64,000 nt of DNA from Thermoanaerobaculia bacterium. GTDB lineage: Bacteria; Acidobacteriota; Thermoanaerobaculia; Multivoradales; J023. Both the position numbers and the translations under genes were made by a program. Below the pieces are notes generated by a model that ran no database searches, was not told where the DNA came from, and saw nothing but the letters and a program-made list of their open reading frames with translations. Of the stretch, positions 1 to 64,000 are shown one piece after another. The stretch lies in the NCBI GenBank assembly GCA_028066595.1, contig JALCBJ010000001.1, positions 144,415 through 208,414 of the forward strand, read 5' to 3'. Each line of letters opens with the position of its first letter. Position 1 is the stretch's first letter.

Positions 1-30
1 GCATCGTCGGGCAGCGAGGAGATTTCGCAG

Positions 31-780
31 ATGGCAGGCCACAGTAAATGGGCGAACATCAAGCGGCGCAAAGAGGCCCAGGATGCCAAGCGCGGCAAGA
101 TATTCACCCGCCTTCTTCGTGAAGTCACGATCGCCGCGCGCATCGGCGGCGGCGACCCGGATGGCAATCCGCGTCTGCGCAGTGCCGTGCAAGACTGCAA
201 GGACAACAATGTCCCCAACGACAACATCGCGCGTGCGGTCAAGAAGGGCACCGGCGACCTGGAGGGCAGCGAGTATCTAGAGCTGTCGTACGAGGGCTAC
301 GCGCCCGGCGGCGTCGCGGTGCTCGTGGACACCATGACCGACAACAAAAACCGCACGGTGTCCGAGGTGCGCCACATCTTCAGCAAGCATGGCGGAAATC
401 TGGGGGAGAATGGCTCGGTCTCCTACCTTTTCGACCAACGCGGATATTTCGTCTTCGACCCCGGGTCGATGAGCGAAGAGGAGTTCATGGAGCTCGCCCT
501 CGAGCTCGAGGTAGAGGACATCGCGACCGACCGCGGCGCCTTGGAGATGTTCACCGATCCTTCGCGCTATATAGAGGTCAAGGAAGCACTCGCCGAACGA
601 GACCACAAACCCGCCGAGGCGCAACTGGCGAAGATACCCTCGACGTGGGTGCCCGTGGGCCCCGACACGGCACCGAAAGTGATGCGGCTGCTGGAAGCCA
701 TCGAAGAGCTCGACGACGTGCAGTACGTCTGGTCGAACTTCGAGGAGCCTGCGGAGATCGCGGAGGCACAGGCTGGCTGA
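31..780 (+). CDS. yebC: YebC/PmpR (TACO1) family protein
   Basis: The 249-residue product matches the usual length of the YebC/TACO1 family and begins with the family hallmark AGHSKWANIKRRK. Members were long annotated as DNA-binding regulators, and more recent work on the family links them to the ribosome and translation of difficult peptide stretches. A GAGGAG Shine-Dalgarno lies at 16-21, nine bases before the ATG. Its stop overlaps the proposed ruvC start, so the two are probably co-transcribed and translationally coupled, which fits the common yebC-ruvC neighbourhood in bacteria. The gene is complete and shows nothing odd. Confidence 0.97.
   Translation: MAGHSKWANIKRRKEAQDAKRGKIFTRLLREVTIAARIGGGDPDGNPRLRSAVQDCKDNNVPNDNIARAVKKGTGDLEGSEYLELSYEGYAPGGVAVLVDTMTDNKNRTVSEVRHIFSKHGGNLGENGSVSYLFDQRGYFVFDPGSMSEEEFMELALELEVEDIATDRGALEMFTDPSRYIEVKEALAERDHKPAEAQLAKIPSTWVPVGPDTAPKVMRLLEAIEELDDVQYVWSNFEEPAEIAEAQAG
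762..766 (+). promoter_or_regulatory. Shine-Dalgarno deciding the ruvC start (CTG)
   Basis: GGAGG lies inside the end of yebC, six bases before CTG at 773. The ruvC frame has no ATG, GTG or TTG between its upstream limit and the conserved ILGLDPG motif. The next usable codon, GTG at 833, would delete the catalytic aspartate. The site therefore supports a CTG start. Confidence 0.7.
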
Positions 781-1357
781 ACCCCTGGTCATCCTGGGTC
801 TCGACCCTGGTAGCCGCCACACCGGATGGGGTGTGGTGGAACGACTGGGCTCGCGCATGACGGTACGCGGCCATGGGCGCATCTCGCTCTCCTCGGCAAT
901 GCCGTTGGCCGAGAGGCTGGCCGCGTTGAGTGAGGAGGTTGCGTCTCTCATCGACGCTCATCAACCTCATGTAGCAGCCCTCGAGGCGCTCTTTCACGGT
1001 GTCAATCCGAAGTCTCTGATCGTTCTCGCACAGGCGCGCGGCGCGATCCTCGCCGCGCTCTGTCGGGGTGGCTTGGCGATCCACGAGTACAGTCCAGCGG
1101 AGATCAAGTCGGCGATCACCGGGAACGGTCGAGCCGACAAACAACAGGTGGCGAAGATGGTCGGACTGCTGCTCGGACTGCGCGGGCGCCGGCCGTCTAC
1201 CGATGCCACCGATGCACTTGCCGTCGCTATCTGCTTCGGGCAGCGGGCCCGGCTCGATGCTCTCGGACGTCAGCGCCACCGAGCGCGGGGCAGGCGGGGT
1301 TCCGCAGGTGGTGAGATGCCCTCTGCGAGGGATCGCAGAGGTGCGAAAAAGCCTTGA
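773..1357 (+). CDS. ruvC: Holliday junction resolvase RuvC (CTG start)
   Basis: RuvC cuts Holliday junctions with RuvAB during recombination repair. Read from CTG 773 the product is 194 residues (the family is about 170) with all four acidic catalytic residues: D11 in GLDPG, E71 in ALEALF, and D144 and D147 in STDATDA. Starting at the first conventional codon (GTG 833) would remove D11. A GGAGG motif lies six bases before the CTG, and the start overlaps the yebC stop by 8 bp. The last 30 residues are a basic, low-complexity extension. No ruvA or ruvB follows, which differs from many ruv operons. I am sure of the identity and less sure of the start codon. Confidence 0.88.
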   Translation: MAEPLVILGLDPGSRHTGWGVVERLGSRMTVRGHGRISLSSAMPLAERLAALSEEVASLIDAHQPHVAALEALFHGVNPKSLIVLAQARGAILAALCRGGLAIHEYSPAEIKSAITGNGRADKQQVAKMVGLLLGLRGRRPSTDATDALAVAICFGQRARLDALGRQRHRARGRRGSAGGEMPSARDRRGAKKP

Positions 1358-1727
1358 TTTTCCAGGGCTTAGGCGGCGGATGCCCCGTCCTGGCTCGCGT
1401 TGACCGTGTAAAAAGCGCTGTGCTAAGATCGGCCGCCAATCGACTCCAGCGGGTGAGGTTCTGACCCTAGAGCGTGCCGGTCATGCTGCGTTTCCGAACT
1501 GTGACCCGATCCGAGTCCGTGTTCATTCGCAGTCTCCGCCCACAACCTGGTACCCTCCGAGCCCCACGCGTCCTTGCGTATCGGTCCACTTCCTGGGCGG
1601 CGTACCGGGTCGAGGCGGGTGCGGCTGGCTCCAAGCCGGCCGAGCACGAAGTTAGAATCGAAGTCATCGAAGAAATCGGGAACCGAACTCGCCGCGTGCG
1701 AGTCCAATCTGGCGAAGGAGAAAGAAG
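1358..1727 (+). other. Intergenic region with promoter and long leader
   Basis: This 370-bp stretch holds a sigma-70-like promoter at 1400-1429 and then about 290 nt before the exbB ATG. Overlapping open frames here have no recognisable domain and no good ribosome site, so I do not call a gene. The leader may be untranslated RNA. Confidence 0.5.
1400..1429 (+). promoter_or_regulatory. Sigma-70-like promoter for the TonB/Tol-type operon
   Basis: TTGACC (1400-1405) and TAAGAT (1424-1429) are separated by 18 bases. Transcription starting just downstream would leave a leader of about 290 nt before exbB at 1728. This is a sequence-match prediction only. Confidence 0.5.
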
Positions 1728-2420
1728 ATGGCCGATATCGGCGGCAACCTGATGCAATTGATGTACGACGGCGGCTGGGTCATGTGGGTCCTGCTGGTCA
1801 TGTCGATCCTGTCGCTGGCTGTGATCGTCGAGCGCCTCGTCGTACTCAACAAGGCCAAGATCAATGTCAACGAGTTCTTGGCCAAGCTACGCAAGGCCTT
1901 GATCGTCAACAAGTCGCTACGCGACGCGATCAAGATTTGCGAGCAGTATCGGGGTCCCTTGGCCTCGATCATGAAGGCGGGCCTCCTGAAGTACGGCCAG
2001 CCCAAGGAAGACATCGAGAAGACCATCGAAACCGCCGCGTTGCATGAGATGGCGCGCCTCGAAAAGCGTCTCGTCTTTCTCGCTTCGGTGGCGAACGTCG
2101 CCCCTCTCTTGGGTTTCTTCGGCACCGTGTCCGGAATGATCAAGTCTTTCGACGCCCTCGCCGAGCAGGGTCTCTCCAACCCGGGTGCCGTCGCCGCCGG
2201 TATCTCTGAGGCCCTCATCACGACGGCCGGTGGTCTGGCGGTCGCCATCCCGACCCAGCTGGCCTACAACTTCTTCATGAATAGCATCAACAAGTCGGTA
2301 CGCGACATCGAGACGTCCACCAACATGCTGTTGGAGACCTTCGGTGAAATGGAGCGTAGCGGTATCACCGCCGAGCAGGCCGGCGCAGCCAGCGCTGCCG
2401 GAGCCGACAAGAAGAAGTGA
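1728..2420 (+). CDS. MotA/TolQ/ExbB proton channel family protein
   Basis: This is the inner-membrane proton channel subunit of a TonB- or Tol-type energy-transducing complex, using proton-motive force to drive outer-membrane work. The 230-residue protein has one N-terminal membrane segment (about residues 13-35), a cytoplasmic loop, and two further segments (about 105-135 and 150-180) carrying the family's glycine-rich LLGFFGTVSGMI region. AAGGAG precedes the ATG. Two ExbD-like genes and a TonB-like gene follow on the same strand, so these four very likely form one operon. Whether the system serves TonB receptors or Tol-Pal cannot be decided here, although the absence of tolB and pal favours TonB-type transport. 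Confidence 0.95.
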   Translation: MADIGGNLMQLMYDGGWVMWVLLVMSILSLAVIVERLVVLNKAKINVNEFLAKLRKALIVNKSLRDAIKICEQYRGPLASIMKAGLLKYGQPKEDIEKTIETAALHEMARLEKRLVFLASVANVAPLLGFFGTVSGMIKSFDALAEQGLSNPGAVAAGISEALITTAGGLAVAIPTQLAYNFFMNSINKSVRDIETSTNMLLETFGEMERSGITAEQAGAASAAGADKKK

Positions 2421-2492
2421 CCGTCGCGGGTCCTATGTGGCCCGCTCCGGTCCGATCCCGACGCACATAGCACGAGCCTCAACGGAGCTGAC

Positions 2493-2933
2493 ATGCGCCT
2501 GAAAGCACGCCACGATCAAAAGGGGGTCATCCCGACGGCCTCTATGGCGGACATCGCCTTTCTCCTCATCGTCTTTTTCATGGTGACGATCACCTTCGAG
2601 AAGGACAAGACGCAGGTGGCGTTGCCCAAGACCGAGCTGCGTTTCGAGGTTCCGAAGGTCGCCGCCTATATCTCCGTGACCGAACAGGGCCAGATCCGCG
2701 TAACCGACGGCGAGGCGATGAGCACGCCTGTGCCGTCGGTGGATGAGGTCGGAGCCTTCGCCGCCGACCTGGTGCGCAAGTACCCCACGCGGCCGGTGGT
2801 CCTGAAGGCCGACGGAGATGTTCAGTACCAGCAGGTGGACCGCATCTTGGACGAGCTGAAGCAGGCCAATGTCGAGTTGATCTACCTCTTGTCAGAGCAG
2901 AAGACGGTGGATGGCGACGGACAGAGCGGCTGA
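2493..2933 (+). CDS. ExbD/TolR family biopolymer transport protein (first copy)
   Basis: This is the stator partner of the ExbB-like channel. The 146 residues comprise a short cytoplasmic start, a single membrane helix (about 18-38) with the conserved proton-carrying aspartate D20 in SMADIAFLLIVFFM, and a periplasmic domain. A GGAG motif lies just before the ATG. It follows exbB by 72 bp and precedes a second ExbD-like gene by 18 bp. Paired, non-identical ExbD genes are common in this kind of operon and suggest a heteromeric stator. Confidence 0.95.
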   Translation: MRLKARHDQKGVIPTASMADIAFLLIVFFMVTITFEKDKTQVALPKTELRFEVPKVAAYISVTEQGQIRVTDGEAMSTPVPSVDEVGAFAADLVRKYPTRPVVLKADGDVQYQQVDRILDELKQANVELIYLLSEQKTVDGDGQSG

Positions 2934-2951
2934 AGCGGGGAGACGAAACAG

Positions 2952-3443
2952 ATGAGACTGAAACAGAACAGACCGGACGAGGAAATCCCGACCTCGTCGA
3001 TGGCTGATATCGCCTTCCTGTTGATCGTCTATTTCATGGTGACGACGACGTTTGCGGCCACCCGTGGTCTCGACTTCTCGCTACCGAAAGAGGACGATCA
3101 GCCGCCGATCGTGGAGAAAGAGGATTCGGTATTGATCGAGATTCGGGCCACCGGTCAGATCATCGTCGACCAAGATCCGATGGAGGTCGACAAGATCGTT
3201 GAATACCTGGCTCCCAAACTGGAGCGCAATCCGAAGAAGCCGGTGATCATCAAGCCGGATTCGGACGCCCGCTACAGCGGCATGGTCGCAGTCTTCGACA
3301 CCCTTCGTCAGGCCAAGCTGCACGACGGCAAGTTGGTGATGCGAGCCGATCGCACCGACCTCACCGATGAAGAGTGGGATGAAGGTAAGGACATCAATAT
3401 CTCCATTCCCACGCAGCGCGAAATCCAATCCTTCTGGTTTTAG
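2952..3443 (+). CDS. ExbD/TolR family biopolymer transport protein (second copy)
   Basis: This second ExbD-like subunit (163 residues) has the same architecture: conserved D19 in SMADIAFLLIVYFM within the one membrane helix, then a periplasmic domain. It is divergent from the first copy outside the helix and carries a longer acidic C-terminal part. GGGGAG precedes the ATG. Spacing of 18 bp upstream and 9 bp downstream supports operon membership with the TonB-like gene. Confidence 0.95.
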   Translation: MRLKQNRPDEEIPTSSMADIAFLLIVYFMVTTTFAATRGLDFSLPKEDDQPPIVEKEDSVLIEIRATGQIIVDQDPMEVDKIVEYLAPKLERNPKKPVIIKPDSDARYSGMVAVFDTLRQAKLHDGKLVMRADRTDLTDEEWDEGKDINISIPTQREIQSFWF

Positions 3444-3452
3444 GGGCTAGTC

Positions 3453-4175
3453 ATGGTTCAACAGAGCAGACCGAGCAAGACCACCATCAGGCCCGCCGAC
3501 GAGGCGATGGCCACCGGTGCCTATGCGATCTTCGCCAGCGAGGATGAAGAGGACAAGAAGATCATGCGTTGGACGCTGGGCGTCGCGGTGGTTTTCCACA
3601 TCATCCTGCTGATCATCAACTTCCCGACTTTCCAGACCAATCTGGAGGCCGAGGAAAAGGACAAGAAGGTCTACGTCGTTCAGCAGGTCCGCTTCCAGCC
3701 GCCGCCGCCGAAGCAGAAGCAAGAGATCCCGAAACCGAAAGCCAAGAAGGTGCCGATCCCGGATCCGACACCCGACGAGCCAGAGCCCATCCGACTCGAT
3801 GAGCCCGAGCCCGAGGTCGATCTGCCGGAAGTCGACGACATCGTTTTCGGGATCCCGGATGCACCTCCGGTGCAGGAGCCTGAAGGGCCGATCCACGTCG
3901 GTGGTGACGTATCCAAGCCGGTCAAGGTTTTCGATCCGCAGCCGCAGTACACCGAGATCGCCCGCAAAGCTCGTATCCAGGGAGTCGTGATCGTGCAGGC
4001 GATCATCGACAAGGAAGGAAACGTAACGAACGTCAAGGTTCTGAAGGGTCTACCCATGGGCCTGTCGGAAGAGGCGGTCAAGGCGATCAAGCGGTGGCGT
4101 TTCGAGCCCGCAACCCTCAACGGCAAACCGGTCGACGTCTACTACAATCTGACGGTCAACTTCCGTCTGCAGTGA
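3453..4175 (+). CDS. TonB family energy transducer
   Basis: The 240-residue protein links the inner-membrane ExbBD motor to outer-membrane receptors. It has a cytoplasmic N-terminus of about 45 residues, one membrane segment (about 48-68), and a long proline/acidic/lysine-rich periplasmic spacer (about 75-155, with PPPPKQKQEIPKPK). It ends in a TonB C-terminal domain (about 160-240) with the typical YTEIARKARIQGVV, LKGLP and AIKRWRFEPA features. It is the last gene of the operon and is followed by an imperfect hairpin. Confidence 0.95.
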   Translation: MVQQSRPSKTTIRPADEAMATGAYAIFASEDEEDKKIMRWTLGVAVVFHIILLIINFPTFQTNLEAEEKDKKVYVVQQVRFQPPPPKQKQEIPKPKAKKVPIPDPTPDEPEPIRLDEPEPEVDLPEVDDIVFGIPDAPPVQEPEGPIHVGGDVSKPVKVFDPQPQYTEIARKARIQGVVIVQAIIDKEGNVTNVKVLKGLPMGLSEEAVKAIKRWRFEPATLNGKPVDVYYNLTVNFRLQ

Positions 4176-4206
4176 TCGGGCGCATCAGCGCTCCGGACAC
4201 TGTTTT

Positions 4207-4241
4207 CGAGCCGCAGGAGAGAATCTCTCTCCCGCGGCTCG
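4207..4241 (+). terminator. Hairpin terminator after the TonB operon
   Basis: Two 16-nt arms (4207-4222 and 4226-4241) pair with one mismatch around a 3-nt loop. The T-tract is weak on the plus strand. It lies 32 bp after the tonB-like stop. Confidence 0.55.
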
Positions 4242-4316
4242 TCTGCGGTCAGATCCACTGAGATCCGACTTGCGGCGATCGGGCCCTCCGCAGAATCCCA
4301 AGAACCCCGACTGAGT

Positions 4317-4322
4317 TAGAAT
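4317..4322 (+). promoter_or_regulatory. Putative -10 element of a leaderless transcript
   Basis: TAGAAT matches the -10 consensus in 5 of 6 positions and ends exactly 6 nt before the ATG at 4329. No Shine-Dalgarno precedes the ATG, so transcription is predicted to begin at or next to the start codon. Confidence 0.5.
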
Positions 4323-4328
4323 TCTCCT

Positions 4329-5147
4329 ATGGCCTTCAAAGGGTCGCTCAAAGAAGTCCCGCTCCCCGACATCATCCAGCTGGTATCGGTTTCCGGCAAG
4401 ACGGGTGCGTTCGTCCTCGAGTCGCCGACTCAGAGTGGAGAGATCTACCTTCGCGACGGCGAGATGGTGCACGCACATGTCGGCAAGCTTCGTGGCGAAG
4501 ACGCGGTCTACGAGCTCGCCATCTGGCAAGAAGGTGACTTCGCCTTCCAGGCCGGACAGTCGACCGCGGAACACACCATCAAGAAATCGAATACCAATCT
4601 CTTGATGGAAGCCGCGCGGCGTATCGATGAATGGCAGGTACTGTCTAAGCGGATCCCGTCGACTCACCTGATTCCTGTGTTCACCAACCAGAGCTCGTCG
4701 ACGTCGATTTCCTTCACTCCCCAGGAGTGGTCGGTGATCTGCAAGATCGACGAACGCCGCTCCATCGACGAGATCGCAACCGCACTCGGGCTTTCGGCCT
4801 TCGAGGTATGCAAGCTGCTCTACGGCCTCGTCACCGCCGGGTTGGTGGAGCTGAGAGAAGCTTTGGGTCAGCTCCAGGCAGAGCGGCTCAAGAAGATGTC
4901 GCCACCCGAGCTGGCTCTGGCAGCCCGGGGTATCCACGAGCAGGCGCGAGCCTTGCTTTCCGGGCACGAACGACTGGGAGAGGTCGAGGCAACCACGCGC
5001 CGAACTCAGTCGGAGATGGAATCCGGCCGAGGCTTCGACGCCGTACTCGATATGATCCGCTCTATCGAGCAGGTCATCTCTTCGGCTCTGGGCCCCAATC
5101 AATCCCGTGTGTTCTTGGAGCGCGTAAACCAGCAATTGAGCGGCTAG
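4329..5147 (+). CDS. DUF4388 domain-containing protein
   Basis: The N-terminal 100 residues are a DUF4388 (PATAN-like) domain: MAFKGSLKEVPLPDIIQL, then a GKTGAFVLES...GEIYLRDGEMVHAHVG pattern. Such domains are found in two-component and gliding or surface-behaviour regulators and are thought to mediate protein interaction. The middle (about 130-190) resembles a winged-helix-like segment, and the C-terminus is helical and probably coiled coil. It is 272 residues, with no signal peptide, so cytoplasmic. It has no Shine-Dalgarno, but a -10-like TAGAAT stands 6 nt before the ATG. No substrate or pathway can be assigned. Confidence 0.85.
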   Translation: MAFKGSLKEVPLPDIIQLVSVSGKTGAFVLESPTQSGEIYLRDGEMVHAHVGKLRGEDAVYELAIWQEGDFAFQAGQSTAEHTIKKSNTNLLMEAARRIDEWQVLSKRIPSTHLIPVFTNQSSSTSISFTPQEWSVICKIDERRSIDEIATALGLSAFEVCKLLYGLVTAGLVELREALGQLQAERLKKMSPPELALAARGIHEQARALLSGHERLGEVEATTRRTQSEMESGRGFDAVLDMIRSIEQVISSALGPNQSRVFLERVNQQLSG

Positions 5148-5252
5148 GCCCGCTGCTCGCGTCCGTCTCCCCTTCGTGTCGCCGATCTATGTCCGAACAC
5201 CACGAGACAGCGACACTCGGCGGACTCTCCGACGGAAAACAGGAGCCGAATC

Positions 5253-6413
5253 ATGCGTAAGACCCTCGCACTTCTCATCGTCGTGGCGCTCGTCGCCGTC
5301 CTGCCGGCCGAGGCAGGATGGGACGAGGGTGTCGCAGCGTTCACCAAGAAGGACTACAAGGCCGCCGCGGCCGAGTTTCAGACCTTGGTGGAGCAGCAAC
5401 CCGAAAGCTACCGAATCCAATACATGTTGGGCGCGACATTGCAGCGCTTGGGCCGAAAGGAAGAAGCGCTCAATCACCTCACCAAGGCCTACGACCTCAA
5501 TCCCAACGATCTGAGCGTCAAGCTAGAGCTGGGCAAAGCGTATTTCTCGTCTCGACGCTACCAGGAGGTAGCCCGGCTGCTCGACACCGTCGAGGTGGGC
5601 TCGCTTCCGGCCTCCCACCGCTCCGCCCTCTACCAGATGCGCGGCGAGGCCAAGCTCAAGGTAGGCAACGACTCGGCGGCTTACCGCGATTTTCGGGAGC
5701 TGGCGAAGCTGAATCCGAGCGACTCCGACATCCAGTACAAGTATGGCGCCGTCGCCCTCAAGGCAGATCAGATGGAAGCAGCCCTCGGTGCCCTCGACAG
5801 CGCCGTGCGAGCTGACCCGAGCGATGTGGACAAGAAGGTGACCTACGCCAACGCCCTGTTGCGAAAGGCGCGTTCGACGCAGAACAAGGATCAGAAAAAG
5901 ATCACATACCTGAAGGCCTCGGAGCTGGCGGCTGCTGCTACACAGGCGGACGGTTCATTCGACAACCTCATGCTCCACATGTCGGCCCAGCTCGGTGCCG
6001 GCCAGTACACGGAAGCCGTCACGACCGGAGAAAGGGCTGCCGCCAAGAATCCGCGGGACTGGATTGTTCCTTTCTACATCGGTCAGGCCTACACTTCGAG
6101 CGGCCGTTTCCAACAGGCGCTCCAGCCGCTGAACAAGGCGTTGGAACTTGCAGGGGCCCAAGATCAGAAGCGCGTCTGGACGCAGATCGGTTTCGCTCAC
6201 GAGAAGCTGAAGAATTACTCCGACTCGATCTCGGCTTATCAGAACGCAGGCGATCAGGCCGCAGTGGCCCGCGTGCAGAAGAACGAGCAGATCGCCCAGG
6301 AAAACCAGGCGATCGAAGCGGAGAATGAGCGAATCGAGCAGCTCCAGGAAGAGGCACGACGTCTCGAGGAACAGATGAAGGAATTAGAGGAGGGAGGCGA
6401 CGGCGGTATCTGA
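5253..6413 (+). CDS. Secreted tetratricopeptide repeat protein
   Basis: The 386-residue product has a clear Sec signal peptide (about residues 1-22, LLIVVALVAVLPAEA). Multiple TPR-type helix pairs follow across about 25-335, e.g. YMLGATLQRLGRKEEALNHL and YGAVALKADQMEAALGAL. The C-terminus is a charged coiled coil rich in E, Q and R (about 340-386). TPR proteins are scaffolds, and this one should act in the periplasm. AGGAG precedes the ATG, and a strong terminator follows the stop. No partner can be named. Confidence 0.9.
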   Translation: MRKTLALLIVVALVAVLPAEAGWDEGVAAFTKKDYKAAAAEFQTLVEQQPESYRIQYMLGATLQRLGRKEEALNHLTKAYDLNPNDLSVKLELGKAYFSSRRYQEVARLLDTVEVGSLPASHRSALYQMRGEAKLKVGNDSAAYRDFRELAKLNPSDSDIQYKYGAVALKADQMEAALGALDSAVRADPSDVDKKVTYANALLRKARSTQNKDQKKITYLKASELAAAATQADGSFDNLMLHMSAQLGAGQYTEAVTTGERAAAKNPRDWIVPFYIGQAYTSSGRFQQALQPLNKALELAGAQDQKRVWTQIGFAHEKLKNYSDSISAYQNAGDQAAVARVQKNEQIAQENQAIEAENERIEQLQEEARRLEEQMKELEEGGDGGI

Positions 6414-6437
6414 GCACGTCGTCCCCGACGCAATTTG

Positions 6438-6463
6438 ACGGGAGGCTGTCCGCAGCCTCCCGT
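6438..6463 (+). terminator. Intrinsic terminator after the TPR gene
   Basis: A perfect 11-bp stem (6438-6448 with 6453-6463) closes a TCCG loop and is followed by TCTGTATTC. It separates the TPR gene from the convergent biotin-carrier gene and could work in both directions. Confidence 0.75.
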
Positions 6464-6500
6464 TCTGTATTCGTCCCCCGGCGCTCTCTTGACTCGACGA

Positions 6501-7049
6501 CTAGTCCGTCTCGTCGATCTCGAAGAGCGGGTCACCGCCCTCGACCGCTTCGCCTTCGGAGACGTAGAGCCTGGCCACCCGCCCATCGGTCTCAGCCTGG
6601 ATCTCGTTCTTCATCTTCATCGCTTCGAGCACGACGATGCCCTGGCCCCTGGAGACGGAATCTCCCTCGGCAACCAGTACTTCGACGACCCGTCCAGGCA
6701 TGTAGGCGCTCACGGTCGTCGCGCCACTTCCCTCGCCAGCGGCTTCCTCCGCCAAGCGCGTCAGCGGGTCGGTGATCTCCACACGGTCGACACCGCGATG
6801 GCTCGACACCTCGTAGGTCGCTGCGGCGCCCCGACTCCGGCGGTCGATTCGTCGTGTGGCCACCTCGAACTGACGGCCCTCACTCTCACCGAGGAGGCGG
6901 AGACTGGTGAGGCGTCCGGCTTCGACGAGATCGATCTGGTAGGTGCGTCCGCCGTCGCTTCGACCGACCCGTACCTGATAGGTGCCGTCGTCCCGAGCCT
7001 CGAGGTGAATGTCTTCCTCGCGCTCTCCGTGGCGAACGATCAGCTCCAC
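6501..7049 (-). CDS. Biotin carboxyl carrier protein of an acyl-CoA carboxylase
   Basis: Starting at GTG 7049 the product is 182 residues. The C-terminal 75 residues are a biotinyl domain with the biotin-accepting lysine (about K145) in EAMKMKNEI. The first 100 residues are beta-rich and resemble the linker/BT region of fused carboxylase alpha chains. I chose GTG 7049 because GGGAGG lies six bases upstream and the start overlaps the biotin carboxylase stop by 10 bp. The longer GTG at 7091 has no such site. With the upstream gene it forms a split alpha subunit of the acetyl-/propionyl-/methylcrotonyl-CoA carboxylase type. No carboxyltransferase gene is present in the window, so the substrate is unknown. 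Confidence 0.85.
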   Translation of the reverse strand: MELIVRHGEREEDIHLEARDDGTYQVRVGRSDGGRTYQIDLVEAGRLTSLRLLGESEGRQFEVATRRIDRRSRGAAATYEVSSHRGVDRVEITDPLTRLAEEAAGEGSGATTVSAYMPGRVVEVLVAEGDSVSRGQGIVVLEAMKMKNEIQAETDGRVARLYVSEGEAVEGGDPLFEIDETD

Positions 7050-8608
7050 GGAGCCCCTCCCGTCGCTTCGCGACGTGCGGCGAGACGCCACTGCCGACGG
7101 CTCCCGGTATGGGCGGCATCCTCGGCTGAGCCTCCGGCGATCGACGTCACCTGCTGTTGTCGCGCGAAGTGGGCAAGGGCAGCTGCTACCAACGGCAGAT
7201 CTGCATCGGCCGTAGCTGGCTCGACGGCCCAGCTTCCGTCTTCCATCTTCCGTTCCAACATCTTGATGTCCATGCGCCCGGCGCGGAAGTCTTCATCAGA
7301 GAGGATGCGCTGGAACAGCGGCACAGACGAAGCGATGCCCTCCAGGCGCAGCTCCGCGAGGGCGCGCTGTAGCCGCCGGATTGCTTGATCGCGGTCGCTA
7401 CCCCACGCGATCAACTTGGCGATCATCGGATCGTAGTAAATGGGGATCTCGGCCCCTTCGTAGACGCCAGCGTCGTTTCGAATTCCAGGGCCCTCGGGCC
7501 AGCGTAGGACGTCGATTCGACCGGGCGATGGAGCGAATCCTCGCGCGGGATCCTCTGCGTAGAGCCGTACTTCGATGGCGTGTCCCCGCGGGGACACGTC
7601 GTCGAACTCGGGCCCGAGGGCACCTCCCCGGGCGACATGAAGCTGGGCCTGCACCAAGTCGATTCCCGTCACCATCTCGGTCACGGGATGCTCCACCTGG
7701 AGGCGAGTGTTCATCTCGAGGAAAAAGAAATCGTGGTTCTTGTCGAGCAGGAACTCTACGGTCCCGGCGTTGGTGTAGCCCACGGCCGCTGCGGCGCGTA
7801 TCGCCGCTTCGCCCATACGACGCCGCAGGCTGCCGTCGAGGACCGGTGAAGGTGCTTCCTCTACGACTTTCTGATTCCTTCGCTGAAGGGAGCATTCGCG
7901 TTCGCATAGGTGAACGACCTTGCCATGGGCGTCGCCCAGCACTTGCACTTCTACGTGGCGGGGCTCGTCGACGAACTTCTCCAGATAGACGGCGTCGTCG
8001 CCAAAGGCGGCCTCGGCTTCCGAGCGAGCGTCGCGAAATGCTGTTTCGAGCTGGTCGGGCGACGACACCATCCGCATGCCTTTGCCTCCCCCGCCGGCCG
8101 AGGCCTTCAGCATCACGGGGTAACCCACTTCGGCCGCGAAGGCGAGCGCCGCCTCGGCATCGGGCAGGGGATCGCGGCCGCCGGGCACCACCGGCACCCC
8201 AGCATCGATCATCAGCCGCCTGCTCTCGATCTTCGATCCCATGGCAGCGATGGCCGACGAGGGTGGACCGATGAAGACCACGTCCTGCTCCTCGCACCGG
8301 CGTGCGAATTCGGCGTTTTCCGACAAGAATCCATATCCCGGATGAATGGCGTCGGCGCCAATGCGAACCGCGAGATCGACGATCGCCTCTCCCCGCAAAT
8401 AGCTCTCGGCCGAAGGCGCGGGACCGATGTGATGAGCCTCGTCGGCCAGGAGTATGGGTAGTCCCGCTCGGTCTGCGTCGGAGTAGACGACCGCAGAGCG
8501 AATGCCCGCTTCGCGGAGAGCCCGTACCACCCGTACCGCGATCTCTCCGCGATTCGCGACCAACACCTTCCGGAAGCTCCGTTCGATCGATGGTGAGAAT
8601 GTGGTCAT
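7040..8608 (-). CDS. Biotin carboxylase (acyl-CoA carboxylase alpha-type)
   Basis: This ATP-dependent enzyme carboxylates biotin using bicarbonate. The 522 residues hold the full biotin-carboxylase fold: FRKVLVANRGEIAVRV at the N-terminus, HPGYGFLSEN, the glycine-rich ATP loop KASAGGGGKGMR, the ERECSLQRRNQK segment, and EMNTRLQVEHPVTE with the metal and bicarbonate residues. The catalytic fold ends near residue 450 and a 60-residue low-similarity tail follows. The downstream biotin carrier gene overlaps by 10 bp. In many bacteria the two are one polypeptide, so this looks like a fission of a PCC/MCC-type alpha chain. Confidence 0.93.
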   Translation of the reverse strand: MTTFSPSIERSFRKVLVANRGEIAVRVVRALREAGIRSAVVYSDADRAGLPILLADEAHHIGPAPSAESYLRGEAIVDLAVRIGADAIHPGYGFLSENAEFARRCEEQDVVFIGPPSSAIAAMGSKIESRRLMIDAGVPVVPGGRDPLPDAEAALAFAAEVGYPVMLKASAGGGGKGMRMVSSPDQLETAFRDARSEAEAAFGDDAVYLEKFVDEPRHVEVQVLGDAHGKVVHLCERECSLQRRNQKVVEEAPSPVLDGSLRRRMGEAAIRAAAAVGYTNAGTVEFLLDKNHDFFFLEMNTRLQVEHPVTEMVTGIDLVQAQLHVARGGALGPEFDDVSPRGHAIEVRLYAEDPARGFAPSPGRIDVLRWPEGPGIRNDAGVYEGAEIPIYYDPMIAKLIAWGSDRDQAIRRLQRALAELRLEGIASSVPLFQRILSDEDFRAGRMDIKMLERKMEDGSWAVEPATADADLPLVAAALAHFARQQQVTSIAGGSAEDAAHTGSRRQWRLAARREATGGAPWS

Positions 8609-9023
8609 TGGACTCGGTGGCCGACGACTCGCGGACTAGCGAGGCGCTCAAGACGTGCGGAAGATGGTAGCACCGGGTAAGATTGAGGTGCGCCGACAGA
8701 TCCCTATAGCCGAATCTCGTATTTCTCGCGTTGACATTGGTCAAGCCGCGGAAAATGCGTTAAGGTCACAGCTGTGCGGCGCTTGTGAAAAATTTCACAA
8801 GCTCGTGCTGCCGCACCTCGGCATGCAGTACACTGCGTTCCGACATTCGGCAATCGCTCTAAGACGCTTCGGGCGGCCCCCTCGTCGGTCCGAGCGCACT
8901 CGTCCCTACCCCAGGCGTCTGTGAGAGCTGGTCCGCCTGAGGTACGGCACTTTCAGGCTCTGGCAACCCGAATCCGATCCTTCCCACGCAAGAGGCGGTT
9001 CAAAGGCTTCAAGCAGGAATCCG
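8609..9023 (+). other. Divergent regulatory region upstream of the respiratory operon
   Basis: This 415-bp stretch lies between the biotin carboxylase (minus) and the ACIII operon (plus). It contains TTGACA at 8731-8736, TAAGGT at 8761-8766 and a CRP/FNR-like palindrome at 8782-8801. A short open frame across it (8655-8924) has no recognisable domain, and I do not call it a gene. Confidence 0.6.
8782..8801. promoter_or_regulatory. CRP/FNR-type operator palindrome upstream of actA
   Basis: Nine-base arms CTTGTGAAA and TTTCACAAG flank a 2-bp centre, and the core fits the CRP consensus TGTGA-N6-TCACA exactly. It lies about 230 bp before actA and close to promoter-like hexamers. Control of the aerobic respiratory operon by a CRP/FNR-family protein is likely but not shown. 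Confidence 0.65.
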
Positions 9024-9686
9024 ATGGCACAGCTTTTCGGTCCCAGTTCCAACATTTACTCCAAGTTGTCGATCCTCATCGCGGCGCTCGCCGCTGCCGG
9101 TGGTGTGACGCTGGTGATGGCCTTCGAGCGTTCGCCGTACAGGACGAACGAGGACGTCGTCTACACCCAGCCCATCAAGTTCAGCCACGACCACCACACG
9201 GCAGGATTGGGCATCGACTGTCGGTACTGCCACTACACGGTAGAGCGAGCCGCGTCGGCCACGATCCCTCCCACCGAGGTGTGCATGAATTGCCACAGTC
9301 AGGTGTGGGCCGACTCGCCCATGCTCGAGCCGGTGCGTTCCAGTTATCGCGACAACGAGCCCATCGAGTGGAACCGGGTCCACGATCTGCCCGACTACGT
9401 CTATTTCGACCACTCGATCCACGTATCGAAGGGCGTCTCCTGCTTCAGCTGTCATGGAGCGGTCAACGAGATGCCTCTGCTGGAGCGCGGTGCGTCGCTA
9501 CAAATGAAGTGGTGTCTCGACTGTCACATGGCGCCGGAGAAGAACTTGCGGCCGCCGTCGGAAGTGACGAATTTCGAATGGACGCCGCCGGCCGACGCCG
9601 GTGACGAGTACTACCTCGAACTGGCCGCCGAAGCGCACGTCGCCGGACAGGAGCGCCTGTGGAGCTGCTCCACGTGCCATCGGTAA
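9024..9686 (+). CDS. actA: ActA, multiheme cytochrome c subunit of alternative complex III
   Basis: Alternative complex III oxidises quinol and passes electrons to a cytochrome c or directly to the oxidase. ActA is the membrane-anchored pentaheme subunit. Five CxxCH motifs are visible (CRYCH, CMNCH, CFSCH, CLDCH, CSTCH), with an N-terminal membrane segment at about residues 13-32 that looks uncleaved. At 220 residues it fits the family. It opens an operon running actABCDEF - membrane protein - SCO - coxBACD. The last heme motif sits only one residue from the C-terminus. Confidence 0.95.
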   Translation: MAQLFGPSSNIYSKLSILIAALAAAGGVTLVMAFERSPYRTNEDVVYTQPIKFSHDHHTAGLGIDCRYCHYTVERAASATIPPTEVCMNCHSQVWADSPMLEPVRSSYRDNEPIEWNRVHDLPDYVYFDHSIHVSKGVSCFSCHGAVNEMPLLERGASLQMKWCLDCHMAPEKNLRPPSEVTNFEWTPPADAGDEYYLELAAEAHVAGQERLWSCSTCHR

Positions 9687-9749
9687 CCGGCCTCGCTGAC
9701 TCCGCCTTCGCGATCCTGCCCTGCTGCACAAGAGACGAGTAGAACGCCG

Positions 9750-12968
<3,219 letters not shown>

Positions 12969-12973
12969 TTCAG

Positions 12974-13007
12974 GGCCATTTCTCGTCACAAGGCCATTTC
13001 CCGTCAC
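12974..13007 (+). repeat. Two 16-bp direct repeats between actB and actC
   Basis: GGCCATTTCTCGTCAC (12974-12989) and GGCCATTTCCCGTCAC (12992-13007) differ at one base and have an 18-bp period. They fall in the only sizeable gap inside the act operon. They may be a protein-binding or RNA-processing site, or simply a duplication. Confidence 0.6.
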
Positions 13008-13081
13008 CGCAGAATTCCGTAAACAGAACTCACCGTAGATCGAGACGCCGCCCAGCGGCTTACTAGGAGAAGAGGAACGAG

Positions 13082-14500
13082 ATGTCGACACCGGAGACGA
13101 GCTCCGCGGCTACGGTAGGGACCAATCCCGACCTGACGCCGCCCAGCGATCGGCAGATCCTGTCTCCCGACCACGACGCGGAAACCCTTACAAACAAGGT
13201 TTCCTCCATCGTTTTCGGGCGGACCCCGCTGTGGATGTACGGCGTGTTCGCCCTCAGCTTCTCGCTGGTCGGTCTGCTGCTGATTTCCGTCGTGTACCTG
13301 GTGGTCAAAGGCACGGGTATCTGGGGTCTCAACATCCCGGTCGCTTGGGGCTTCGCCATCATCAACTTGGTCTGGTGGATCGGCATCGGTCATGCCGGAA
13401 CGCTGATCTCGGCCATCCTGCTGCTACTCAACCAAGACTGGCGGAATTCGATCAACCGCTTCGCCGAGGCCATGACCCTTTTCGCGGTTGCCTGTGCGGT
13501 GATGTTTCCGCTTCTCCACACCGGCCGCCCCTGGATCGCCGCCTATTGGTTGCTTCCCTATCCCAACACGATGTGGCTGTGGCCAAACTTCCGCAGCCCG
13601 CTGATGTGGGATGTTTTCGCCATCAGCACTTATGGCACCGTGTCGCTGCTGTTCTGGTATGTCGGTCTCGTGCCCGATCTCGGCACGCTGCGCGACCGTG
13701 CCAAGAACATCCATCTCAAGCGCCTGTTTCACTCGCTGGCCATGGGATGGCGGGGCTCGGCCAAGCACTGGCACAACTACGAGATGGCCTACTTGCTGCT
13801 CGCCGGTCTGTCGACGCCGCTGGTGCTGTCCGTGCACTCGGTGATCAGTTTCGACTTCTCCGTTGCACAGCTTCCTGGCTGGCACGCCACCATCTTCCCG
13901 CCGTACTTCGTTGCTGGTGCCGTATTCGCCGGATTCGCGATGGTGATGTTGGTGATGATCCCGGTGCGCTTCGCCTTTGGTCTACATGACATGTTGACCT
14001 CACGTCATCTGCAAAACATGGCCAAGGTCACCTTGGTCACCGGTTTCATCGTTTGCTACGGCTACCTTGCGGAGTTCATCTTCGCCTACTACAGCGGCAA
14101 TCCCTACGAGCGGTATGCCATCGCCGAGAACCGACCATTCGGCCCCTACAACTGGGCGTGGATGATGCTCATCTTCTGCAACTTCCTGGCCATCCAGCCC
14201 CTATGGTTCAAGAAGGTGCGGCAGAGCCCCGTCGCACTCTGGGTGATCAGTTTCATCATCTCGATCGGCATGTGGCTGGAGCGCTTCGTCATCGTCGTGA
14301 TGTCGCTCCACCGCGATTTCCTGCCGTCGAGTTGGGACCGCTACGCCGGAACGATCTGGGACTGGGGTCTCTACCTGGGCACCATCGGCTTCTTCTTCAG
14401 CCTGATGTTTCTCTTCATCCGGTTCGTGCCGATGATCCCGATGTCGGAACTGAAGATCCTGCTGCCGGAAGCCCGTGTCAAGGGCGACGGGCACCACTAG
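13082..14500 (+). CDS. actC: ActC, NrfD/PsrC-type quinone-binding membrane subunit
   Basis: ActC is the polysulfide reductase NrfD-like subunit that binds quinol in alternative complex III. The 472 residues contain about ten membrane helices (e.g. around 55-80, 95-120, 135-155, 235-260, 270-300, 325-345, 370-390). AGGAG lies upstream of the ATG. It follows actB after a gap that contains a direct repeat, and actD starts 6 bp after its stop. The C-terminus ends in GDGHH, echoing the His-ending tails of ActB and ActE. Confidence 0.95.
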   Translation: MSTPETSSAATVGTNPDLTPPSDRQILSPDHDAETLTNKVSSIVFGRTPLWMYGVFALSFSLVGLLLISVVYLVVKGTGIWGLNIPVAWGFAIINLVWWIGIGHAGTLISAILLLLNQDWRNSINRFAEAMTLFAVACAVMFPLLHTGRPWIAAYWLLPYPNTMWLWPNFRSPLMWDVFAISTYGTVSLLFWYVGLVPDLGTLRDRAKNIHLKRLFHSLAMGWRGSAKHWHNYEMAYLLLAGLSTPLVLSVHSVISFDFSVAQLPGWHATIFPPYFVAGAVFAGFAMVMLVMIPVRFAFGLHDMLTSRHLQNMAKVTLVTGFIVCYGYLAEFIFAYYSGNPYERYAIAENRPFGPYNWAWMMLIFCNFLAIQPLWFKKVRQSPVALWVISFIISIGMWLERFVIVVMSLHRDFLPSSWDRYAGTIWDWGLYLGTIGFFFSLMFLFIRFVPMIPMSELKILLPEARVKGDGHH

Positions 14501-14506
14501 GAGTCG

Positions 14507-15106
14507 ATGATGGCTACCGCGATCTCACGTCCTGCGACCTACGGCCTGATGGCCGAGTTCATCACGCCCCAGGCGCTCTACGATGCCGTCAAGGCCGCCA
14601 AGGCCGAGGGCTACGAGAAGCTCGACGCTCACATGCCTTACCCGGTGGAGGACATCTGTCACGAGGTGTCGAACCACAAACGCTCCAAGGTGTCGATGAT
14701 CGTCTTCATCGGTGGCCTGACCGGCGCCGTATTCGGATTTCTCTTCCAATCTTGGGCCATGGGTGCTCTACCCTGGCTCCAGGACCTGACGAGCCAGATC
14801 TTCAACTACCAGGGCTATCCCTACAACATCGGCGGCCGGCCCTATCTGTCGTGGCCGGCCTTCATCCCGGTGACGTTCGAGCTCACGGTCCTTTTCGGCG
14901 CGTTCTCAGCCGTCATCGGAATGTTCGCGCTCAACGGGCTGCCCAGCCCCTATCACCCGGTGTTCAACGTGGAGCGCTTCTCCCGCCACAGCGTCGACCG
15001 CTTCTTCCTGGTTCTCGAATCCGAGGATCCGAAGTTCGACCAAGCCGAAACGCGCTCGTTCCTGGAGGGCCTCGGCCCCGAGGAAGTCATGGACGTCGAC
15101 TGGTGA
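14507..15106 (+). CDS. actD: ActD, DUF3341 membrane subunit of alternative complex III
   Basis: The 199 residues match the DUF3341/ActD family: a soluble N-terminal domain (YGLMAEFITPQALYDAVKAAKAEGY), then two membrane helices (about residues 64-88 and 120-145), then a short C-terminal domain. ActD is the peripheral two-helix subunit of the complex. Two adjacent ATG codons at 14507 and 14510 could start it. The stop overlaps the region where actE begins. Confidence 0.95.
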   Translation: MMATAISRPATYGLMAEFITPQALYDAVKAAKAEGYEKLDAHMPYPVEDICHEVSNHKRSKVSMIVFIGGLTGAVFGFLFQSWAMGALPWLQDLTSQIFNYQGYPYNIGGRPYLSWPAFIPVTFELTVLFGAFSAVIGMFALNGLPSPYHPVFNVERFSRHSVDRFFLVLESEDPKFDQAETRSFLEGLGPEEVMDVDW

Positions 15107-15108
15107 CC

Positions 15109-15804
15109 ATGAACTCTCCCGAGATCAAGATGTCTCCCAAGGCCCTGGACAAGACGATGCACAGAATCGCACCTTGCCTCCTGTTGTTAGCCGTCGCGCT
15201 GCTCGCGATCGGCTGTCGCCAGGACATGCAGGACCAGCCCAAGCTCGAGGCGTTCGAGACCAGCGACTTCTTCCGCAACGGGGTCTCGAATCAGGTTCCA
15301 CCCGCCGGAACCGTGGCCCGTGGTCTGCTCAAGGACGATGCCCATTTCTGGTTCGGCCGCACAGAGTCCGGCCAGCTGGTCTCCGAGCTGCCGGAGCAAG
15401 TGAGCTGGAGCATGGAACTTCTGTTGCGCGGCCAGGAGCGCTACGACATCTATTGCGCCCCGTGCCACGACACGACGGGCGCCGGTCGCGGAATGATCGT
15501 GCGCCGAGGGTTCAAGCAGCCCCAGCCGCTGTGGGAAGACCGGTTGGTGGACATGCCCATCGGCTATTTCTACGACGTGGCCACAAACGGCTTTGGCATC
15601 ATGCCGGCCTACCGCATACAAGTTCCCGAAGAGGATCGCTGGGCCATTGCCTCCTACATTCGTGTCCTCCAGGCCAGTCAGGGTCGGGTTCTCGAGGATC
15701 TACCCGCGGGCCTTCAACAGGAGTTCGAGCGGGGCATGAAGGCACAGGAAGAAGCGAAGGCCGCCGCGGCCGCCCACCACGACGACCATGGCGCGGGCCA
15801 CTGA
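15109..15804 (+). CDS. actE: ActE, monoheme cytochrome c lipoprotein of alternative complex III
   Basis: ActE is the small c-type cytochrome of the complex. From ATG 15109 it has 231 residues. A signal peptide with lipobox LLAIGC places the lipidated cysteine near residue 36. A single heme motif CAPCH follows in IYCAPCHDTT, with a likely Met ligand in GIMPAYR. The n-region is long, and internal ATGs at 15130 and 15157 are also possible starts. No start has a good Shine-Dalgarno, so coupling to actD (stop at 15106) is likely. The C-terminus reads HHDDHGAGH, another His-rich tail. Confidence 0.92.
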   Translation: MNSPEIKMSPKALDKTMHRIAPCLLLLAVALLAIGCRQDMQDQPKLEAFETSDFFRNGVSNQVPPAGTVARGLLKDDAHFWFGRTESGQLVSELPEQVSWSMELLLRGQERYDIYCAPCHDTTGAGRGMIVRRGFKQPQPLWEDRLVDMPIGYFYDVATNGFGIMPAYRIQVPEEDRWAIASYIRVLQASQGRVLEDLPAGLQQEFERGMKAQEEAKAAAAAHHDDHGAGH

Positions 15805-15824
15805 GCCGAGCCGGAATCAATGCG

Positions 15825-17090
15825 ATGAGTGAGCAAGTGATAATGACCATCGACGATGCCCGCTTCGACGGCGGTGACGGCCTCCGCTCGGTGCGCCAGA
15901 AGGCGCTGATCGCCGGCGTGATCGGCGCACTTGCGACGGCGGGCGGCTACTTCGCTGTCGGCCGCGATGTCTTCTACCGGGCCTACCTGATCGGCTGGCT
16001 TTTCTGGCTCGGTATCGCCGTCGGCCTCCTCTCCCTCGGCATGATCGCCCAGGTTGCGGGCGGCCGTTGGGGTATCCAGATGCGTCGGGTCCAGGAGGCG
16101 TCCGGGCGCACTCTCTGGTTCTTTCTCATCCTGGCGCTGCCGATCTGCTTTGGTGGCCTGGAGTCACTTTTTTCTTGGGCTCGCGACGGCGTCGCCGCGT
16201 CCGATGCGCTGGTCGCGGAGAAGACCGGGTACCTCAAAGCCTGGTTTGACTTCGAGGGCACCAATCCGGAGTGGATGGCAACGTTCGTCCCCGGCTTCAT
16301 CCCTCGGATCTTGATCATCTTCGTGCTGTGGCTGCTGTGGGCATATCGACTTTCTGCACTGTCGAACGCCTTCGACGCCGCTGGGACGCACGAGGAGCGC
16401 GAACGAGCGCGCGACAAGCAGATCAAATGGTGCGCGGGTGGGCTTCTGGTCTTCGCCGTGGTAGCTACCTTCGCGTCGATCGACTGGGTGATGTCCACCG
16501 ACCCGCATTGGTTCTCGAGTCTTTACGGGCCGCAGTTCATCATCTGGCAACTGCTGTCGGGTGTCGCCTTCTCGATCCCGCTGATGATCTTCTTCGGCAA
16601 CCGCGAGCCGCTGAAGCACTTGCTCGACCCGAAGCAGTTCCACGCCTACGGCAAATGGATGCTCGCATTCACCATGGTGTGGGGCTACTTCAACGCGTCG
16701 CAGATCATTATCATCTGGTCGGGCAACCTGCCGGAGGAAGTGGGCTGGTACATCCATCGAAGCACCGGTGGATGGTATTGGTTCACCGCCGCGTTGGTTC
16801 TCTTCACGTTCTTCGTCCCCTTCGTGATCCTGCTCTTCCAGCCCCTCAAGTTCAAGCCGAAGATCCTGCTGCGAATTGCCCTGTTAGTGCTCGCTACCCG
16901 CTGGCTGGACTACTACTGGAACATCGTGCCGAATCTCCACCCCGACGGATTCACGATGCACGTCTTCGACGTCATCGCACCGATCGGCATAGGCGGCCTT
17001 TGGATCTGGCTGCTCTTCGGCCAGGTACAAGGCAAGGTTCTCGTCCCGGTGCACGACCCCGTGATTCAGGAGGCGCTCAGCGATGGCTGA
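15825..17090 (+). CDS. actF: ActF, second NrfD-like membrane subunit of alternative complex III
   Basis: ActF is homologous to ActC and forms the second quinol-subunit-like membrane module. From ATG 15825 it is 421 residues with about ten hydrophobic helices. It includes signature regions such as SIDWVMSTDPHWFSSLYG and RWLDYYWNIVPNLHPDGF that are characteristic of ActF. The longer open frame upstream overlaps actE in another frame and is not coding. The next gene overlaps its end by 8 bp, so the two are translationally coupled. Confidence 0.93.
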   Translation: MSEQVIMTIDDARFDGGDGLRSVRQKALIAGVIGALATAGGYFAVGRDVFYRAYLIGWLFWLGIAVGLLSLGMIAQVAGGRWGIQMRRVQEASGRTLWFFLILALPICFGGLESLFSWARDGVAASDALVAEKTGYLKAWFDFEGTNPEWMATFVPGFIPRILIIFVLWLLWAYRLSALSNAFDAAGTHEERERARDKQIKWCAGGLLVFAVVATFASIDWVMSTDPHWFSSLYGPQFIIWQLLSGVAFSIPLMIFFGNREPLKHLLDPKQFHAYGKWMLAFTMVWGYFNASQIIIIWSGNLPEEVGWYIHRSTGGWYWFTAALVLFTFFVPFVILLFQPLKFKPKILLRIALLVLATRWLDYYWNIVPNLHPDGFTMHVFDVIAPIGIGGLWIWLLFGQVQGKVLVPVHDPVIQEALSDG

Positions 17091-17595
17091 CCAAGACCTG
17101 TGGCGAAAGAACCTGCCGGAGGACTGGCAGGGCAAGATGGCCGATGAATGGGACGGCGAGATTCCGCTCAAGCCGATATTCTGGTCGACCTTCGCCGTCG
17201 CTCTCTCCGTATTCATCGCCTTCGTTCTGAATATTTGGCTGATGGAAGCCTGGGACGGCTACCGAGCATCGAAGGTGCGCGTGTCGCCGTTGGCCGAAGC
17301 CCAAGAACGTTTCGAGCACGTCGACCCGAAGCTGCAGGCCAGTCCTGAAGCCGAGCTGATCGAGATGCAGGAACAGCAGGAAGAACAACTGGCTTCCTAC
17401 GGTTGGATCGACCCCATCGATCGCCGCGTCCATATTCCGGTCGAGCGCGCCATGGAAATTGTGCTGGACGAGAAGACCTCGGCCGTCGCCGAGACCATCG
17501 AGCCGGTCGAAGACGCGCCGGTCGATGTCGGTGCCGCGGCTGACCAGGAGTCCGAGCCAGCAGCGGCAGACCACGGCGATGCGGGAGACCATTGA
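17083..17595 (+). CDS. Small membrane protein between ActF and SCO (assembly-factor-like)
   Basis: The 170-residue protein has one clear membrane helix (about residues 36-58) and a soluble domain. That domain contains a pattern I recognise from proteins encoded beside SCO and oxidase genes: LQASPEAEL...EEQLASYGWIDP...VHIPVERAMEIVL. I have no established function for it. Its position between the complex III and SCO/oxidase genes suggests a role in oxidase or supercomplex assembly. The C-terminal 40 residues are acidic, Ala-rich, and end in DHGDAGDH. It overlaps actF by 8 bp. Confidence 0.75.
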   Translation: MADQDLWRKNLPEDWQGKMADEWDGEIPLKPIFWSTFAVALSVFIAFVLNIWLMEAWDGYRASKVRVSPLAEAQERFEHVDPKLQASPEAELIEMQEQQEEQLASYGWIDPIDRRVHIPVERAMEIVLDEKTSAVAETIEPVEDAPVDVGAAADQESEPAAADHGDAGDH

Positions 17596-17599
17596 TCCC

Positions 17600-18490
17600 A
17601 TGACCCGCCGTATCCGCCCTTCACGCCGCCTGCTCGCCGCAGCTCTGCTGTCGGTGCTGGTCGCCGTGTCTTCCACGACCCCATCCTTTGCAGACCAGAG
17701 TCTCGTCGAGCCCGAGAAGATGCCGGGGCCGCTCAAAGAGGTCAGCTTCGAGCAAAAGCTCGGAGATATTCTGCCGCTCGATGCCTCCTTCCGTGACCAT
17801 ACGGGCAAGGAAGTGCGTCTCGGCGACTATTGGGGCGAGAAACCGGTGTTGCTTGCCTTCGTCTACTACGAATGCCCGATGCTCTGCTCGCTGATCCTCA
17901 ACGGTATGGCCTCGAGCTTGTCGGTGCTGGAGTTCCGTCCCAGCGAAGAGTTCGACGTAGTCGCCATCTCCATCGATCACGAGGAGACACCGGCGATGGC
18001 TGCGAAAGCCCGCGCCGATACCCTGCGGCGCTATGGCAGGGATGGCACGGACTCCGGCTGGCACTTCCTGCTGGGCGACGAAGCCACCGTGCGTCGGGTG
18101 GCCGACGCCGCAGGGTACGGATTCGAGTACATCCCGTCCACCGATGAGTTCGCCCACTCCAGCGGAATCGTCGTTACAACGCCGGAAGGGCAGATCGCCC
18201 AGTACTACTACGGCATCGAATATCCGCCCAAGGACCTGCGCTTGGCGCTGATCGAGGCGTCGAAGAACAAGATCGGCAGTTTGGTCGACCAGGTCCTCCT
18301 CTACTGCTACAAGTACGATCCAAAGATCGGCCAGTACACAGCGCTGACGATGAGGCTCTTGCGCATCACCGGTGGCCTATTCGCCCTCGGACTCATCGCC
18401 TTTCTGTGGTTCTCCTTCCGTCACGATCGCGCCGCCCAGTCGCCCGCCGCGTCCGAGTCACCGAAGGCGGGCAGCCTAGGAGCCGTCTGA
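17600..18490 (+). CDS. SCO1/SenC copper chaperone
   Basis: SCO proteins deliver copper to the CuA site of cytochrome oxidase subunit II. The 296-residue product has a signal peptide (about residues 1-31) and a thioredoxin-like domain with the copper ligands C92 and C96 (ECPMLC) and H186 (FAHSSG). A C-terminal membrane helix lies at about 258-280. I chose ATG 17600 because GGGAG sits 12 bases upstream. ATG 17579 in the same frame is possible. It lies 4 bp before coxB, its probable client. Confidence 0.93.
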   Translation: MTRRIRPSRRLLAAALLSVLVAVSSTTPSFADQSLVEPEKMPGPLKEVSFEQKLGDILPLDASFRDHTGKEVRLGDYWGEKPVLLAFVYYECPMLCSLILNGMASSLSVLEFRPSEEFDVVAISIDHEETPAMAAKARADTLRRYGRDGTDSGWHFLLGDEATVRRVADAAGYGFEYIPSTDEFAHSSGIVVTTPEGQIAQYYYGIEYPPKDLRLALIEASKNKIGSLVDQVLLYCYKYDPKIGQYTALTMRLLRITGGLFALGLIAFLWFSFRHDRAAQSPAASESPKAGSLGAV

Positions 18491-18494
18491 AGCC

Positions 18495-19502
18495 ATGATC
18501 TCGTTCGAAATACCCAAGCTGTTCGACTTCGACGTGCCTCTCTTTCCGGAGAGCGCCTCGACCTTCGCGCCGCAGGTAGATGCGCTCTACTTCTTCACCC
18601 TGGCGCTCACCGCGTTCTTCACGCTGTTGATCTTCGTCGGTGTCCTCTTCCTGTTCATCAAGTACCGGCGTAAGTCCGAAGACGAGATGGGCGAGCCTAT
18701 CCACGGCTCCCTGGTGTTGGAGATCGCTTGGTCGATCATCCCGTTCATCATCGTGATGTTCCTCTTCGCCTGGGGCGCCCACGTCTTCCTCGTCGGCATG
18801 CGCACGCCCGAAGACGCCCGCGAGTATCTGGCTACCGGCAAGCAGTGGATGTGGAAGTTCCAGCATCCCGAAGGCCATCGTGAGATCAACACGCTGCACG
18901 TACCGGTTGGCGAGAAGATCAAGTTGACGATGACCTCGGAAGACGTGATCCACAGTTTCTTCGTGCCGGCCTTCCGCGTAAAGCAAGACGTCTTGCCTGG
19001 TCGTTACACGCAGGTATGGTTCGAGGCGACGAAGCCCGGCTCGTATCACCTCTTTTGTACAGAGTACTGTGGGGCCGAGCACTCTCAGATGATCGGCACG
19101 GTCTACGTGATGGAGCCCGATGAGTACGAAGATTGGCTAGCCGGAGGCATTGTCGGCTCCTCGCCAGTCGCGGCGGGTGCCGATCTCTTCCGTCAGTACG
19201 CCTGCAATACCTGCCACGAGAACGAGGACAACTTGCGTGGACCCTCGCTCGTCGGCATCGCGGGTCAGGAAGTACGGCTCGAGGGTGGCGGCACGACCGT
19301 CCGAGACGAGAACTACTTGCGAGAATCCATCTTGCGCCCCTCCTCCAAGATGGTGGAGGGCTACCTGAACCTGATGCCCACCTACCAGGGTCAGATCACC
19401 GAAGAAGGTGTCGCTCATCTGATCGCGTACATCAAGCATCTGGGCCAGGAAGACGAATCGAGCGAAACGGTCGCCAGCGCCGAGACGGCGACGGGCCACT
19501 GA
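18495..19502 (+). CDS. coxB: Cytochrome c oxidase subunit II with fused cytochrome c (caa3 type)
   Basis: Subunit II accepts electrons at a binuclear CuA centre. The 335 residues show two N-terminal membrane helices (about 30-55 and 72-100) and a cupredoxin domain with the CuA ligands H153, C188, C192, H196 and M199. A fused C-terminal cytochrome c domain follows with C237-x-x-C240-H241 and a probable Met ligand in LMPTYQG. The fusion marks a caa3-type oxidase. It starts 4 bp after the SCO gene and ends in TATGH. Confidence 0.96.
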   Translation: MISFEIPKLFDFDVPLFPESASTFAPQVDALYFFTLALTAFFTLLIFVGVLFLFIKYRRKSEDEMGEPIHGSLVLEIAWSIIPFIIVMFLFAWGAHVFLVGMRTPEDAREYLATGKQWMWKFQHPEGHREINTLHVPVGEKIKLTMTSEDVIHSFFVPAFRVKQDVLPGRYTQVWFEATKPGSYHLFCTEYCGAEHSQMIGTVYVMEPDEYEDWLAGGIVGSSPVAAGADLFRQYACNTCHENEDNLRGPSLVGIAGQEVRLEGGGTTVRDENYLRESILRPSSKMVEGYLNLMPTYQGQITEEGVAHLIAYIKHLGQEDESSETVASAETATGH

Positions 19503-19549
19503 TCTGAGGCCTACCCCTTGAAAGACTACTGCGACCTCGCGGAGCAGAC

Positions 19550-21247
<1,698 letters not shown>

Positions 21248-21274
21248 GCTCACTGAGCCCAAGGAGACGGAATC

Positions 21275-21976
21275 TTGTCCTCCGAAGCAGCAGCCCATCC
21301 CAAGGGACTGGCCCATCACTTCGAGACCTTCGAGCAGCAGAAGGAGTCGTCGTTCCTCGGCATGTGGCTCTTCATCTGCCAGGAAGTGATGTTCTTCGGC
21401 GGCGCTTTCGCCGCCTACGTCAACTACCGGGTCATGTATCCGGATGCCATGATCGCCGGCAGCCAACAGCTGAACGTGACGATCGGCGCGGCCAACACCC
21501 TGGTCCTTCTGTGCTCGTCCTTCACCATGGTCTATGCCGTCTGGGCGGCGCAGAGTGGAACCACGAAGTGGGGTTGGTCGAACGGACGCCATATCGTGCT
21601 CGGTCTGGTCGGCACGCTGTTCTTCGGCTCGATCTTCCTCATCGTGAAGTACTTCGAGTACGGCGAGAAGTTCGCCCATCACCTGGTACCTGGCCACGGT
21701 TTCGTGCCGCCGGTTACCAGCATCGACAACCCGGCCGCCACCGAGATCTTCTTCAGTCTGTATTTCGGCATGACCGGTTTGCACGCTCTCCACATGGTGG
21801 TGGGCATGGCGATTATGCTCGTGATGATTCCGCTGGCGCTCAAGGGCAAATGGGATCGCAACAATCACAACTTCGTCGAAGGTTTCGGGCTCTACTGGCA
21901 CTTCGTCGACATCGTGTGGATCTTCCTCTTCCCGTTCCTCTACCTCATCGGTGAGAGCGTCCAGAAGTTCACCTGA
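21275..21976 (+). CDS. coxC: Cytochrome c oxidase subunit III (TTG start)
   Basis: The 233-residue protein has the heme-copper oxidase subunit III fold with about five to seven hydrophobic helices and the conserved FFSLYFGMTGLHALHM and YWHFVDIVWIFLFP segments. Translation starts at TTG 21275 with AAGGAGA upstream, so the start codon is unusual but the ribosome site is strong. It lies between coxA and coxD. Confidence 0.95.
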   Translation: MSSEAAAHPKGLAHHFETFEQQKESSFLGMWLFICQEVMFFGGAFAAYVNYRVMYPDAMIAGSQQLNVTIGAANTLVLLCSSFTMVYAVWAAQSGTTKWGWSNGRHIVLGLVGTLFFGSIFLIVKYFEYGEKFAHHLVPGHGFVPPVTSIDNPAATEIFFSLYFGMTGLHALHMVVGMAIMLVMIPLALKGKWDRNNHNFVEGFGLYWHFVDIVWIFLFPFLYLIGESVQKFT

Positions 21977-22011
21977 CCGCTATCCGACCCCGCTCATCCA
22001 AGGAAAGACCG

Positions 22012-22353
22012 ATGTCCGAGCAAGCACATACTGCTGACCACCATGGGGACCACGAGCACGAGCATCGGCTCATGCCCCACGTTCTGAACCTGCTCGCGCT
22101 CTTCGTGCTGACCGCCCTGACGTACGGTGTGGCGCTCATCCACCTCGGCGAGCCCTGGGCCGACCTGGTTGCCCTCGCCATCGCCATGCTGAAAGCGTCC
22201 TTGGTGATCCTCATTTTCATGCACGTCAAGGAATCCAGCGGCCTGGTGAAGGTGGCAGCCTTCAGCGGCTTCTTCTGGGTCTTTCTCTTCTTTTTCTATC
22301 TCTGGGCCGACGTCGTCAGCCGCGATACGTGGACGACATTCTCTCCGTTCTGA
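22012..22353 (+). CDS. coxD: Cytochrome c oxidase subunit IV family protein
   Basis: The 113 residues form three membrane helices (about 24-45, 48-70, 78-103) typical of the small bacterial subunit IV that stabilises the oxidase. Its first 20 residues are His-rich (HTADHHGDHEHEH), the N-terminal counterpart of the His-ending tails in the act genes. It is the last gene of the operon, and a perfect terminator follows 23 bp after the stop. Confidence 0.93.
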   Translation: MSEQAHTADHHGDHEHEHRLMPHVLNLLALFVLTALTYGVALIHLGEPWADLVALAIAMLKASLVILIFMHVKESSGLVKVAAFSGFFWVFLFFFYLWADVVSRDTWTTFSPF

Positions 22354-22376
22354 CCTCGAACGGATCGAGATCAGTC

Positions 22377-22402
22377 AAAGGCCGGGCTCTGTCCCGGCCT
22401 TT
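22377..22402 (+). terminator. Intrinsic terminator of the respiratory operon
   Basis: A perfect 10-bp stem (22377-22386 with 22393-22402) closes a 6-nt loop, with AAA before and TTT/CTCGTT after. It ends the roughly 13-kb actA-coxD operon. Confidence 0.85.
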
Positions 22403-22510
22403 CTCGTTGGGGCGGGAGAGGAGAGAAGGCCGGTCGCTTGAAACTCTGATCGGCGGTCGTGTCGGAGGTGGTCCGAGATACGACTCACTCCCAACCTCGG
22501 GCGCGGCAAC

Positions 22511-23629
22511 GTGACCCACCTCTGGCTGATCCCATTGGTGGTGGCCACGGGCCTCGGCGTAGTGCTTTCCGGAGTGTTGCTCTCCCCTCCCCTCGGCCGT
22601 CGCATTCCGAATCGTTGGCTCGGAGTTCTCTGTGCCCTCGCATCGGTCTTCCTGATCGAGCAAGGCCTCACGCCGTTCGGCTGGCTGCGTCTGGTTCCCC
22701 ACCTCGCTGCCGCCTCATATGGTGTGCCGTTCTTGGTGGGGCCCGTCGTGCTCCTCTACTGCCGAGCCTTGGGAGGACAAGGTACCTTGCGTTGGGTACA
22801 TCTGGGCTACGCACTCCCGTTCCTCGGGTTCCTGGCAGCACAGATTCCGTTCTACAGACTTTCTGCAGCTGAGAAAACATCGATCATCATCAACTCCCTG
22901 GAAACGGGAGATTACTTCCTTTCGTCACGACATCTCGTGGTGACAGGTGCACAGCTCGTGGTCTCGATCGTCTTTTTCTGGGCCATCCATCGTACCCACG
23001 GAGCTGGAGACGAGGACGGAAACTGGACCTACGAGCGAATCCGAACGGCATGGATTCGCCGGGTCACCCAGCTCTACGGCGGATTCGTACTTTGTCTCGG
23101 GGCCTATTGGGTCAGCCTCATGACCGGCCGCTACTTCGCACTGCTCTGCTTCGTTCTCGGACTGTCGATGATGACTCACCTACTCATCATCGCGTTGTGG
23201 GCATTGCAGAGACCAGAGATAGTTCACGGAGCGCTTCGCACGCCCAGAGAGCCCCAATACGCCACCTCGGGGCTCACGGACGAAGCGCTCCGACAATATG
23301 TCGAGAGGCTGAAGAAAGTCATGGAGACAGAGCGGCTCTATCTCGACCCCCATCTTCGAGCCGGCCAGGTGGCGGACGCAGCGAGGATGGCGCGCCATCA
23401 CCTATCCCAAGCGTTGAATCAACAACTAGGGATCAACTTCGCAAGATTCGTCAACGGCTACCGTATCGACTTGGCGAAGACGCTGCTACGGAGCAAGCCG
23501 CGCCTCGGAGTGCTCGAAATCGCCCATCGCGTAGGCTTCAACAGCAAGAATGCCTTTCAAGCAGCGTTCAAGCGCCATTGCGGGACCAGTCCCAGCGAGT
23601 TCCGCCGGCCGCAGAAGGGTGAAACTTAA
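22511..23629 (+). CDS. AraC-family regulator with N-terminal membrane sensor
   Basis: The 372-residue protein has about seven hydrophobic helices in residues 5-235 and a C-terminal AraC/XylS double helix-turn-helix (about 265-368). The latter carries the typical IAHRVGFNSKNAFQAAFKRHCGTSPSEFR block. It is a membrane-bound transcription factor whose signal is unknown. It starts at GTG 22511 with no evident Shine-Dalgarno, so the start is uncertain. The next gene, a small secreted SnoaL-like protein, is 67 bp downstream and may be a target. Confidence 0.9.
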   Translation: MTHLWLIPLVVATGLGVVLSGVLLSPPLGRRIPNRWLGVLCALASVFLIEQGLTPFGWLRLVPHLAAASYGVPFLVGPVVLLYCRALGGQGTLRWVHLGYALPFLGFLAAQIPFYRLSAAEKTSIIINSLETGDYFLSSRHLVVTGAQLVVSIVFFWAIHRTHGAGDEDGNWTYERIRTAWIRRVTQLYGGFVLCLGAYWVSLMTGRYFALLCFVLGLSMMTHLLIIALWALQRPEIVHGALRTPREPQYATSGLTDEALRQYVERLKKVMETERLYLDPHLRAGQVADAARMARHHLSQALNQQLGINFARFVNGYRIDLAKTLLRSKPRLGVLEIAHRVGFNSKNAFQAAFKRHCGTSPSEFRRPQKGET

Positions 23630-23696
23630 GAAAACGGGTCGCGGGGAGCGCGATCCACGGGGTCAACTGCGGTCTCATCAACCAAGGAGACAGTCC

Positions 23697-24179
23697 ATGT
23701 ATCGCAGTTTCGTCATTCTCGTCAGCCTTCTCGTCGCAATGATCCTGGGTCTCTCGGTCGACGTCGCTGGTGATACCGGATTTCGGCCCGAGCAGGTCCG
23801 CGAGGTCATCAAATCCAACAATGAGCGCTTCTCGGAGGGCTTTCGTAGCGGCGACGCGCGGATCATCGCCAGCAACTACGCGAAGGACGCGATCTTGATG
23901 CAGCCCGGCAAGGACTTTCGCGTGGGACGGGACTCCATCCTCGAATTCTGGCGGGGGTCCATGAGCGTGATCACCGACATGAAGCTGACCGTGCACAGCT
24001 TGAACGGTACTCGAGACGTGATCTATGAAACTGGGATCGTCGATACCTGGGTCCGCAGCGACGCTGGCGGGCTCGTCGTCGTGCGAGACAAGTACGTCAA
24101 TGTTTGGAGACTTCAGAACGACGGCCAGTACAAGATCGCAGTCGATATCTGGAATCGTCGACCCAACCCCGAGGAATGA
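23697..24179 (+). CDS. Secreted SnoaL/DUF4440-like protein
   Basis: From ATG 23697 (AAGGAGA six bases upstream) the product is 160 residues: a signal peptide (about 1-25) and an NTF2-like cone domain of the SnoaL/DUF4440 type. FSEGFRSGDARIIASNYAKDAILMQPG and FWRGSM are characteristic segments. Family members are diverse and often not enzymes, so no substrate is claimed. The longer open frame starting at 23550 overlaps the AraC gene and lacks a ribosome site. A small hairpin lies after the stop. Confidence 0.85.
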   Translation: MYRSFVILVSLLVAMILGLSVDVAGDTGFRPEQVREVIKSNNERFSEGFRSGDARIIASNYAKDAILMQPGKDFRVGRDSILEFWRGSMSVITDMKLTVHSLNGTRDVIYETGIVDTWVRSDAGGLVVVRDKYVNVWRLQNDGQYKIAVDIWNRRPNPEE

Positions 24180-24238
24180 CCTGAGCACCGGGTTCGTTCT
24201 CTTCCGCGATCCTGCCGACCGGGCGAATCGTGACCGCG

Positions 24239-24258
24239 CGCCGGGCATCGTCCCGGCG
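24239..24258 (+). terminator. Probable terminator after the SnoaL-like gene
   Basis: A 7-bp GC stem (CGCCGGG with CCCGGCG) has a 6-nt loop and is followed by TTTG. It lies 60 bp after the stop. Confidence 0.5.
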
Positions 24259-24333
24259 TTTGTCGTGGTGAGAGGGGAACCCCTTGCATCGAGAAGAGCA
24301 AGAACGGTCAAGTGGGCTCCGGAGGTTCGGTGC

Positions 24334-24339
24334 TAGCTT
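24334..24339 (+). promoter_or_regulatory. Putative -10 element of a leaderless transcript
   Basis: TAGCTT lies exactly 6 nt before the ATG at 24346. GGAGG at 24321-24325 is 20 nt away, too far for normal initiation. Confidence 0.4.
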
Positions 24340-24345
24340 GAGCAC

Positions 24346-25264
24346 ATGACCGGAGCGGCACACTCTCCCTCGACCCGTCGAGACTATGAAGAGCGCGTTC
24401 TGCGGGTTCTCGTCCACGTCCAGAACCATCTCGACGAGGATCTCGCGTTGGATCGACTGGCGTCGATCGCCTGCTTCTCGCCGTTTCATTTTCATCGGGT
24501 GTTCCGCGGCCTGGTCGGCGAGTCGGTTCGACAGTACGTGCGCCGATTGCGCTTGGAACGGGCCGCCCATCGGCTCAAGCACGGGAGCCGAGCCGTGGTC
24601 GAGATCGCTTTGGAGGCCGGCTACGAGGCGCATGAGTCGTTCACCCGCTCGTTTCATGGCGCGTTTGGGTGCTCTCCTCGCGAGTTTCGTACCGGGAACC
24701 GATCGAGCCGCTTGGCGTCCGGCGTGGGCGCGCACTACGAAAACGTCGAATCCATCGAGCTGTTCCGAGATACCGAAACGGAGGTAGAAGAGATGAACGT
24801 CGAAATCCGCGATGTCGAGCACTTGCGCGTTGCGTTCCTTCGTCATGTGGGGCCCTACGACGGCGTGGGTGAAACATGGGAACGACTGACCGACTGGGCA
24901 GGTCGTGAGTGCTTGTTCGGTCCGGGCACTCACTATTTCGGACGATGTTGGGACGATCCCGAGGTGACGCCACCGGAACGCCTGCGCTACGACGCGTGCG
25001 TCACGGTGAGCTCCGAGATCCGCCCCGGGGGCGACATCGGCGTCGACACGGTGGCAGCAGGGTCGCTATGCGGTGGCGCTTCACGAGGGCCCCTACGCCC
25101 GGATGAACGAGACCTACGCCGAGTTGCTCGGGCTGTGGTTTCCAAACCGGGGGCTGGTGCCGGGAGACCCGCCGTCGCTCGAGTTCTACTTGAACGACCC
25201 GGAATCCACCGACCCCGAAGACTTGCTTACCGAGGTCCACATGCCGATCACCAAGGAGCCCTGA
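24346..25264 (+). pseudogene. AraC-family regulator with GyrI-like effector domain, frameshifted
   Basis: Residues 1-120 are an AraC helix-turn-helix domain (LDRLASIACFSPFHFHRVFRG; ALEAGYEAHESFTRSFHGAFG). A GyrI-like ligand-binding domain follows from about residue 150. At about 25051-25057 the frame breaks. The rest of the GyrI domain (RYAVALHEGPYARMNETYAELLG to KEP) continues in another frame and stops at 25264. One extra G near 25053 explains it, and removing it gives a normal 305-residue protein. It may be a real mutation or a sequence error. The apparent 517-residue fusion with the next gene is an artefact of this shift. Confidence 0.8.
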
Positions 25265-25266
25265 CT

Positions 25267-25899
25267 GTGTCGAGCAAAGCGAAACCGAAACTCAACCTGC
25301 TGCAGCAGTTCAAGCAGGAATACAGCACACCCAAGTCGCCTCGTCTGTTGGAGATCGGACCTGCCAAGTACTGCGTGGTCAGAGGTCACGGGGCGCCGGG
25401 CAGCGAGCTGTTTCAAGAGCGGTTGGGGGCACTCTACGCCATCGTCTACACTTTGAAGTTCGCATCGAAAGACGCCGGTAGAGACTTCGTGGTTTCGAAG
25501 CTCGAGGGACTGTACGGCGTCGACGGCCAGGAGCTGGACCAGCTGCAGGAGCTGCCTCCCGAACGATGGAACTGGCGTTTGATGATCCGGGTGCCGGAGT
25601 TCGCCACACAGGACGATCTGTCCCAGGCCGTTCGCACCCTGCGCGAGAAGGGCAAAGAAGGTGACTTCGAAGGCGTATCGCTCGAGACCTACGACGAGGG
25701 CAGCTGCATCCAGATGCTCCATGTCGGAGCGTACGAGGACGAGGAACGGACATTGGCCGAGATGAGAGCGTTCGCTGAATCGGAGGGCTGGGCGCCGCAT
25801 CTCTGGCACCACGAGATCTACCTCAGCGATCCGCGCCGGGTACCCGCTGAACGACTCAGGACCATCCTCCGACAGCCCGTCGTATCAGCTGTCGTCTGA
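25267..25899 (+). CDS. GyrI-like small-molecule-binding domain protein
   Basis: The 210-residue protein starts at GTG 25267 with AAGGAG eight bases upstream, right after the stop of the frameshifted AraC-GyrI gene. It is a stand-alone GyrI-like (SOUL/GyrI superfamily) protein of the longer type with YCVVRGHGAPGS near the start and HLWHHEIYLSDPRRVPAERLRTILRQPV at the end. Family members bind or hydrolyse small molecules, and the ligand here is unknown. The tandem arrangement with an AraC-GyrI regulator suggests a shared ligand or resistance function. Confidence 0.85.
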   Translation: MSSKAKPKLNLLQQFKQEYSTPKSPRLLEIGPAKYCVVRGHGAPGSELFQERLGALYAIVYTLKFASKDAGRDFVVSKLEGLYGVDGQELDQLQELPPERWNWRLMIRVPEFATQDDLSQAVRTLREKGKEGDFEGVSLETYDEGSCIQMLHVGAYEDEERTLAEMRAFAESEGWAPHLWHHEIYLSDPRRVPAERLRTILRQPVVSAVV

Positions 25900-25919
25900 A
25901 GCGAGGCTGATCGCGTGGC

Positions 25920-28397
25920 TCACTCCTCCCGTAGCACCACCATTGGGTCCACGCGGCTGGCGCGGAGCGCCGGCAGGCTACAGGCCGCAGCGGCGATGCC
26001 AGCAAGAAGAAGAGCCGCTGGAACGAGAAGAAGAGGATCGGCTGGGTCCACTCCGTAGAGCACCTCGTCGAGGCCGATCCAGCGTCCGACGGTCCAGGCC
26101 GCGAACCCGCCCACCGTGAGTCCCAGGCCGGCAGTCAACAGGCCTTCGCGCAAAACACTCCGCACCAGCCGGCCTCGATCTGCCCCGAGCGCAATTCGAA
26201 TGCCGAGCTCCCGCACCCGCGCATTGACCCGATAGGCCATCACGCCGTAGATGCCGATCGACGCCAGCGCAAGAGAGAGCAGGGCGAAAAGAGTCATCAA
26301 CACCGAGCCGAATCGGCTACGAGCCGTTTGACGGTCGAAGCTGTCCGAAAGGGTGCCGACCCGAAAAACAGGCATCTCGGCATGCACCTGCTCGAGCCGG
26401 CTCTGGAGTACAGGCAGAATCGTCGATGGCGAAGCGCCCTCCTCCATGCGAACGATGCCGGCGAGCGACCTCCGCGGCCACTGCGATAGCGGGAGGTAGA
26501 GGTCTGGGTCTTCAGCAACCCGCTCTGGGTCGGGTACCAGGGTCCGATGACGAACGTCGCCCACCAAACCGATGACCTCGATCCATGGATCCTCGGCCGG
26601 ATCGGCCGCCGCAGCGTCGAGCTCCTGCTGGCTCGCTGGGGGCCCAAGCTTGAACCGCAAGCCGATCGGATCGTCGACCTCCGGCCACAACGTCGCCGCC
26701 AGACGACCTGATAGGACGGCCACGGGTGTCGAATCGTGGGCGACGCCATCGAAGCTGCGACCGCGGACGATCGGTAGCTGGAGTGCCTCGAAATATTCGG
26801 AAGACACCACGTGCCGATACGTTCGGGCGCCGCCACTGTAGGGCTCGTTCGGCCGCGGATCCGCACCCTCCGCACTCACCACGGTGGCGCTGAAGCCGCC
26901 TCGCAAGGGCGTGTCGCTCGAAAGAGCAACCGTAGCGACGCCGGGCAGCTCAGCCGCCGTTTCACGGACCTGCCGACGCAGAGCCTCGCGGGCCGGATCT
27001 TGGGTCGCCGGCGCCTCTCTCTCGCCCACGTCCGGAATGATCACGCGGAAGACCGCCGCCTGGGGATCGAATCCTGGGTCGATACGCGTCATCGAACGCC
27101 AGCTCGCCAGGGTTGCCAGGGACCCCACGGAAACCATCAAGGCCAACGCCACCTCCGCTGCCAGCAACCAACGTCGGGCGCCGCCCGATCTGCCCTCTCC
27201 CGCCGTCGAACCCTGGCGCAGCAGCTCGGGCGAGCCGTCCATCTCGCTGCGAAAAGCTGTCGACAGTCCGAGGACGCCTCCGACGACCAGTGCCAACGCC
27301 AGTGCCAGACCCGCCACCGCTCCGTTGATCTCCACAGCTGCAAAGGCGGGCAGCTCTACTGGACTGAGTCGCACCAGGACCACCGTGCCCCAGCTCGCGA
27401 GCAGCAAGCCGAGCCCACCACCGAGCAACCCCAGAACCGCTGCCTCCGCCACCCGCCAGCCCAGTATGTGTCGGCCAGCGGCCCCGAGAGCCAAGCGGAT
27501 CGCGACCTGACGACGCTGGCGCACGCGGTGGACGAGCAACAGGTTGGCCACGTTGGCGCAAGCGATCATCAGTAGCAGAGCCACCGCTGCCAGGAGGAGT
27601 GTCACCGGCCGTGTCAGATCACCCACCATGGTCTCTCGGAGCGACGCTGCCACGGCGCTGTAGCCGGTGTTCTCCTCGGAATATTCCATTTCGAGCTGGA
27701 GGAATACCGAGCTGAGCTGGTCGTTGGCCACCGCGAGTGATACGTCGGGCGCGAGCCGCCCGACAGCGCTCAAAAACCGACTGCCACGATCCCAGCGCTC
27801 GGGATCTTGATCCTCGAGCCTGAACCACACGGAGCTGTTCTCGGATAGGCCGGCAAAGCCGGGAGGCATCACTCCGACGACCTGATGTGCTTCTCCGTCG
27901 AAGGTCAGCGATCGGTCGAGGACGCCCGGGTCGCTGCCGAAGCTCCGGAGCCACAAGGAATGCGCGATCATGACCTCACGGTCGCCACCCTGCGAGAATC
28001 CTGGACCGAGGACCGGGTGGACGCGTAGCGTGTCGAAGTAGTCACCCATGACCCACTCTCCCGCGAGCAGCTCCGCGCGCTCCCTGCCGGACCAGATGGC
28101 CGAGGAATCGGAGAAGGCCGCTACGGCTTCGAATGCCGACACACTCGCCTTCAGGTCCTGAAAATCGGGATAGGAGAGGCTTCTCTGTTCCACGGCGTCG
28201 CCACGTCGAACGGTCGAGACGATAGACACCAGCGCGTCGGCCTCGGGATAGGGAAGGGGCCTCAGCATCACGGCGTCCACCAAGCTGAGGAGGGCAGCGT
28301 TGGCCCCCAAACCCAGTCCGAGAGTGAGGATCACGGAGACGGCGAAGCCGGGTCGGTGGAACAGGGAGCGAAGGACGAAAGGTAGGTCTCGCAGCAT
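25920..28397 (-). CDS. Orphan ABC-type permease (ADOP, MacB/FtsX fold)
   Basis: The 825-residue protein repeats the MacB unit: a membrane helix, a periplasmic domain and an FtsX-type domain, twice. Hydrophobic blocks lie near residues 20-42, 270-295, 325-345, 365-385, 415-435, 700-725, 755-780 and 790-810. The N-terminus ALLSLVDAVMLRPLPYP and the C-terminal FALLSLALASIGIYGVMAYRV...RELGIRIALGAD are diagnostic of the acidobacterial duplicated orphan permease family. No ATPase gene is adjacent, as is typical of these orphans. The substrate is unknown. Confidence 0.92.
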   Translation of the reverse strand: MLRDLPFVLRSLFHRPGFAVSVILTLGLGLGANAALLSLVDAVMLRPLPYPEADALVSIVSTVRRGDAVEQRSLSYPDFQDLKASVSAFEAVAAFSDSSAIWSGRERAELLAGEWVMGDYFDTLRVHPVLGPGFSQGGDREVMIAHSLWLRSFGSDPGVLDRSLTFDGEAHQVVGVMPPGFAGLSENSSVWFRLEDQDPERWDRGSRFLSAVGRLAPDVSLAVANDQLSSVFLQLEMEYSEENTGYSAVAASLRETMVGDLTRPVTLLLAAVALLLMIACANVANLLLVHRVRQRRQVAIRLALGAAGRHILGWRVAEAAVLGLLGGGLGLLLASWGTVVLVRLSPVELPAFAAVEINGAVAGLALALALVVGGVLGLSTAFRSEMDGSPELLRQGSTAGEGRSGGARRWLLAAEVALALMVSVGSLATLASWRSMTRIDPGFDPQAAVFRVIIPDVGEREAPATQDPAREALRRQVRETAAELPGVATVALSSDTPLRGGFSATVVSAEGADPRPNEPYSGGARTYRHVVSSEYFEALQLPIVRGRSFDGVAHDSTPVAVLSGRLAATLWPEVDDPIGLRFKLGPPASQQELDAAAADPAEDPWIEVIGLVGDVRHRTLVPDPERVAEDPDLYLPLSQWPRRSLAGIVRMEEGASPSTILPVLQSRLEQVHAEMPVFRVGTLSDSFDRQTARSRFGSVLMTLFALLSLALASIGIYGVMAYRVNARVRELGIRIALGADRGRLVRSVLREGLLTAGLGLTVGGFAAWTVGRWIGLDEVLYGVDPADPLLLVPAALLLAGIAAAACSLPALRASRVDPMVVLREE

Positions 28398-28608
28398 GAT
28401 GTTTCAAGGTCCCTGCAATGGCGATACCAGCGTTTGTGGCCCAGTTTCCGGTCAAGAGGACCTGAAGATCATCGGAGCTGCGTCCGCCCGCGAACGGAGT
28501 CGTCCCGAATCTGAAAACACCGCCCGATGCCGAAATCGATAGCAGGGCACTCTTTGGGCTGATCCTCGCGCGCAACAAGCGCACCTGGTCGGTAGGATCG
28601 CGATCCTG

Positions 28609-29361
28609 ATGGCGACGGAACCCAAAAAGAGCTCAGGTCCAGCCGAGGGGCTTGAGCCGCAACATGACCGTGTGCCCAAGCGGGTTTGGCTCTGGTGGAG
28701 CTCGGGCAAGGACAGCGCATGGACGCTACACCGTCTGCGCTCGAATCCCGAAGTAGCCGTCGAACGTCTCGTCACCACCATCACCCCTCACTTCGGCCGC
28801 GTCGCCATTCACGGTACTCGCATCGAGGTCCTGCAGGCGCAGGCCGAAGCCGTCGGACTACCGCTCGAGACCGTAGAGCTTCCCTACCCATGCACCAACG
28901 ATGACTACCTCGACGCAGTAGCTCCATTGCTGCAGAGGGCCGCGAGCCGATCCGTCGATCAAATGGCGTTCGGCGATCTCTTCCTCGAAGACATCCGTGA
29001 GTACCGCGAGACACTCTTCGCCGGAACCGGGATCGAGCCCATCTTTCCGCTCTGGCAGGAAGACACGAACGCCGTCGCTGCGGACATGTTGCGATCAGGG
29101 CTCGAAGCCTACGTCACCACACTCGACCCCCAACGGGTCGATCCATCGTTGGCCGGCGTCCGGTACGACGACGACTTTCTACGCGGGTTGCCGGACGACG
29201 TCGATCCCTGCGGTGAGAACGGTGAGTTCCATACCTGCGTCGCCGCCGGGCCGATGATGGCTCACCGTCTCGACCTGGAGCGGGGCGAGATCGTCGAACG
29301 GGGTGGCTTCGTCTACGCGGACCTCTTCGCTAGCCACCTCGGCTCGAAGGAAGGCACGTGA
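28609..29361 (+). CDS. Adenine nucleotide alpha-hydrolase / diphthine-ammonia ligase family
   Basis: The 250-residue protein belongs to the ATP-pyrophosphatase family related to Dph6. It has the P-loop-like SSGKDSAW at about residues 29-36 and the conserved FGDLFLEDIREYRE and GENGEFHTCV motifs. In eukaryotes the domain amidates diphthine, but bacteria lack that substrate, so the reaction here is unknown. It is cytoplasmic. The start at 28609 has no Shine-Dalgarno, and ATG 28663 is an alternative. A TAGGAT hexamer lies 10 nt before the ATG. Confidence 0.88.
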   Translation: MATEPKKSSGPAEGLEPQHDRVPKRVWLWWSSGKDSAWTLHRLRSNPEVAVERLVTTITPHFGRVAIHGTRIEVLQAQAEAVGLPLETVELPYPCTNDDYLDAVAPLLQRAASRSVDQMAFGDLFLEDIREYRETLFAGTGIEPIFPLWQEDTNAVAADMLRSGLEAYVTTLDPQRVDPSLAGVRYDDDFLRGLPDDVDPCGENGEFHTCVAAGPMMAHRLDLERGEIVERGGFVYADLFASHLGSKEGT

Positions 29362-29587
29362 AGGTCCGGACCGTCGAGCTCCCCGGAACCAAGCCCCCGT
29401 CGCCGAGCATCACGGACATTCGAGCGTGAATCCTCAGCCCGGCGATCGCGCGGCGGACCCGCAGAGCCCGCTGCTGATCACGCGGGACGTGCGGCCTGGA
29501 TGCCGAGGGACGACCAGTGCCGGCACGAGGTGGCCTCCGGCGACTCCCTTCGGTACCCTACTGGCTGGCCAACCGTGAAGCGAGCCG

Positions 29588-30760
29588 GTGCGCAAGCCCG
29601 ACGAACGGACTCGCCGTCGGCGAGATCTCGACAAACAACTTCTCACTTCATCCGCTGCCCCCCATGTGATGGTTCGGAGCTTCCTCTTTACCCAACACGT
29701 GCGCGACCTGAAGCGTGGCGGCGTCACTTCGGACGAGCTGCGGGAACCCTGGCAGAAACTGCGCGACGCGCTGACCCACGAGATGCAGCGACGTCTGCTC
29801 TTCACCGCTTCGCCCAGCTGCCTGGGTCTCTACGGACTACCCGTCTGGACGAAGGAGGCGATCGATGAGCTAGCTGCGGACTGTTACACCGCGGTCTTTC
29901 TACGCCGCCTGCCTGGTCTGGCTGCGCAGCTCAAGAAGAAGGACAACGTAGAGGGGTTGATCTTCAACAATATTCGCCATTTCCTTCACGACCTGCAACG
30001 GAGACACGATCCGATCGGATTCAGGGTGTTCACCTCACTTCGTGCGGCAGTCGTCATAGCTGTCGAGCGGGGCGAGCTGAGCGTCGCGGAGGGTGACTCG
30101 ACGGTGCGCAACACAAGCCTGCTTAAGATTCGTCGGAGCCCCCGCCCCCGTAGTATCGGACGGCACCTCGACCTCGAGTCCGTGGCCGGCAACTGGGCCA
30201 ATGAGCTATTGCCTCGGCTCGTCACCGCCCGCGGTTCGAACGTCGACTCCGTGGTCGAGCAGCTCGCGGCGTTGTTGCCGCAGCTGGCCGAGCAGGGTCA
30301 CCAAGAGGTCGCTTTCGGCGAGCTCGCTCGCCACCTCAAACGGCACGTGCGACAACGTTGGGCCCGCTGGTGGGCGCACCACGAGCAGCAGTCCGAGGCT
30401 GATCGTGGCCCGGCGGACCTGGTGCGAGCCGCACGCCCTCCCGCCAGCTTCGAGGAGCGGCAAGCATTCGAGCGTTTCGTTGCCGATGTCGGGGTCGCTC
30501 TCGGGAGATTGTCGACCGATCGGCGCACTCGAGGCTACCTCGATCAGCTATGGCACTTCTTGCGTTGCCACGCGGCCGGAGACGACGCCATGCCATCCCA
30601 GCGGCGGCTCGCCGAGCTTCTCGACATTCCTAGAGCGCGATTCCCTGAGCTCTATTCCATGCTCCGACAGGCTATCGAGATGCAAGGGGGCCCTTGCGAG
30701 CGAGGTCAGACGCCTACGCAGCTGAGAACCATGGTCCGCGAAAAGGTGAGTGTGTCGTGA
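29588..30760 (+). CDS. Uncharacterised helical protein, distantly sigma-factor-like
   Basis: The 390-residue product has no membrane segment and is predicted mostly helical. One segment (about residues 88-150: AADCYTAVFLRRL...VEGLIFNNIRHFLHDLQRRHDP) resembles a sigma-70 region 2 helix set. The C-terminal 120 residues include a possible winged-helix (RRLAELLDIPRARFPELYSML). I recognise this as a recurrent hypothetical family beside CHAT-protease loci, but I cannot assign a function. It starts at GTG 29588 with a weak ribosome site. ATG 29669 is an alternative. The next gene overlaps by GTGA. Confidence 0.7.
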   Translation: MRKPDERTRRRRDLDKQLLTSSAAPHVMVRSFLFTQHVRDLKRGGVTSDELREPWQKLRDALTHEMQRRLLFTASPSCLGLYGLPVWTKEAIDELAADCYTAVFLRRLPGLAAQLKKKDNVEGLIFNNIRHFLHDLQRRHDPIGFRVFTSLRAAVVIAVERGELSVAEGDSTVRNTSLLKIRRSPRPRSIGRHLDLESVAGNWANELLPRLVTARGSNVDSVVEQLAALLPQLAEQGHQEVAFGELARHLKRHVRQRWARWWAHHEQQSEADRGPADLVRAARPPASFEERQAFERFVADVGVALGRLSTDRRTRGYLDQLWHFLRCHAAGDDAMPSQRRLAELLDIPRARFPELYSMLRQAIEMQGGPCERGQTPTQLRTMVREKVSVS

Positions 30761-31785
30761 AACGAGCGGACGATCCTCCCGTTGCCATCTTGCACCGACT
30801 CTCGGAGCAGGCAGCGGTAGCGCACGATCGGCTCCACGCCACTGTACCGGCTGGCGATGAGCCGGCTGGCGTAGGCGACCTGTGGGTTCTCGACACGCCG
30901 AGTTCGGTGGACGCCGGCAAGCTCGGCGCGGCCGTGGAATGGCTGCAGGTCGATGTCGAGACGAATGGCGGAGACGTCACAGCGGTCTGCCTGGTACCCG
31001 TCGATGGCAGCCCCCTCCTCGGTAGTCCGGATCTGGCGATGGGTGACGGCCGAGTATTGCGCTGCGCCTTGGCTACCTGGTTACGACCGTCCGTGCTCCT
31101 CGGAGCGCACCGTTCGGCACGCCTCGACGCGGGCGATCTCGAGGCTGCGCGGAACTGGTGCGAAAGCCTCGATAACGGTACTTCCGAGGTCTCTCCCGAT
31201 GCGCTCGAAACGGATCGGGATCCGGAATACCGCGAGTGGATCGCCGAGATCGATCAAACGCGTGCGGCGATCCGGCAAGCTCATGGTAGATCCGAACTGC
31301 CCGGCGCAGTGGTCGCCGACGCCCCTGAGGCGGCACGTCGAGCTGTGCCCTACTGGGCGGCGCTCGCTGCCGCCGCGGTGGTGGCCAGTCTTACCGCCGT
31401 CATCGCCGGACAGGCACTCCACATCGCCAAGCTACGCCAGGCCGCCAGCCAGCCGGTGATCGCTCCTGCCGTGGTGTGGTTGGCCACCGGAGAGGAACGC
31501 GCCACAGGTACGCAGACCGTAGCCAGCTCGGCTGCACATGTACTGTTACTTCTCGACCCAGGCGACCTACCCGCGGCGGGCCAACGCTATCGGCTGGAAG
31601 TCCTGCCCGTCGGCGCCGACATTCCATTGTGGAGCGGTGAGCTCCAGAACGGCGACCAACCGGAGCTCTTCGTCCTGCTCCGCGGAAGCCTCCTGTCCCC
31701 CGGCGAATACCGGCTGCTGCTCACAGCGCTCGAGGTTCCGGAGGCGACGACGTCTGAGTATTCTCTGCGCGTGTCGGCCGATTGA
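30757..31785 (+). CDS. Membrane-anchored protein coupled to the sigma-like gene
   Basis: The 342-residue protein starts at GTG 30757, overlapping the previous stop by 4 bp, with AGGTGAG six bases upstream. It has a cytoplasmic N-terminal half (about 1-190), one membrane helix (about 195-218, WAALAAAAVVASLTAVIAGQ) and a C-terminal beta-rich domain. That topology recalls anti-sigma or sensor proteins. No named domain is evident. It faces the degraded CHAT protease gene with only 9 bp between the stops, so the three may belong to one system. Confidence 0.72.
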   Translation: MKRADDPPVAILHRLSEQAAVAHDRLHATVPAGDEPAGVGDLWVLDTPSSVDAGKLGAAVEWLQVDVETNGGDVTAVCLVPVDGSPLLGSPDLAMGDGRVLRCALATWLRPSVLLGAHRSARLDAGDLEAARNWCESLDNGTSEVSPDALETDRDPEYREWIAEIDQTRAAIRQAHGRSELPGAVVADAPEAARRAVPYWAALAAAAVVASLTAVIAGQALHIAKLRQAASQPVIAPAVVWLATGEERATGTQTVASSAAHVLLLLDPGDLPAAGQRYRLEVLPVGADIPLWSGELQNGDQPELFVLLRGSLLSPGEYRLLLTALEVPEATTSEYSLRVSAD

Positions 31786-31794
31786 TCTCTTGTC

Positions 31795-32900
31795 TCAAGG
31801 AGCGCCCAGCAGGCTGAACGCCGCCCAATAGTAGGGCGCCGCCAAGCGAGGGCTCTTCACCCCGGCTGCCTCTGAGTGGCCAGCGATCAACTCGAGTTGC
31901 GCGGCACGCAGAGCTCCGTCCTTGGCCAGGCCGGCTCGCACGTGACGATAGAAACCGATCATCAGATCGGCAGTAGCCTGATCGTCCACATTCCACAGAG
32001 AGGCCAACACGCTCTGGGCGCCGGCGTAGTGGAACGCATGTACCAAGCCGACGAGCCCTTCGCCACCTCGTTCCTGACCGAGACCTGTGGCACAGGCCGA
32101 GAGCACCACCAGCTCACAGTCCAGCCGTAGGGCGTCGAAGATCTCCCACGCTTGCAACAAGCCATCATGGTCCGTTGGCAGTGCCTCGGCTCTCATGGAC
32201 AACGCGAGCCCCGAGTTCAGCGGAAATCGATCGTCGAGATAGCCGTGCACGGCGAAATGCACGATATCGACTCCAGGCTGCAACGCCCGCACGGCGGGTT
32301 CCGTCGCCCTCGGCCCTGTGAACTCGCCACCTCGGTTGGCTGGAAGAGCTCCACGATGCCGTCGATCTCTCGCCGGCTATGTGGCAAGGGTGCGAAGTCG
32401 AGAACGGAACGACGTAGTAGTGAGCGCACCCGCGGCTCGGGAGTGAGGGCCGGGCCCTCGTGTAGCCGAGTCGGGTAGAGCGGATCGCCGAAGGCCGCGA
32501 GACGGCTCGGTGACGCCTCCGAAGGCTCCGGCTTGGCGCGCAAGCGACCGTACAGTGTGGTGGACAACACGCTGTGTACCGGCCGCTTGGCGACCAGATA
32601 CTCGCCGTCGGGCTCGATCAAGGCGGCGAAGGGAAGGCGGTGGAGGGCGCCGTCCGCCACGATCAAGATGCGTTCGGAATCGCCGATCGCATCGGCGGCC
32701 GGTGCAATCAGCAGCTCGAACAGCTGCTGCGCCGCGCGAGTCAATGCACCGAAGAACGGCGACTCGGGATCGCGCCGCTGCAGGATCAAGCGACGAAAGG
32801 CGTCGCCATCGTCAGTGTGTGGACCTCGACGGTTTCCGACTCTCGCCGTGCGACAAAGAGATGACCGGCTTCGCTTCCTACGTTGTCAGCCTCCCGTGAG
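31795..32900 (-). pseudogene. CHAT-domain (caspase-like) protease, degraded
   Basis: The C-terminal part carries a normal CHAT peptidase core with the catalytic His in VHFAVHGYLDD and the catalytic Cys in VLSACATGLG, followed by ASLWNVDDQATADLM. The middle (MILQRRDPESPF...ADGALHRLPFAALIEP) is in a second frame that joins the core at about 32318, where one base appears lost. Further upstream a third frame reads EAGHLFVARRESETVEVH, a typical CHAT strand, joined near 32800. No complete N-terminal region or start can be found before the divergent esterase gene. I read it as a truncated, multiply frameshifted relic, unless the shifts are sequence errors. Confidence 0.8.
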
Positions 32901-32960
32901 GTAAGTCGTGTGACCCGTGATCCAGCACACCTAGACGCTCCCAGCGGAGGAGACGTATCG

Positions 32961-34208
32961 ATGGCCATGTCAACGTTTCTGAGAATGGATTCCCGAATCT
33001 ACTTCCTGGTGTTCGCAGCACTGCTGAGCCCCATGGGTCGAGCTTCTGACGCTTCTGCTGAGGAACCGAGGGAAGACACTCGAGAAAAGGTCCTGGCCGA
33101 GAAGCGAACAGTGACCGAGTATCGAATCGCTGGTCACGTCGAAGGGGAAGAGCGGGTATTGCAGGTCCATACACCGAAGGGCTACGAACAATCGGTCGAC
33201 CTTCGTTTTCCGGTGCTCTACGTTCTCGATAGCGAGCGCAACCTTCCACACACTCTCAACACAGTGGAGTTTTTGACCTCTCGTCGCAAGATGCCGGCTA
33301 CCCTCGTGGTGGGTCTTCCCAATCCCTCAGACGACGCGCGGCGGCGGGACTACAAACCGAGGGGTCCCAAGGACGACGGAGTCGAAACGGGTGGCGCCGA
33401 TGCTTTCTTGCGCGACCTGGAGCAACGGCTAATTCCTTTTGTCGAGCAGCGCTATCGGACCCTGTCGTTCCGCATGCTCGCCGGCCATTCCCGGAGCGGG
33501 CTGTTCGCGCTTCACAGTTTGATCGAGCGTCCAGAGCTTTTTCACGCGCGGTTCGCTTTCAGCCCAGCTTTGTGGCACGACGGCGAAGCCGTGCTTCCCC
33601 GAGCCGAGGAGTTTCTTCGTCGAAGCTCGGCGAGGAGAAGCTTCTGGTTCATGAATTTAGGCGGCAAAGAGAACCCCAACATCACCCATGCTTATCTGCG
33701 AATGCACGATGTGCTCAACCACTCGGCCCAGGATTGGCTTCGTTGGTATGCGCCGCCCATCGCAGCCGACGAGTCCCATGGCACCACTCCGGCGATCGGT
33801 ATGTATCGAGCGTTGCGCCGCCTCTTCACCGGCTACTCGCTATCGGTCGAGGAGTTCCAGAACGGTGGTATCCAAGCGGTTTTCGATCACACCAATCGAA
33901 CGGCCGAAGAACTGGGCTTCCGATTCCCACCGCGTTCGGATCTGGTCAACAGTGCCGGATACTTCCATCTCGAGCGACAGGAAGTAGAGCAGGCATTGAC
34001 CGCTTTCGAGCTCAATCTCAGGCTCAGTCCCAATGATCCAAATGTCTACGACAGCCTTGCCGACGGCTTGGAAGCGGCCGGGCGTCTGGATGACGCGCGA
34101 GACGCCGCCACCAAAGCTTGCCGGATGGCCAGGGAGATTTCAGATCCTCGACAGGAGTCCTTCTGTGAGCATCATGCTCGGTTGATCGGGGCGGGTCAGA
34201 GCTCATAG
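32961..34208 (+). CDS. Secreted alpha/beta-hydrolase esterase with C-terminal TPR
   Basis: From ATG 32961 (GGAGGAG eight bases upstream) the protein is 415 residues. A signal peptide (about 1-32) is followed by a putative-esterase (esterase D/IroE-like) alpha/beta-hydrolase domain, with FPVLYVLDSERNLPHT and the nucleophile elbow GHSRSG near residue 175. The C-terminal 100 residues carry TPR-like helices (VEQALTAFELNLRLSPNDPN). A periplasmic or extracytoplasmic esterase of unknown substrate is the best call. The longer frame from 32883 overlaps CHAT remnants and is not used. Confidence 0.88.
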   Translation: MAMSTFLRMDSRIYFLVFAALLSPMGRASDASAEEPREDTREKVLAEKRTVTEYRIAGHVEGEERVLQVHTPKGYEQSVDLRFPVLYVLDSERNLPHTLNTVEFLTSRRKMPATLVVGLPNPSDDARRRDYKPRGPKDDGVETGGADAFLRDLEQRLIPFVEQRYRTLSFRMLAGHSRSGLFALHSLIERPELFHARFAFSPALWHDGEAVLPRAEEFLRRSSARRSFWFMNLGGKENPNITHAYLRMHDVLNHSAQDWLRWYAPPIAADESHGTTPAIGMYRALRRLFTGYSLSVEEFQNGGIQAVFDHTNRTAEELGFRFPPRSDLVNSAGYFHLERQEVEQALTAFELNLRLSPNDPNVYDSLADGLEAAGRLDDARDAATKACRMAREISDPRQESFCEHHARLIGAGQSS

Positions 34209-34582
34209 GTCCGAGTTGTGTGGTGTAGATAGAGCGTCGGTGAGACCGATCCGTGCAGCCGAAATGAAAGAAGCCGGTGTCAAAACTGAGTCGACCGGTT
34301 TCGTCGAGACACGGCCGAGCGGCCGAGCGGTTGATCCATTTCGAGTCGGCGGTGCGCCTAGGACGGCACAAGGGCCCACCGCGAAGCTGCGGAGCCGCGT
34401 TTCTCAAGCTCGATGATCGCCGCTCGATAGAGCCGGGATCGTTTCGCGCGACGCTCTGTGTCGGTGCTTGGCCCGCTCTTGTAGTCGGTGTCCCGGTCCA
34501 CGTTGGACCGTGGCCGGACACCGCTCGGCGGAGCCTTGGCTTCGCCGTCCGATCTCCACCATCCAATGACACTGGAGCAGAC
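34209..34582 (+). other. Intergenic region
   Basis: This 374-bp stretch separates the esterase from the subtilase. I see no RNA gene, no convincing promoter hexamers and no hairpin with a T-tract. The open frame running through it into the subtilase lacks a ribosome site and is not called. Confidence 0.4.
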
Positions 34583-36748
34583 ATGAAAGACCTATTTCAG
34601 CGAAGTTTCGTTTGGGCTGTCGCCGCGTTCGCTCTCTGCAGCTCGGTAGGGTTCGCCCTCGAGGGTTCGGCAGAGTTCACCGAAGCGACGATACGGGATG
34701 TCGATTCACCCGATGCGGTTCCGGGCCGATACATCGTGATTCTGGACGACCAGAAGGTATTCAAGACCCAGCGCCGAAACAGCTCAGTCCAGCAGACCGT
34801 GCTCGACATGTCCGAGGATCTGGCGAGCCGCCATGGCGGAGAGCTTGTAGCCATCTACTCGGAGTTGATTCGAGGGTTCGTCATCGAGCAGGCAAGCCGC
34901 AGCTCTGCCGAAGCACTTGCGGCCGACGAAGTCGTTGCCTACGTGCAGGCAGATCTGATCACCCGAGGATACGCAACACAGATCAATCCGACGTGGGGTC
35001 TCGACCGCATCGACCAATCGAGTCTGCCCCTCGACGGGAAGTACTCGTATGAAGAAGACGGTAGTGGTGTCCACGTGTACGTGTTCGACACTGGAATCCA
35101 ATGGCACCTCGAATTCGTCGACCGCCTCCATGAGGGGCCGAGGTTCGTCAGCGGAGGCTCGAACGGTGGCAGCAGTTGTGGCGCTCCGCGAGATCTCATC
35201 GATCCACCCACGAGGTGCTTCGGAGACTGCCATGGCCACGGTACCCATGTCGCGGGAACCATCGGCAGCGCCGCCTGGGGAGTCGCCAAAGGTGTGGAGC
35301 TGACGCCGGTCACTGTGCTCGACTGTTCCAACGAGGGACTGAGTTCCGATTTCATCAAGGGCATGGATTGGCTGGCTGCCAACTTCGAGGCGCCTGCGGT
35401 GGCGAACATGAGCATGGGATCGCTTTTCCATCAACCTGTGATCGATGCTCTGGAAGGTCTGATGGCTCGCGGCATCACCATCGTCGCTTCGGCCGGCAAC
35501 GATCACATTTCCCTACAGTGGGGACACGAGCTTCCCGCTTCCCATCCCGGGGCGATCACGGTCGCGGCCACCGACGACGAGGACCGGCGATGGATCGGTT
35601 CAAACTACGGTCCGCTCGTCGACGTCTTCGCCCCCGGCGTCGATATCCTCTCGGCCGGTCATCGGACTTCGACTGCTTTGAAGAGCGGAACCTCGATGGC
35701 AGCACCCCACGTCAGCGGCGTCGCAGCTCTCCTCCTCGACCGGTATCCGAACTATTCACCCGCTGAGATCGAAGCGGCGATCATCGCCTCGGCGACTCCT
35801 GGCCTGGTCATCGATCCTGGCGCCGAGACACCGAATCGCCTGCTGAATGTCGAAGGCATATTCGATTCCACCCTTCCGACATCCCCGGACGAATACGACG
35901 ATATCGATCTCCGTGGCTACACCGACAATGTACCCGGCGACGCGGTTCCGATCTTTGCGGTCGAGCCGGCGCAGGATCACAATTTCCACGAGGCTGGCGA
36001 CACCGACTGGACCATCTTCGCCATCGAGCATGGATACGATGCCACCGTCACGGCGTCACCTTCGGGTTCCACCGCGACCCAGCTCACCATCTACCACGTG
36101 ACGGGCAACTTCGAGGAGATCGCTCCCAATCGGTGGGACATCACGATGTCGGATCTGACATTGGAAGACAGCGATCACACGGCGGGAAGCAACAGCGTGT
36201 CGGTTCAGAACACCACGGGCGACCTCGCAGTCTATGCTTGCCGAGCTACAGCGCTCGGCCAGCACGGTGCGTCGAGCGGATATCAGATCAGCGTCAGCGC
36301 GACCGCGATCGCCTACGATCCGGATCCGTACGACAATCTGAACGGAGTCCGTGGCTACACAGACGACCTGCCGGGAGATGCGGAGCCGATCTCCGCCGTC
36401 GCGGAGCCCCAACTGCACAACTTCCACGATGCCGGCGACGTGGACTGGACGATCTTCGCCATCCCGACCGCCGAGATTGCCACGGTCAGTACGGAGATCC
36501 TGGGCCAAGCGACGGCCCGTCTAATCATGTATCAGGTGACTGGCCCGTACGAGGAGATCTCAGACAGGCGCTGGGACATCACGGAGGCCGTCCTGACGCA
36601 GGTCGATCTCGATCTCAGCAGTGGCAACAACAGCGTGTCGGTGACGAACCAGTCTGGTGAGATCCAGGTCTACCTGGTCAAGGCGGTGTCCGACGGCTAC
36701 TTCGGAGACGATTCGGAGTATCGGATCCGAGTATCCACGGATTCCTGA
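34583..36748 (+). CDS. Secreted subtilisin-like serine protease (S8, proteinase K type)
   Basis: From ATG 34583 (GGAG upstream) it is 721 residues. Order: signal peptide (about 1-25), I9-type propeptide (about 45-128, [10 protein letters not shown]), and a subtilase domain (about 135-420). Catalytic residues are D169 (VFDTG), H219 (GHGTH) and S371 (SGTSMAAPH), with oxyanion N306. Two tandem repeats of about 140 residues (about 436-575 and 577-721) follow, each with a RGYTD-x2-PGDA-x-PI...FH-x-AGD-x-DWTIFAI pattern and unknown role. It is an extracellular protease, and the repeats may bind a surface or substrate. A hairpin follows the stop. Confidence 0.95.
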
Positions 36749-36762
36749 CCCGATTCGGGTCT

Positions 36763-36790
36763 GCGGGGTCCGGAGCGTTCCGGATCCCGC
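36763..36790 (+). terminator. Probable terminator after the subtilase
   Basis: A 12-bp stem with one G-T pair (36763-36774 with 36779-36790) and a 4-nt loop is followed by a weak T-containing tract. It lies 15 bp after the stop. Confidence 0.6.
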
Positions 36791-36955
36791 ATCGCATTTG
36801 CTCTAAGGACTCCCCTGAGGCAGATCGAGGGAAGCCTGGCGGTAAGATCCGCGACCGAGGTCCCGATCGTCCTCAACGCCGTTCAGCGGGTTCCGAACAA
36901 TGGCTCGGGCCATCGGCATTCTTCGATCGGCCAATCACCCCGCCTCGGTCACCTC

Positions 36956-37453
36956 ATGCAATCCATCGACCTGATTCGCGACAACCTGGCGAAGAGCTCG
37001 AGCCGCGTCCTCTTGCGGATCGAGGAGATGGCGGACTCCTGCCTGGTCTCCCCGACTCCCGGGGGCGGGCCCCACACGCTCTGGATTCTCGGACACCTGG
37101 CCTATATCGAAGGGCTCGTGGTCCGTTGGTTCATGCTCGGGCAGCTGAATCCACTGGCGGAGTGGAACGAGCTATTCGATGGCGCGGAGGTGAGTGATGA
37201 CGCGAGCCGCTACCCTCCCTTCGACCGGGTCCTCACCAGGTGTCGGGAGATGCGTCAGGAGACCCTGGCGGTTCTGGACTCTCTCACCGAGACGGACCTG
37301 GACCGAACGTGCGCCGAAGCACCAGAGGGTCACGAGGACCTCTTCGGTACCTACCGGCACTGCCTCCAGTTCGTCGCCGATCATTGGTACATGCACCGGG
37401 GCCAGCTCGCCGACGCGCGGCGTGCCGCGGGGCTGGAACGCATGTGGTTTTGA
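36956..37453 (+). CDS. DinB family protein
   Basis: The 165-residue protein is a DinB/YfiT-type four-helix bundle. The three metal-binding histidines are visible: one in LWILGHLAY near residue 45 and two in ADHWYMHRGQ near residues 143-147. Many members are metal-dependent thiol S-transferases with low-molecular-weight thiols, and others are uncharacterised. No Shine-Dalgarno is evident. It is one of three DinB genes within 11 kb. Confidence 0.88.
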   Translation: MQSIDLIRDNLAKSSSRVLLRIEEMADSCLVSPTPGGGPHTLWILGHLAYIEGLVVRWFMLGQLNPLAEWNELFDGAEVSDDASRYPPFDRVLTRCREMRQETLAVLDSLTETDLDRTCAEAPEGHEDLFGTYRHCLQFVADHWYMHRGQLADARRAAGLERMWF

Positions 37454-37469
37454 CGGCAGATTGGCCCAC

Positions 37470-38093
37470 TCAACCCGACGACGAGATCTCGAGGTGGCGC
37501 CAGTCATCGGGCCGGTTGACGTTCCAGAAGATCTTCCCAGGATCTCCGAAGCGAAGCAGCTCCTCGTCACCCACATGCCGGACCCGCAGGTCCGAAAGCT
37601 CGGCCAGCCCATGTAGATCATAGATACCGGACTCCGCACGACGCCTGAGGATCTCCAGCGCGGCCGGACCGAAGACCGAACAGAGTGGCTCCGGTCCCCT
37701 GTCGCGGCGCGGCAGGATCCAGTCGGCGTCGCTCGGCGCCAGGTCTGCGAGATGCCGCAACAGCGCGACCGGGATCAAGGGCAGATCGACAGCAAGTACC
37801 AGGAGACTTTGTCCGGGTCTGGCGCTCGCCGCCCCGAGGATGCCTGCCGCCGGACCTCTTGCGGGTCCATCGGGCACCGACGGCACCGTCTCAGAGGGAG
37901 GTGCCAGACACCTCCCGGCGTCGGCTAGCAAGACGTCTGGCGTGACTCCGCGCAGGCGGTCGAAGGTATGGCGCCAGAGGGGCTTGCCGTTCCCCGCCCC
38001 AGGAGGCCAGATCAGCGTCGATTTGTCGCGCCCCATGCGAGTGGACGCACCGCCCGCCAGCGCGACGCCGACGATCTCGTGCTTCGGGTCCAT
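37470..38093 (-). CDS. mobA: Molybdenum cofactor guanylyltransferase MobA
   Basis: MobA transfers GMP from GTP to molybdopterin to make the guanine dinucleotide form of the cofactor. The 207-residue protein starts at ATG 38093 and has the signature LAGGASTRMGRDKSTL near the N-terminus and the acidic LAVDLPLIP metal-binding motif. The longer open frame to 38384 overlaps ndh and is not coding. TATCGT lies exactly 6 nt before the ATG and no Shine-Dalgarno is present, so a leaderless transcript is likely. It diverges from ndh across only 47 bp. No molybdoenzyme gene is in the window (ActB lacks Mo). Confidence 0.9.
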   Translation of the reverse strand: MDPKHEIVGVALAGGASTRMGRDKSTLIWPPGAGNGKPLWRHTFDRLRGVTPDVLLADAGRCLAPPSETVPSVPDGPARGPAAGILGAASARPGQSLLVLAVDLPLIPVALLRHLADLAPSDADWILPRRDRGPEPLCSVFGPAALEILRRRAESGIYDLHGLAELSDLRVRHVGDEELLRFGDPGKIFWNVNRPDDWRHLEISSSG

Positions 38094-38099
38094 GAGCGA

Positions 38100-38134
38100 A
38101 CGATACCGCCCCGACCTCGTCCTTGCGGTAGCCT
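38100..38134. promoter_or_regulatory. Back-to-back putative -10 elements for mobA and ndh
   Basis: On the minus strand TATCGT (38100-38105) lies 6 nt before the mobA ATG. On the plus strand TAGCCT (38129-38134) lies 6 nt before the ndh ATG. Both genes lack a Shine-Dalgarno, so this 47-bp gap is predicted to drive two leaderless transcripts. Confidence 0.5.
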
Positions 38135-38140
38135 CCACCC

Positions 38141-39484
38141 ATGCCCATCTTCTCCCAGCCCGAACCTCGAGACGACTGGCCCCACGTGGTCCTGGTCGGC
38201 GGCGGATTCGCGGGACTGCTGTGTGCTCGCGGACTCGCCCGCACCAGGGTTCGAGTGACGATGCTCGACCGTCGTAATCACCATCTGTTTCAGCCGCTGC
38301 TGTACCAGGTCGCCACCGGTGGCTTGTCGCCAGCCAATATCGCCGCACCGCTGCGGGCACTCCTGGCCTCTCAGAAGAACACACGGGTATTGCTGCGCGA
38401 GGTCACCGGCTTCGACCTGGAGAACCGCCGGGTGCATTGTGACGGACACGAGGACCTCGAATACGACTACCTCATGGTCGCCACCGGTGCCGGCCAGAGC
38501 TACTTCGGCCGCGACGACTGGGCCAGATTCGCTCCCGGGCTCAAGACCCTCGACGATGCCACGCGTATCCGGCGCAAAGTGCTGCTGTCCTACGAGCGCG
38601 CCGAACAGTCGGACGATCCGGCGGAGATCGAAGCGCTGACGACGTTTGTCGTCGTAGGTGCCGGCCCTACCGGTGTCGAGCTTGCGGGAGCGCTCGCAGA
38701 AATGGCCGCAGGCACCCTCAAGGGCGAGTTCCGGAGTGTTGCCACCGAGCGCAGCAGGGTCCTCCTCGTGGAGGGTAGAGATCGCGTGCTTCCACCGTTT
38801 TCGGAGGATCTGTCGCGCACCGCCCTGCGAGATCTCGAGAAACTCGGTGTGGAAGTTCGGACCGGTACGATGGTGAAGGAGATCGGTGACGGCGTACTGG
38901 AGCTGGCGCCAACGGGTAACGGAGACACCGATCCCGAAAGGCTGCGGGCCGGCACGGTGCTGTGGGCAGCGGGAGTGGAGGCCTCGCCGCTCGGCGGGAT
39001 TCTGGCCGAGCAGAGCGACGCCGGGCTCACCCGGCCCGGCAAGATCGAAGTGGGAGCCGATTGCTCCCTCGCTGGCCGCCCCGAAGTGTTCGTCTGTGGC
39101 GATCTCGCCAGCTTCCATCAGGACGGCGAGGAGCTTCCGGGTCTGGCGCCAGTGGCCATGCAGCAGGGGCGCTACGTGGCCCGTCTGATCGGCCGGCGGA
39201 TCCTCGGCAAGGCGACGGAGAAGCCCTTTCGCTACGTCGACAAGGGGTCCATGGCGGTGATTGGTCGTCGTCTGGCGGTGTGCGACATCCGCGGGCTGGA
39301 GTTCCGAGGTGCCATCGCGTGGATCCTCTGGCTCTTCGTCCATCTGATGTACTTGGCGGAGTTTCAGAACCGCGTGCTCGTCTTGATCCAGTGGGGCTGG
39401 AATTACGTCACGAGGGGCCGCAGCGCGCGCTTGATCACGGACGAGCCTGGATCCCAACGGAGCGAGCCGACCGGCGGAGGTTGA
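38141..39484 (+). CDS. ndh: Type II NADH dehydrogenase (NDH-2)
   Basis: NDH-2 oxidises NADH and reduces quinone without pumping protons, feeding the quinol pool used by the complex III/oxidase operon in this window. The 447 residues carry two Rossmann motifs: FAD-binding VGGGFAGLLCARGLA near residues 13-30 and NAD-binding VVVGAGPTGVELAG near 168-181. They also carry the HHLFQPLLYQVATG quinone-site loop and an amphipathic C-terminal helix (about 385-430) for membrane attachment. It appears to be leaderless. The next gene begins 3 bp after its stop. Confidence 0.93.
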   Translation: MPIFSQPEPRDDWPHVVLVGGGFAGLLCARGLARTRVRVTMLDRRNHHLFQPLLYQVATGGLSPANIAAPLRALLASQKNTRVLLREVTGFDLENRRVHCDGHEDLEYDYLMVATGAGQSYFGRDDWARFAPGLKTLDDATRIRRKVLLSYERAEQSDDPAEIEALTTFVVVGAGPTGVELAGALAEMAAGTLKGEFRSVATERSRVLLVEGRDRVLPPFSEDLSRTALRDLEKLGVEVRTGTMVKEIGDGVLELAPTGNGDTDPERLRAGTVLWAAGVEASPLGGILAEQSDAGLTRPGKIEVGADCSLAGRPEVFVCGDLASFHQDGEELPGLAPVAMQQGRYVARLIGRRILGKATEKPFRYVDKGSMAVIGRRLAVCDIRGLEFRGAIAWILWLFVHLMYLAEFQNRVLVLIQWGWNYVTRGRSARLITDEPGSQRSEPTGGG

Positions 39485-39487
39485 CTC

Positions 39488-40573
39488 GTGCAGCGATCCT
39501 TCCAGGACGAGCTACGGGTCGTTGCCAACGCATGGGACGGTGACGAAGAAGCTCTCCAAAGCCTCGCGCAGAGCGACGTGGACGGGTCGATCGCCAATCG
39601 GCACCGGGCCGGCTCCGCGCTGTGCCGGGCGGCCGAAGCTGCCGGCATCGAACCGTCGGAATCATGGCGTCGTCGTCGTCGGGCGACGGCAGGCAAACAG
39701 ATGCTCCTGGAGGAGTCGCTCCGCCAGGTGGCGACGGTGATGGCCGGGGCGTCGGTGCCCTGGGCGCCGATCAAGGGCCTGGATCTCCTGACGCGAAATC
39801 CGCCGGTCTATCCGAAGCCGGAAGACCGGCCTTCGTCCGATCTCGACATCCTTGTTCCCGAAGATCGATTGGAGGATGCGCGGCGCGCGTTGCTGGACTT
39901 CGGATCTCGCGATCTGACTTCGGGGCCGCTGGGCGAGCGCTACCTCCGAGAGGAAGGTTATGCCTGGCAGGCGGTTCTGCCGTCGAGCGTGCTGGTGGAG
40001 GTTCATTTTCGTCTATGGGGCCAGGTCGACCCGGACTGGCCGGCCGCCTTGCTGACAGCCGCTGTGGCCGACGACGAGATGCGGGGTGCTTTGCGCCTGC
40101 TGCCTTCGGACGCATTTCTGCTCGCTGCCACCCACGCATTCACTGTCGCAACACCACGCGGCGCCGGCATATGGCGCGACCTGACGGCACTCGCCAGGGC
40201 CCATCCCGACCTGACGAGCTCCGTGGTCGAAAATGCAGAGCGGTTCGGTCTCCAGCTGCCTGTAGCCCGAGCTGCGAGCTTGGCGGCCGAGCTCTGGGGC
40301 ACGTCTGTTTGCGCCGAGATCGGGCGGCATCTAGAGGGCAGTCTTCGGGCGCCCGAGAAGAGACTGCTGCGGAAATCGGTCGCCGAGCTGCCGCTTTCGG
40401 ACCTGACGTTGGCGCGACACCTCGCGGGTCGGCGTTGCCGACACGGCATCGTCCGTGCCGCTTGGCGACGACTGTGGCCCCATCCCGGTGTCATCGAGGG
40501 ATCGACACCGGAGGGCTGGTGGCTCTTGCGCCGGCTGCAGTTCCATCTGCCGCGCAGGCGACCCCGTGAGTGA
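39488..40573 (+). CDS. Nucleotidyltransferase-fold protein (NTP_transf_5 type)
   Basis: The 361-residue protein starts at GTG 39488 with GGAGG seven bases upstream. It contains a nucleotidyltransferase-like core, with APIKGLDLL followed by the acidic SDLDILVPEDRLEDARRAL, typical of the NTP_transf_5 (uncharacterised nucleotidyltransferase) family often found in peptide- or polysaccharide-modification clusters. The second half is helical. No substrate can be assigned. It lies 3 bp after ndh and is probably co-transcribed with it. Confidence 0.82.
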   Translation: MQRSFQDELRVVANAWDGDEEALQSLAQSDVDGSIANRHRAGSALCRAAEAAGIEPSESWRRRRRATAGKQMLLEESLRQVATVMAGASVPWAPIKGLDLLTRNPPVYPKPEDRPSSDLDILVPEDRLEDARRALLDFGSRDLTSGPLGERYLREEGYAWQAVLPSSVLVEVHFRLWGQVDPDWPAALLTAAVADDEMRGALRLLPSDAFLLAATHAFTVATPRGAGIWRDLTALARAHPDLTSSVVENAERFGLQLPVARAASLAAELWGTSVCAEIGRHLEGSLRAPEKRLLRKSVAELPLSDLTLARHLAGRRCRHGIVRAAWRRLWPHPGVIEGSTPEGWWLLRRLQFHLPRRRPRE

Positions 40574-40601
40574 ATATTGAATCGGTGCCGGGAGATGCGA
40601 A

Positions 40602-41318
40602 TCAGGGCGCCTCGGCCGGGCGCCGCGCCTCCTGGGCGCAACCCTCGAGGTAGACGTCCGTCCAGCCTGAAGGAACGCAGCGCTTCGCCAGCAGCGCTTC
40701 GATCCGGCGAACGCGATCGCGGTGGGCTTCGGGACGGCGAATCGGGTCGAAGGAGTTCGGGCCCACCAGCATGGCGACCAGGCCGAGGTACTGGTCGAGT
40801 GTGAGATCCACGACCTCTACTCCGTAGTAGCGGCGGGCCGCTTGCGGGAATCCATTCAGGGATACACTGTCTAGCTGGCCGAAATAGGCAGTGTTCAGGA
40901 AGAGCGCTAGCTGCAGATCCTTGGCCAGAGCCCGATCCAGGGACCGGGCGAGAATCGTCTGTCGCGGCTTGCCGACGAGGCCGCGCATCGGCCCGGGATA
41001 GTGCAACTTCACGAGGCCCTGGGTGATGGTCGTCCAGCCGGCGCCGGGGGAGCGAAGGTCGACCCCGGGGTGTTGGAAGAATCGAGGGTCCTCCACCGCG
41101 ATCAGGGCATCGAGCCAGTCCGGCGGAAGATCGTCAGGTGTTAGGCCGGTATGTGCGATCTCGTGAGCCAGGTCGACGACGGTCGGAGTGTGTTGCTCTG
41201 CGCCGATCCAGACGATCAGTGCCGCTGCCAACAAGACGGCCAACAGCGCTCCGAAGGCGAAGGCCCCTGCCCGTATCAGTCTGCGAAAGGACCGCGGTTT
41301 GTGCGTGTGCTCGTTCAT
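40602..41318 (-). CDS. GT51-like peptidoglycan transglycosylase, divergent
   Basis: The 238-residue protein has one N-terminal membrane helix (about 16-36) and a GT51 domain: first catalytic Glu in AVEDPRFFQHPGVD (about residue 72), then TITQGLVK, and LFLNTAYFGQ. The second catalytic motif, normally RKxxE, reads KPRQ here, so the second glutamate is Gln. It resembles monofunctional MtgA but may be a subfamily with altered chemistry. It would act on lipid II in the periplasm. GGGAG lies 13 bases before the ATG, so initiation is weakly supported. Confidence 0.82.
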   Translation of the reverse strand: MNEHTHKPRSFRRLIRAGAFAFGALLAVLLAAALIVWIGAEQHTPTVVDLAHEIAHTGLTPDDLPPDWLDALIAVEDPRFFQHPGVDLRSPGAGWTTITQGLVKLHYPGPMRGLVGKPRQTILARSLDRALAKDLQLALFLNTAYFGQLDSVSLNGFPQAARRYYGVEVVDLTLDQYLGLVAMLVGPNSFDPIRRPEAHRDRVRRIEALLAKRCVPSGWTDVYLEGCAQEARRPAEAP

Positions 41319-41521
41319 CCGCTGAGGACTCCCTCTTCTTGCTGTCGTTTCGGCTCTCGCCTCGGTAACTTTTCATGAGCCAGCGTTTCGACCGGCAATC
41401 CGCTCGAGGACGTCTCTCTCTTTCAACGGCCCGAGGAAACCCTCGACCTCATCTTGAAGGCGGGCCGGGTCGTGGTCGACCGCACCGGCGACTGAGCTCG
41501 TATTCGGAAAGCCCCCATAGC

Positions 41522-41566
41522 TTGACATCGGTTCCATTTCGATGAATAGTTTACCAAATGGTAAAC
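41522..41566 (+). promoter_or_regulatory. Promoter and autoregulatory operator of the arsR gene
   Basis: A perfect TTGACA (41522-41527) is 17 bp from AATAGT (41545-41550). The palindrome GTTTACC-AAAT-GGTAAAC (41549-41566) covers the end of the -10, the predicted start site and the ATG at 41558. An ArsR protein bound here would block RNA polymerase, and the mRNA would be leaderless. Confidence 0.65.
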
Positions 41567-41926
41567 AGTGAAGTGGCACTCGACGCAGTTTTCGGCGCGC
41601 TTTCCGACGCGACGCGGCGGGCCATGCTCGCGCGCCTGGCGAGCGGGCCGGCAACGGTCGGCGAGCTCGGTGCGCCCTTTGGCATCACCAAGGGCGCTGT
41701 CTCCAAACACGTCAAAGTGTTGGAACGCTCTGGGCTATTGATCCGCGACGTCCAGGGCCGAGTGCACCGCTGTGAGCTGGAGCCGGAACCCTTGAGCCAG
41801 GCGGCCCACTGGGTGGACGAGGTGCGCGCCCACTGGGAGGCGCGCTTCGATGCCCTGGCCGACTATCTCGAAGAACTCCAGGCCGGTGCTGTGCCATCGG
41901 CCGCGAAGGGAGAGAGCCGTGACTGA
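41558..41926 (+). CDS. ArsR-family winged-helix repressor
   Basis: The 122-residue protein has an ArsR/SmtB winged helix (about 8-85): ALSDATRRAMLARLASGPATVGEL, then KGAVSKHVKVLERSGLL. No metal-binding Cys pair is visible. ArsR proteins of this kind commonly sit before AHSA1/SRPBCC genes, as here, and probably sense a small molecule or act constitutively until displaced. The ATG lies within a 7-bp-armed palindrome and has no Shine-Dalgarno. The downstream SRPBCC gene overlaps by 8 bp. Confidence 0.92.
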   Translation: MVNSEVALDAVFGALSDATRRAMLARLASGPATVGELGAPFGITKGAVSKHVKVLERSGLLIRDVQGRVHRCELEPEPLSQAAHWVDEVRAHWEARFDALADYLEELQAGAVPSAAKGESRD

Positions 41927-42395
41927 GCACGATTCCGAACGTCGATCCGTTACCCTGCAGCGCGTCTTCGAGGCGCCCATCGACCTCGTCTTCGAGGCCT
42001 GGACCCAGGCCCGGCATGTCGAGCAGTGGATGAAATGCGACGTCAAGGCGACCCTCGAGTTGGAGAATTGGGTGCCGGCAGTGGGCTCCGAGTTCCGCAC
42101 CCACATGGTGCTGCCCGGGGTCTTCGACACATGGGGATCGGGCCGGTTTCTCGAGGTCGCGCCGCCGCGGCTCCTGGTCTATCGCCTGGACGCCGATCCA
42201 GAGCTCCAGGTTCCCGAGATGGAGGTGCGGGTGGAGTTCCGGGATCTGGACGGCCGCACGGAACTGACGTTGACCCACTCCGGGATTCCCAACGAGCAAC
42301 TGTGCGGCATCATCGATGGCGGCTGGACCGCCAGCCTGGGCCAACTGCAGGACCTCGTCTCACAGCTGACTCAACGTGAGGTACCGGCCGAATGA
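41919..42395 (+). CDS. SRPBCC (AHSA1-like) domain protein
   Basis: From GTG 41919 (AAGGGAGAG upstream, overlapping the arsR stop by 8 bp) the product is 158 residues. It has the AHSA1-like helix-grip fold: VTLQRVFEAPIDLVFEAWTQARHVEQWM at the start and GWTASLGQLQDLV at the end. These proteins bind hydrophobic ligands or client proteins, and the ligand is unknown. It is the typical partner of an adjacent ArsR regulator. Its end overlaps the next SRPBCC gene by ATGA. Confidence 0.9.
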   Translation: MTEHDSERRSVTLQRVFEAPIDLVFEAWTQARHVEQWMKCDVKATLELENWVPAVGSEFRTHMVLPGVFDTWGSGRFLEVAPPRLLVYRLDADPELQVPEMEVRVEFRDLDGRTELTLTHSGIPNEQLCGIIDGGWTASLGQLQDLVSQLTQREVPAE

Positions 42396-42856
42396 GCAGG
42401 CTCGAGGTGACCGTGTCGGGTTCCGTTCAGGCGGCGGCCGACCGTGTGTACGACGCGATCGAGGACATCCAGAACATTCCTCGGCGCGACCAGGCCGTGC
42501 AGAAGATCGAGTTTCTCTCGCAACAGAAGCGCGGGGCTGGGACACGTTTCCGCGAAACGCGCAGCATGGGCAAACGAACGGTCGTCACCGAGCTCGAAGT
42601 CACGGAAGCCGTGGCGGGCGAGTCCGTCCGATTCGTCTCCGACGCGGGCGGCACGATCTGGGACACCGTGTACACCTGCCGGCCGGAAGGATCCGACGGT
42701 TCGTCGACCTGGCTCGAGATCGCGATGGAGGCGCGACCGTACAAGCTGCTGCCCAAGCTGATGAGCCGCTTCGTTCTGCCGATGGTCCGCAAAGGCATGA
42801 AGCAGCATCTGGAGGAGCTGAAAACCTACTGTGAGTCGCGGGCCGAAGAGGCATAA
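42392..42856 (+). CDS. SRPBCC family protein (polyketide cyclase-like)
   Basis: The 154-residue protein starts within an ATGA overlap with the preceding gene, so it is translationally coupled. It shows the SRPBCC pattern (VTVSGSVQAAADRVYDAIED at the start, a C-terminal helix MKQHLEELKTYCE) typical of lipid or polyketide-like ligand carriers. It is the third gene of the arsR operon. No catalytic residues can be proposed. Confidence 0.88.
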   Translation: MSRLEVTVSGSVQAAADRVYDAIEDIQNIPRRDQAVQKIEFLSQQKRGAGTRFRETRSMGKRTVVTELEVTEAVAGESVRFVSDAGGTIWDTVYTCRPEGSDGSSTWLEIAMEARPYKLLPKLMSRFVLPMVRKGMKQHLEELKTYCESRAEEA

Positions 42857-42874
42857 GATCGGTACGAGGACGCC

Positions 42875-43381
42875 ATGGACACCCACGCACCCCAGCTCGA
42901 TGACTTCCTGAAGTATTGGCAGAAGATCCGCGCAAGGACGCAGCGCCTGCTGTGCTGTATCCCGCCGGATCGGATCGACTGGACCTATCGCGAGGGACGA
43001 TGGACGTTGGGCGATCTGATCCGGCATCTGGCGGCATTGGAGCGCTGGATGTTCGCGGAGAACGTCTCGGGCCGACCGAGCCTTTACGACGGCTGCGGTC
43101 GCGATCTGGCCGACGGCTACGACGACGTGCTGGCCTACTGGGAGAGGCTGGGGCAGGAGACCGAGCAGATGCTCACCGGACTCGGCGACGAACGGCTCGC
43201 GGAGCGCTGCACGACGCCGGGCGGCGCCGAGATCACGGTCTGGAAATGGCTCCGGGCGATGGTGGAACACCACGTTCACCATCGCGGTCAGATCTATCTC
43301 TACCTCGCGTTACTCGACGTGCCCACACCGCCGCTCTACGGCCTGACGGCGGAGCAGGTCGAAGAGCGCGGAGGCGCCTGA
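42875..43381 (+). CDS. DinB family protein
   Basis: The 168-residue protein has DinB metal histidines: one in LIRHLAALERWM (about residue 51) and two in VEHHVHHRGQ near 130-134. GAGGAC precedes the ATG. It follows the two SRPBCC genes by 18 bp and so closes the arsR-SRPBCC-SRPBCC-DinB operon, a combination that suggests a small-molecule or thiol-dependent detoxification unit. It is the second of three DinB genes nearby. Confidence 0.9.
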   Translation: MDTHAPQLDDFLKYWQKIRARTQRLLCCIPPDRIDWTYREGRWTLGDLIRHLAALERWMFAENVSGRPSLYDGCGRDLADGYDDVLAYWERLGQETEQMLTGLGDERLAERCTTPGGAEITVWKWLRAMVEHHVHHRGQIYLYLALLDVPTPPLYGLTAEQVEERGGA

Positions 43382-43611
43382 TCAGCCGGCTGACTCGCCT
43401 GAATACCGAAGATCCTGATGGTCGGCCACGTTACGGTCGATCCGGTGGGTTCGTTTCATCGGATCGAGACCTGGGCCCGCCGAGCCGGATCCGCTGGTGA
43501 ATTGAGTGTGCCTCGTCAACGTAGGTATGGCCTGGTCCCGAACTCCCGGCCCGCGGAGGTCGAGAGACCGATGTAACGTGACCTACTGATCTCGATGGTT
43601 CGCAGAATCAG

Positions 43612-43944
43612 ATGCTCAGGTTCTTCCAAAATCCGTCCCTACGGTTCTTCGCTGTCCTGGTCCTGGCGCCGGTTCTTGCGATCATTGGCGAGGCCTTTGG
43701 AGGTTTCAGGAGCCCGGCGGGATTGACGGGGCTGCTACTCACGCTCACGGCGATCTCGTTCGCTGGATTCCTGAGCTACCGACACGAGCGGGCCCGGCTA
43801 CCGAAGGCCAATCTGATCCTGCAGATCACCGGTAAGAACTCGATCCTGGTTCGGTACCTCGTCGGAGTCGCGGTGCTGTGCTCGATCCTGGTGAGCGCAG
43901 CGATCGTCGTCGCCGTGGCCTTGGTCGTTCGGCTGATCTCGTGA
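43612..43944 (+). CDS. Small membrane protein of unknown function
   Basis: The 110-residue protein has three hydrophobic helices (about residues 12-30, 38-56 and 78-108) separated by a short basic loop (YRHERARLPKAN). No family is recognised. There is no Shine-Dalgarno before the ATG and no adjacent co-directional partner, so the gene rests mainly on its coding-like hydrophobic pattern and length. The 230 bp before it shows nothing further. Confidence 0.5.
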   Translation: MLRFFQNPSLRFFAVLVLAPVLAIIGEAFGGFRSPAGLTGLLLTLTAISFAGFLSYRHERARLPKANLILQITGKNSILVRYLVGVAVLCSILVSAAIVVAVALVVRLIS

Positions 43945-44110
43945 TCGCACGGATCGCTCAACGCCCCCCGTAGTTCGTGCGGCTACGGTCGAACTTCGTC
44001 GGTGACCGCGAGCACTGTTGTCGGTTGGTTTGCGACGCGAATCGTCAGCGCGGTCTCGACAGCCCTGATCTCTGGAGGACGTCCGAGGCCCGGAGAGCTG
44101 GCAGGTCGGG

Positions 44111-44599
44111 TCATCCCAAGTCGACAACTTCTGCCATCAGGCTCTCGCTGTCGAGGATCATCACCGTTGCTCTACCCGTCAACCAACCGCCCGTTTCCCC
44201 CGGATTGACGATCCGTGACGCCAGGGTCCGATCGTCGATCTGGTGAGTGTGTCCATAGACCACCAGGTCGAAGGCGTCTCCCTGGGCCATGGGCTCCGCG
44301 ACTTCCGGATAGTGCGTCACGCCGATCCGTAGGTCTCCGGCTTCTACCGTCGCCACGTTCGGCTCCACCCGCGCGCCGAGCTGGTCGAACCTGCGCTGGA
44401 GCCCCAACCGTTCACCGTCGTTGTTGCCAAAGACCGCCACGACCTCGCAGTCGAGTCGAGCCAGGGGCGCTACGGCGAATGGTGCGACAAAGTCACCTGC
44501 GTGGAGTACCAGCTCCACGCGTTCGCGCACGAAGACATCGACCGCCTTCTCGACGTTGGGAACGTGATCGTGGCTATCGGCCATGAGTCCGATCTTCAT
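44111..44599 (-). CDS. YfcE-family metallophosphoesterase
   Basis: The 162-residue protein has the calcineurin-like metal-binding motifs in order: DSHDH near the N-terminus, HAGDF, FGNND, and GHTH near the C-terminus. YfcE-type enzymes are phosphodiesterases with unsettled natural substrates. It is cytoplasmic. TAACAT lies exactly 6 nt before the ATG, with no Shine-Dalgarno, which predicts a leaderless transcript. It overlaps the end of the neighbouring secreted-protein gene by 4 bp. Confidence 0.93.
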   Translation of the reverse strand: MKIGLMADSHDHVPNVEKAVDVFVRERVELVLHAGDFVAPFAVAPLARLDCEVVAVFGNNDGERLGLQRRFDQLGARVEPNVATVEAGDLRIGVTHYPEVAEPMAQGDAFDLVVYGHTHQIDDRTLASRIVNPGETGGWLTGRATVMILDSESLMAEVVDLG

Positions 44600-45672
44600 C
44601 GCTCGATGTTACCGGCAGGCTGGCGTCCCTCGGTCGCGCCGACTGCAGACAGCTTCCGCAGCAACGGCAGCACCTGCTGCGAGTAGTACGGCTCCTCGGT
44701 TCCCCAAAACATGTAGTCCAAACGAAGGCGTTCCGTAGCGAACTGCAAGAGCTCCTCTGCGGTCGTCCGCTCGCCCGAGGCTGGGTCGATCGCGAAATTG
44801 CCGTCCTGCACCGCTACCCCTGCGATGGTGCCAGGGCCCCGTTCCGCGATCAACGGATGGCTGTGCGTTTGCTGCCCTTTGCGGTGCGGTAGAAGATCGG
44901 GGCCACCGACACCCACTCCGATCCGCTCCGCGTGTTCGTAGACGGCACGGAGATATCCTCGATCGTTCCAGGGCAGCCATTCGCCGGGCATGAAGTTGGC
45001 GTACTGGATGACGTGAGACCGAGGAAACGCCGAGCGGGTGGCCGACATCTGGCGCTGGATCGCTTTTACATACCCAGCGGGCGTGAAGCCCCTGGGATAG
45101 AGCTGTCCGGACTCGCCGAATTCGACCGAAGTTTCCGGCAAGTTGATGCCCGCGATGCGGCCGTCGAGCACTTCTCCGAGCTTTTGGAGCAACAAGACGA
45201 AGCGAGCTTCTACGCTGGCATCCCAGCGCCTGGCCACCCAGCCTCCGGGCCGGGCTGTGGTCTCGTCGTCGCCATCGAGCTCGAACTGGCGGTCCGCGCC
45301 GCCGCCGAACTCCGGATCGTTCCGCAGATAGTCGGGAACAAGGACGTTCTTTTCGAAGAATGACACGTCCTGAAGCTGTACGAAGAGCTTCTTGCCGTTC
45401 CGTTCGAGAAATGCCAAGTCGTGCCGCAAATGACGGAGCTCATACTGGCCCTTCTCAGGTTCCAATTCCTTCCACGTGTACTTTAGCTGGGCTCCGGCGA
45501 TCGCTTCGGTCTCGAGAAAGCTGGTTTCGCGAATGCGGTCGCGCTCTAGACCGAAGAACACGAAGTGCTCGGGATCCGAGCTGGGCGCCGAAACACGGAC
45601 CGGGTCCGCTACGGTCGCCATGGCAGGAGCGAGCAATAGGAATCCGGCGACCAGTGCCATTCGGCCTTGCAT
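44596..45672 (-). CDS. Secreted protein, TIM-barrel glycosidase-like
   Basis: The 358 residues start with a signal peptide (about 1-22) and then resemble a beta/alpha barrel of the glycoside-hydrolase clan: LKYTWKELEPEKGQYELRHL, GKKLFVQLQDVSF, and a possible acid residue in INLPETSVEF. I cannot name a family or substrate. TAGCAT lies exactly 6 nt before the ATG, so the gene may be leaderless. It is followed directly by the phosphodiesterase gene with a 4-bp overlap. Confidence 0.72.
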   Translation of the reverse strand: MQGRMALVAGFLLLAPAMATVADPVRVSAPSSDPEHFVFFGLERDRIRETSFLETEAIAGAQLKYTWKELEPEKGQYELRHLRHDLAFLERNGKKLFVQLQDVSFFEKNVLVPDYLRNDPEFGGGADRQFELDGDDETTARPGGWVARRWDASVEARFVLLLQKLGEVLDGRIAGINLPETSVEFGESGQLYPRGFTPAGYVKAIQRQMSATRSAFPRSHVIQYANFMPGEWLPWNDRGYLRAVYEHAERIGVGVGGPDLLPHRKGQQTHSHPLIAERGPGTIAGVAVQDGNFAIDPASGERTTAEELLQFATERLRLDYMFWGTEEPYYSQQVLPLLRKLSAVGATEGRQPAGNIER

Positions 45673-45711
45673 GGGCCTATGCTACGGCGGTAGACGCAGT
45701 TGTGGCGACAG

Positions 45712-46725
45712 CTACGGCGTCACGAGGATCTTGCCGCGCGCTTGTCCCGAGGCGAGGTAGCGAAGAGCCTCAGGCACCTCTTCGAGCGAAAAAGTTCGGT
45801 CGACCACAGGCGTCAGTTTCCCCTCGGCTAGCAGATCGCGCAGGAGATCCATCGTCTCCCGACGGCTGGGGACCGTCGTTCGCCCCGAGCCCAGCTGTGG
45901 GTCGAATCGGCTGCGGACCATCAAGAGCAGGAACGAGGTGATGAGCCCGAAGATCCGTCGTCCCTCGGTGCCGAAGCTCTCGTGTCCGATGAGGACATAC
46001 CTGCCGCCGGGTTTCAGCGCCTGCCGGCACGTGGAATACGAGTGGTTGCCCGGGACGTCGAAGACCAGGTCATAGCGCGCGTCGCCGCGGGTGAAGTCCT
46101 CGCGGGTGTAGTCGATCACGCGGTCGGCACCCAGATTGCGCAACAGATCCAGTTTCTCGGTGTGGTCGACAGCGGTGACATGCGCTCCCAACGATTTCGA
46201 GATCTGGAGCGCGATCGTGCCCACACCACCGCCGGCTCCGTTCACCAGCACGTCGCGCTGTGTGCCGAACCACTCCCGCTCGGGCAGGTTGAGCCAGACG
46301 ATGAATCCTGAGGTAGGAACCGACGCGGCCTGTTCGAAGCTGACGCCTCGGGGCAACTCGGCGAGGGACTCTTCGGGAGCCGAGACGTACTCGGCGAAGG
46401 CGCCGCCGTTGTTCCACTGGGTCCCCAGGATCGTCTCGCCGAAGACCTCGTCTCCGACCGCGAACCGTCCAGCCTTCGATCCGACCTCGACGACGACACC
46501 GGCCACGTCAGAGCCCGGGACCGGATTCCTGGGGCGGCGAATGCCGGCACCCATCCACCGGAGCATCCACGGTCGTCCGGCCACCACGTGCCACACGTCG
46601 GGATGCACGGAGGCCGCACGGACCTGTACCAGGACTTCCTCGTCCGAGATCCGAGGTTTGGCGAGCTCCCCGACCTGAAGGACGGCCTCGGGTGTTCCGT
46701 ATCGAGTCTGGACGACGGCTCTCAT
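45712..46725 (-). CDS. Medium-chain dehydrogenase/reductase, quinone-reductase type
   Basis: From ATG 46725 (GGAG six bases upstream) the protein is 337 residues. It has a GroES-like N-terminal domain (NPVPGSDVAGVVVEVGSKAGRF) and a Rossmann domain with the NADPH-binding VNGAGGGVGTIALQ motif near residue 150. It lacks the zinc ligands of alcohol dehydrogenases, so quinone or enone reduction with NADPH is more likely. The 26 residues before ATG 46725 in the longer frame lack similarity. Confidence 0.9.
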   Translation of the reverse strand: MRAVVQTRYGTPEAVLQVGELAKPRISDEEVLVQVRAASVHPDVWHVVAGRPWMLRWMGAGIRRPRNPVPGSDVAGVVVEVGSKAGRFAVGDEVFGETILGTQWNNGGAFAEYVSAPEESLAELPRGVSFEQAASVPTSGFIVWLNLPEREWFGTQRDVLVNGAGGGVGTIALQISKSLGAHVTAVDHTEKLDLLRNLGADRVIDYTREDFTRGDARYDLVFDVPGNHSYSTCRQALKPGGRYVLIGHESFGTEGRRIFGLITSFLLLMVRSRFDPQLGSGRTTVPSRRETMDLLRDLLAEGKLTPVVDRTFSLEEVPEALRYLASGQARGKILVTP

Positions 46726-46799
46726 GCTGTTCTCCGCGGTCTCCGGGTGATGGATCGCGTTCGCCTTACGATCCACCGCCGGCTTCCATGCGGTCGAGC

Positions 46800-47363
46800 T
46801 CAAGGGCCGGGAAAGCCCTCCGTCTCTGTCACCCGAATCGCTTGACCCAGATGCCTCTGGCAGTGGACGACGAGGATGGTGTAGGTGTCGTCGACACTGT
46901 AGGTGAGGAAATTCAGGAAGGGCGACGTAACGATGAGGTTCTCGGCATCCAGGTCGTCCGGAAGCGCTCGGAGATGTTCCGACAGTTCCTCTTGGTGTTC
47001 CAGGAAACGCGTGATGATGCGGTCGCCCAGATCACTGTTGGAGGGTGCGGCTTTCGGCGTCGTCTTCATCTTCTTCTGATTGTCCGGATGCAGAGACTTG
47101 ATCAGGAACCGGCCGAAAAACCCGCTGAAGGGCGACAGCCGCTCCCACAACGTCATCCTTACTTCGCCGTTGGCGAGCCTCCGAAACAAAGGGAAGTAGC
47201 GCTGATGGGCCTCGATCAGGTGGTCGATGCATTGGGCCACACTCCAGCGGTCGGGTGCGGGTTTCCAGTTCAGCTGCTCTGCCGACAACTCGCCGAGGCG
47301 CTGCTTTGCCTCGGCGCTGACCCGCTCCAGATCTTCCGTTACGTTTCGAATCCGGTCGTTCAT
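46800..47363 (-). CDS. DinB family protein (third copy)
   Basis: The 187-residue protein (ATG 47363, GGGAG five bases upstream) is a DinB-superfamily helical bundle. It has metal-ligand-like histidines in CIDHLIEAHQRYF near residue 48 and in VVHCQRHLGQ near 168-172. The long frame upstream of 47363 lacks support. It lies between the MDR oxidoreductase and the frameshifted TerC gene on the same strand. Confidence 0.88.
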   Translation of the reverse strand: MNDRIRNVTEDLERVSAEAKQRLGELSAEQLNWKPAPDRWSVAQCIDHLIEAHQRYFPLFRRLANGEVRMTLWERLSPFSGFFGRFLIKSLHPDNQKKMKTTPKAAPSNSDLGDRIITRFLEHQEELSEHLRALPDDLDAENLIVTSPFLNFLTYSVDDTYTILVVHCQRHLGQAIRVTETEGFPGP

Positions 47364-47424
47364 CGTTGCTCCCGTGCCGTGGGTCGGATGGATGCGCGGC
47401 TCTTGACGGCGGGCGCGGCCTGGA

Positions 47425-48202
47425 TCAGGCCGCAGCCTGGATCTCCAACTCCTCTCCTCCGTCGCCCTCGCCGTTGGGGTGTTTTCTACGGTAACGCATG
47501 TTGAGTAGCTCGATGAGCAAGGAAAATGCCATGGCGAAGTAGATGTAGCCCTTCTCGACATGCCGTCCTGTGCCTTCGGCGGTCAGCATCACACCGATCA
47601 AGACGAGGAACGCCAGTGCCAGAATCTTGATGCTGGGATGGCGCTCGACGAAGTCGCCGACCGGGTTGGCGAAGATGATCATGACGATCATGGCAGCCAC
47701 TACAGCAATCACCATGATGGAGAGTTGGTCGACCATGCCGATGGCGGTGATCACGGAGTCGAGAGAGAAGACGAGGTCCAGAAGCATGATCTGGATCAGC
47801 ACCGAAAGCATCGACTTCGCCTTGCTCGCGGCCTGTTTCGACTCCGTGAAGGTTGTCGCCTTCTACGTTGTCGTAGATCTCGATGGTCGCCTTGCCGATG
47901 AGGAACAATCCGCCGAGGATCAGGATCAGATCGCGCCCGGTCACCTCGTGACCCAGGGCAGTGAACAACGGTGTGGTCAGGGACATGACCCAGGACAGGG
48001 AGGCCAGGAGGATGAGGCGCATTACGAGCGCCAACGCCAGACCTACGCGTCGGGCGAAGGGACGCTTCTCCTTCGGCAAGCCGCTCGAGACGATGGTGAT
48101 GAAGACGATGTTGTCGATGCCCAACACGATCTCGAGAGCGGCCAGAACGGCGACCGAGATCCAGGCGTCAGGAGTGGAGAAAAGATCGATCAGCTGCTGC
48201 AT
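47425..48202 (-). pseudogene. TerC/YkoY-family membrane protein, frameshifted
   Basis: The N-terminal part (MQQLIDLFSTPDAWISVAVLAALEIVLGIDNIVF) and the C-terminal part (LDLVFSLDSVITAIGM) are classic TerC halves with about seven helices in total. They lie in two frames. The break is at about 47851, where one extra G on the plus strand shifts the reading. Removing it joins VEGDN to FTESKQAASK and gives a normal 258-residue protein. TerC proteins are linked to metal (manganese) export. It may be functional if the extra base is a sequencing error. GAGG lies before the ATG. Confidence 0.85.
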
Positions 48203-48329
48203 TTCTGCCTCTGGTTCGGTTCGACGACGACTGAACGTCGGGGGCCGGGAAAGCGTAGCAGCAGGTCGAAAGGTGTGCGCCAGCGGGGAAACCGTGCGGA
48301 TCGCAACGACAGCGCCAGGCCGTCGTAGG

Positions 48330-48378
48330 TAAGCTAGGGCAAATGGCCGCTTTCCGTTCCCGGCTGCGTTTCCAATGA
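48330..48378 (+). promoter_or_regulatory. Upstream leaderless ORF coupled to ftsE
   Basis: TAAGCT (48330-48335) lies 7 nt before an ATG at 48343 that opens an 11-codon ORF (MAAFRSRLRFQ). Its TGA at 48376-48378 overlaps the ftsE ATG at 48375. ftsE has no Shine-Dalgarno of its own, so initiation by coupling from this ORF is likely. The alternative is that this is only chance. Confidence 0.45.
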
Positions 48379-49169
48379 TCGAGTTCTACCAGGTCACCAA
48401 GCGTTACCCCGGCGGACAGCTGGGGCTCGACGACGTGTCGCTGCAGATTCCGAAGGGGGAGCTGGTCTTTCTCACCGGACCCTCCGGGGCCGGGAAGACG
48501 ACGTTCTTGAAGCTGATCTACCGTGAGGAGATGGCCAGCGAAGGCTACATCTTGGTGAACGGCCGGAATGTCTCCAACTTACCGGAGCGCAAAGTGCCTT
48601 ACCTGCGCCGCACGATCGGTGTGGTGTTCCAGAGCTTCCGGTTGATTCCGCGCAAGACAGTGTTCGAGAACGTGTCGTACCTACCCCGGGTTCTCGGACT
48701 CGATGCGAAGCAGCAACGCAAAGTGGCCTACGACACCCTTCGTCGGGTGGGTCTGGCCCACCGCATGAACGCATTTCCCATGCAGCTGTCGGGCGGGGAG
48801 CAACAGCGTGTAGCCATCGCTCGCGCGCTGATCAACCGTCCCGATATCCTGCTCGCCGACGAGCCGACGGGCAACCTCGATCCCGAGCTCTCAGAGGAGA
48901 TCCTGAGGCTCTTCTTGGAGATCAACCTCGAAGGGACGACAGTGATCTTTGCCACGCACGATCGCGGGCTGATCCGGCGCGTCGGTCGTCGCGTCTTGAC
49001 CCTGGAAGACGCCAAGCTCCGGCGAGACGAGCATCTACCCGGCGAAATGGTGCCACCGGCCCCACGCAGGAGATCGGAGCCCGAAGCGCCGCCGGACGCT
49101 TCGCCGGAGATGGAAAGCGCCGGCCTCAGCGAGCCGGTGGATGCGGACCCGATCGGCGCCGGGGCCTGA
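48375..49169 (+). CDS. ftsE: Cell division ATP-binding protein FtsE
   Basis: FtsE is the ABC ATPase that, with FtsX, couples division to peptidoglycan hydrolase activation. The 264 residues carry Walker A (GPSGAGKTTFL, about 34-44), the LSGGEQQRVAIARAL signature (about 137-151) and Walker B (ILLADEPTGNLD, about 157-168). A proline/acidic C-terminal extension of about 40 residues (after 225) is longer than in E. coli (222 residues). ftsX begins 15 bp after its stop. It is preceded by a short ORF whose stop overlaps its start. Confidence 0.95.
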   Translation: MIEFYQVTKRYPGGQLGLDDVSLQIPKGELVFLTGPSGAGKTTFLKLIYREEMASEGYILVNGRNVSNLPERKVPYLRRTIGVVFQSFRLIPRKTVFENVSYLPRVLGLDAKQQRKVAYDTLRRVGLAHRMNAFPMQLSGGEQQRVAIARALINRPDILLADEPTGNLDPELSEEILRLFLEINLEGTTVIFATHDRGLIRRVGRRVLTLEDAKLRRDEHLPGEMVPPAPRRRSEPEAPPDASPEMESAGLSEPVDADPIGAGA

Positions 49170-49184
49170 CACCCGCGATCTCCC

Positions 49185-50120
49185 ATGACGTTTCTCCAGG
49201 CCCTCCTCTATTTCACGCGCGAAGCGTCGGTCAACCTGATCCGCGGCTGGAAAGTCAGCCTGCTGGCGATCCTCACGATCACGTTGAGCCTTTTCCTCAC
49301 CGGCTCCTTTTTCTTGGTCAGCAGCAACCTGTCACAGCTCACCAAGACCTGGCGCGGCGAGAGCAAGGTCGTGGTCTACTTCGCACCCGGAACGGATTCC
49401 GCGGCACGGGACCGAGTCCGCGGAGAGATCGCCGCGGCCGCGTGGAGCGGCGAGGTGTCCGAGGTCTCTCCCGAGCAGGCTGCGACCCGTTTCCGCTCGG
49501 CCTTCCCGAGTCTGGAGGATCTGCTCGAAGGGTGGGGTGACGAGCCGCTGCCGGCTTCGTTGGAAATCCAGGTCGACTGGTCGACGGTGGATGGGGAGGC
49601 GATGCGCGCCGACCTGGAGACGTTGCGCACCGATCCCGTGGTCGACATGGTGGACGATGACCGCGACTGGCTCGCTCAGCTCGAGACCGCGGTGCTGCTG
49701 CTACGGGGCCTGGCGCTGGTGCTCGGCGGCGTGCTGCTCCTGACCGCGGTCTTCACCATCGCCAGCATCATCCGGCTGACCGCCTACCTCTACCACGACG
49801 AGATCGCCGTTCAGCGGCTCGTAGGCGCCACCGAATTCTTCATCCGCGGGCCGTTCTACATCGAGGGCCTGCTCCAAGGTCTTCTCGGCGGAACCTTGGC
49901 AGCGGCGTCCTTGGCCCTCGGCCACTGGCTTGCGCTGCGACGGGGCGATGGCCTCTTGGTTTCGGTTTTGCTGGAGCGGTTTCTGGTACCGAGCCAGCTC
50001 CTCCTGTTGGTGACACTGGGTGGACTCGCGGGACTCTTCGGAGCGGTGGCGTCCCTACGAAAGGAAAGCCTGGGACGCACCGCCGAGGTGCCGGACGGTG
50101 GCTGGGAAGAGGAAGTCTGA
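49185..50120 (+). CDS. ftsX: Cell division protein FtsX
   Basis: FtsX is the permease-like partner of FtsE. The 311 residues have four membrane helices (about 24-47, 178-205, 225-250 and 268-290) and a periplasmic domain between helices 1 and 2 that activates a cell-wall hydrolase in other bacteria. It has no clear Shine-Dalgarno, so coupling to ftsE 15 bp upstream is probable. The convergent kinase gene ends 8 bp after its stop. Confidence 0.94.
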   Translation: MTFLQALLYFTREASVNLIRGWKVSLLAILTITLSLFLTGSFFLVSSNLSQLTKTWRGESKVVVYFAPGTDSAARDRVRGEIAAAAWSGEVSEVSPEQAATRFRSAFPSLEDLLEGWGDEPLPASLEIQVDWSTVDGEAMRADLETLRTDPVVDMVDDDRDWLAQLETAVLLLRGLALVLGGVLLLTAVFTIASIIRLTAYLYHDEIAVQRLVGATEFFIRGPFYIEGLLQGLLGGTLAAASLALGHWLALRRGDGLLVSVLLERFLVPSQLLLLVTLGGLAGLFGAVASLRKESLGRTAEVPDGGWEEEV

Positions 50121-50128
50121 AAGTACGG

Positions 50129-52954
50129 CTAGCGACCGCTCGAAGGGGCCGGCGGGGAAATCTCGAGGAACCGCTGGAGCTGGCGCGACGACCTGTGCTC
50201 GGGACCCAGGACGCGGTCGACGACTTTCGCGAGCGCAGTCGCCCTACGGCGGGTGTCGTCGTCGGGAGCACGTCGCAACAAGACTCCCATGCGGTTGACC
50301 GCGATCTGGAGCGTGGTCGGATTGTCGGCACCGAGACGGCTGTGGGCGATCTCGAGCGCCCGATCGAAGGCCTCCGCGGACGCCTCGAGGTCGCCGGACA
50401 GTCTGCGGACGTCGGCCAGGTTGTTCCACGCCGTCGCCAGAAGGGGATGATCCGAGCCCAGCGTCTCCGCGATCACCTCGACGACGATCCCGAACTCCTC
50501 GTGCGCTTCCTCGAGCCGGCCTTGAGCCTGAAGGCTCCGGGCTAGGTTGTTGCGCAGGATCGCGACCCGGGAATGACGCTCACCGTAGCTCCGTATCGCA
50601 GTGTCCAGGAGCTGGCGATGGAGCTCCTCGGCCTGTGCCGGTTCGCCGAGACGGGAAAGGACCGTCGCCAGACCGGTGCGGGAGCTCGCAAGATCGAGGT
50701 GATCGTCCGGCAGTGCGACCTCTTGAATCGCGATCGCGCTCCGATACAAGTCGGCCGCCCGCGAGAGATCGCCTCGGTCCACGGCGAGATTGGCCTGGTT
50801 CAACAGAGTGTTGCCCACCAGCCGGTGACCGTCACCGAGCAGCGAGCGGCGCATCTCGACGACCTCGGCGAACAGCGCCTCGGCCTCGTCGTAGCGCCCT
50901 TGGCTTTGGGTGACGGACGCGATCTGACTGAGCGTGACCGCGATGTCCGGATGGCCGTCGGGAAAGAGCTCGTGCTGCATCGCCAGCGCCTCTCGATAAC
51001 GCCGCAGTGCGTCGTCGTGGTCCCCTTGGCGTCGCAGGATCGTTCCGAGGTCCCGCAGGAAGACCGCGACGTCGGGGTCCGGCCGCCCACCGCGCACCGA
51101 CACGAGATCCTCCAGTCCGAGTCGCAGAAGCTCGATGGCAGAGTCCGTTTGATCGCGCTCGCGCAGCAGCGCCGCAAGCCGATGCCGCACGTGGGCGCGT
51201 GCCACCGGTTCGTTCCCCTCTTCGAGACGCTTCAGCGCGTCCCGAAATGCCGTGTCGGCCTCTTCCAGCCGGCCGGCTTGCTGATGTGATGCCGCAAGCT
51301 CCGAGAGTGCCAGCGCCGTCTCGGGATGGGTGAATCCCAGCGACGACTCGAGAAGCGTCACCGCCTCTTCGAGAAGGGTGTGGGCTCGCTCCAGCTCCCC
51401 GAGCGCCAGCAGGACGCCGCCCAGTGCGGACGCCGTATCGGCCAGGTCCTCGGCCTCGGCGGTTCCGGACGCGCGGCGTATTTCGAGGGACTCGGAGAGG
51501 AGATCCGCAGCAGCGCGGTAGTCGCCCAAGCCGGCGTAGGCCTCGCCGATCGGTTGCAGGAACGCAGCACGGGTGGCCGGGGCCAGATCGGTGCGGGCGG
51601 CACGTTGCCGGGCGCGATCGAGCAGCTCTCCCGCCGTGATGTCGCGTCCTCGGGAGGTACCGGGATCGGCGGCAGCGAAGACCTCCACCAGGTAGTCAGA
51701 CACCGTCTCGGCGTTGTCGCGCTCGCGGAGGATCTCCGAGCGCTGCAACCAGAGTCCCAGGGTCGCGGCCACGAGCACCAAGAAGGCAGTCGCCGTCGCG
51801 CTCGCCGCCAGCCGATGACGGCGCAGAAAACTGACGGTGACGTAGGTGAGGGAGTCGCCTCGGGCTTCGACGGGAAACCCTCTCCGATGTCGCTCTATGT
51901 CGCGCGCAAGCGCTTCGGCGGATGAGTATCGGCGCGCCGGGTCCTTGTGCAGGGCTTTCTGCACGATCTGGTCGAGGTCGCCGCGGAGCCGTGCGCTCCA
52001 TCGCCGGGGAGCGAGATCGTCCGGAAGCGTCGCGGCGGTAACCGACGGCGGCGGCGGGTCGCGCTCGACGATCGCCAACGCCAGGCGGGCCGGGTCTCGT
52101 CTCTCCTCCTCGAACGGATGGCACTCCGCGAGGAGCTCGTAGAGAAGTACACCGAGACCGAACACGTCGGCCGTGGTGCCGATGGCCTCGCCGCGGATCT
52201 GCTCGGGACTGGCGTAGGGCGGCGTGAGCAGACGTTCCGACGGGCCGGTCTGGCCGCCGGCCAATTCGGCGGAAAGGAGCTTGGCGATACCGAAGTCGAG
52301 GAGCTTGGGGTGGCCTTCGGCAGTGACCAAGATGTTGCCGGGCTTGAGGTCGCGATGCACGACGAGCTGCTGATGCGCCGCATGCACCGCCGAGCACATC
52401 TCGACGAAGAGCTCGAGCCGAGCGTCGAGCCCTGGTTCTACCTCCGTGATGAATCGGTCGAGGGGTTGACCATCGACCAGCTCCACAACCAGGAAGGGCC
52501 GTCCGTCCGCGGTGGTGCCGCCGTCGAGAAGCCGGGTGATCGACGGGTGCTCGAGACGAGCCAGGATCTGGCGCTCCCGATGGAACCGCTCCTGAAAGTC
52601 CGGGAGGGCCAGCTCGTCGCTCAGGACCTTGAGCGCTACTTGTTTCTCGAACGTGCCGTCGTCGCGCTCCGCGAGATAGACCGTGCCCATTCCGCCGCGG
52701 CCGAGTGAACGAACGATACGGTAGCTGCCGATCCGTTCGGGCAGCGGCTCGGGCGGCGCGGGCAGGATCTGAAAGGCAGGACGGTCGATGAAGGTCGGCG
52801 CGTCCCGGTGCGCGTGCAGCAAATCGAGCACGTTGGCTGCCAGCTCTTCGTCGCCGGCGCACAGGTGCTCCAGGAGATCGGTCGGATCGGCGGGATCCTC
52901 ATCGAGAATGGTGTGAAACACCTCGCCGGCCCGCTTCCAGCGTTCGGGGCTCAC
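50129..52954 (-). CDS. Serine/threonine protein kinase with TPR region
   Basis: From GTG 52954 the protein is 941 residues and starts within the GTGA overlap with the sigma-factor gene. The kinase domain (about 75-340) has the glycine loop GRGGMGTVYLAE, K109, the VVHRDLKPGN loop (HRD at about 200-202), LLDFGIAKLL and the SPEQ activation-segment end. A membrane helix (about 400-422) follows, then a long external TPR array (about 440-930). It is a membrane receptor kinase, and the coupled sigma factor is its most likely phosphorylation target. The longer frame to 53011 lacks a ribosome site. Confidence 0.93.
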   Translation of the reverse strand: MSPERWKRAGEVFHTILDEDPADPTDLLEHLCAGDEELAANVLDLLHAHRDAPTFIDRPAFQILPAPPEPLPERIGSYRIVRSLGRGGMGTVYLAERDDGTFEKQVALKVLSDELALPDFQERFHRERQILARLEHPSITRLLDGGTTADGRPFLVVELVDGQPLDRFITEVEPGLDARLELFVEMCSAVHAAHQQLVVHRDLKPGNILVTAEGHPKLLDFGIAKLLSAELAGGQTGPSERLLTPPYASPEQIRGEAIGTTADVFGLGVLLYELLAECHPFEEERRDPARLALAIVERDPPPPSVTAATLPDDLAPRRWSARLRGDLDQIVQKALHKDPARRYSSAEALARDIERHRRGFPVEARGDSLTYVTVSFLRRHRLAASATATAFLVLVAATLGLWLQRSEILRERDNAETVSDYLVEVFAAADPGTSRGRDITAGELLDRARQRAARTDLAPATRAAFLQPIGEAYAGLGDYRAAADLLSESLEIRRASGTAEAEDLADTASALGGVLLALGELERAHTLLEEAVTLLESSLGFTHPETALALSELAASHQQAGRLEEADTAFRDALKRLEEGNEPVARAHVRHRLAALLRERDQTDSAIELLRLGLEDLVSVRGGRPDPDVAVFLRDLGTILRRQGDHDDALRRYREALAMQHELFPDGHPDIAVTLSQIASVTQSQGRYDEAEALFAEVVEMRRSLLGDGHRLVGNTLLNQANLAVDRGDLSRAADLYRSAIAIQEVALPDDHLDLASSRTGLATVLSRLGEPAQAEELHRQLLDTAIRSYGERHSRVAILRNNLARSLQAQGRLEEAHEEFGIVVEVIAETLGSDHPLLATAWNNLADVRRLSGDLEASAEAFDRALEIAHSRLGADNPTTLQIAVNRMGVLLRRAPDDDTRRRATALAKVVDRVLGPEHRSSRQLQRFLEISPPAPSSGR

Positions 52955-53547
52955 CTCGGTTCCTCGGGCGGTCGCAGTCGGTCGTAGAGCCAGGCTCGAC
53001 TGAGAGTCCACTCCTTGCTCACCAGCGATGCACTGATCTCCAGCACTTCGGCCGTCTCGTCGATGGTCAGACCGGCGAAGTAGCGAAGCTCCACGATGCG
53101 GCTCTGCCGCGGCGACAGTGCGGCGAGTGCCGTCAAGGCTTCGTCGAGCGCCAAGAGATCGAGGTCCGTGCCGGCTCCGTGGGGCTCCTGTACTTGCTCG
53201 AGAGCGACGAGCTTGAAGCCTCCTCCGCGCTTGTCGCGTCTCCTTCTCCGGGCGTGGTCCACGAGGATTCTGCGCATCAGTTGCGCCGAGAATCCGAAGA
53301 ACTGGGAGCGATTGATCCAGCTCACCTCTTCATGACCCGCCAGTCGGAGAAAGACCTCGTTCACCAATGCGGTCGGCTCCAGCGTGTGATCCGGTCGTTC
53401 ACCTGCCATGGCGCGGCGAGCTCGGCGACGCAGTGCACCCTCGACGACCGGTATCAATCGTTCGAGGGCTCCGGGCTCACCGGCGCTCCAGGCGTGGAGC
53501 AGCTCGGTGACGTCTACGGATTCGCTGGGTATGGCTTCGTCGGTCAT
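52951..53547 (-). CDS. ECF sigma factor coupled to the kinase (TIGR02999 type)
   Basis: The 198-residue protein (ATG 53547, GGAG six bases upstream) has sigma region 2 (LLHAWSAGEPGALERLIPVV, ALVNEVFLRLAG) and region 4 (LSPRQSRIVELRYFAGLTIDETAEVLEISASLVSKEW). This is the family typical of Acidobacteria and Planctomycetes. It lacks an anti-sigma neighbour. Instead a Ser/Thr kinase overlaps it by 4 bp, as in kinase-controlled ECF systems described elsewhere, so activation by phosphorylation is the natural hypothesis. It diverges from the secreted protein at 53708. Confidence 0.92.
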   Translation of the reverse strand: MTDEAIPSESVDVTELLHAWSAGEPGALERLIPVVEGALRRRARRAMAGERPDHTLEPTALVNEVFLRLAGHEEVSWINRSQFFGFSAQLMRRILVDHARRRRRDKRGGGFKLVALEQVQEPHGAGTDLDLLALDEALTALAALSPRQSRIVELRYFAGLTIDETAEVLEISASLVSKEWTLSRAWLYDRLRPPEEPR

Positions 53548-53707
53548 GACGGGCTCCGCAAGGAGTCGAATTGTTGCGATCGTCCGGGTATCTGCCGCGA
53601 ATCGTCGACAAATGTTGCTCGAGCTATCGTACGCTTTCAGGACAATAGACATTCCGCGGTGGGTCGGCGCTGGCGGATCAACTCTCTGACTTGAAGGAGA
53701 CAAGTCG

Positions 53708-55390
53708 ATGCAGTGGACCCTTTCAGCGCTGTGGATCCGACACACCCTGCTCATGTGTTTCGCCGTACCACTCCTGGCAGCAGGAGCAGCTGGTGCCCAG
53801 GCGAACGAAGCCGAGCGGCGGGTTCTGATGCCTTGGGAACAAGAAACCGAAGTGTTGAGGGCGGCGCCGCCGACAGCCGTGGCCCGTGGCCCGGTGCACG
53901 GTGTCCTGACCTACGACGAGGAGGGCGACCTTCTATACCGGCCCTGGTCCTCCAGTTTCTGGGACGTGGGCTCCGATGCGTTCCTCCTCGAATATTCGAA
54001 CAGCAACGGCGAGACCCAGCGTCAGCGTTTCGTTGTACATGCCGGCGTGCAAGAGACCCGTTGGGCGCAGTTCGGATTCGAGCCGTCCGAGCTGGAGCCG
54101 CCGGAGATCGATCCGGCAGAACAGCTGGGCGTCGACAGCGCCGCCGCCCTTCTCGGGGAACAGGGTGCGCGCATCGAGCTCGACGGCTCGGGCTCGGATG
54201 CGTATTACCGGATTCCGATCCCGGTTTCACCGCCTGGGCGTGGTGGTCCTCCTCCGGCAGACCCGGGCTGTGCGGACATGCACATGGACCTGTCGAGCGG
54301 AGATCCCGACGGAGGTGACGGGCTCTATCGGGAGGCACTCGAGGCATGCCTTTCCACGCAGGATGGTCTCTACGCCTGCAGGTTCACCTTGCTGCGCATC
54401 GCAGGAGACCAGAGCGACATCGCCCGTGTCCAGGTAGCCATGAGCGAGGACGCGACCTGGATCCGAGGTGTTTTCTTCGACGACCTTGGGCAACAGCACA
54501 GCACAGCCTGGATTCCTCTGGAGGATCAGCCGTATACGCTGCGGACGGACTGGTGGACGGACGATGTGGGTGGAATCCGCTTGTGGCTCGACGGGCGGGT
54601 CGTGGCGTCGACCGTCGGCCACAGCTCTGGGCAGGAGTCTCGCGCAGTGGAAATCGGTGCGATCGATGCGCCGGTGGAGGCCCGGTTGGCCTTCTCCCTG
54701 GACTCGATTCATCTCTACCATGGCGCGGTTGGCCAGGGCGCGACGGCCTCCCTGAGCGATCCTTTCGAGACCGACCTGTCGAAGTGGACAGCGATGGGCC
54801 TGGGTGGGGGTTCGCTACGGATCGACTCGTCGGCCGCTCTAGCGGGCGGCGCCGGACTCGAGATCGGCCTCGGGGCAGGTTGGGGCTCCTGGCTCCGGGA
54901 CGACACTCCGGAGGCCGTACGCAACGCCGGCCTGCGGTTTCTGGTGGACGCATCGGACCTGGATCTCGGACCGGCGCCGAGCGATCCGACAAGCGGGCCG
55001 GTATTCGGGCTCGTCCATGGGCTGAAACTCGACGACGGCGGTCCTGGCTCGGCGTTCAGCCTGCGTTTGTGGCGAAGCTCGACAGGTTTCCGAATACAAG
55101 CGAGCGCAGCGAACGACGACGGCAGCTTCGGCAGGACGCCCTACGCGCCATCCAGTGACGTCCACGTGGTCGATCTGCGTTGGAAGGCCGCCACCGAGCC
55201 GGGGCGCCGCGACGGGTGGCTTCGCTTCTGGCTCGACGGCGATCTCGTGGGCGAGGCGACACGCCTCGACAATGCACAGGCGGTCATGGAGTCGGTCCGG
55301 CTCGGAGCGCTCAATCTCCCGGACGAGGCTGCCGGCCTGCTTCGCTTCGACGAGTACGAGGTGTTGCGCGTCGGGCCCCTACCCGAGTAG
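53708..55390 (+). CDS. Secreted protein with lectin-like domains
   Basis: The 560 residues begin with a signal peptide (about 1-31). Two beta-rich modules resembling concanavalin/LamG folds are visible at about 185-345 and 355-555, with W-rich strands such as LRTDWWTDDVGGIRLWLDG and the paired VDLRWKAATEPGRRDGWLRFWLDGDLVG. A DPFETDLSKWTAM segment precedes the second module. AAGGAGA precedes the ATG. It diverges from the sigma factor across a 160-bp region and is a candidate target of it. The ligand is unknown. Confidence 0.8.
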   Translation: MQWTLSALWIRHTLLMCFAVPLLAAGAAGAQANEAERRVLMPWEQETEVLRAAPPTAVARGPVHGVLTYDEEGDLLYRPWSSSFWDVGSDAFLLEYSNSNGETQRQRFVVHAGVQETRWAQFGFEPSELEPPEIDPAEQLGVDSAAALLGEQGARIELDGSGSDAYYRIPIPVSPPGRGGPPPADPGCADMHMDLSSGDPDGGDGLYREALEACLSTQDGLYACRFTLLRIAGDQSDIARVQVAMSEDATWIRGVFFDDLGQQHSTAWIPLEDQPYTLRTDWWTDDVGGIRLWLDGRVVASTVGHSSGQESRAVEIGAIDAPVEARLAFSLDSIHLYHGAVGQGATASLSDPFETDLSKWTAMGLGGGSLRIDSSAALAGGAGLEIGLGAGWGSWLRDDTPEAVRNAGLRFLVDASDLDLGPAPSDPTSGPVFGLVHGLKLDDGGPGSAFSLRLWRSSTGFRIQASAANDDGSFGRTPYAPSSDVHVVDLRWKAATEPGRRDGWLRFWLDGDLVGEATRLDNAQAVMESVRLGALNLPDEAAGLLRFDEYEVLRVGPLPE

Positions 55391-55403
55391 CTCTGGGCGA
55401 GTT

Positions 55404-55431
55404 GCAGGCCGTGCACTTGGGTGCGGCCTGC
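55404..55431 (+). terminator. Hairpin just after the lectin-like gene
   Basis: An 8-bp outer stem (GCAGGCCG with CGGCCTGC) has a bulge and a CAC/GTG inner stem, and is followed by GACGTTTTG. It lies 13 bp after the stop and may end that transcript. Confidence 0.5.
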
Positions 55432-55598
55432 GACGTTTTGCGAGTCGCGTGGGGATTTGGTGCGCGAACGGCGCTTCGTTCTTGGGTGAGCGTCGGCGGT
55501 CCGGTCGGGCCGCCGACCCGGTGCGACCCCAAGCCGGCGCTCACCGATCCATACCCTACGAGTCGCGCGGACTATCCGCGCCGATCTGGAGCATCAGC

Positions 55599-55637
55599 GA
55601 TCCACGGCGGAACGGTTCCGCCGTGGATCTTATTCTT
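55599..55637 (+). terminator. Strong palindromic terminator
   Basis: Arms GATCCACGGCGGAAC and GTTCCGCCGTGGATC are perfect complements around one base, folding as a 13-bp stem with a 5-nt loop, followed by TTATTCTT. It sits 208 bp after the preceding stop and 207 bp before the next start. Confidence 0.75.
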
Positions 55638-55844
55638 CGTGGTAGTAACCGCGATCCGAGCACTGCAACCGACCCCATGAGATCAAGTATCCTGCGACAG
55701 GTAATCTCTTGGACCAGTTTTCGTATCCAGAGCTCTCGAGCTCCATCGACCCCAGGTTTGGTACTCGTCGTACCTGGTGCGAATCACTTCGTCCCCATGT
55801 CGGGCAGTTACCCGATCTTCGCTGACCGTCTCCTTGGAGTCCCC

Positions 55845-57521
55845 ATGCAACGAATTCTGAACGCGGTTCGCTCCGGGCGTGCACCTGCTCTCGTAGCAGC
55901 GTCCTGGGCGGCAGCCATCGTCTTGGTGCTCTCGACGGGGCCTGGTTTTGCCATCGAGGGGCCGGCCTTCGACGGCAAGGCCCACCACGGACCCGGTGCT
56001 CATGCACTGACGAATGTCCGTATCGTGCAGGCGCCCGGGCGCGTTGTCGACAACGGAACTTTGGTGATGCGTGACGGCGTGATCGTCGCCGTTGGCGCCG
56101 ACGTCGAAGCTCCGTCCGACGCCAAGGTCTGGGACCTCGAGGGCGCAACCCTGTACCCGGGCTTGATCGAATCCTTCGCCACCTTCGAGGTCCCCGAACC
56201 CGAGGCGGGTGATGAGCCAGCTGCGGGCCTACACCCGAATCCTCTGGTGCGTCCGGAGCGCCAAGCAGCCGCCCACGCCAACAATGATGGTCTGGCCAAG
56301 AAACTCCGCTCCGCAGGTTTCACGGCTGCAGTCCTGGTGCCCAAACAGGGCATGTTCCGCGGCCAGAGCGTTGCCGTAGCGACGGGTGACGGCGGAGTGG
56401 GCCCCAACCTACTCCGCGATCGTGTGGCGCAGAACGTGCGTTTTCGCACGCTAGGCTTCGGCGCCGGATATCCAACCTCGATCATGGGCGCCATGGCACT
56501 GCTCCGGCAAGTGACGTCGGACGCGCGATGGCATGCCGCCGCCCACGCTGCTCATGAAGCCGATCCATCGCAGAGCCGGCCCGTGTTCAACGCGTCGCTG
56601 GCTGCCTTGGGCCCGGCGACGCGCCGTGAGCAACGGGTGGTTTTCGAGGCCCGCGATGTCGATCGAGTACTACAGATCGCTGACCTGGCGTCGGAGCTGG
56701 AGTTCGATGCCTTGGTGGTCGGCAACGGAGACGAGTACCAGCGCCTCGACGAGGTCGCGGCGACGGGACTGACCTTCCTGCTACCGGTGAAGTTCCCCGG
56801 CGCGCCGAACGTCCCCGAAGACGACGACTTAAGCGTCGGCCTCGGAACACTGCGTCATTGGAAGCAGGCTCCCGAGAATCCGCTACGGCTGCAGGAGGCG
56901 GGTGTTTCTTTCGTCTTCACCAGCCATGAGCTGAACGACCCGAAGAAGATCCACGAGCATCTCGCGACGGCAATCGAACGGGGTTTCGATGCAGACGCCG
57001 CCCTCGCTGCACTGACCACCGGGCCGGCGGAGCTGTTCGGCCTCGATGAGACCCTCGGCACTCTAGACGCGGGCAAGGCTGCCCACGTGGTGGTCACCGA
57101 GGGCGATCTGTTCGCCGAAAAGACCAAGATCCGAGACGTCTGGGTGGACGGCAAACGCTTCGCACTCAAAGATGTGCAGCCGCCGTCGGTAGAGCCGCTG
57201 GGTACGTGGGAAGTGGTGATCAAGGCCGGTGGTGGATTCGAGATGCCCGCCACGGTCGTCCTTACCGGCTCGATCGACGATCTGGGTGGCAGCGTCGACT
57301 CCGCTCAGGGCACGCTCCCGATTGCCAGCGCGGAGGTTTCCGGCGACACGGTCTACGTCGAGGTCGATATGGCGCCGTCCGGAACGCCCGGCATGTTGAC
57401 TTTCGAAATGAAGATCGACGGCGAGAACACCCAAGGTAGCGGCACATCGCCTATGGGTGAGTTCACGTTCACTGGTAGTCGCATATCGAAGCCCGAAGCA
57501 GATCCGGAGGTGATCCAATGA
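55845..57521 (+). CDS. Amidohydrolase-like secreted protein, metal ligands lost
   Basis: From ATG 55845 (TTGGAG upstream) it is 558 residues with a signal peptide (about 1-36). The amidohydrolase composite domain is recognisable: NVRIVQAPGRVVDNGTLVMRDGVIVAVG, then LEGATLYPGL and a C-terminal ALTTGPAELFGLDETLGTLDAGKAA. Where active enzymes have the metal-binding HxH (PGLIDAHxH) it has PGLIESFATF, so it cannot bind metal normally. It overlaps the next amidohydrolase gene by 4 bp. It may be a non-catalytic partner subunit of the middle gene. Confidence 0.85.
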   Translation: MQRILNAVRSGRAPALVAASWAAAIVLVLSTGPGFAIEGPAFDGKAHHGPGAHALTNVRIVQAPGRVVDNGTLVMRDGVIVAVGADVEAPSDAKVWDLEGATLYPGLIESFATFEVPEPEAGDEPAAGLHPNPLVRPERQAAAHANNDGLAKKLRSAGFTAAVLVPKQGMFRGQSVAVATGDGGVGPNLLRDRVAQNVRFRTLGFGAGYPTSIMGAMALLRQVTSDARWHAAAHAAHEADPSQSRPVFNASLAALGPATRREQRVVFEARDVDRVLQIADLASELEFDALVVGNGDEYQRLDEVAATGLTFLLPVKFPGAPNVPEDDDLSVGLGTLRHWKQAPENPLRLQEAGVSFVFTSHELNDPKKIHEHLATAIERGFDADAALAALTTGPAELFGLDETLGTLDAGKAAHVVVTEGDLFAEKTKIRDVWVDGKRFALKDVQPPSVEPLGTWEVVIKAGGGFEMPATVVLTGSIDDLGGSVDSAQGTLPIASAEVSGDTVYVEVDMAPSGTPGMLTFEMKIDGENTQGSGTSPMGEFTFTGSRISKPEADPEVIQ

Positions 57522-59020
57522 GCCATATCTCGAACCCGAGAAGAACGCGAGAAGCGATGACGAGAGCCTCTCTTGTCTTGCTTTCTGGAGTCTTGTTGGC
57601 CCTGCCGATGCAGGCTTTCGACCCGGACGCTTGGAACGCCGAGCAGCCCGAGCAACCCGGAGTGATCGTCGTCCGCGGCGCAACCATCTGGACTGCCGCA
57701 GACGACGTTTCTCCCGAAGATGCGGTTCTGGAGAATGCCGACCTGCTGATCCGCGCCGGTGTGATCGAGGCGATCGGCCAGAATCTGCAGGTGCCGTCCG
57801 ACGCGGTGGAGATCGACGGCACCGGCAAGCACGTGACCCCAGGTCTGATCGACGCCCACAGCCATACGGCAGCGTCCGGCGGCTTGAACGAAGGCTCGAA
57901 CAACGTCACCTCCGAGGTGCGCGTGGCGGACGTTCTCAATCCCGAGGACGTCAACCTATATCGTCAGCTCGCGGGTGGCCTCACCATTGCCAACGTGTTG
58001 CACGGCTCCGCCAACGCCATCGGCGGCCAGAATGCCGTGATCAAGCTGCGGTGGGGTCTGGAGGCCGACGGCCTGCTGATGCAAGAGGCGCCTCAGGGCA
58101 TCAAATTCGCCCTTGGCGAGAATCCGAAGCGTTCCAATTTTCGGGCGCCGGAGCCTCGCTATCCGACCACCCGCCAAGGAGTGGAGAAGTCCATTCGCGA
58201 GGCATTCGAGGCGGCGATCGACTACCGCGACGCGCACCAGGCCCACAACAGGGCCCTGAAGATGGGCAAGAAGAACCTCGTCCCACCTCAGCGAGACTTC
58301 CAGCTCGAAGCTTTGGTGGAAATCATGGACGGAACACGGCTCGTGCATGCTCACTCCTATCGCGCCGACGAGATTCTCATGTTGATGGAGGTGGCTGAGG
58401 ACTACGGTTTCACGGTGGCGACCTTTCAGCATGTGCTGGAAGGCTACAAAGTGGCTGACGAGTTGGCAGCGTCCGGCTCCGGCGCGTCGTCCTTCAGCGA
58501 TTGGTGGGCCTATAAGTACGAGGTAATCGATGCCATTCCTCACAACGGCGCGATCATGTGGGACCGCGACGTCCTCGTCTCGTTCAACTCCGACTCCGGC
58601 GAGTTGGCCCGGCGGCTCAATCTGGAGGCGGCAAAGGCCGTGCGTTGGGGCGGCGTGCCGGAGGTTGAAGCGTTGAAGTTCGTCACCCTCAATCCGGCGA
58701 AACAGCTTCAGATCGACAAGTGGGTCGGATCACTGGAACCCGGCAAGCACGGCGACTTCGTGATCTGGAGTGGTCATCCGCTCTCTACCTATAGCCGGGT
58801 CGAGCAGACCTGGGTCGATGGCCGGAAGTACTTCGATCGGCAGACCGATCTAGAGGCTCGTGAAACCATAGCTGCCGAACGGCAAGCATTGTTGCAGGAA
58901 GTCCGTGATTCCGGAGACGAACGGGCAGAGGACGCAGAGGATACGGAGCCTGATCCCGAAGATGTCGACCGAATCGTCGACTCGTACCATGGTCACCCTC
59001 ATCAGGAGTCCGGACGATGA
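57518..59020 (+). CDS. Amidohydrolase family enzyme, metal ligands intact
   Basis: The 500-residue protein starts in an ATGA overlap with GGAGG seven bases upstream. It has a signal peptide (about 1-33), then the composite domain with HxH in TPGLIDAHSHTA (about residue 116), further ligands in LVHAHSYRADEI and ATFQHVLEG, and the final Asp in FNSDSGELARR. It is the only one of the three tandem paralogues with a full active site. Imidazolonepropionase-like or peptidase activity is typical of this type, and the substrate is unknown. It overlaps the third gene by ATGA. Confidence 0.92.
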   Translation: MSHISNPRRTREAMTRASLVLLSGVLLALPMQAFDPDAWNAEQPEQPGVIVVRGATIWTAADDVSPEDAVLENADLLIRAGVIEAIGQNLQVPSDAVEIDGTGKHVTPGLIDAHSHTAASGGLNEGSNNVTSEVRVADVLNPEDVNLYRQLAGGLTIANVLHGSANAIGGQNAVIKLRWGLEADGLLMQEAPQGIKFALGENPKRSNFRAPEPRYPTTRQGVEKSIREAFEAAIDYRDAHQAHNRALKMGKKNLVPPQRDFQLEALVEIMDGTRLVHAHSYRADEILMLMEVAEDYGFTVATFQHVLEGYKVADELAASGSGASSFSDWWAYKYEVIDAIPHNGAIMWDRDVLVSFNSDSGELARRLNLEAAKAVRWGGVPEVEALKFVTLNPAKQLQIDKWVGSLEPGKHGDFVIWSGHPLSTYSRVEQTWVDGRKYFDRQTDLEARETIAAERQALLQEVRDSGDERAEDAEDTEPDPEDVDRIVDSYHGHPHQESGR

Positions 59021-60375
59021 ACCTCGACAAGACAAAGTTGATGCACTTGAGATCGCACCTCGTCTCGAAGACGTCTCATCGGTCGAGTCACAAACCCGTG
59101 TTCTCCACGCTAGCCATGCTCATGATCTTGCTTTCACCGTGGACTCTAGTGGCCCAGGACGGGCCCATCGTGGCACTGGTGGGGGCTACGGTGCACACGG
59201 TGAGCGGCGACGACATCGGGAACGGTACGGTACTCGTCCAAGACGGTCGCATCATCGCAGTCGGGGCCGGTATCGAAACACCCGACGGTGCCGAGGTCGT
59301 CGATCTCTCCGGGAAGCACTTGTACCCAGGCTTCGTGCTCTCGGCTTCTGCACTCGGCCTGACCGAGATCGGGGCCGTGCGTGCTACCAACGACCTCGGT
59401 GAAATCGGCGACAACAATGCCGACGTGCGGGCCGAGGTGGCGTTCAACGCAGACTCGTTGCTGCTTCCCGAAACCATGGCGGGCGGTGTTCTCACGGCCC
59501 ATGTATCCATGAATGGCGGAACGATCACTGGCACCACGGCGGTGATGCGCTTGCATGGCTGGAACTGGCAAGACATGACGATTTCGACCCCCGCAGGAAT
59601 GCGGTTGGACTTCCCGTCCGTCTCGACGGCGGGCGACGATGAAGAGGATGCCGAGTCCAGCTCCGAGGCGATCGAGCAGCTCGACGAACTGATCGAGAAT
59701 GCCGAGCACTACGCAAAAGCCAAGGCGGCAGGCACTGTCGACCACGACCCAAAGATGGAGGGTCTGCTGCCCTTGCTCGAGGGTGAGGTGCCGCTCTACC
59801 TGTTTGCTTACAACAAAGCTCAGATCGAAAAGGCCCTGGATTGGACTGCGGAGAAGGGCCTGGACAACCTGGTGTTGTTCACCGGTCAGGACGCACGCTA
59901 TGTAGCGGAGCGCCTGGCAACGGAGAACATTCCGGTCGTGCTGACAGGCATCCTGTCGCTGCCGTGGCGGGCCTGGGAGGGTTACGACACGCCCTTCACC
60001 ACACCCAGCGTGCTACACGAAGCTGGAGTTCGATTCGCCATCAGCGACTCGGCATCCAGCTTCGGTGCCATGAACTCACGCAACCTGCCTTTCCACGCCG
60101 CTCAGGCTGCTGCCTTCGGCCTGCCGAAAGAAATAGCCCTGCGCAGCGTCACGCTGTCGCCCGCCGAGATTCTCGGCGTCGCCGACCACATCGGCTCGAT
60201 CGACGTGGGCAAAGAGGCCACGTTCTTCGTGTCCAACGGAGATCCCCTGGAGATCCGCACGAGCATCGAGAGGGTATGGGTGCAAGGGCAGGAAGTCGAT
60301 CTGAAGAATCGCCATCAGTACCGGCTGTACGACAAGTACAACAACCGGCCACGGCCTGCAGCGACGTCCGAGTAG
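59017..60375 (+). CDS. Amidohydrolase-like secreted protein, metal ligands lost (third copy)
   Basis: The 452-residue protein (AGGAG eight bases before ATG 59017) has a long n-region and signal segment ending near residue 45. It keeps the composite start (ALVGATVHTVSGDDIGNGTVLVQDGRIIAVG) and end (SPAEILGVADHIGSIDVGKEATF). The HxH site reads YPGFVLSASAL, and no His pair is seen, so it is probably non-catalytic. It is the last gene of the trio and a stable hairpin follows. Confidence 0.85.
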   Translation: MNLDKTKLMHLRSHLVSKTSHRSSHKPVFSTLAMLMILLSPWTLVAQDGPIVALVGATVHTVSGDDIGNGTVLVQDGRIIAVGAGIETPDGAEVVDLSGKHLYPGFVLSASALGLTEIGAVRATNDLGEIGDNNADVRAEVAFNADSLLLPETMAGGVLTAHVSMNGGTITGTTAVMRLHGWNWQDMTISTPAGMRLDFPSVSTAGDDEEDAESSSEAIEQLDELIENAEHYAKAKAAGTVDHDPKMEGLLPLLEGEVPLYLFAYNKAQIEKALDWTAEKGLDNLVLFTGQDARYVAERLATENIPVVLTGILSLPWRAWEGYDTPFTTPSVLHEAGVRFAISDSASSFGAMNSRNLPFHAAQAAAFGLPKEIALRSVTLSPAEILGVADHIGSIDVGKEATFFVSNGDPLEIRTSIERVWVQGQEVDLKNRHQYRLYDKYNNRPRPAATSE

Positions 60376-60396
60376 CCTCGAACGCTTGTTTGTCTC

Positions 60397-60428
60397 GAGC
60401 GCCCGGTGAGTTCACCCGCCGGGCGCTC
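60397..60428. terminator. Bidirectional terminator between amidohydrolase and acyltransferase genes
   Basis: A perfect 10-bp stem (GAGCGCCCGG with CCGGGCGCTC) has a 12-nt loop and lies between two converging genes. T-tracts are weak on both sides. Confidence 0.6.
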
Positions 60429-60430
60429 TG

Positions 60431-61525
60431 TCACGTCACACGGTCTTCGGTGTGCTCCCGAGGCAAGGCTTCCTCGGGTGGGCGTCGTCGCCAGCGTTTG
60501 TGCATCCACACCCACTGTTCGGGACGACGACGTACCTGCTCTTCGATGGCGGCGGTCATCACGGCCGTCGCCTCGGTGATGTCGTCGGGTAGGGACAGCG
60601 GTGGATGGAAGCGGACACAGTGGCTGCCGTCGTTCAGCCGCTCTGAAAAAACGGGCACAACCGCTGCACCGAGGCGCAACGCCAGATCGGCCCCGGCGGT
60701 GGGTGTGTGCGCCGGCCTTCCGAAGAAAGGGACCCAGACGCCATCCGTCTCGATGTCCTGATCGAGGAGCATCACGAGAGCTCCGCCGCTACGCAACACG
60801 CGCAGCATGCCCGAAATCGCGCGCCGCTCACCGCGGGGTAGCGTCACACTGCCGAAGTGGGCACGTAAGTCCTCCGCCACCTGTGCTGCGCCTTCGACCT
60901 GGCGAACCATCGCTGTGAGGCCCAGGCCATGACTGAGGTTGGCGGTGCTTAACATCTCCCAGTTGCCGCAATGCGCGGTGAGTAGAAATACCGCCCGCTT
61001 CGCCCGGCGCAACTCCTCGATGATCTCGAAGCCTTCGACGCGTACGTGGTGCAGTGAGGTTTCAGGGCTACGGCCCCACAGATGGAGCAGCTCCGCGGCG
61101 GCCGTACCCAGGTGAAGGAAGGTCCGTCGCGCCAGCAGACGTCGTTCGGTCTCCGGCATCTCGGGAAACGCGATCGCGAGGTGCGCCAACGCTCGGCTGC
61201 GATCCCGGCCGGACACTATCCACGCCAAACGTCCGAGCATGCGGCCGACGCGTTGGGCTCCGCCCCAGGTCAAGGCGCCGAAGCCGAAGCGCATGGAGCG
61301 CAAGGCCGGCTCGAGCCAGATCGTGCGCAGCCGCCGGCGCCAGCGTTTCCATCGGGATGCCGCTTCGGCCTGCTCCACAGCGGCTCGCTCCACGTCGGCC
61401 TGCTCCGCGTCGGCCTGCTCCGCGTCGGCCTGCTCCGCGTCGGCCTGCTCCACGTCGGCCTGCTCCACGTCGGCCTGCTCCACGATCAACCGTCGAGGGA
61501 ATAGTGCGCCATGACACGCTGCCAT
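60431..61525 (-). CDS. Lipid A biosynthesis acyltransferase (LpxL/HtrB family)
   Basis: The enzyme transfers an acyl chain to lipid A at the inner membrane. From ATG 61525 it is 364 residues. The HxxxxD-type motif of the family appears as LTAHCGNWEM (H...N..E) near residue 196, with LLDQDIETDGVWVPFFG further on. The first 55 residues contain a pentapeptide repeat (VEQAD/AEQAD) encoded by a 15-bp tandem repeat, absent from typical LpxL. TTG 61489 and GTG 61483 are alternative starts, and none has a Shine-Dalgarno. It overlaps kdsC by 40 bp. Confidence 0.85.
   Translation of the reverse strand: MAACHGALFPRRLIVEQADVEQADVEQADAEQADAEQADAEQADVERAAVEQAEAASRWKRWRRRLRTIWLEPALRSMRFGFGALTWGGAQRVGRMLGRLAWIVSGRDRSRALAHLAIAFPEMPETERRLLARRTFLHLGTAAAELLHLWGRSPETSLHHVRVEGFEIIEELRRAKRAVFLLTAHCGNWEMLSTANLSHGLGLTAMVRQVEGAAQVAEDLRAHFGSVTLPRGERRAISGMLRVLRSGGALVMLLDQDIETDGVWVPFFGRPAHTPTAGADLALRLGAAVVPVFSERLNDGSHCVRFHPPLSLPDDITEATAVMTAAIEEQVRRRPEQWVWMHKRWRRRPPEEALPREHTEDRVT
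61388..61484. repeat. 15-bp tandem repeat in the acyltransferase 5' end
   Basis: Six near-identical 15-bp units (CTCCACGTCGGCCTG or CTCCGCGTCGGCCTG) plus a partial seventh run from 61388 to 61484. They are in frame and encode (V/A)EQAD on the minus strand. Being a multiple of 3, copy-number change would keep the frame. Confidence 0.9.
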
Positions 61526-62046
61526 TCCCCACGCGCCCGCAGGATCTGCTCGATCATCTCCCGGGCTGCGCCGTCGCCTCCGTCCCGTGTCAGCACGCGG
61601 TTTACCACCGCTCGAACTTCCGCCACCGCGTCGGCGGGCGCGAAGGAGAGTCCGCATCGGCGAAGTACGGGAAGATCCGGTAGATCGTCGCCGACGAATG
61701 CCACGCGCGACGCCGAAGTGCCCTGGCGTGCCAGGAAAGCATCGAGATCGGCGTCTTTGTCGCCCGAGCCGAGAATCACTTCGTCGATGTCCAGCTCCTC
61801 GGCCCGGAACTCCAGCGGCCGACTTCTGCGCCCGGAGAGAAATCCCAACTTCAGTCCGGCCCTCTGTGCCAGTCGGAATCCGAGCCCGTCTCGCACATTG
61901 AAGGGCTTCACCGTTTCTCCTCGACGGGTATAGATCAGCCGCCCGTCCGTCAGGACGCCGTCCACGTCGAACAGCAGCCACTCCAGAGCCTCCGCCCGCT
62001 GGCGGAAGCCGTCGTCGTCGAAGGTCTGGGTCTCGGTGGCGTCCAT
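61486..62046 (-). CDS. kdsC: 3-deoxy-D-manno-octulosonate 8-phosphate phosphatase KdsC
   Basis: KdsC removes the phosphate from KDO-8-phosphate in the LPS core pathway. The 186-residue protein starts at ATG 62046 and has the HAD motif DVDGVLTDG near residue 27, GFLSGRRS (motif II Ser/Thr region) and VGDDLPDLPVL (motif IV), matching the family's length and arrangement. The adjacent acyltransferase fits the same LPS pathway. TAGACT lies 8 nt before the ATG and no Shine-Dalgarno is seen. It is separated from the next gene by a 313-bp divergent gap. Confidence 0.93.
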   Translation of the reverse strand: MDATETQTFDDDGFRQRAEALEWLLFDVDGVLTDGRLIYTRRGETVKPFNVRDGLGFRLAQRAGLKLGFLSGRRSRPLEFRAEELDIDEVILGSGDKDADLDAFLARQGTSASRVAFVGDDLPDLPVLRRCGLSFAPADAVAEVRAVVNRVLTRDGGDGAAREMIEQILRARGEWQRVMAHYSLDG

Positions 62047-62359
62047 GGCGGACCAGTCTAGTGCAGGGTTGACCGTCCTTTTGCTTCGTCGGATCTTCGC
62101 GTCGGCGCGCCGGTCAGGACCACGAACTCCTCGAGACAAGCAGGAAGGTCTGATCCAGCGCCGCCTTGGCCCGAGCTCGGTTCAGACCGCGTCCCGCCGG
62201 AGAGCTCTCGCGATCGCTGCCTCCAGCCTTTCGCGGGTAGACCCTTGTTTCGATTCACGACAGGGGTGGTCGATCGATGCTGGCGTGGCGGGGCGCGAGG
62301 ACATCTCGCGTATTTCCAACACGACGGGTCTCCCACCAACCACGAGAGCGGGGTATCGG
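62047..62359. other. Divergent intergenic region
   Basis: This 313-bp region lies between kdsC (minus) and the secreted repeat protein (plus). Apart from the TAGACT hexamer before kdsC I see no RNA gene, terminator or convincing promoter. The open frame running from 62036 is not supported. Confidence 0.4.
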
Positions 62360-63598
62360 ATGTACAAGGCGGGAAAGGTCGTTGCGATCGGCTTTGGTTT
62401 CGCGCTGATTGGCGCCAGCAGTGTCCATGGCGAGCCGGTGCCGGTCGGCGAGCCGTTCCAGGTGAACATCTACACCACCAGTTGGCAGGACGCGCCCAGC
62501 GTCGCTGCTACCGATTCAGGGAACTTCTTGATCTTCTGGGAGAGTCGCGGTCAGGACGGAGAGTTCGAAGGCATCTACGGCCGCCGCTACGACAGCTCCG
62601 GAATGCCGCAGACAGGCGAGATGCCGGTCAACTCATTCACCGCCAGCTCCCAGGGAGGGCCGAAGGCGTTGGTGGGTCCCCAGGGTCCCGTCGTCGTGTG
62701 GCGTGACGGCGCCTTCGACGGCGACTCTGGCTCGATCATGGTGAAGCTCGTCGGCGACGACGAGTTCTTGGTCAACACTCACACCACCGGTAACCACATG
62801 TTTCCGGATCTGGCCATGGATGCTCAGGGTGACTTCGTCGTGGTGTGGGACAACGACGACGACCAAGACGGAGATGGTCGCGGCGTCTTCGCCCAGCGAT
62901 TCGACTCGGCCGGCGGATTGGCGGGGTCGGAGTTCCAGGTGAACACCACCACGACCGGGTTCCAGGAGCTGCCTGCGGTCGATGGCATCGGCGACGGCCG
63001 CTTCGTGGTCGTGTGGAACGCCGACGCGGGTAGCGACGATCGAGTGATGGCGCAGCGTTTCGCCTCCGACGGATCGAAGCAGGGCGCGGAGATCACCGTC
63101 AACGCACCGAGCTACGACCGCAACGATCCGGACGTGGCCATGGCTACGGACGGTAGCTTTGTGGTGGTTTGGAAGTCCTACGTCGATCCCACGTACGAGA
63201 TCTACAGTCGTCGTTTCGATTCGAACGGCGATCCGACCACGACGGGTCTACCCGTGGCGTCGACACCGGGCGTGGGTGGCTACCAGCCGTCGATCCGTCG
63301 GGACCCCGACGGCGACTTTCTCGTGTTGTGGAACGACGGTGCCGGCGCCCTCCGAATGCGCCGACTGAGCGCCGACGGTGTAGCGGCCGGTGCAGGAACC
63401 ACCGTCGCGCCAGGGGGCTTCGACGCTGAGATCGCCTTCACCGATAGCGCGGACTACGCCGGCCTCGTGACGTGGGTCGAAGTTGACACCGACGGAGACA
63501 GCTTGGGGATTTTCGCTCGACGGGTGGTGGAGTCTCAGATCTTTGTCGATGGCTTCGAATTGGGGAATACGAGCGCTTGGTCGGTGGTGACTCCTTGA
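62360..63598 (+). CDS. Secreted repeat protein, beta-propeller-like, with DGFE C-terminus
   Basis: From ATG 62360 the product is 412 residues: a signal peptide (about 1-24), then about six repeats of 45-50 residues with the pattern P-x-VA...GDFVVVW...D...G-x2-QRFDS-G...F-VN, typical of a secreted beta-propeller. It ends with FVDGFELGNTSAWS, close to a C-terminal motif I recognise from other secreted proteins of such bacteria, possibly a sorting tag. No ligand is known. A stretch of 305 bp with no gene follows. Confidence 0.82.
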   Translation: MYKAGKVVAIGFGFALIGASSVHGEPVPVGEPFQVNIYTTSWQDAPSVAATDSGNFLIFWESRGQDGEFEGIYGRRYDSSGMPQTGEMPVNSFTASSQGGPKALVGPQGPVVVWRDGAFDGDSGSIMVKLVGDDEFLVNTHTTGNHMFPDLAMDAQGDFVVVWDNDDDQDGDGRGVFAQRFDSAGGLAGSEFQVNTTTTGFQELPAVDGIGDGRFVVVWNADAGSDDRVMAQRFASDGSKQGAEITVNAPSYDRNDPDVAMATDGSFVVVWKSYVDPTYEIYSRRFDSNGDPTTTGLPVASTPGVGGYQPSIRRDPDGDFLVLWNDGAGALRMRRLSADGVAAGAGTTVAPGGFDAEIAFTDSADYAGLVTWVEVDTDGDSLGIFARRVVESQIFVDGFELGNTSAWSVVTP

Positions 63599-63903
63599 GT
63601 CCAGGTCTTCGCGTGGTCGCTCTCCCGACCCACGTTCGACAGGCGTAGATCGCTCCACCAGCGCCCGCGCGTGGCGGTCGACGTGGTCGATCGCGGTGTC
63701 ATCGCCTCACGTCCAGCTCGTGTTTCGCGTGACAGCGCGGACCATCGACTCCTCAGATCTTCGAGTTTGGCTGATCAGGTTTGCCTCGATCCGGCGCGTA
63801 AAGGTGCATCTCAGCCGGCGTCGCAAGGTAGCTCCTCACCCGAGCGCCTTCGTGCCGGCACCTACTGTGCCGATCGCGGCAAACCAACTCGAAAGGAGAT
63901 CTC
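63599..63903 (+). other. Intergenic region
   Basis: I see no gene, RNA or terminator in this 305-bp stretch before the final partial gene, apart from the AAAGGAGA ribosome site at its end. Confidence 0.4.
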
Positions 63904-64000
63904 ATGAGAAGACGTCTGATCATCGCACTCGTCCTGGTGTGGGCCGGCAGCTCCGCGAGCCACGCCACCTTGATTCCAACCGAGCAGCTCGAGCAGTTCT
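63904..64000 (+). CDS. Secreted protein, truncated by the window end
   Basis: AAAGGAGA lies about six bases before ATG 63904, and the first 32 codons encode a textbook signal peptide (RRRLIIALVLVWAGSSASHA) then TLIPTEQLEQF. The rest lies beyond the window, so no function can be given. This frame is not a shadow of another gene. Confidence 0.75.
   Translation, partial: MRRRLIIALVLVWAGSSASHATLIPTEQLEQF

Follow-up and report, generated by a model that had tools for sequence, protein, structure and literature searches.

Three overlapping amidohydrolase genes in the window

The window analyzed here is a stretch of 64,000 nucleotides from a Thermoanaerobaculia bacterium (contig JALCBJ010000001.1, positions 144,415 to 208,414). 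Three mutually homologous open reading frames, P1, P2 and P3, lie in tandem on its + strand, and the genome carries one copy of this trio. The genes and junctions are as follows.

55599..55629, + strand: terminator-like hairpin of 14 pairs upstream of P1 (consensus match only)
55845..57521, + strand: P1, 558 aa, putative exported pseudo-amidohydrolase with a TIM-barrel followed by a C-terminal beta domain
57518..57521, + strand: ATGA overlap of P1 and P2
57518..59020, + strand: P2, 500 aa, predicted catalytic amidohydrolase, closest solved structure 3ooq
59017..59020, + strand: ATGA overlap of P2 and P3
59017..60375, + strand: P3, 452 aa, putative exported pseudo-amidohydrolase

The hairpin before P1 suggests that the trio forms a transcription unit of its own. 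The N-termini of all three proteins resemble Sec signal peptides when read by eye, with a charged start and a hydrophobic stretch, and P1, P2 and P3 are probably exported. All three exceed the curated Pfam cut-offs of PF01979 and PF07969, and by these profiles (Amidohydro_1 and Amidohydro_3) they are members of the amidohydrolase superfamily. For each of them 3ooq is the best solved relative, with E values of 1e-53 for P2 (more exactly 1.1e-53), 8e-35 for P3 and 3e-11 for P1. Searches against named NCBIfam amidohydrolase functions (HutI, NagA, PhnM, dihydroorotase, dipeptidases and others) gave matches that were all far below the equivalog cut-offs.

Neighboring genes of the trio in the window encode an ECF sigma factor, a kinase-TPR protein and a lipid A acyltransferase. 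The ECF sigma factor gene (52951-53754, minus strand) precedes one for a Ser/Thr protein kinase whose TPR tail is long, the two occupying 50129-53754 on the minus strand. Divergent from the sigma factor gene is a 560-aa ORF at 53708-55390, upstream of the trio, which has a signal-like N-terminus by eye and no Pfam match at E 0.001. At 61365-61484 a 15-base repeat, TCGGCCTGCTCCACG, occurs eight times in frame, reading EQADV/EQADA. It lies within the lipid A acyltransferase ORF (60431-61981, minus strand), in its N-terminal part, and is close to where a HAD phosphatase gene, also on the minus strand, ends; that gene resembles KdsC.

The metal site is present in P2 and missing from P1 and P3

The five metal ligands typical of the catalytic members of the superfamily (the HxH motif, the β5 and β6 histidines and the β8 aspartate) are found in P2 as H114, H116, H279, H305 and D359. 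The ligand positions of P2 and the corresponding β1 segments of P1 and P3 are as follows.

56166..56183, + strand: P1 β1 segment I108-E-S-F-A-T113, at the expected place of HxH
57857..57865, + strand: P2 H114-S-H116, the HxH ligand pair, His in 137/137 complete relatives
58352..58354, + strand: P2 H279, β5 ligand, conserved in 138/138
58430..58432, + strand: P2 H305, β6 ligand, conserved in 138/138
58592..58594, + strand: P2 D359, β8 ligand and general base, conserved in 138/138
59335..59352, + strand: P3 β1 segment V107-L-S-A-S-A112, at the expected place of HxH

At the five ligand columns the window P1 has F111, T113, E268, G293 and H361, none of which is one of the five ligands, and P3 has A110, A112, F263, T289 and S345. 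The loss thus extends past the HxH motif to the β5, β6 and β8 positions. The original prediction described three overlapping amidohydrolases with metal ligands in the middle one only, joined by 4-bp ATGA overlaps and reading IESF, IDAHSH and VLSA at β1 of P1, P2 and P3. The reading frames, the overlaps at 57518-57521 and 59017-59020, the Pfam assignments and the aligned ligand columns all agree with this description, including the three motifs as given.

Conservation of the ligand pattern among relatives

A P2 relative is present in 56 of the 59 genomes of the same genus, family and order that were searched. A scan of named genomes gave at least 598 candidate stretches, from which the best 80 were kept. 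Where the taxonomy is known, trio loci occur in at least 11 phyla: Acidobacteriota, Planctomycetota, Bacteroidota, Pseudomonadota, Verrucomicrobiota, Armatimonadota, Ignavibacteriota, Zixiibacteriota, Eiseniibacteriota, Krumholzibacteriota and Gemmatimonadota.

All five ligands are intact in the window P2 and in every complete P2 domain among the relatives (137/137). No P1 domain (0/113) and no P3 domain (0/119) keeps more than two of the five; some two-gene loci are among those counted for P2 and P3. The β6 histidine is replaced by glycine in 99 P1 and 84 P3 domains. The ligand pattern of the window is not a matter of chance, since it is seen again in every complete relative examined. In the tree, P1, P2 and P3 form three separate clades with SH-aLRT support of 99-100, and 3ooq branches beside the catalytic clade. 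Three supported clades together with the ligand tally imply that the site losses are old and inherited. To judge from these sequences, the metal site disappeared early from both P1 and P3, perhaps in a single event for each, and the two chains were then kept. The outer genes neither decay freely nor retain metal sites in relatives, the two outcomes named beforehand as counting against the original prediction; P1 and P3 are intact over great distances. Distances correlate among the three families (r 0.73-0.86; none of 2000 Mantel permutations reached so high a value), which shows shared inheritance and not contact.

The two site-less chains are constrained to different degrees. At a threshold of ≥90%, 107 sites are conserved in P2, 51 in P3 and 24 in P1. 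In P3 a distinct set of polar and aromatic residues is conserved (E117, D126, E129, W182, Y232 and R355). Conservation in P1 is poor outside Gly, Ala and Pro and is mainly structural, and P1 has evolved at roughly double the rate of P2 (mean patristic distance 2.1 vs 1.0). This pattern fits non-catalytic subunits, with P1 as the less constrained of the two.

Natural fusions and predicted domain packing

Gene fusions are the strongest sign that the three proteins act together. P1-P2, P2-P3 and P1-P2-P3 fusions occur naturally, and rearranged orders are also seen. Among the loci read, two-gene and truncated cases aside, the arrangements are a P1-P2 fusion followed by P3 (87 loci), three separate genes (22), P1 followed by a P2-P3 fusion (16), a P2-P3 fusion followed by P1 (6) and a single P1-P2-P3 gene (4). 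On the P2 tree the fusion state changed at least six times for P1-P2 and at least four times for P2-P3. In the separate-gene loci, four-base overlaps of the kind seen in the window are found at 18 of the 22 P1-to-P2 junctions and at most of the P2-to-P3 junctions. A single P1-P2-P3 chain fixes the ratio of the three domains at 1:1:1. The fixed stoichiometry previously read from the 4-bp overlaps is better supported by the natural fusions. In seven genomes P3 is not adjacent to P1-P2, and a P3-family gene is present elsewhere in all seven.

Two natural fusions were modeled with AlphaFold2. The P1-P2 fusion L229 (1005 residues, 89 rows) gave a pLDDT of 89.7 and a pTM of 0.89, and the P2-P3 fusion L200 (869 residues, 27 rows) gave a pLDDT of 85.0 and a pTM of 0.87. 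By our own estimate, randomly placed halves would give a pTM nearer 0.5-0.6. The predicted placement of the fused domains, P1 on P2 and P3 on P2, is confident; it appears to be determined, since the pTM values obtained would be unexpected otherwise. In the L229 model an eight-strand all-beta segment links P1 to P2 and corresponds to the C-terminal tail of the window P1.

57177..57518, + strand: P1 C-terminal all-beta domain, approximately residues 445-558 (strands 438-533 of the L229 model)

This domain has no Pfam match. The matches from VIA and Foldseek fall mostly on the P2 domain of the fusion models. 3ooq superimposes on the P2 domain of the L229 model with Z 47.1 and 1.9 Å over 371 residues, and it shares ~34% identity with the P2 portion of the L200 model.

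Two-gene loci and gene neighborhood

Genomes of the order also have loci in which a live P2-like gene is paired with a dead P3-like one and P1 is absent (L082-L099). Because such loci exist, the trio is not the sole viable form. In a quick tree with long branches, the dead partners of the two-gene loci fall outside the P3 clade in two groups and may represent further independent losses. The pairing of live and dead amidohydrolases may predate the trio or be more general. A divergent pair was also noted at L100:4782-7314 and L101:4773-7305, in which a live amidohydrolase (VDAHTHYG) has a partner reading IEAHSQTG, with one His kept. This may be a separate instance of partner inactivation, or an intermediate one.

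Clustering of the ORFs of 159 loci revealed no recurrent partner among the conserved neighbors sought, and the largest clusters resemble antisense shadow ORFs. By eye, an amino-acid permease-like gene is present in nine loci, some of them duplicates, and an M24 peptidase-like gene in four. These neighbors offer a hint that points to peptides. Typical substrates of the amidohydrolase superfamily are small amides, peptides or cyclic amides.

Proposed assembly and alternative explanations

We consider it quite likely that P1, P2 and P3 form one extracytoplasmic enzyme in a 1:1:1 ratio or a multiple of it, with P2 as the sole catalytic chain. P2 would be a metal-dependent TIM-barrel hydrolase using the HxH motif (114/116), H279, H305 and D359, giving one active site per trio. 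P1 and P3 would be pseudo-subunits of the same fold that arose by ancient duplications. Homologous protomers pack together in ordinary homo-oligomeric amidohydrolases, and P1 and P3 may pack on P2 in the places held there by identical protomers. They could fix the fold of P2, shape the entrance of the active site, or regulate it. The view that the outer two proteins are non-catalytic partners in a heteromeric enzyme draws support from the ligand loss, the conservation pattern and the fusions, all read from sequence. For a physical complex the evidence is indirect and comes from the fusions, the predicted packing and co-inheritance. We infer that the separate-gene version in the window assembles like the fusions and that activity depends on P1 and P3.

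The three proteins might instead be exported together without forming a stable complex, P2 being the enzyme and P1 and P3 independent binding proteins for substrate capture or sensing. That the window has three separate genes, each with its own signal-like N-terminus, would suit such an arrangement, as would the seven genomes with P3 away from P1-P2 and the P2-like/P3-like pairs that lack P1. However, all three domains have been fused repeatedly, including in single P1-P2-P3 polypeptides, and packing is confidently predicted in both fusion types, so that we judge independent action to be improbable.

Two other explanations concern the fate of the lost sites. P1 and P3 could be enzymes with metal-free or relocated-metal chemistry, in favor of which P3 conserves E117, D126, E129, W182, Y232 and R355; P1, however, has almost no conserved polar residues (its 24 sites are mostly Gly, Ala and Pro, against the 107 sites of P2), and the former ligand positions vary freely, making this very unlikely. 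The lost metal sites and the roughly twofold faster rate of P1 could be taken as signs that an ordinary amidohydrolase was duplicated and that P1 and P3 are copies in decay. Yet both losses are common to at least 11 phyla with the frames intact, and each family forms one clade with conserved sites of its own. Decay is hardly credible and is already contradicted by the survey of relatives.

Returning to the heteromeric enzyme, we lean toward the broader proposal that the trio represents a widespread, undescribed class of exported heterotrimeric metallo-hydrolase in which the dead homologues are obligatory and gate or complete the active site. All three genes, as well as the ~1000-aa fusions, are annotated 'amidohydrolase', and two thirds of such annotations probably name non-enzymes. 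Assays of single chains may fail for want of the partner chains. The family is also a clean natural example of an enzyme with two dead copies kept across many phyla. Fused forms are present in the culturable genera Shewanella, Idiomarina, Pedobacter and Hymenobacter, which makes the system easy to test.

Comparison with known systems

The closest solved structure, 3ooq, is a Thermotoga maritima amidohydrolase from structural genomics that aligns over the whole P2 domain and has the same ligand motif. Unlike the P1/P2/P3 trio, its crystal contains a single catalytic chain type. The open-access papers searched gave no function for 3ooq. The COG1228 prolidase/carboxypeptidase and imidazolonepropionase structures (3feq, 3mtw and 2g3f) share a P2-like fold and ligand layout with Z ~24-26 and are much more distant from P2 than 3ooq is. 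No function can be transferred from these relatives, since no curated NCBIfam cut-off is reached. Metal-dependent bile salt hydrolases, the subject of one paper, were also considered and set aside, as they are a different amidohydrolase group from the trio.

An inactive chain of the amidohydrolase superfamily is known from the Pseudomonas ATCase dodecamer, in which pseudo-dihydroorotase (pDHO) is an obligatory 1:1 partner that stabilizes the complex (PMC7053772). There the dead chain serves the unrelated ATCase in pyrimidine synthesis, whereas the trio would combine two dead chains with a live homologue. The trio is also not an ATCase-pDHO locus, as its neighbors in the window include no ATCase and the dihydroorotase models match far below cut-off. 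In the trypanosome AdoMetDC-prozyme system a dead paralogue partners its active relative, and allosteric activation has been proven (PMC5201418), but the fold is unrelated and one pseudo-subunit is present instead of two.

Among the open-access papers searched, none describes a tandem, inactive or heteromeric amidohydrolase trio of one live and two dead homologues. The earlier description of the enzyme as undescribed therefore holds within those papers and is not claimed beyond them. Dead amidohydrolase-fold subunits and dead paralogue partners in other folds are already known; by that search, the trio of one live and two dead chains would be new.
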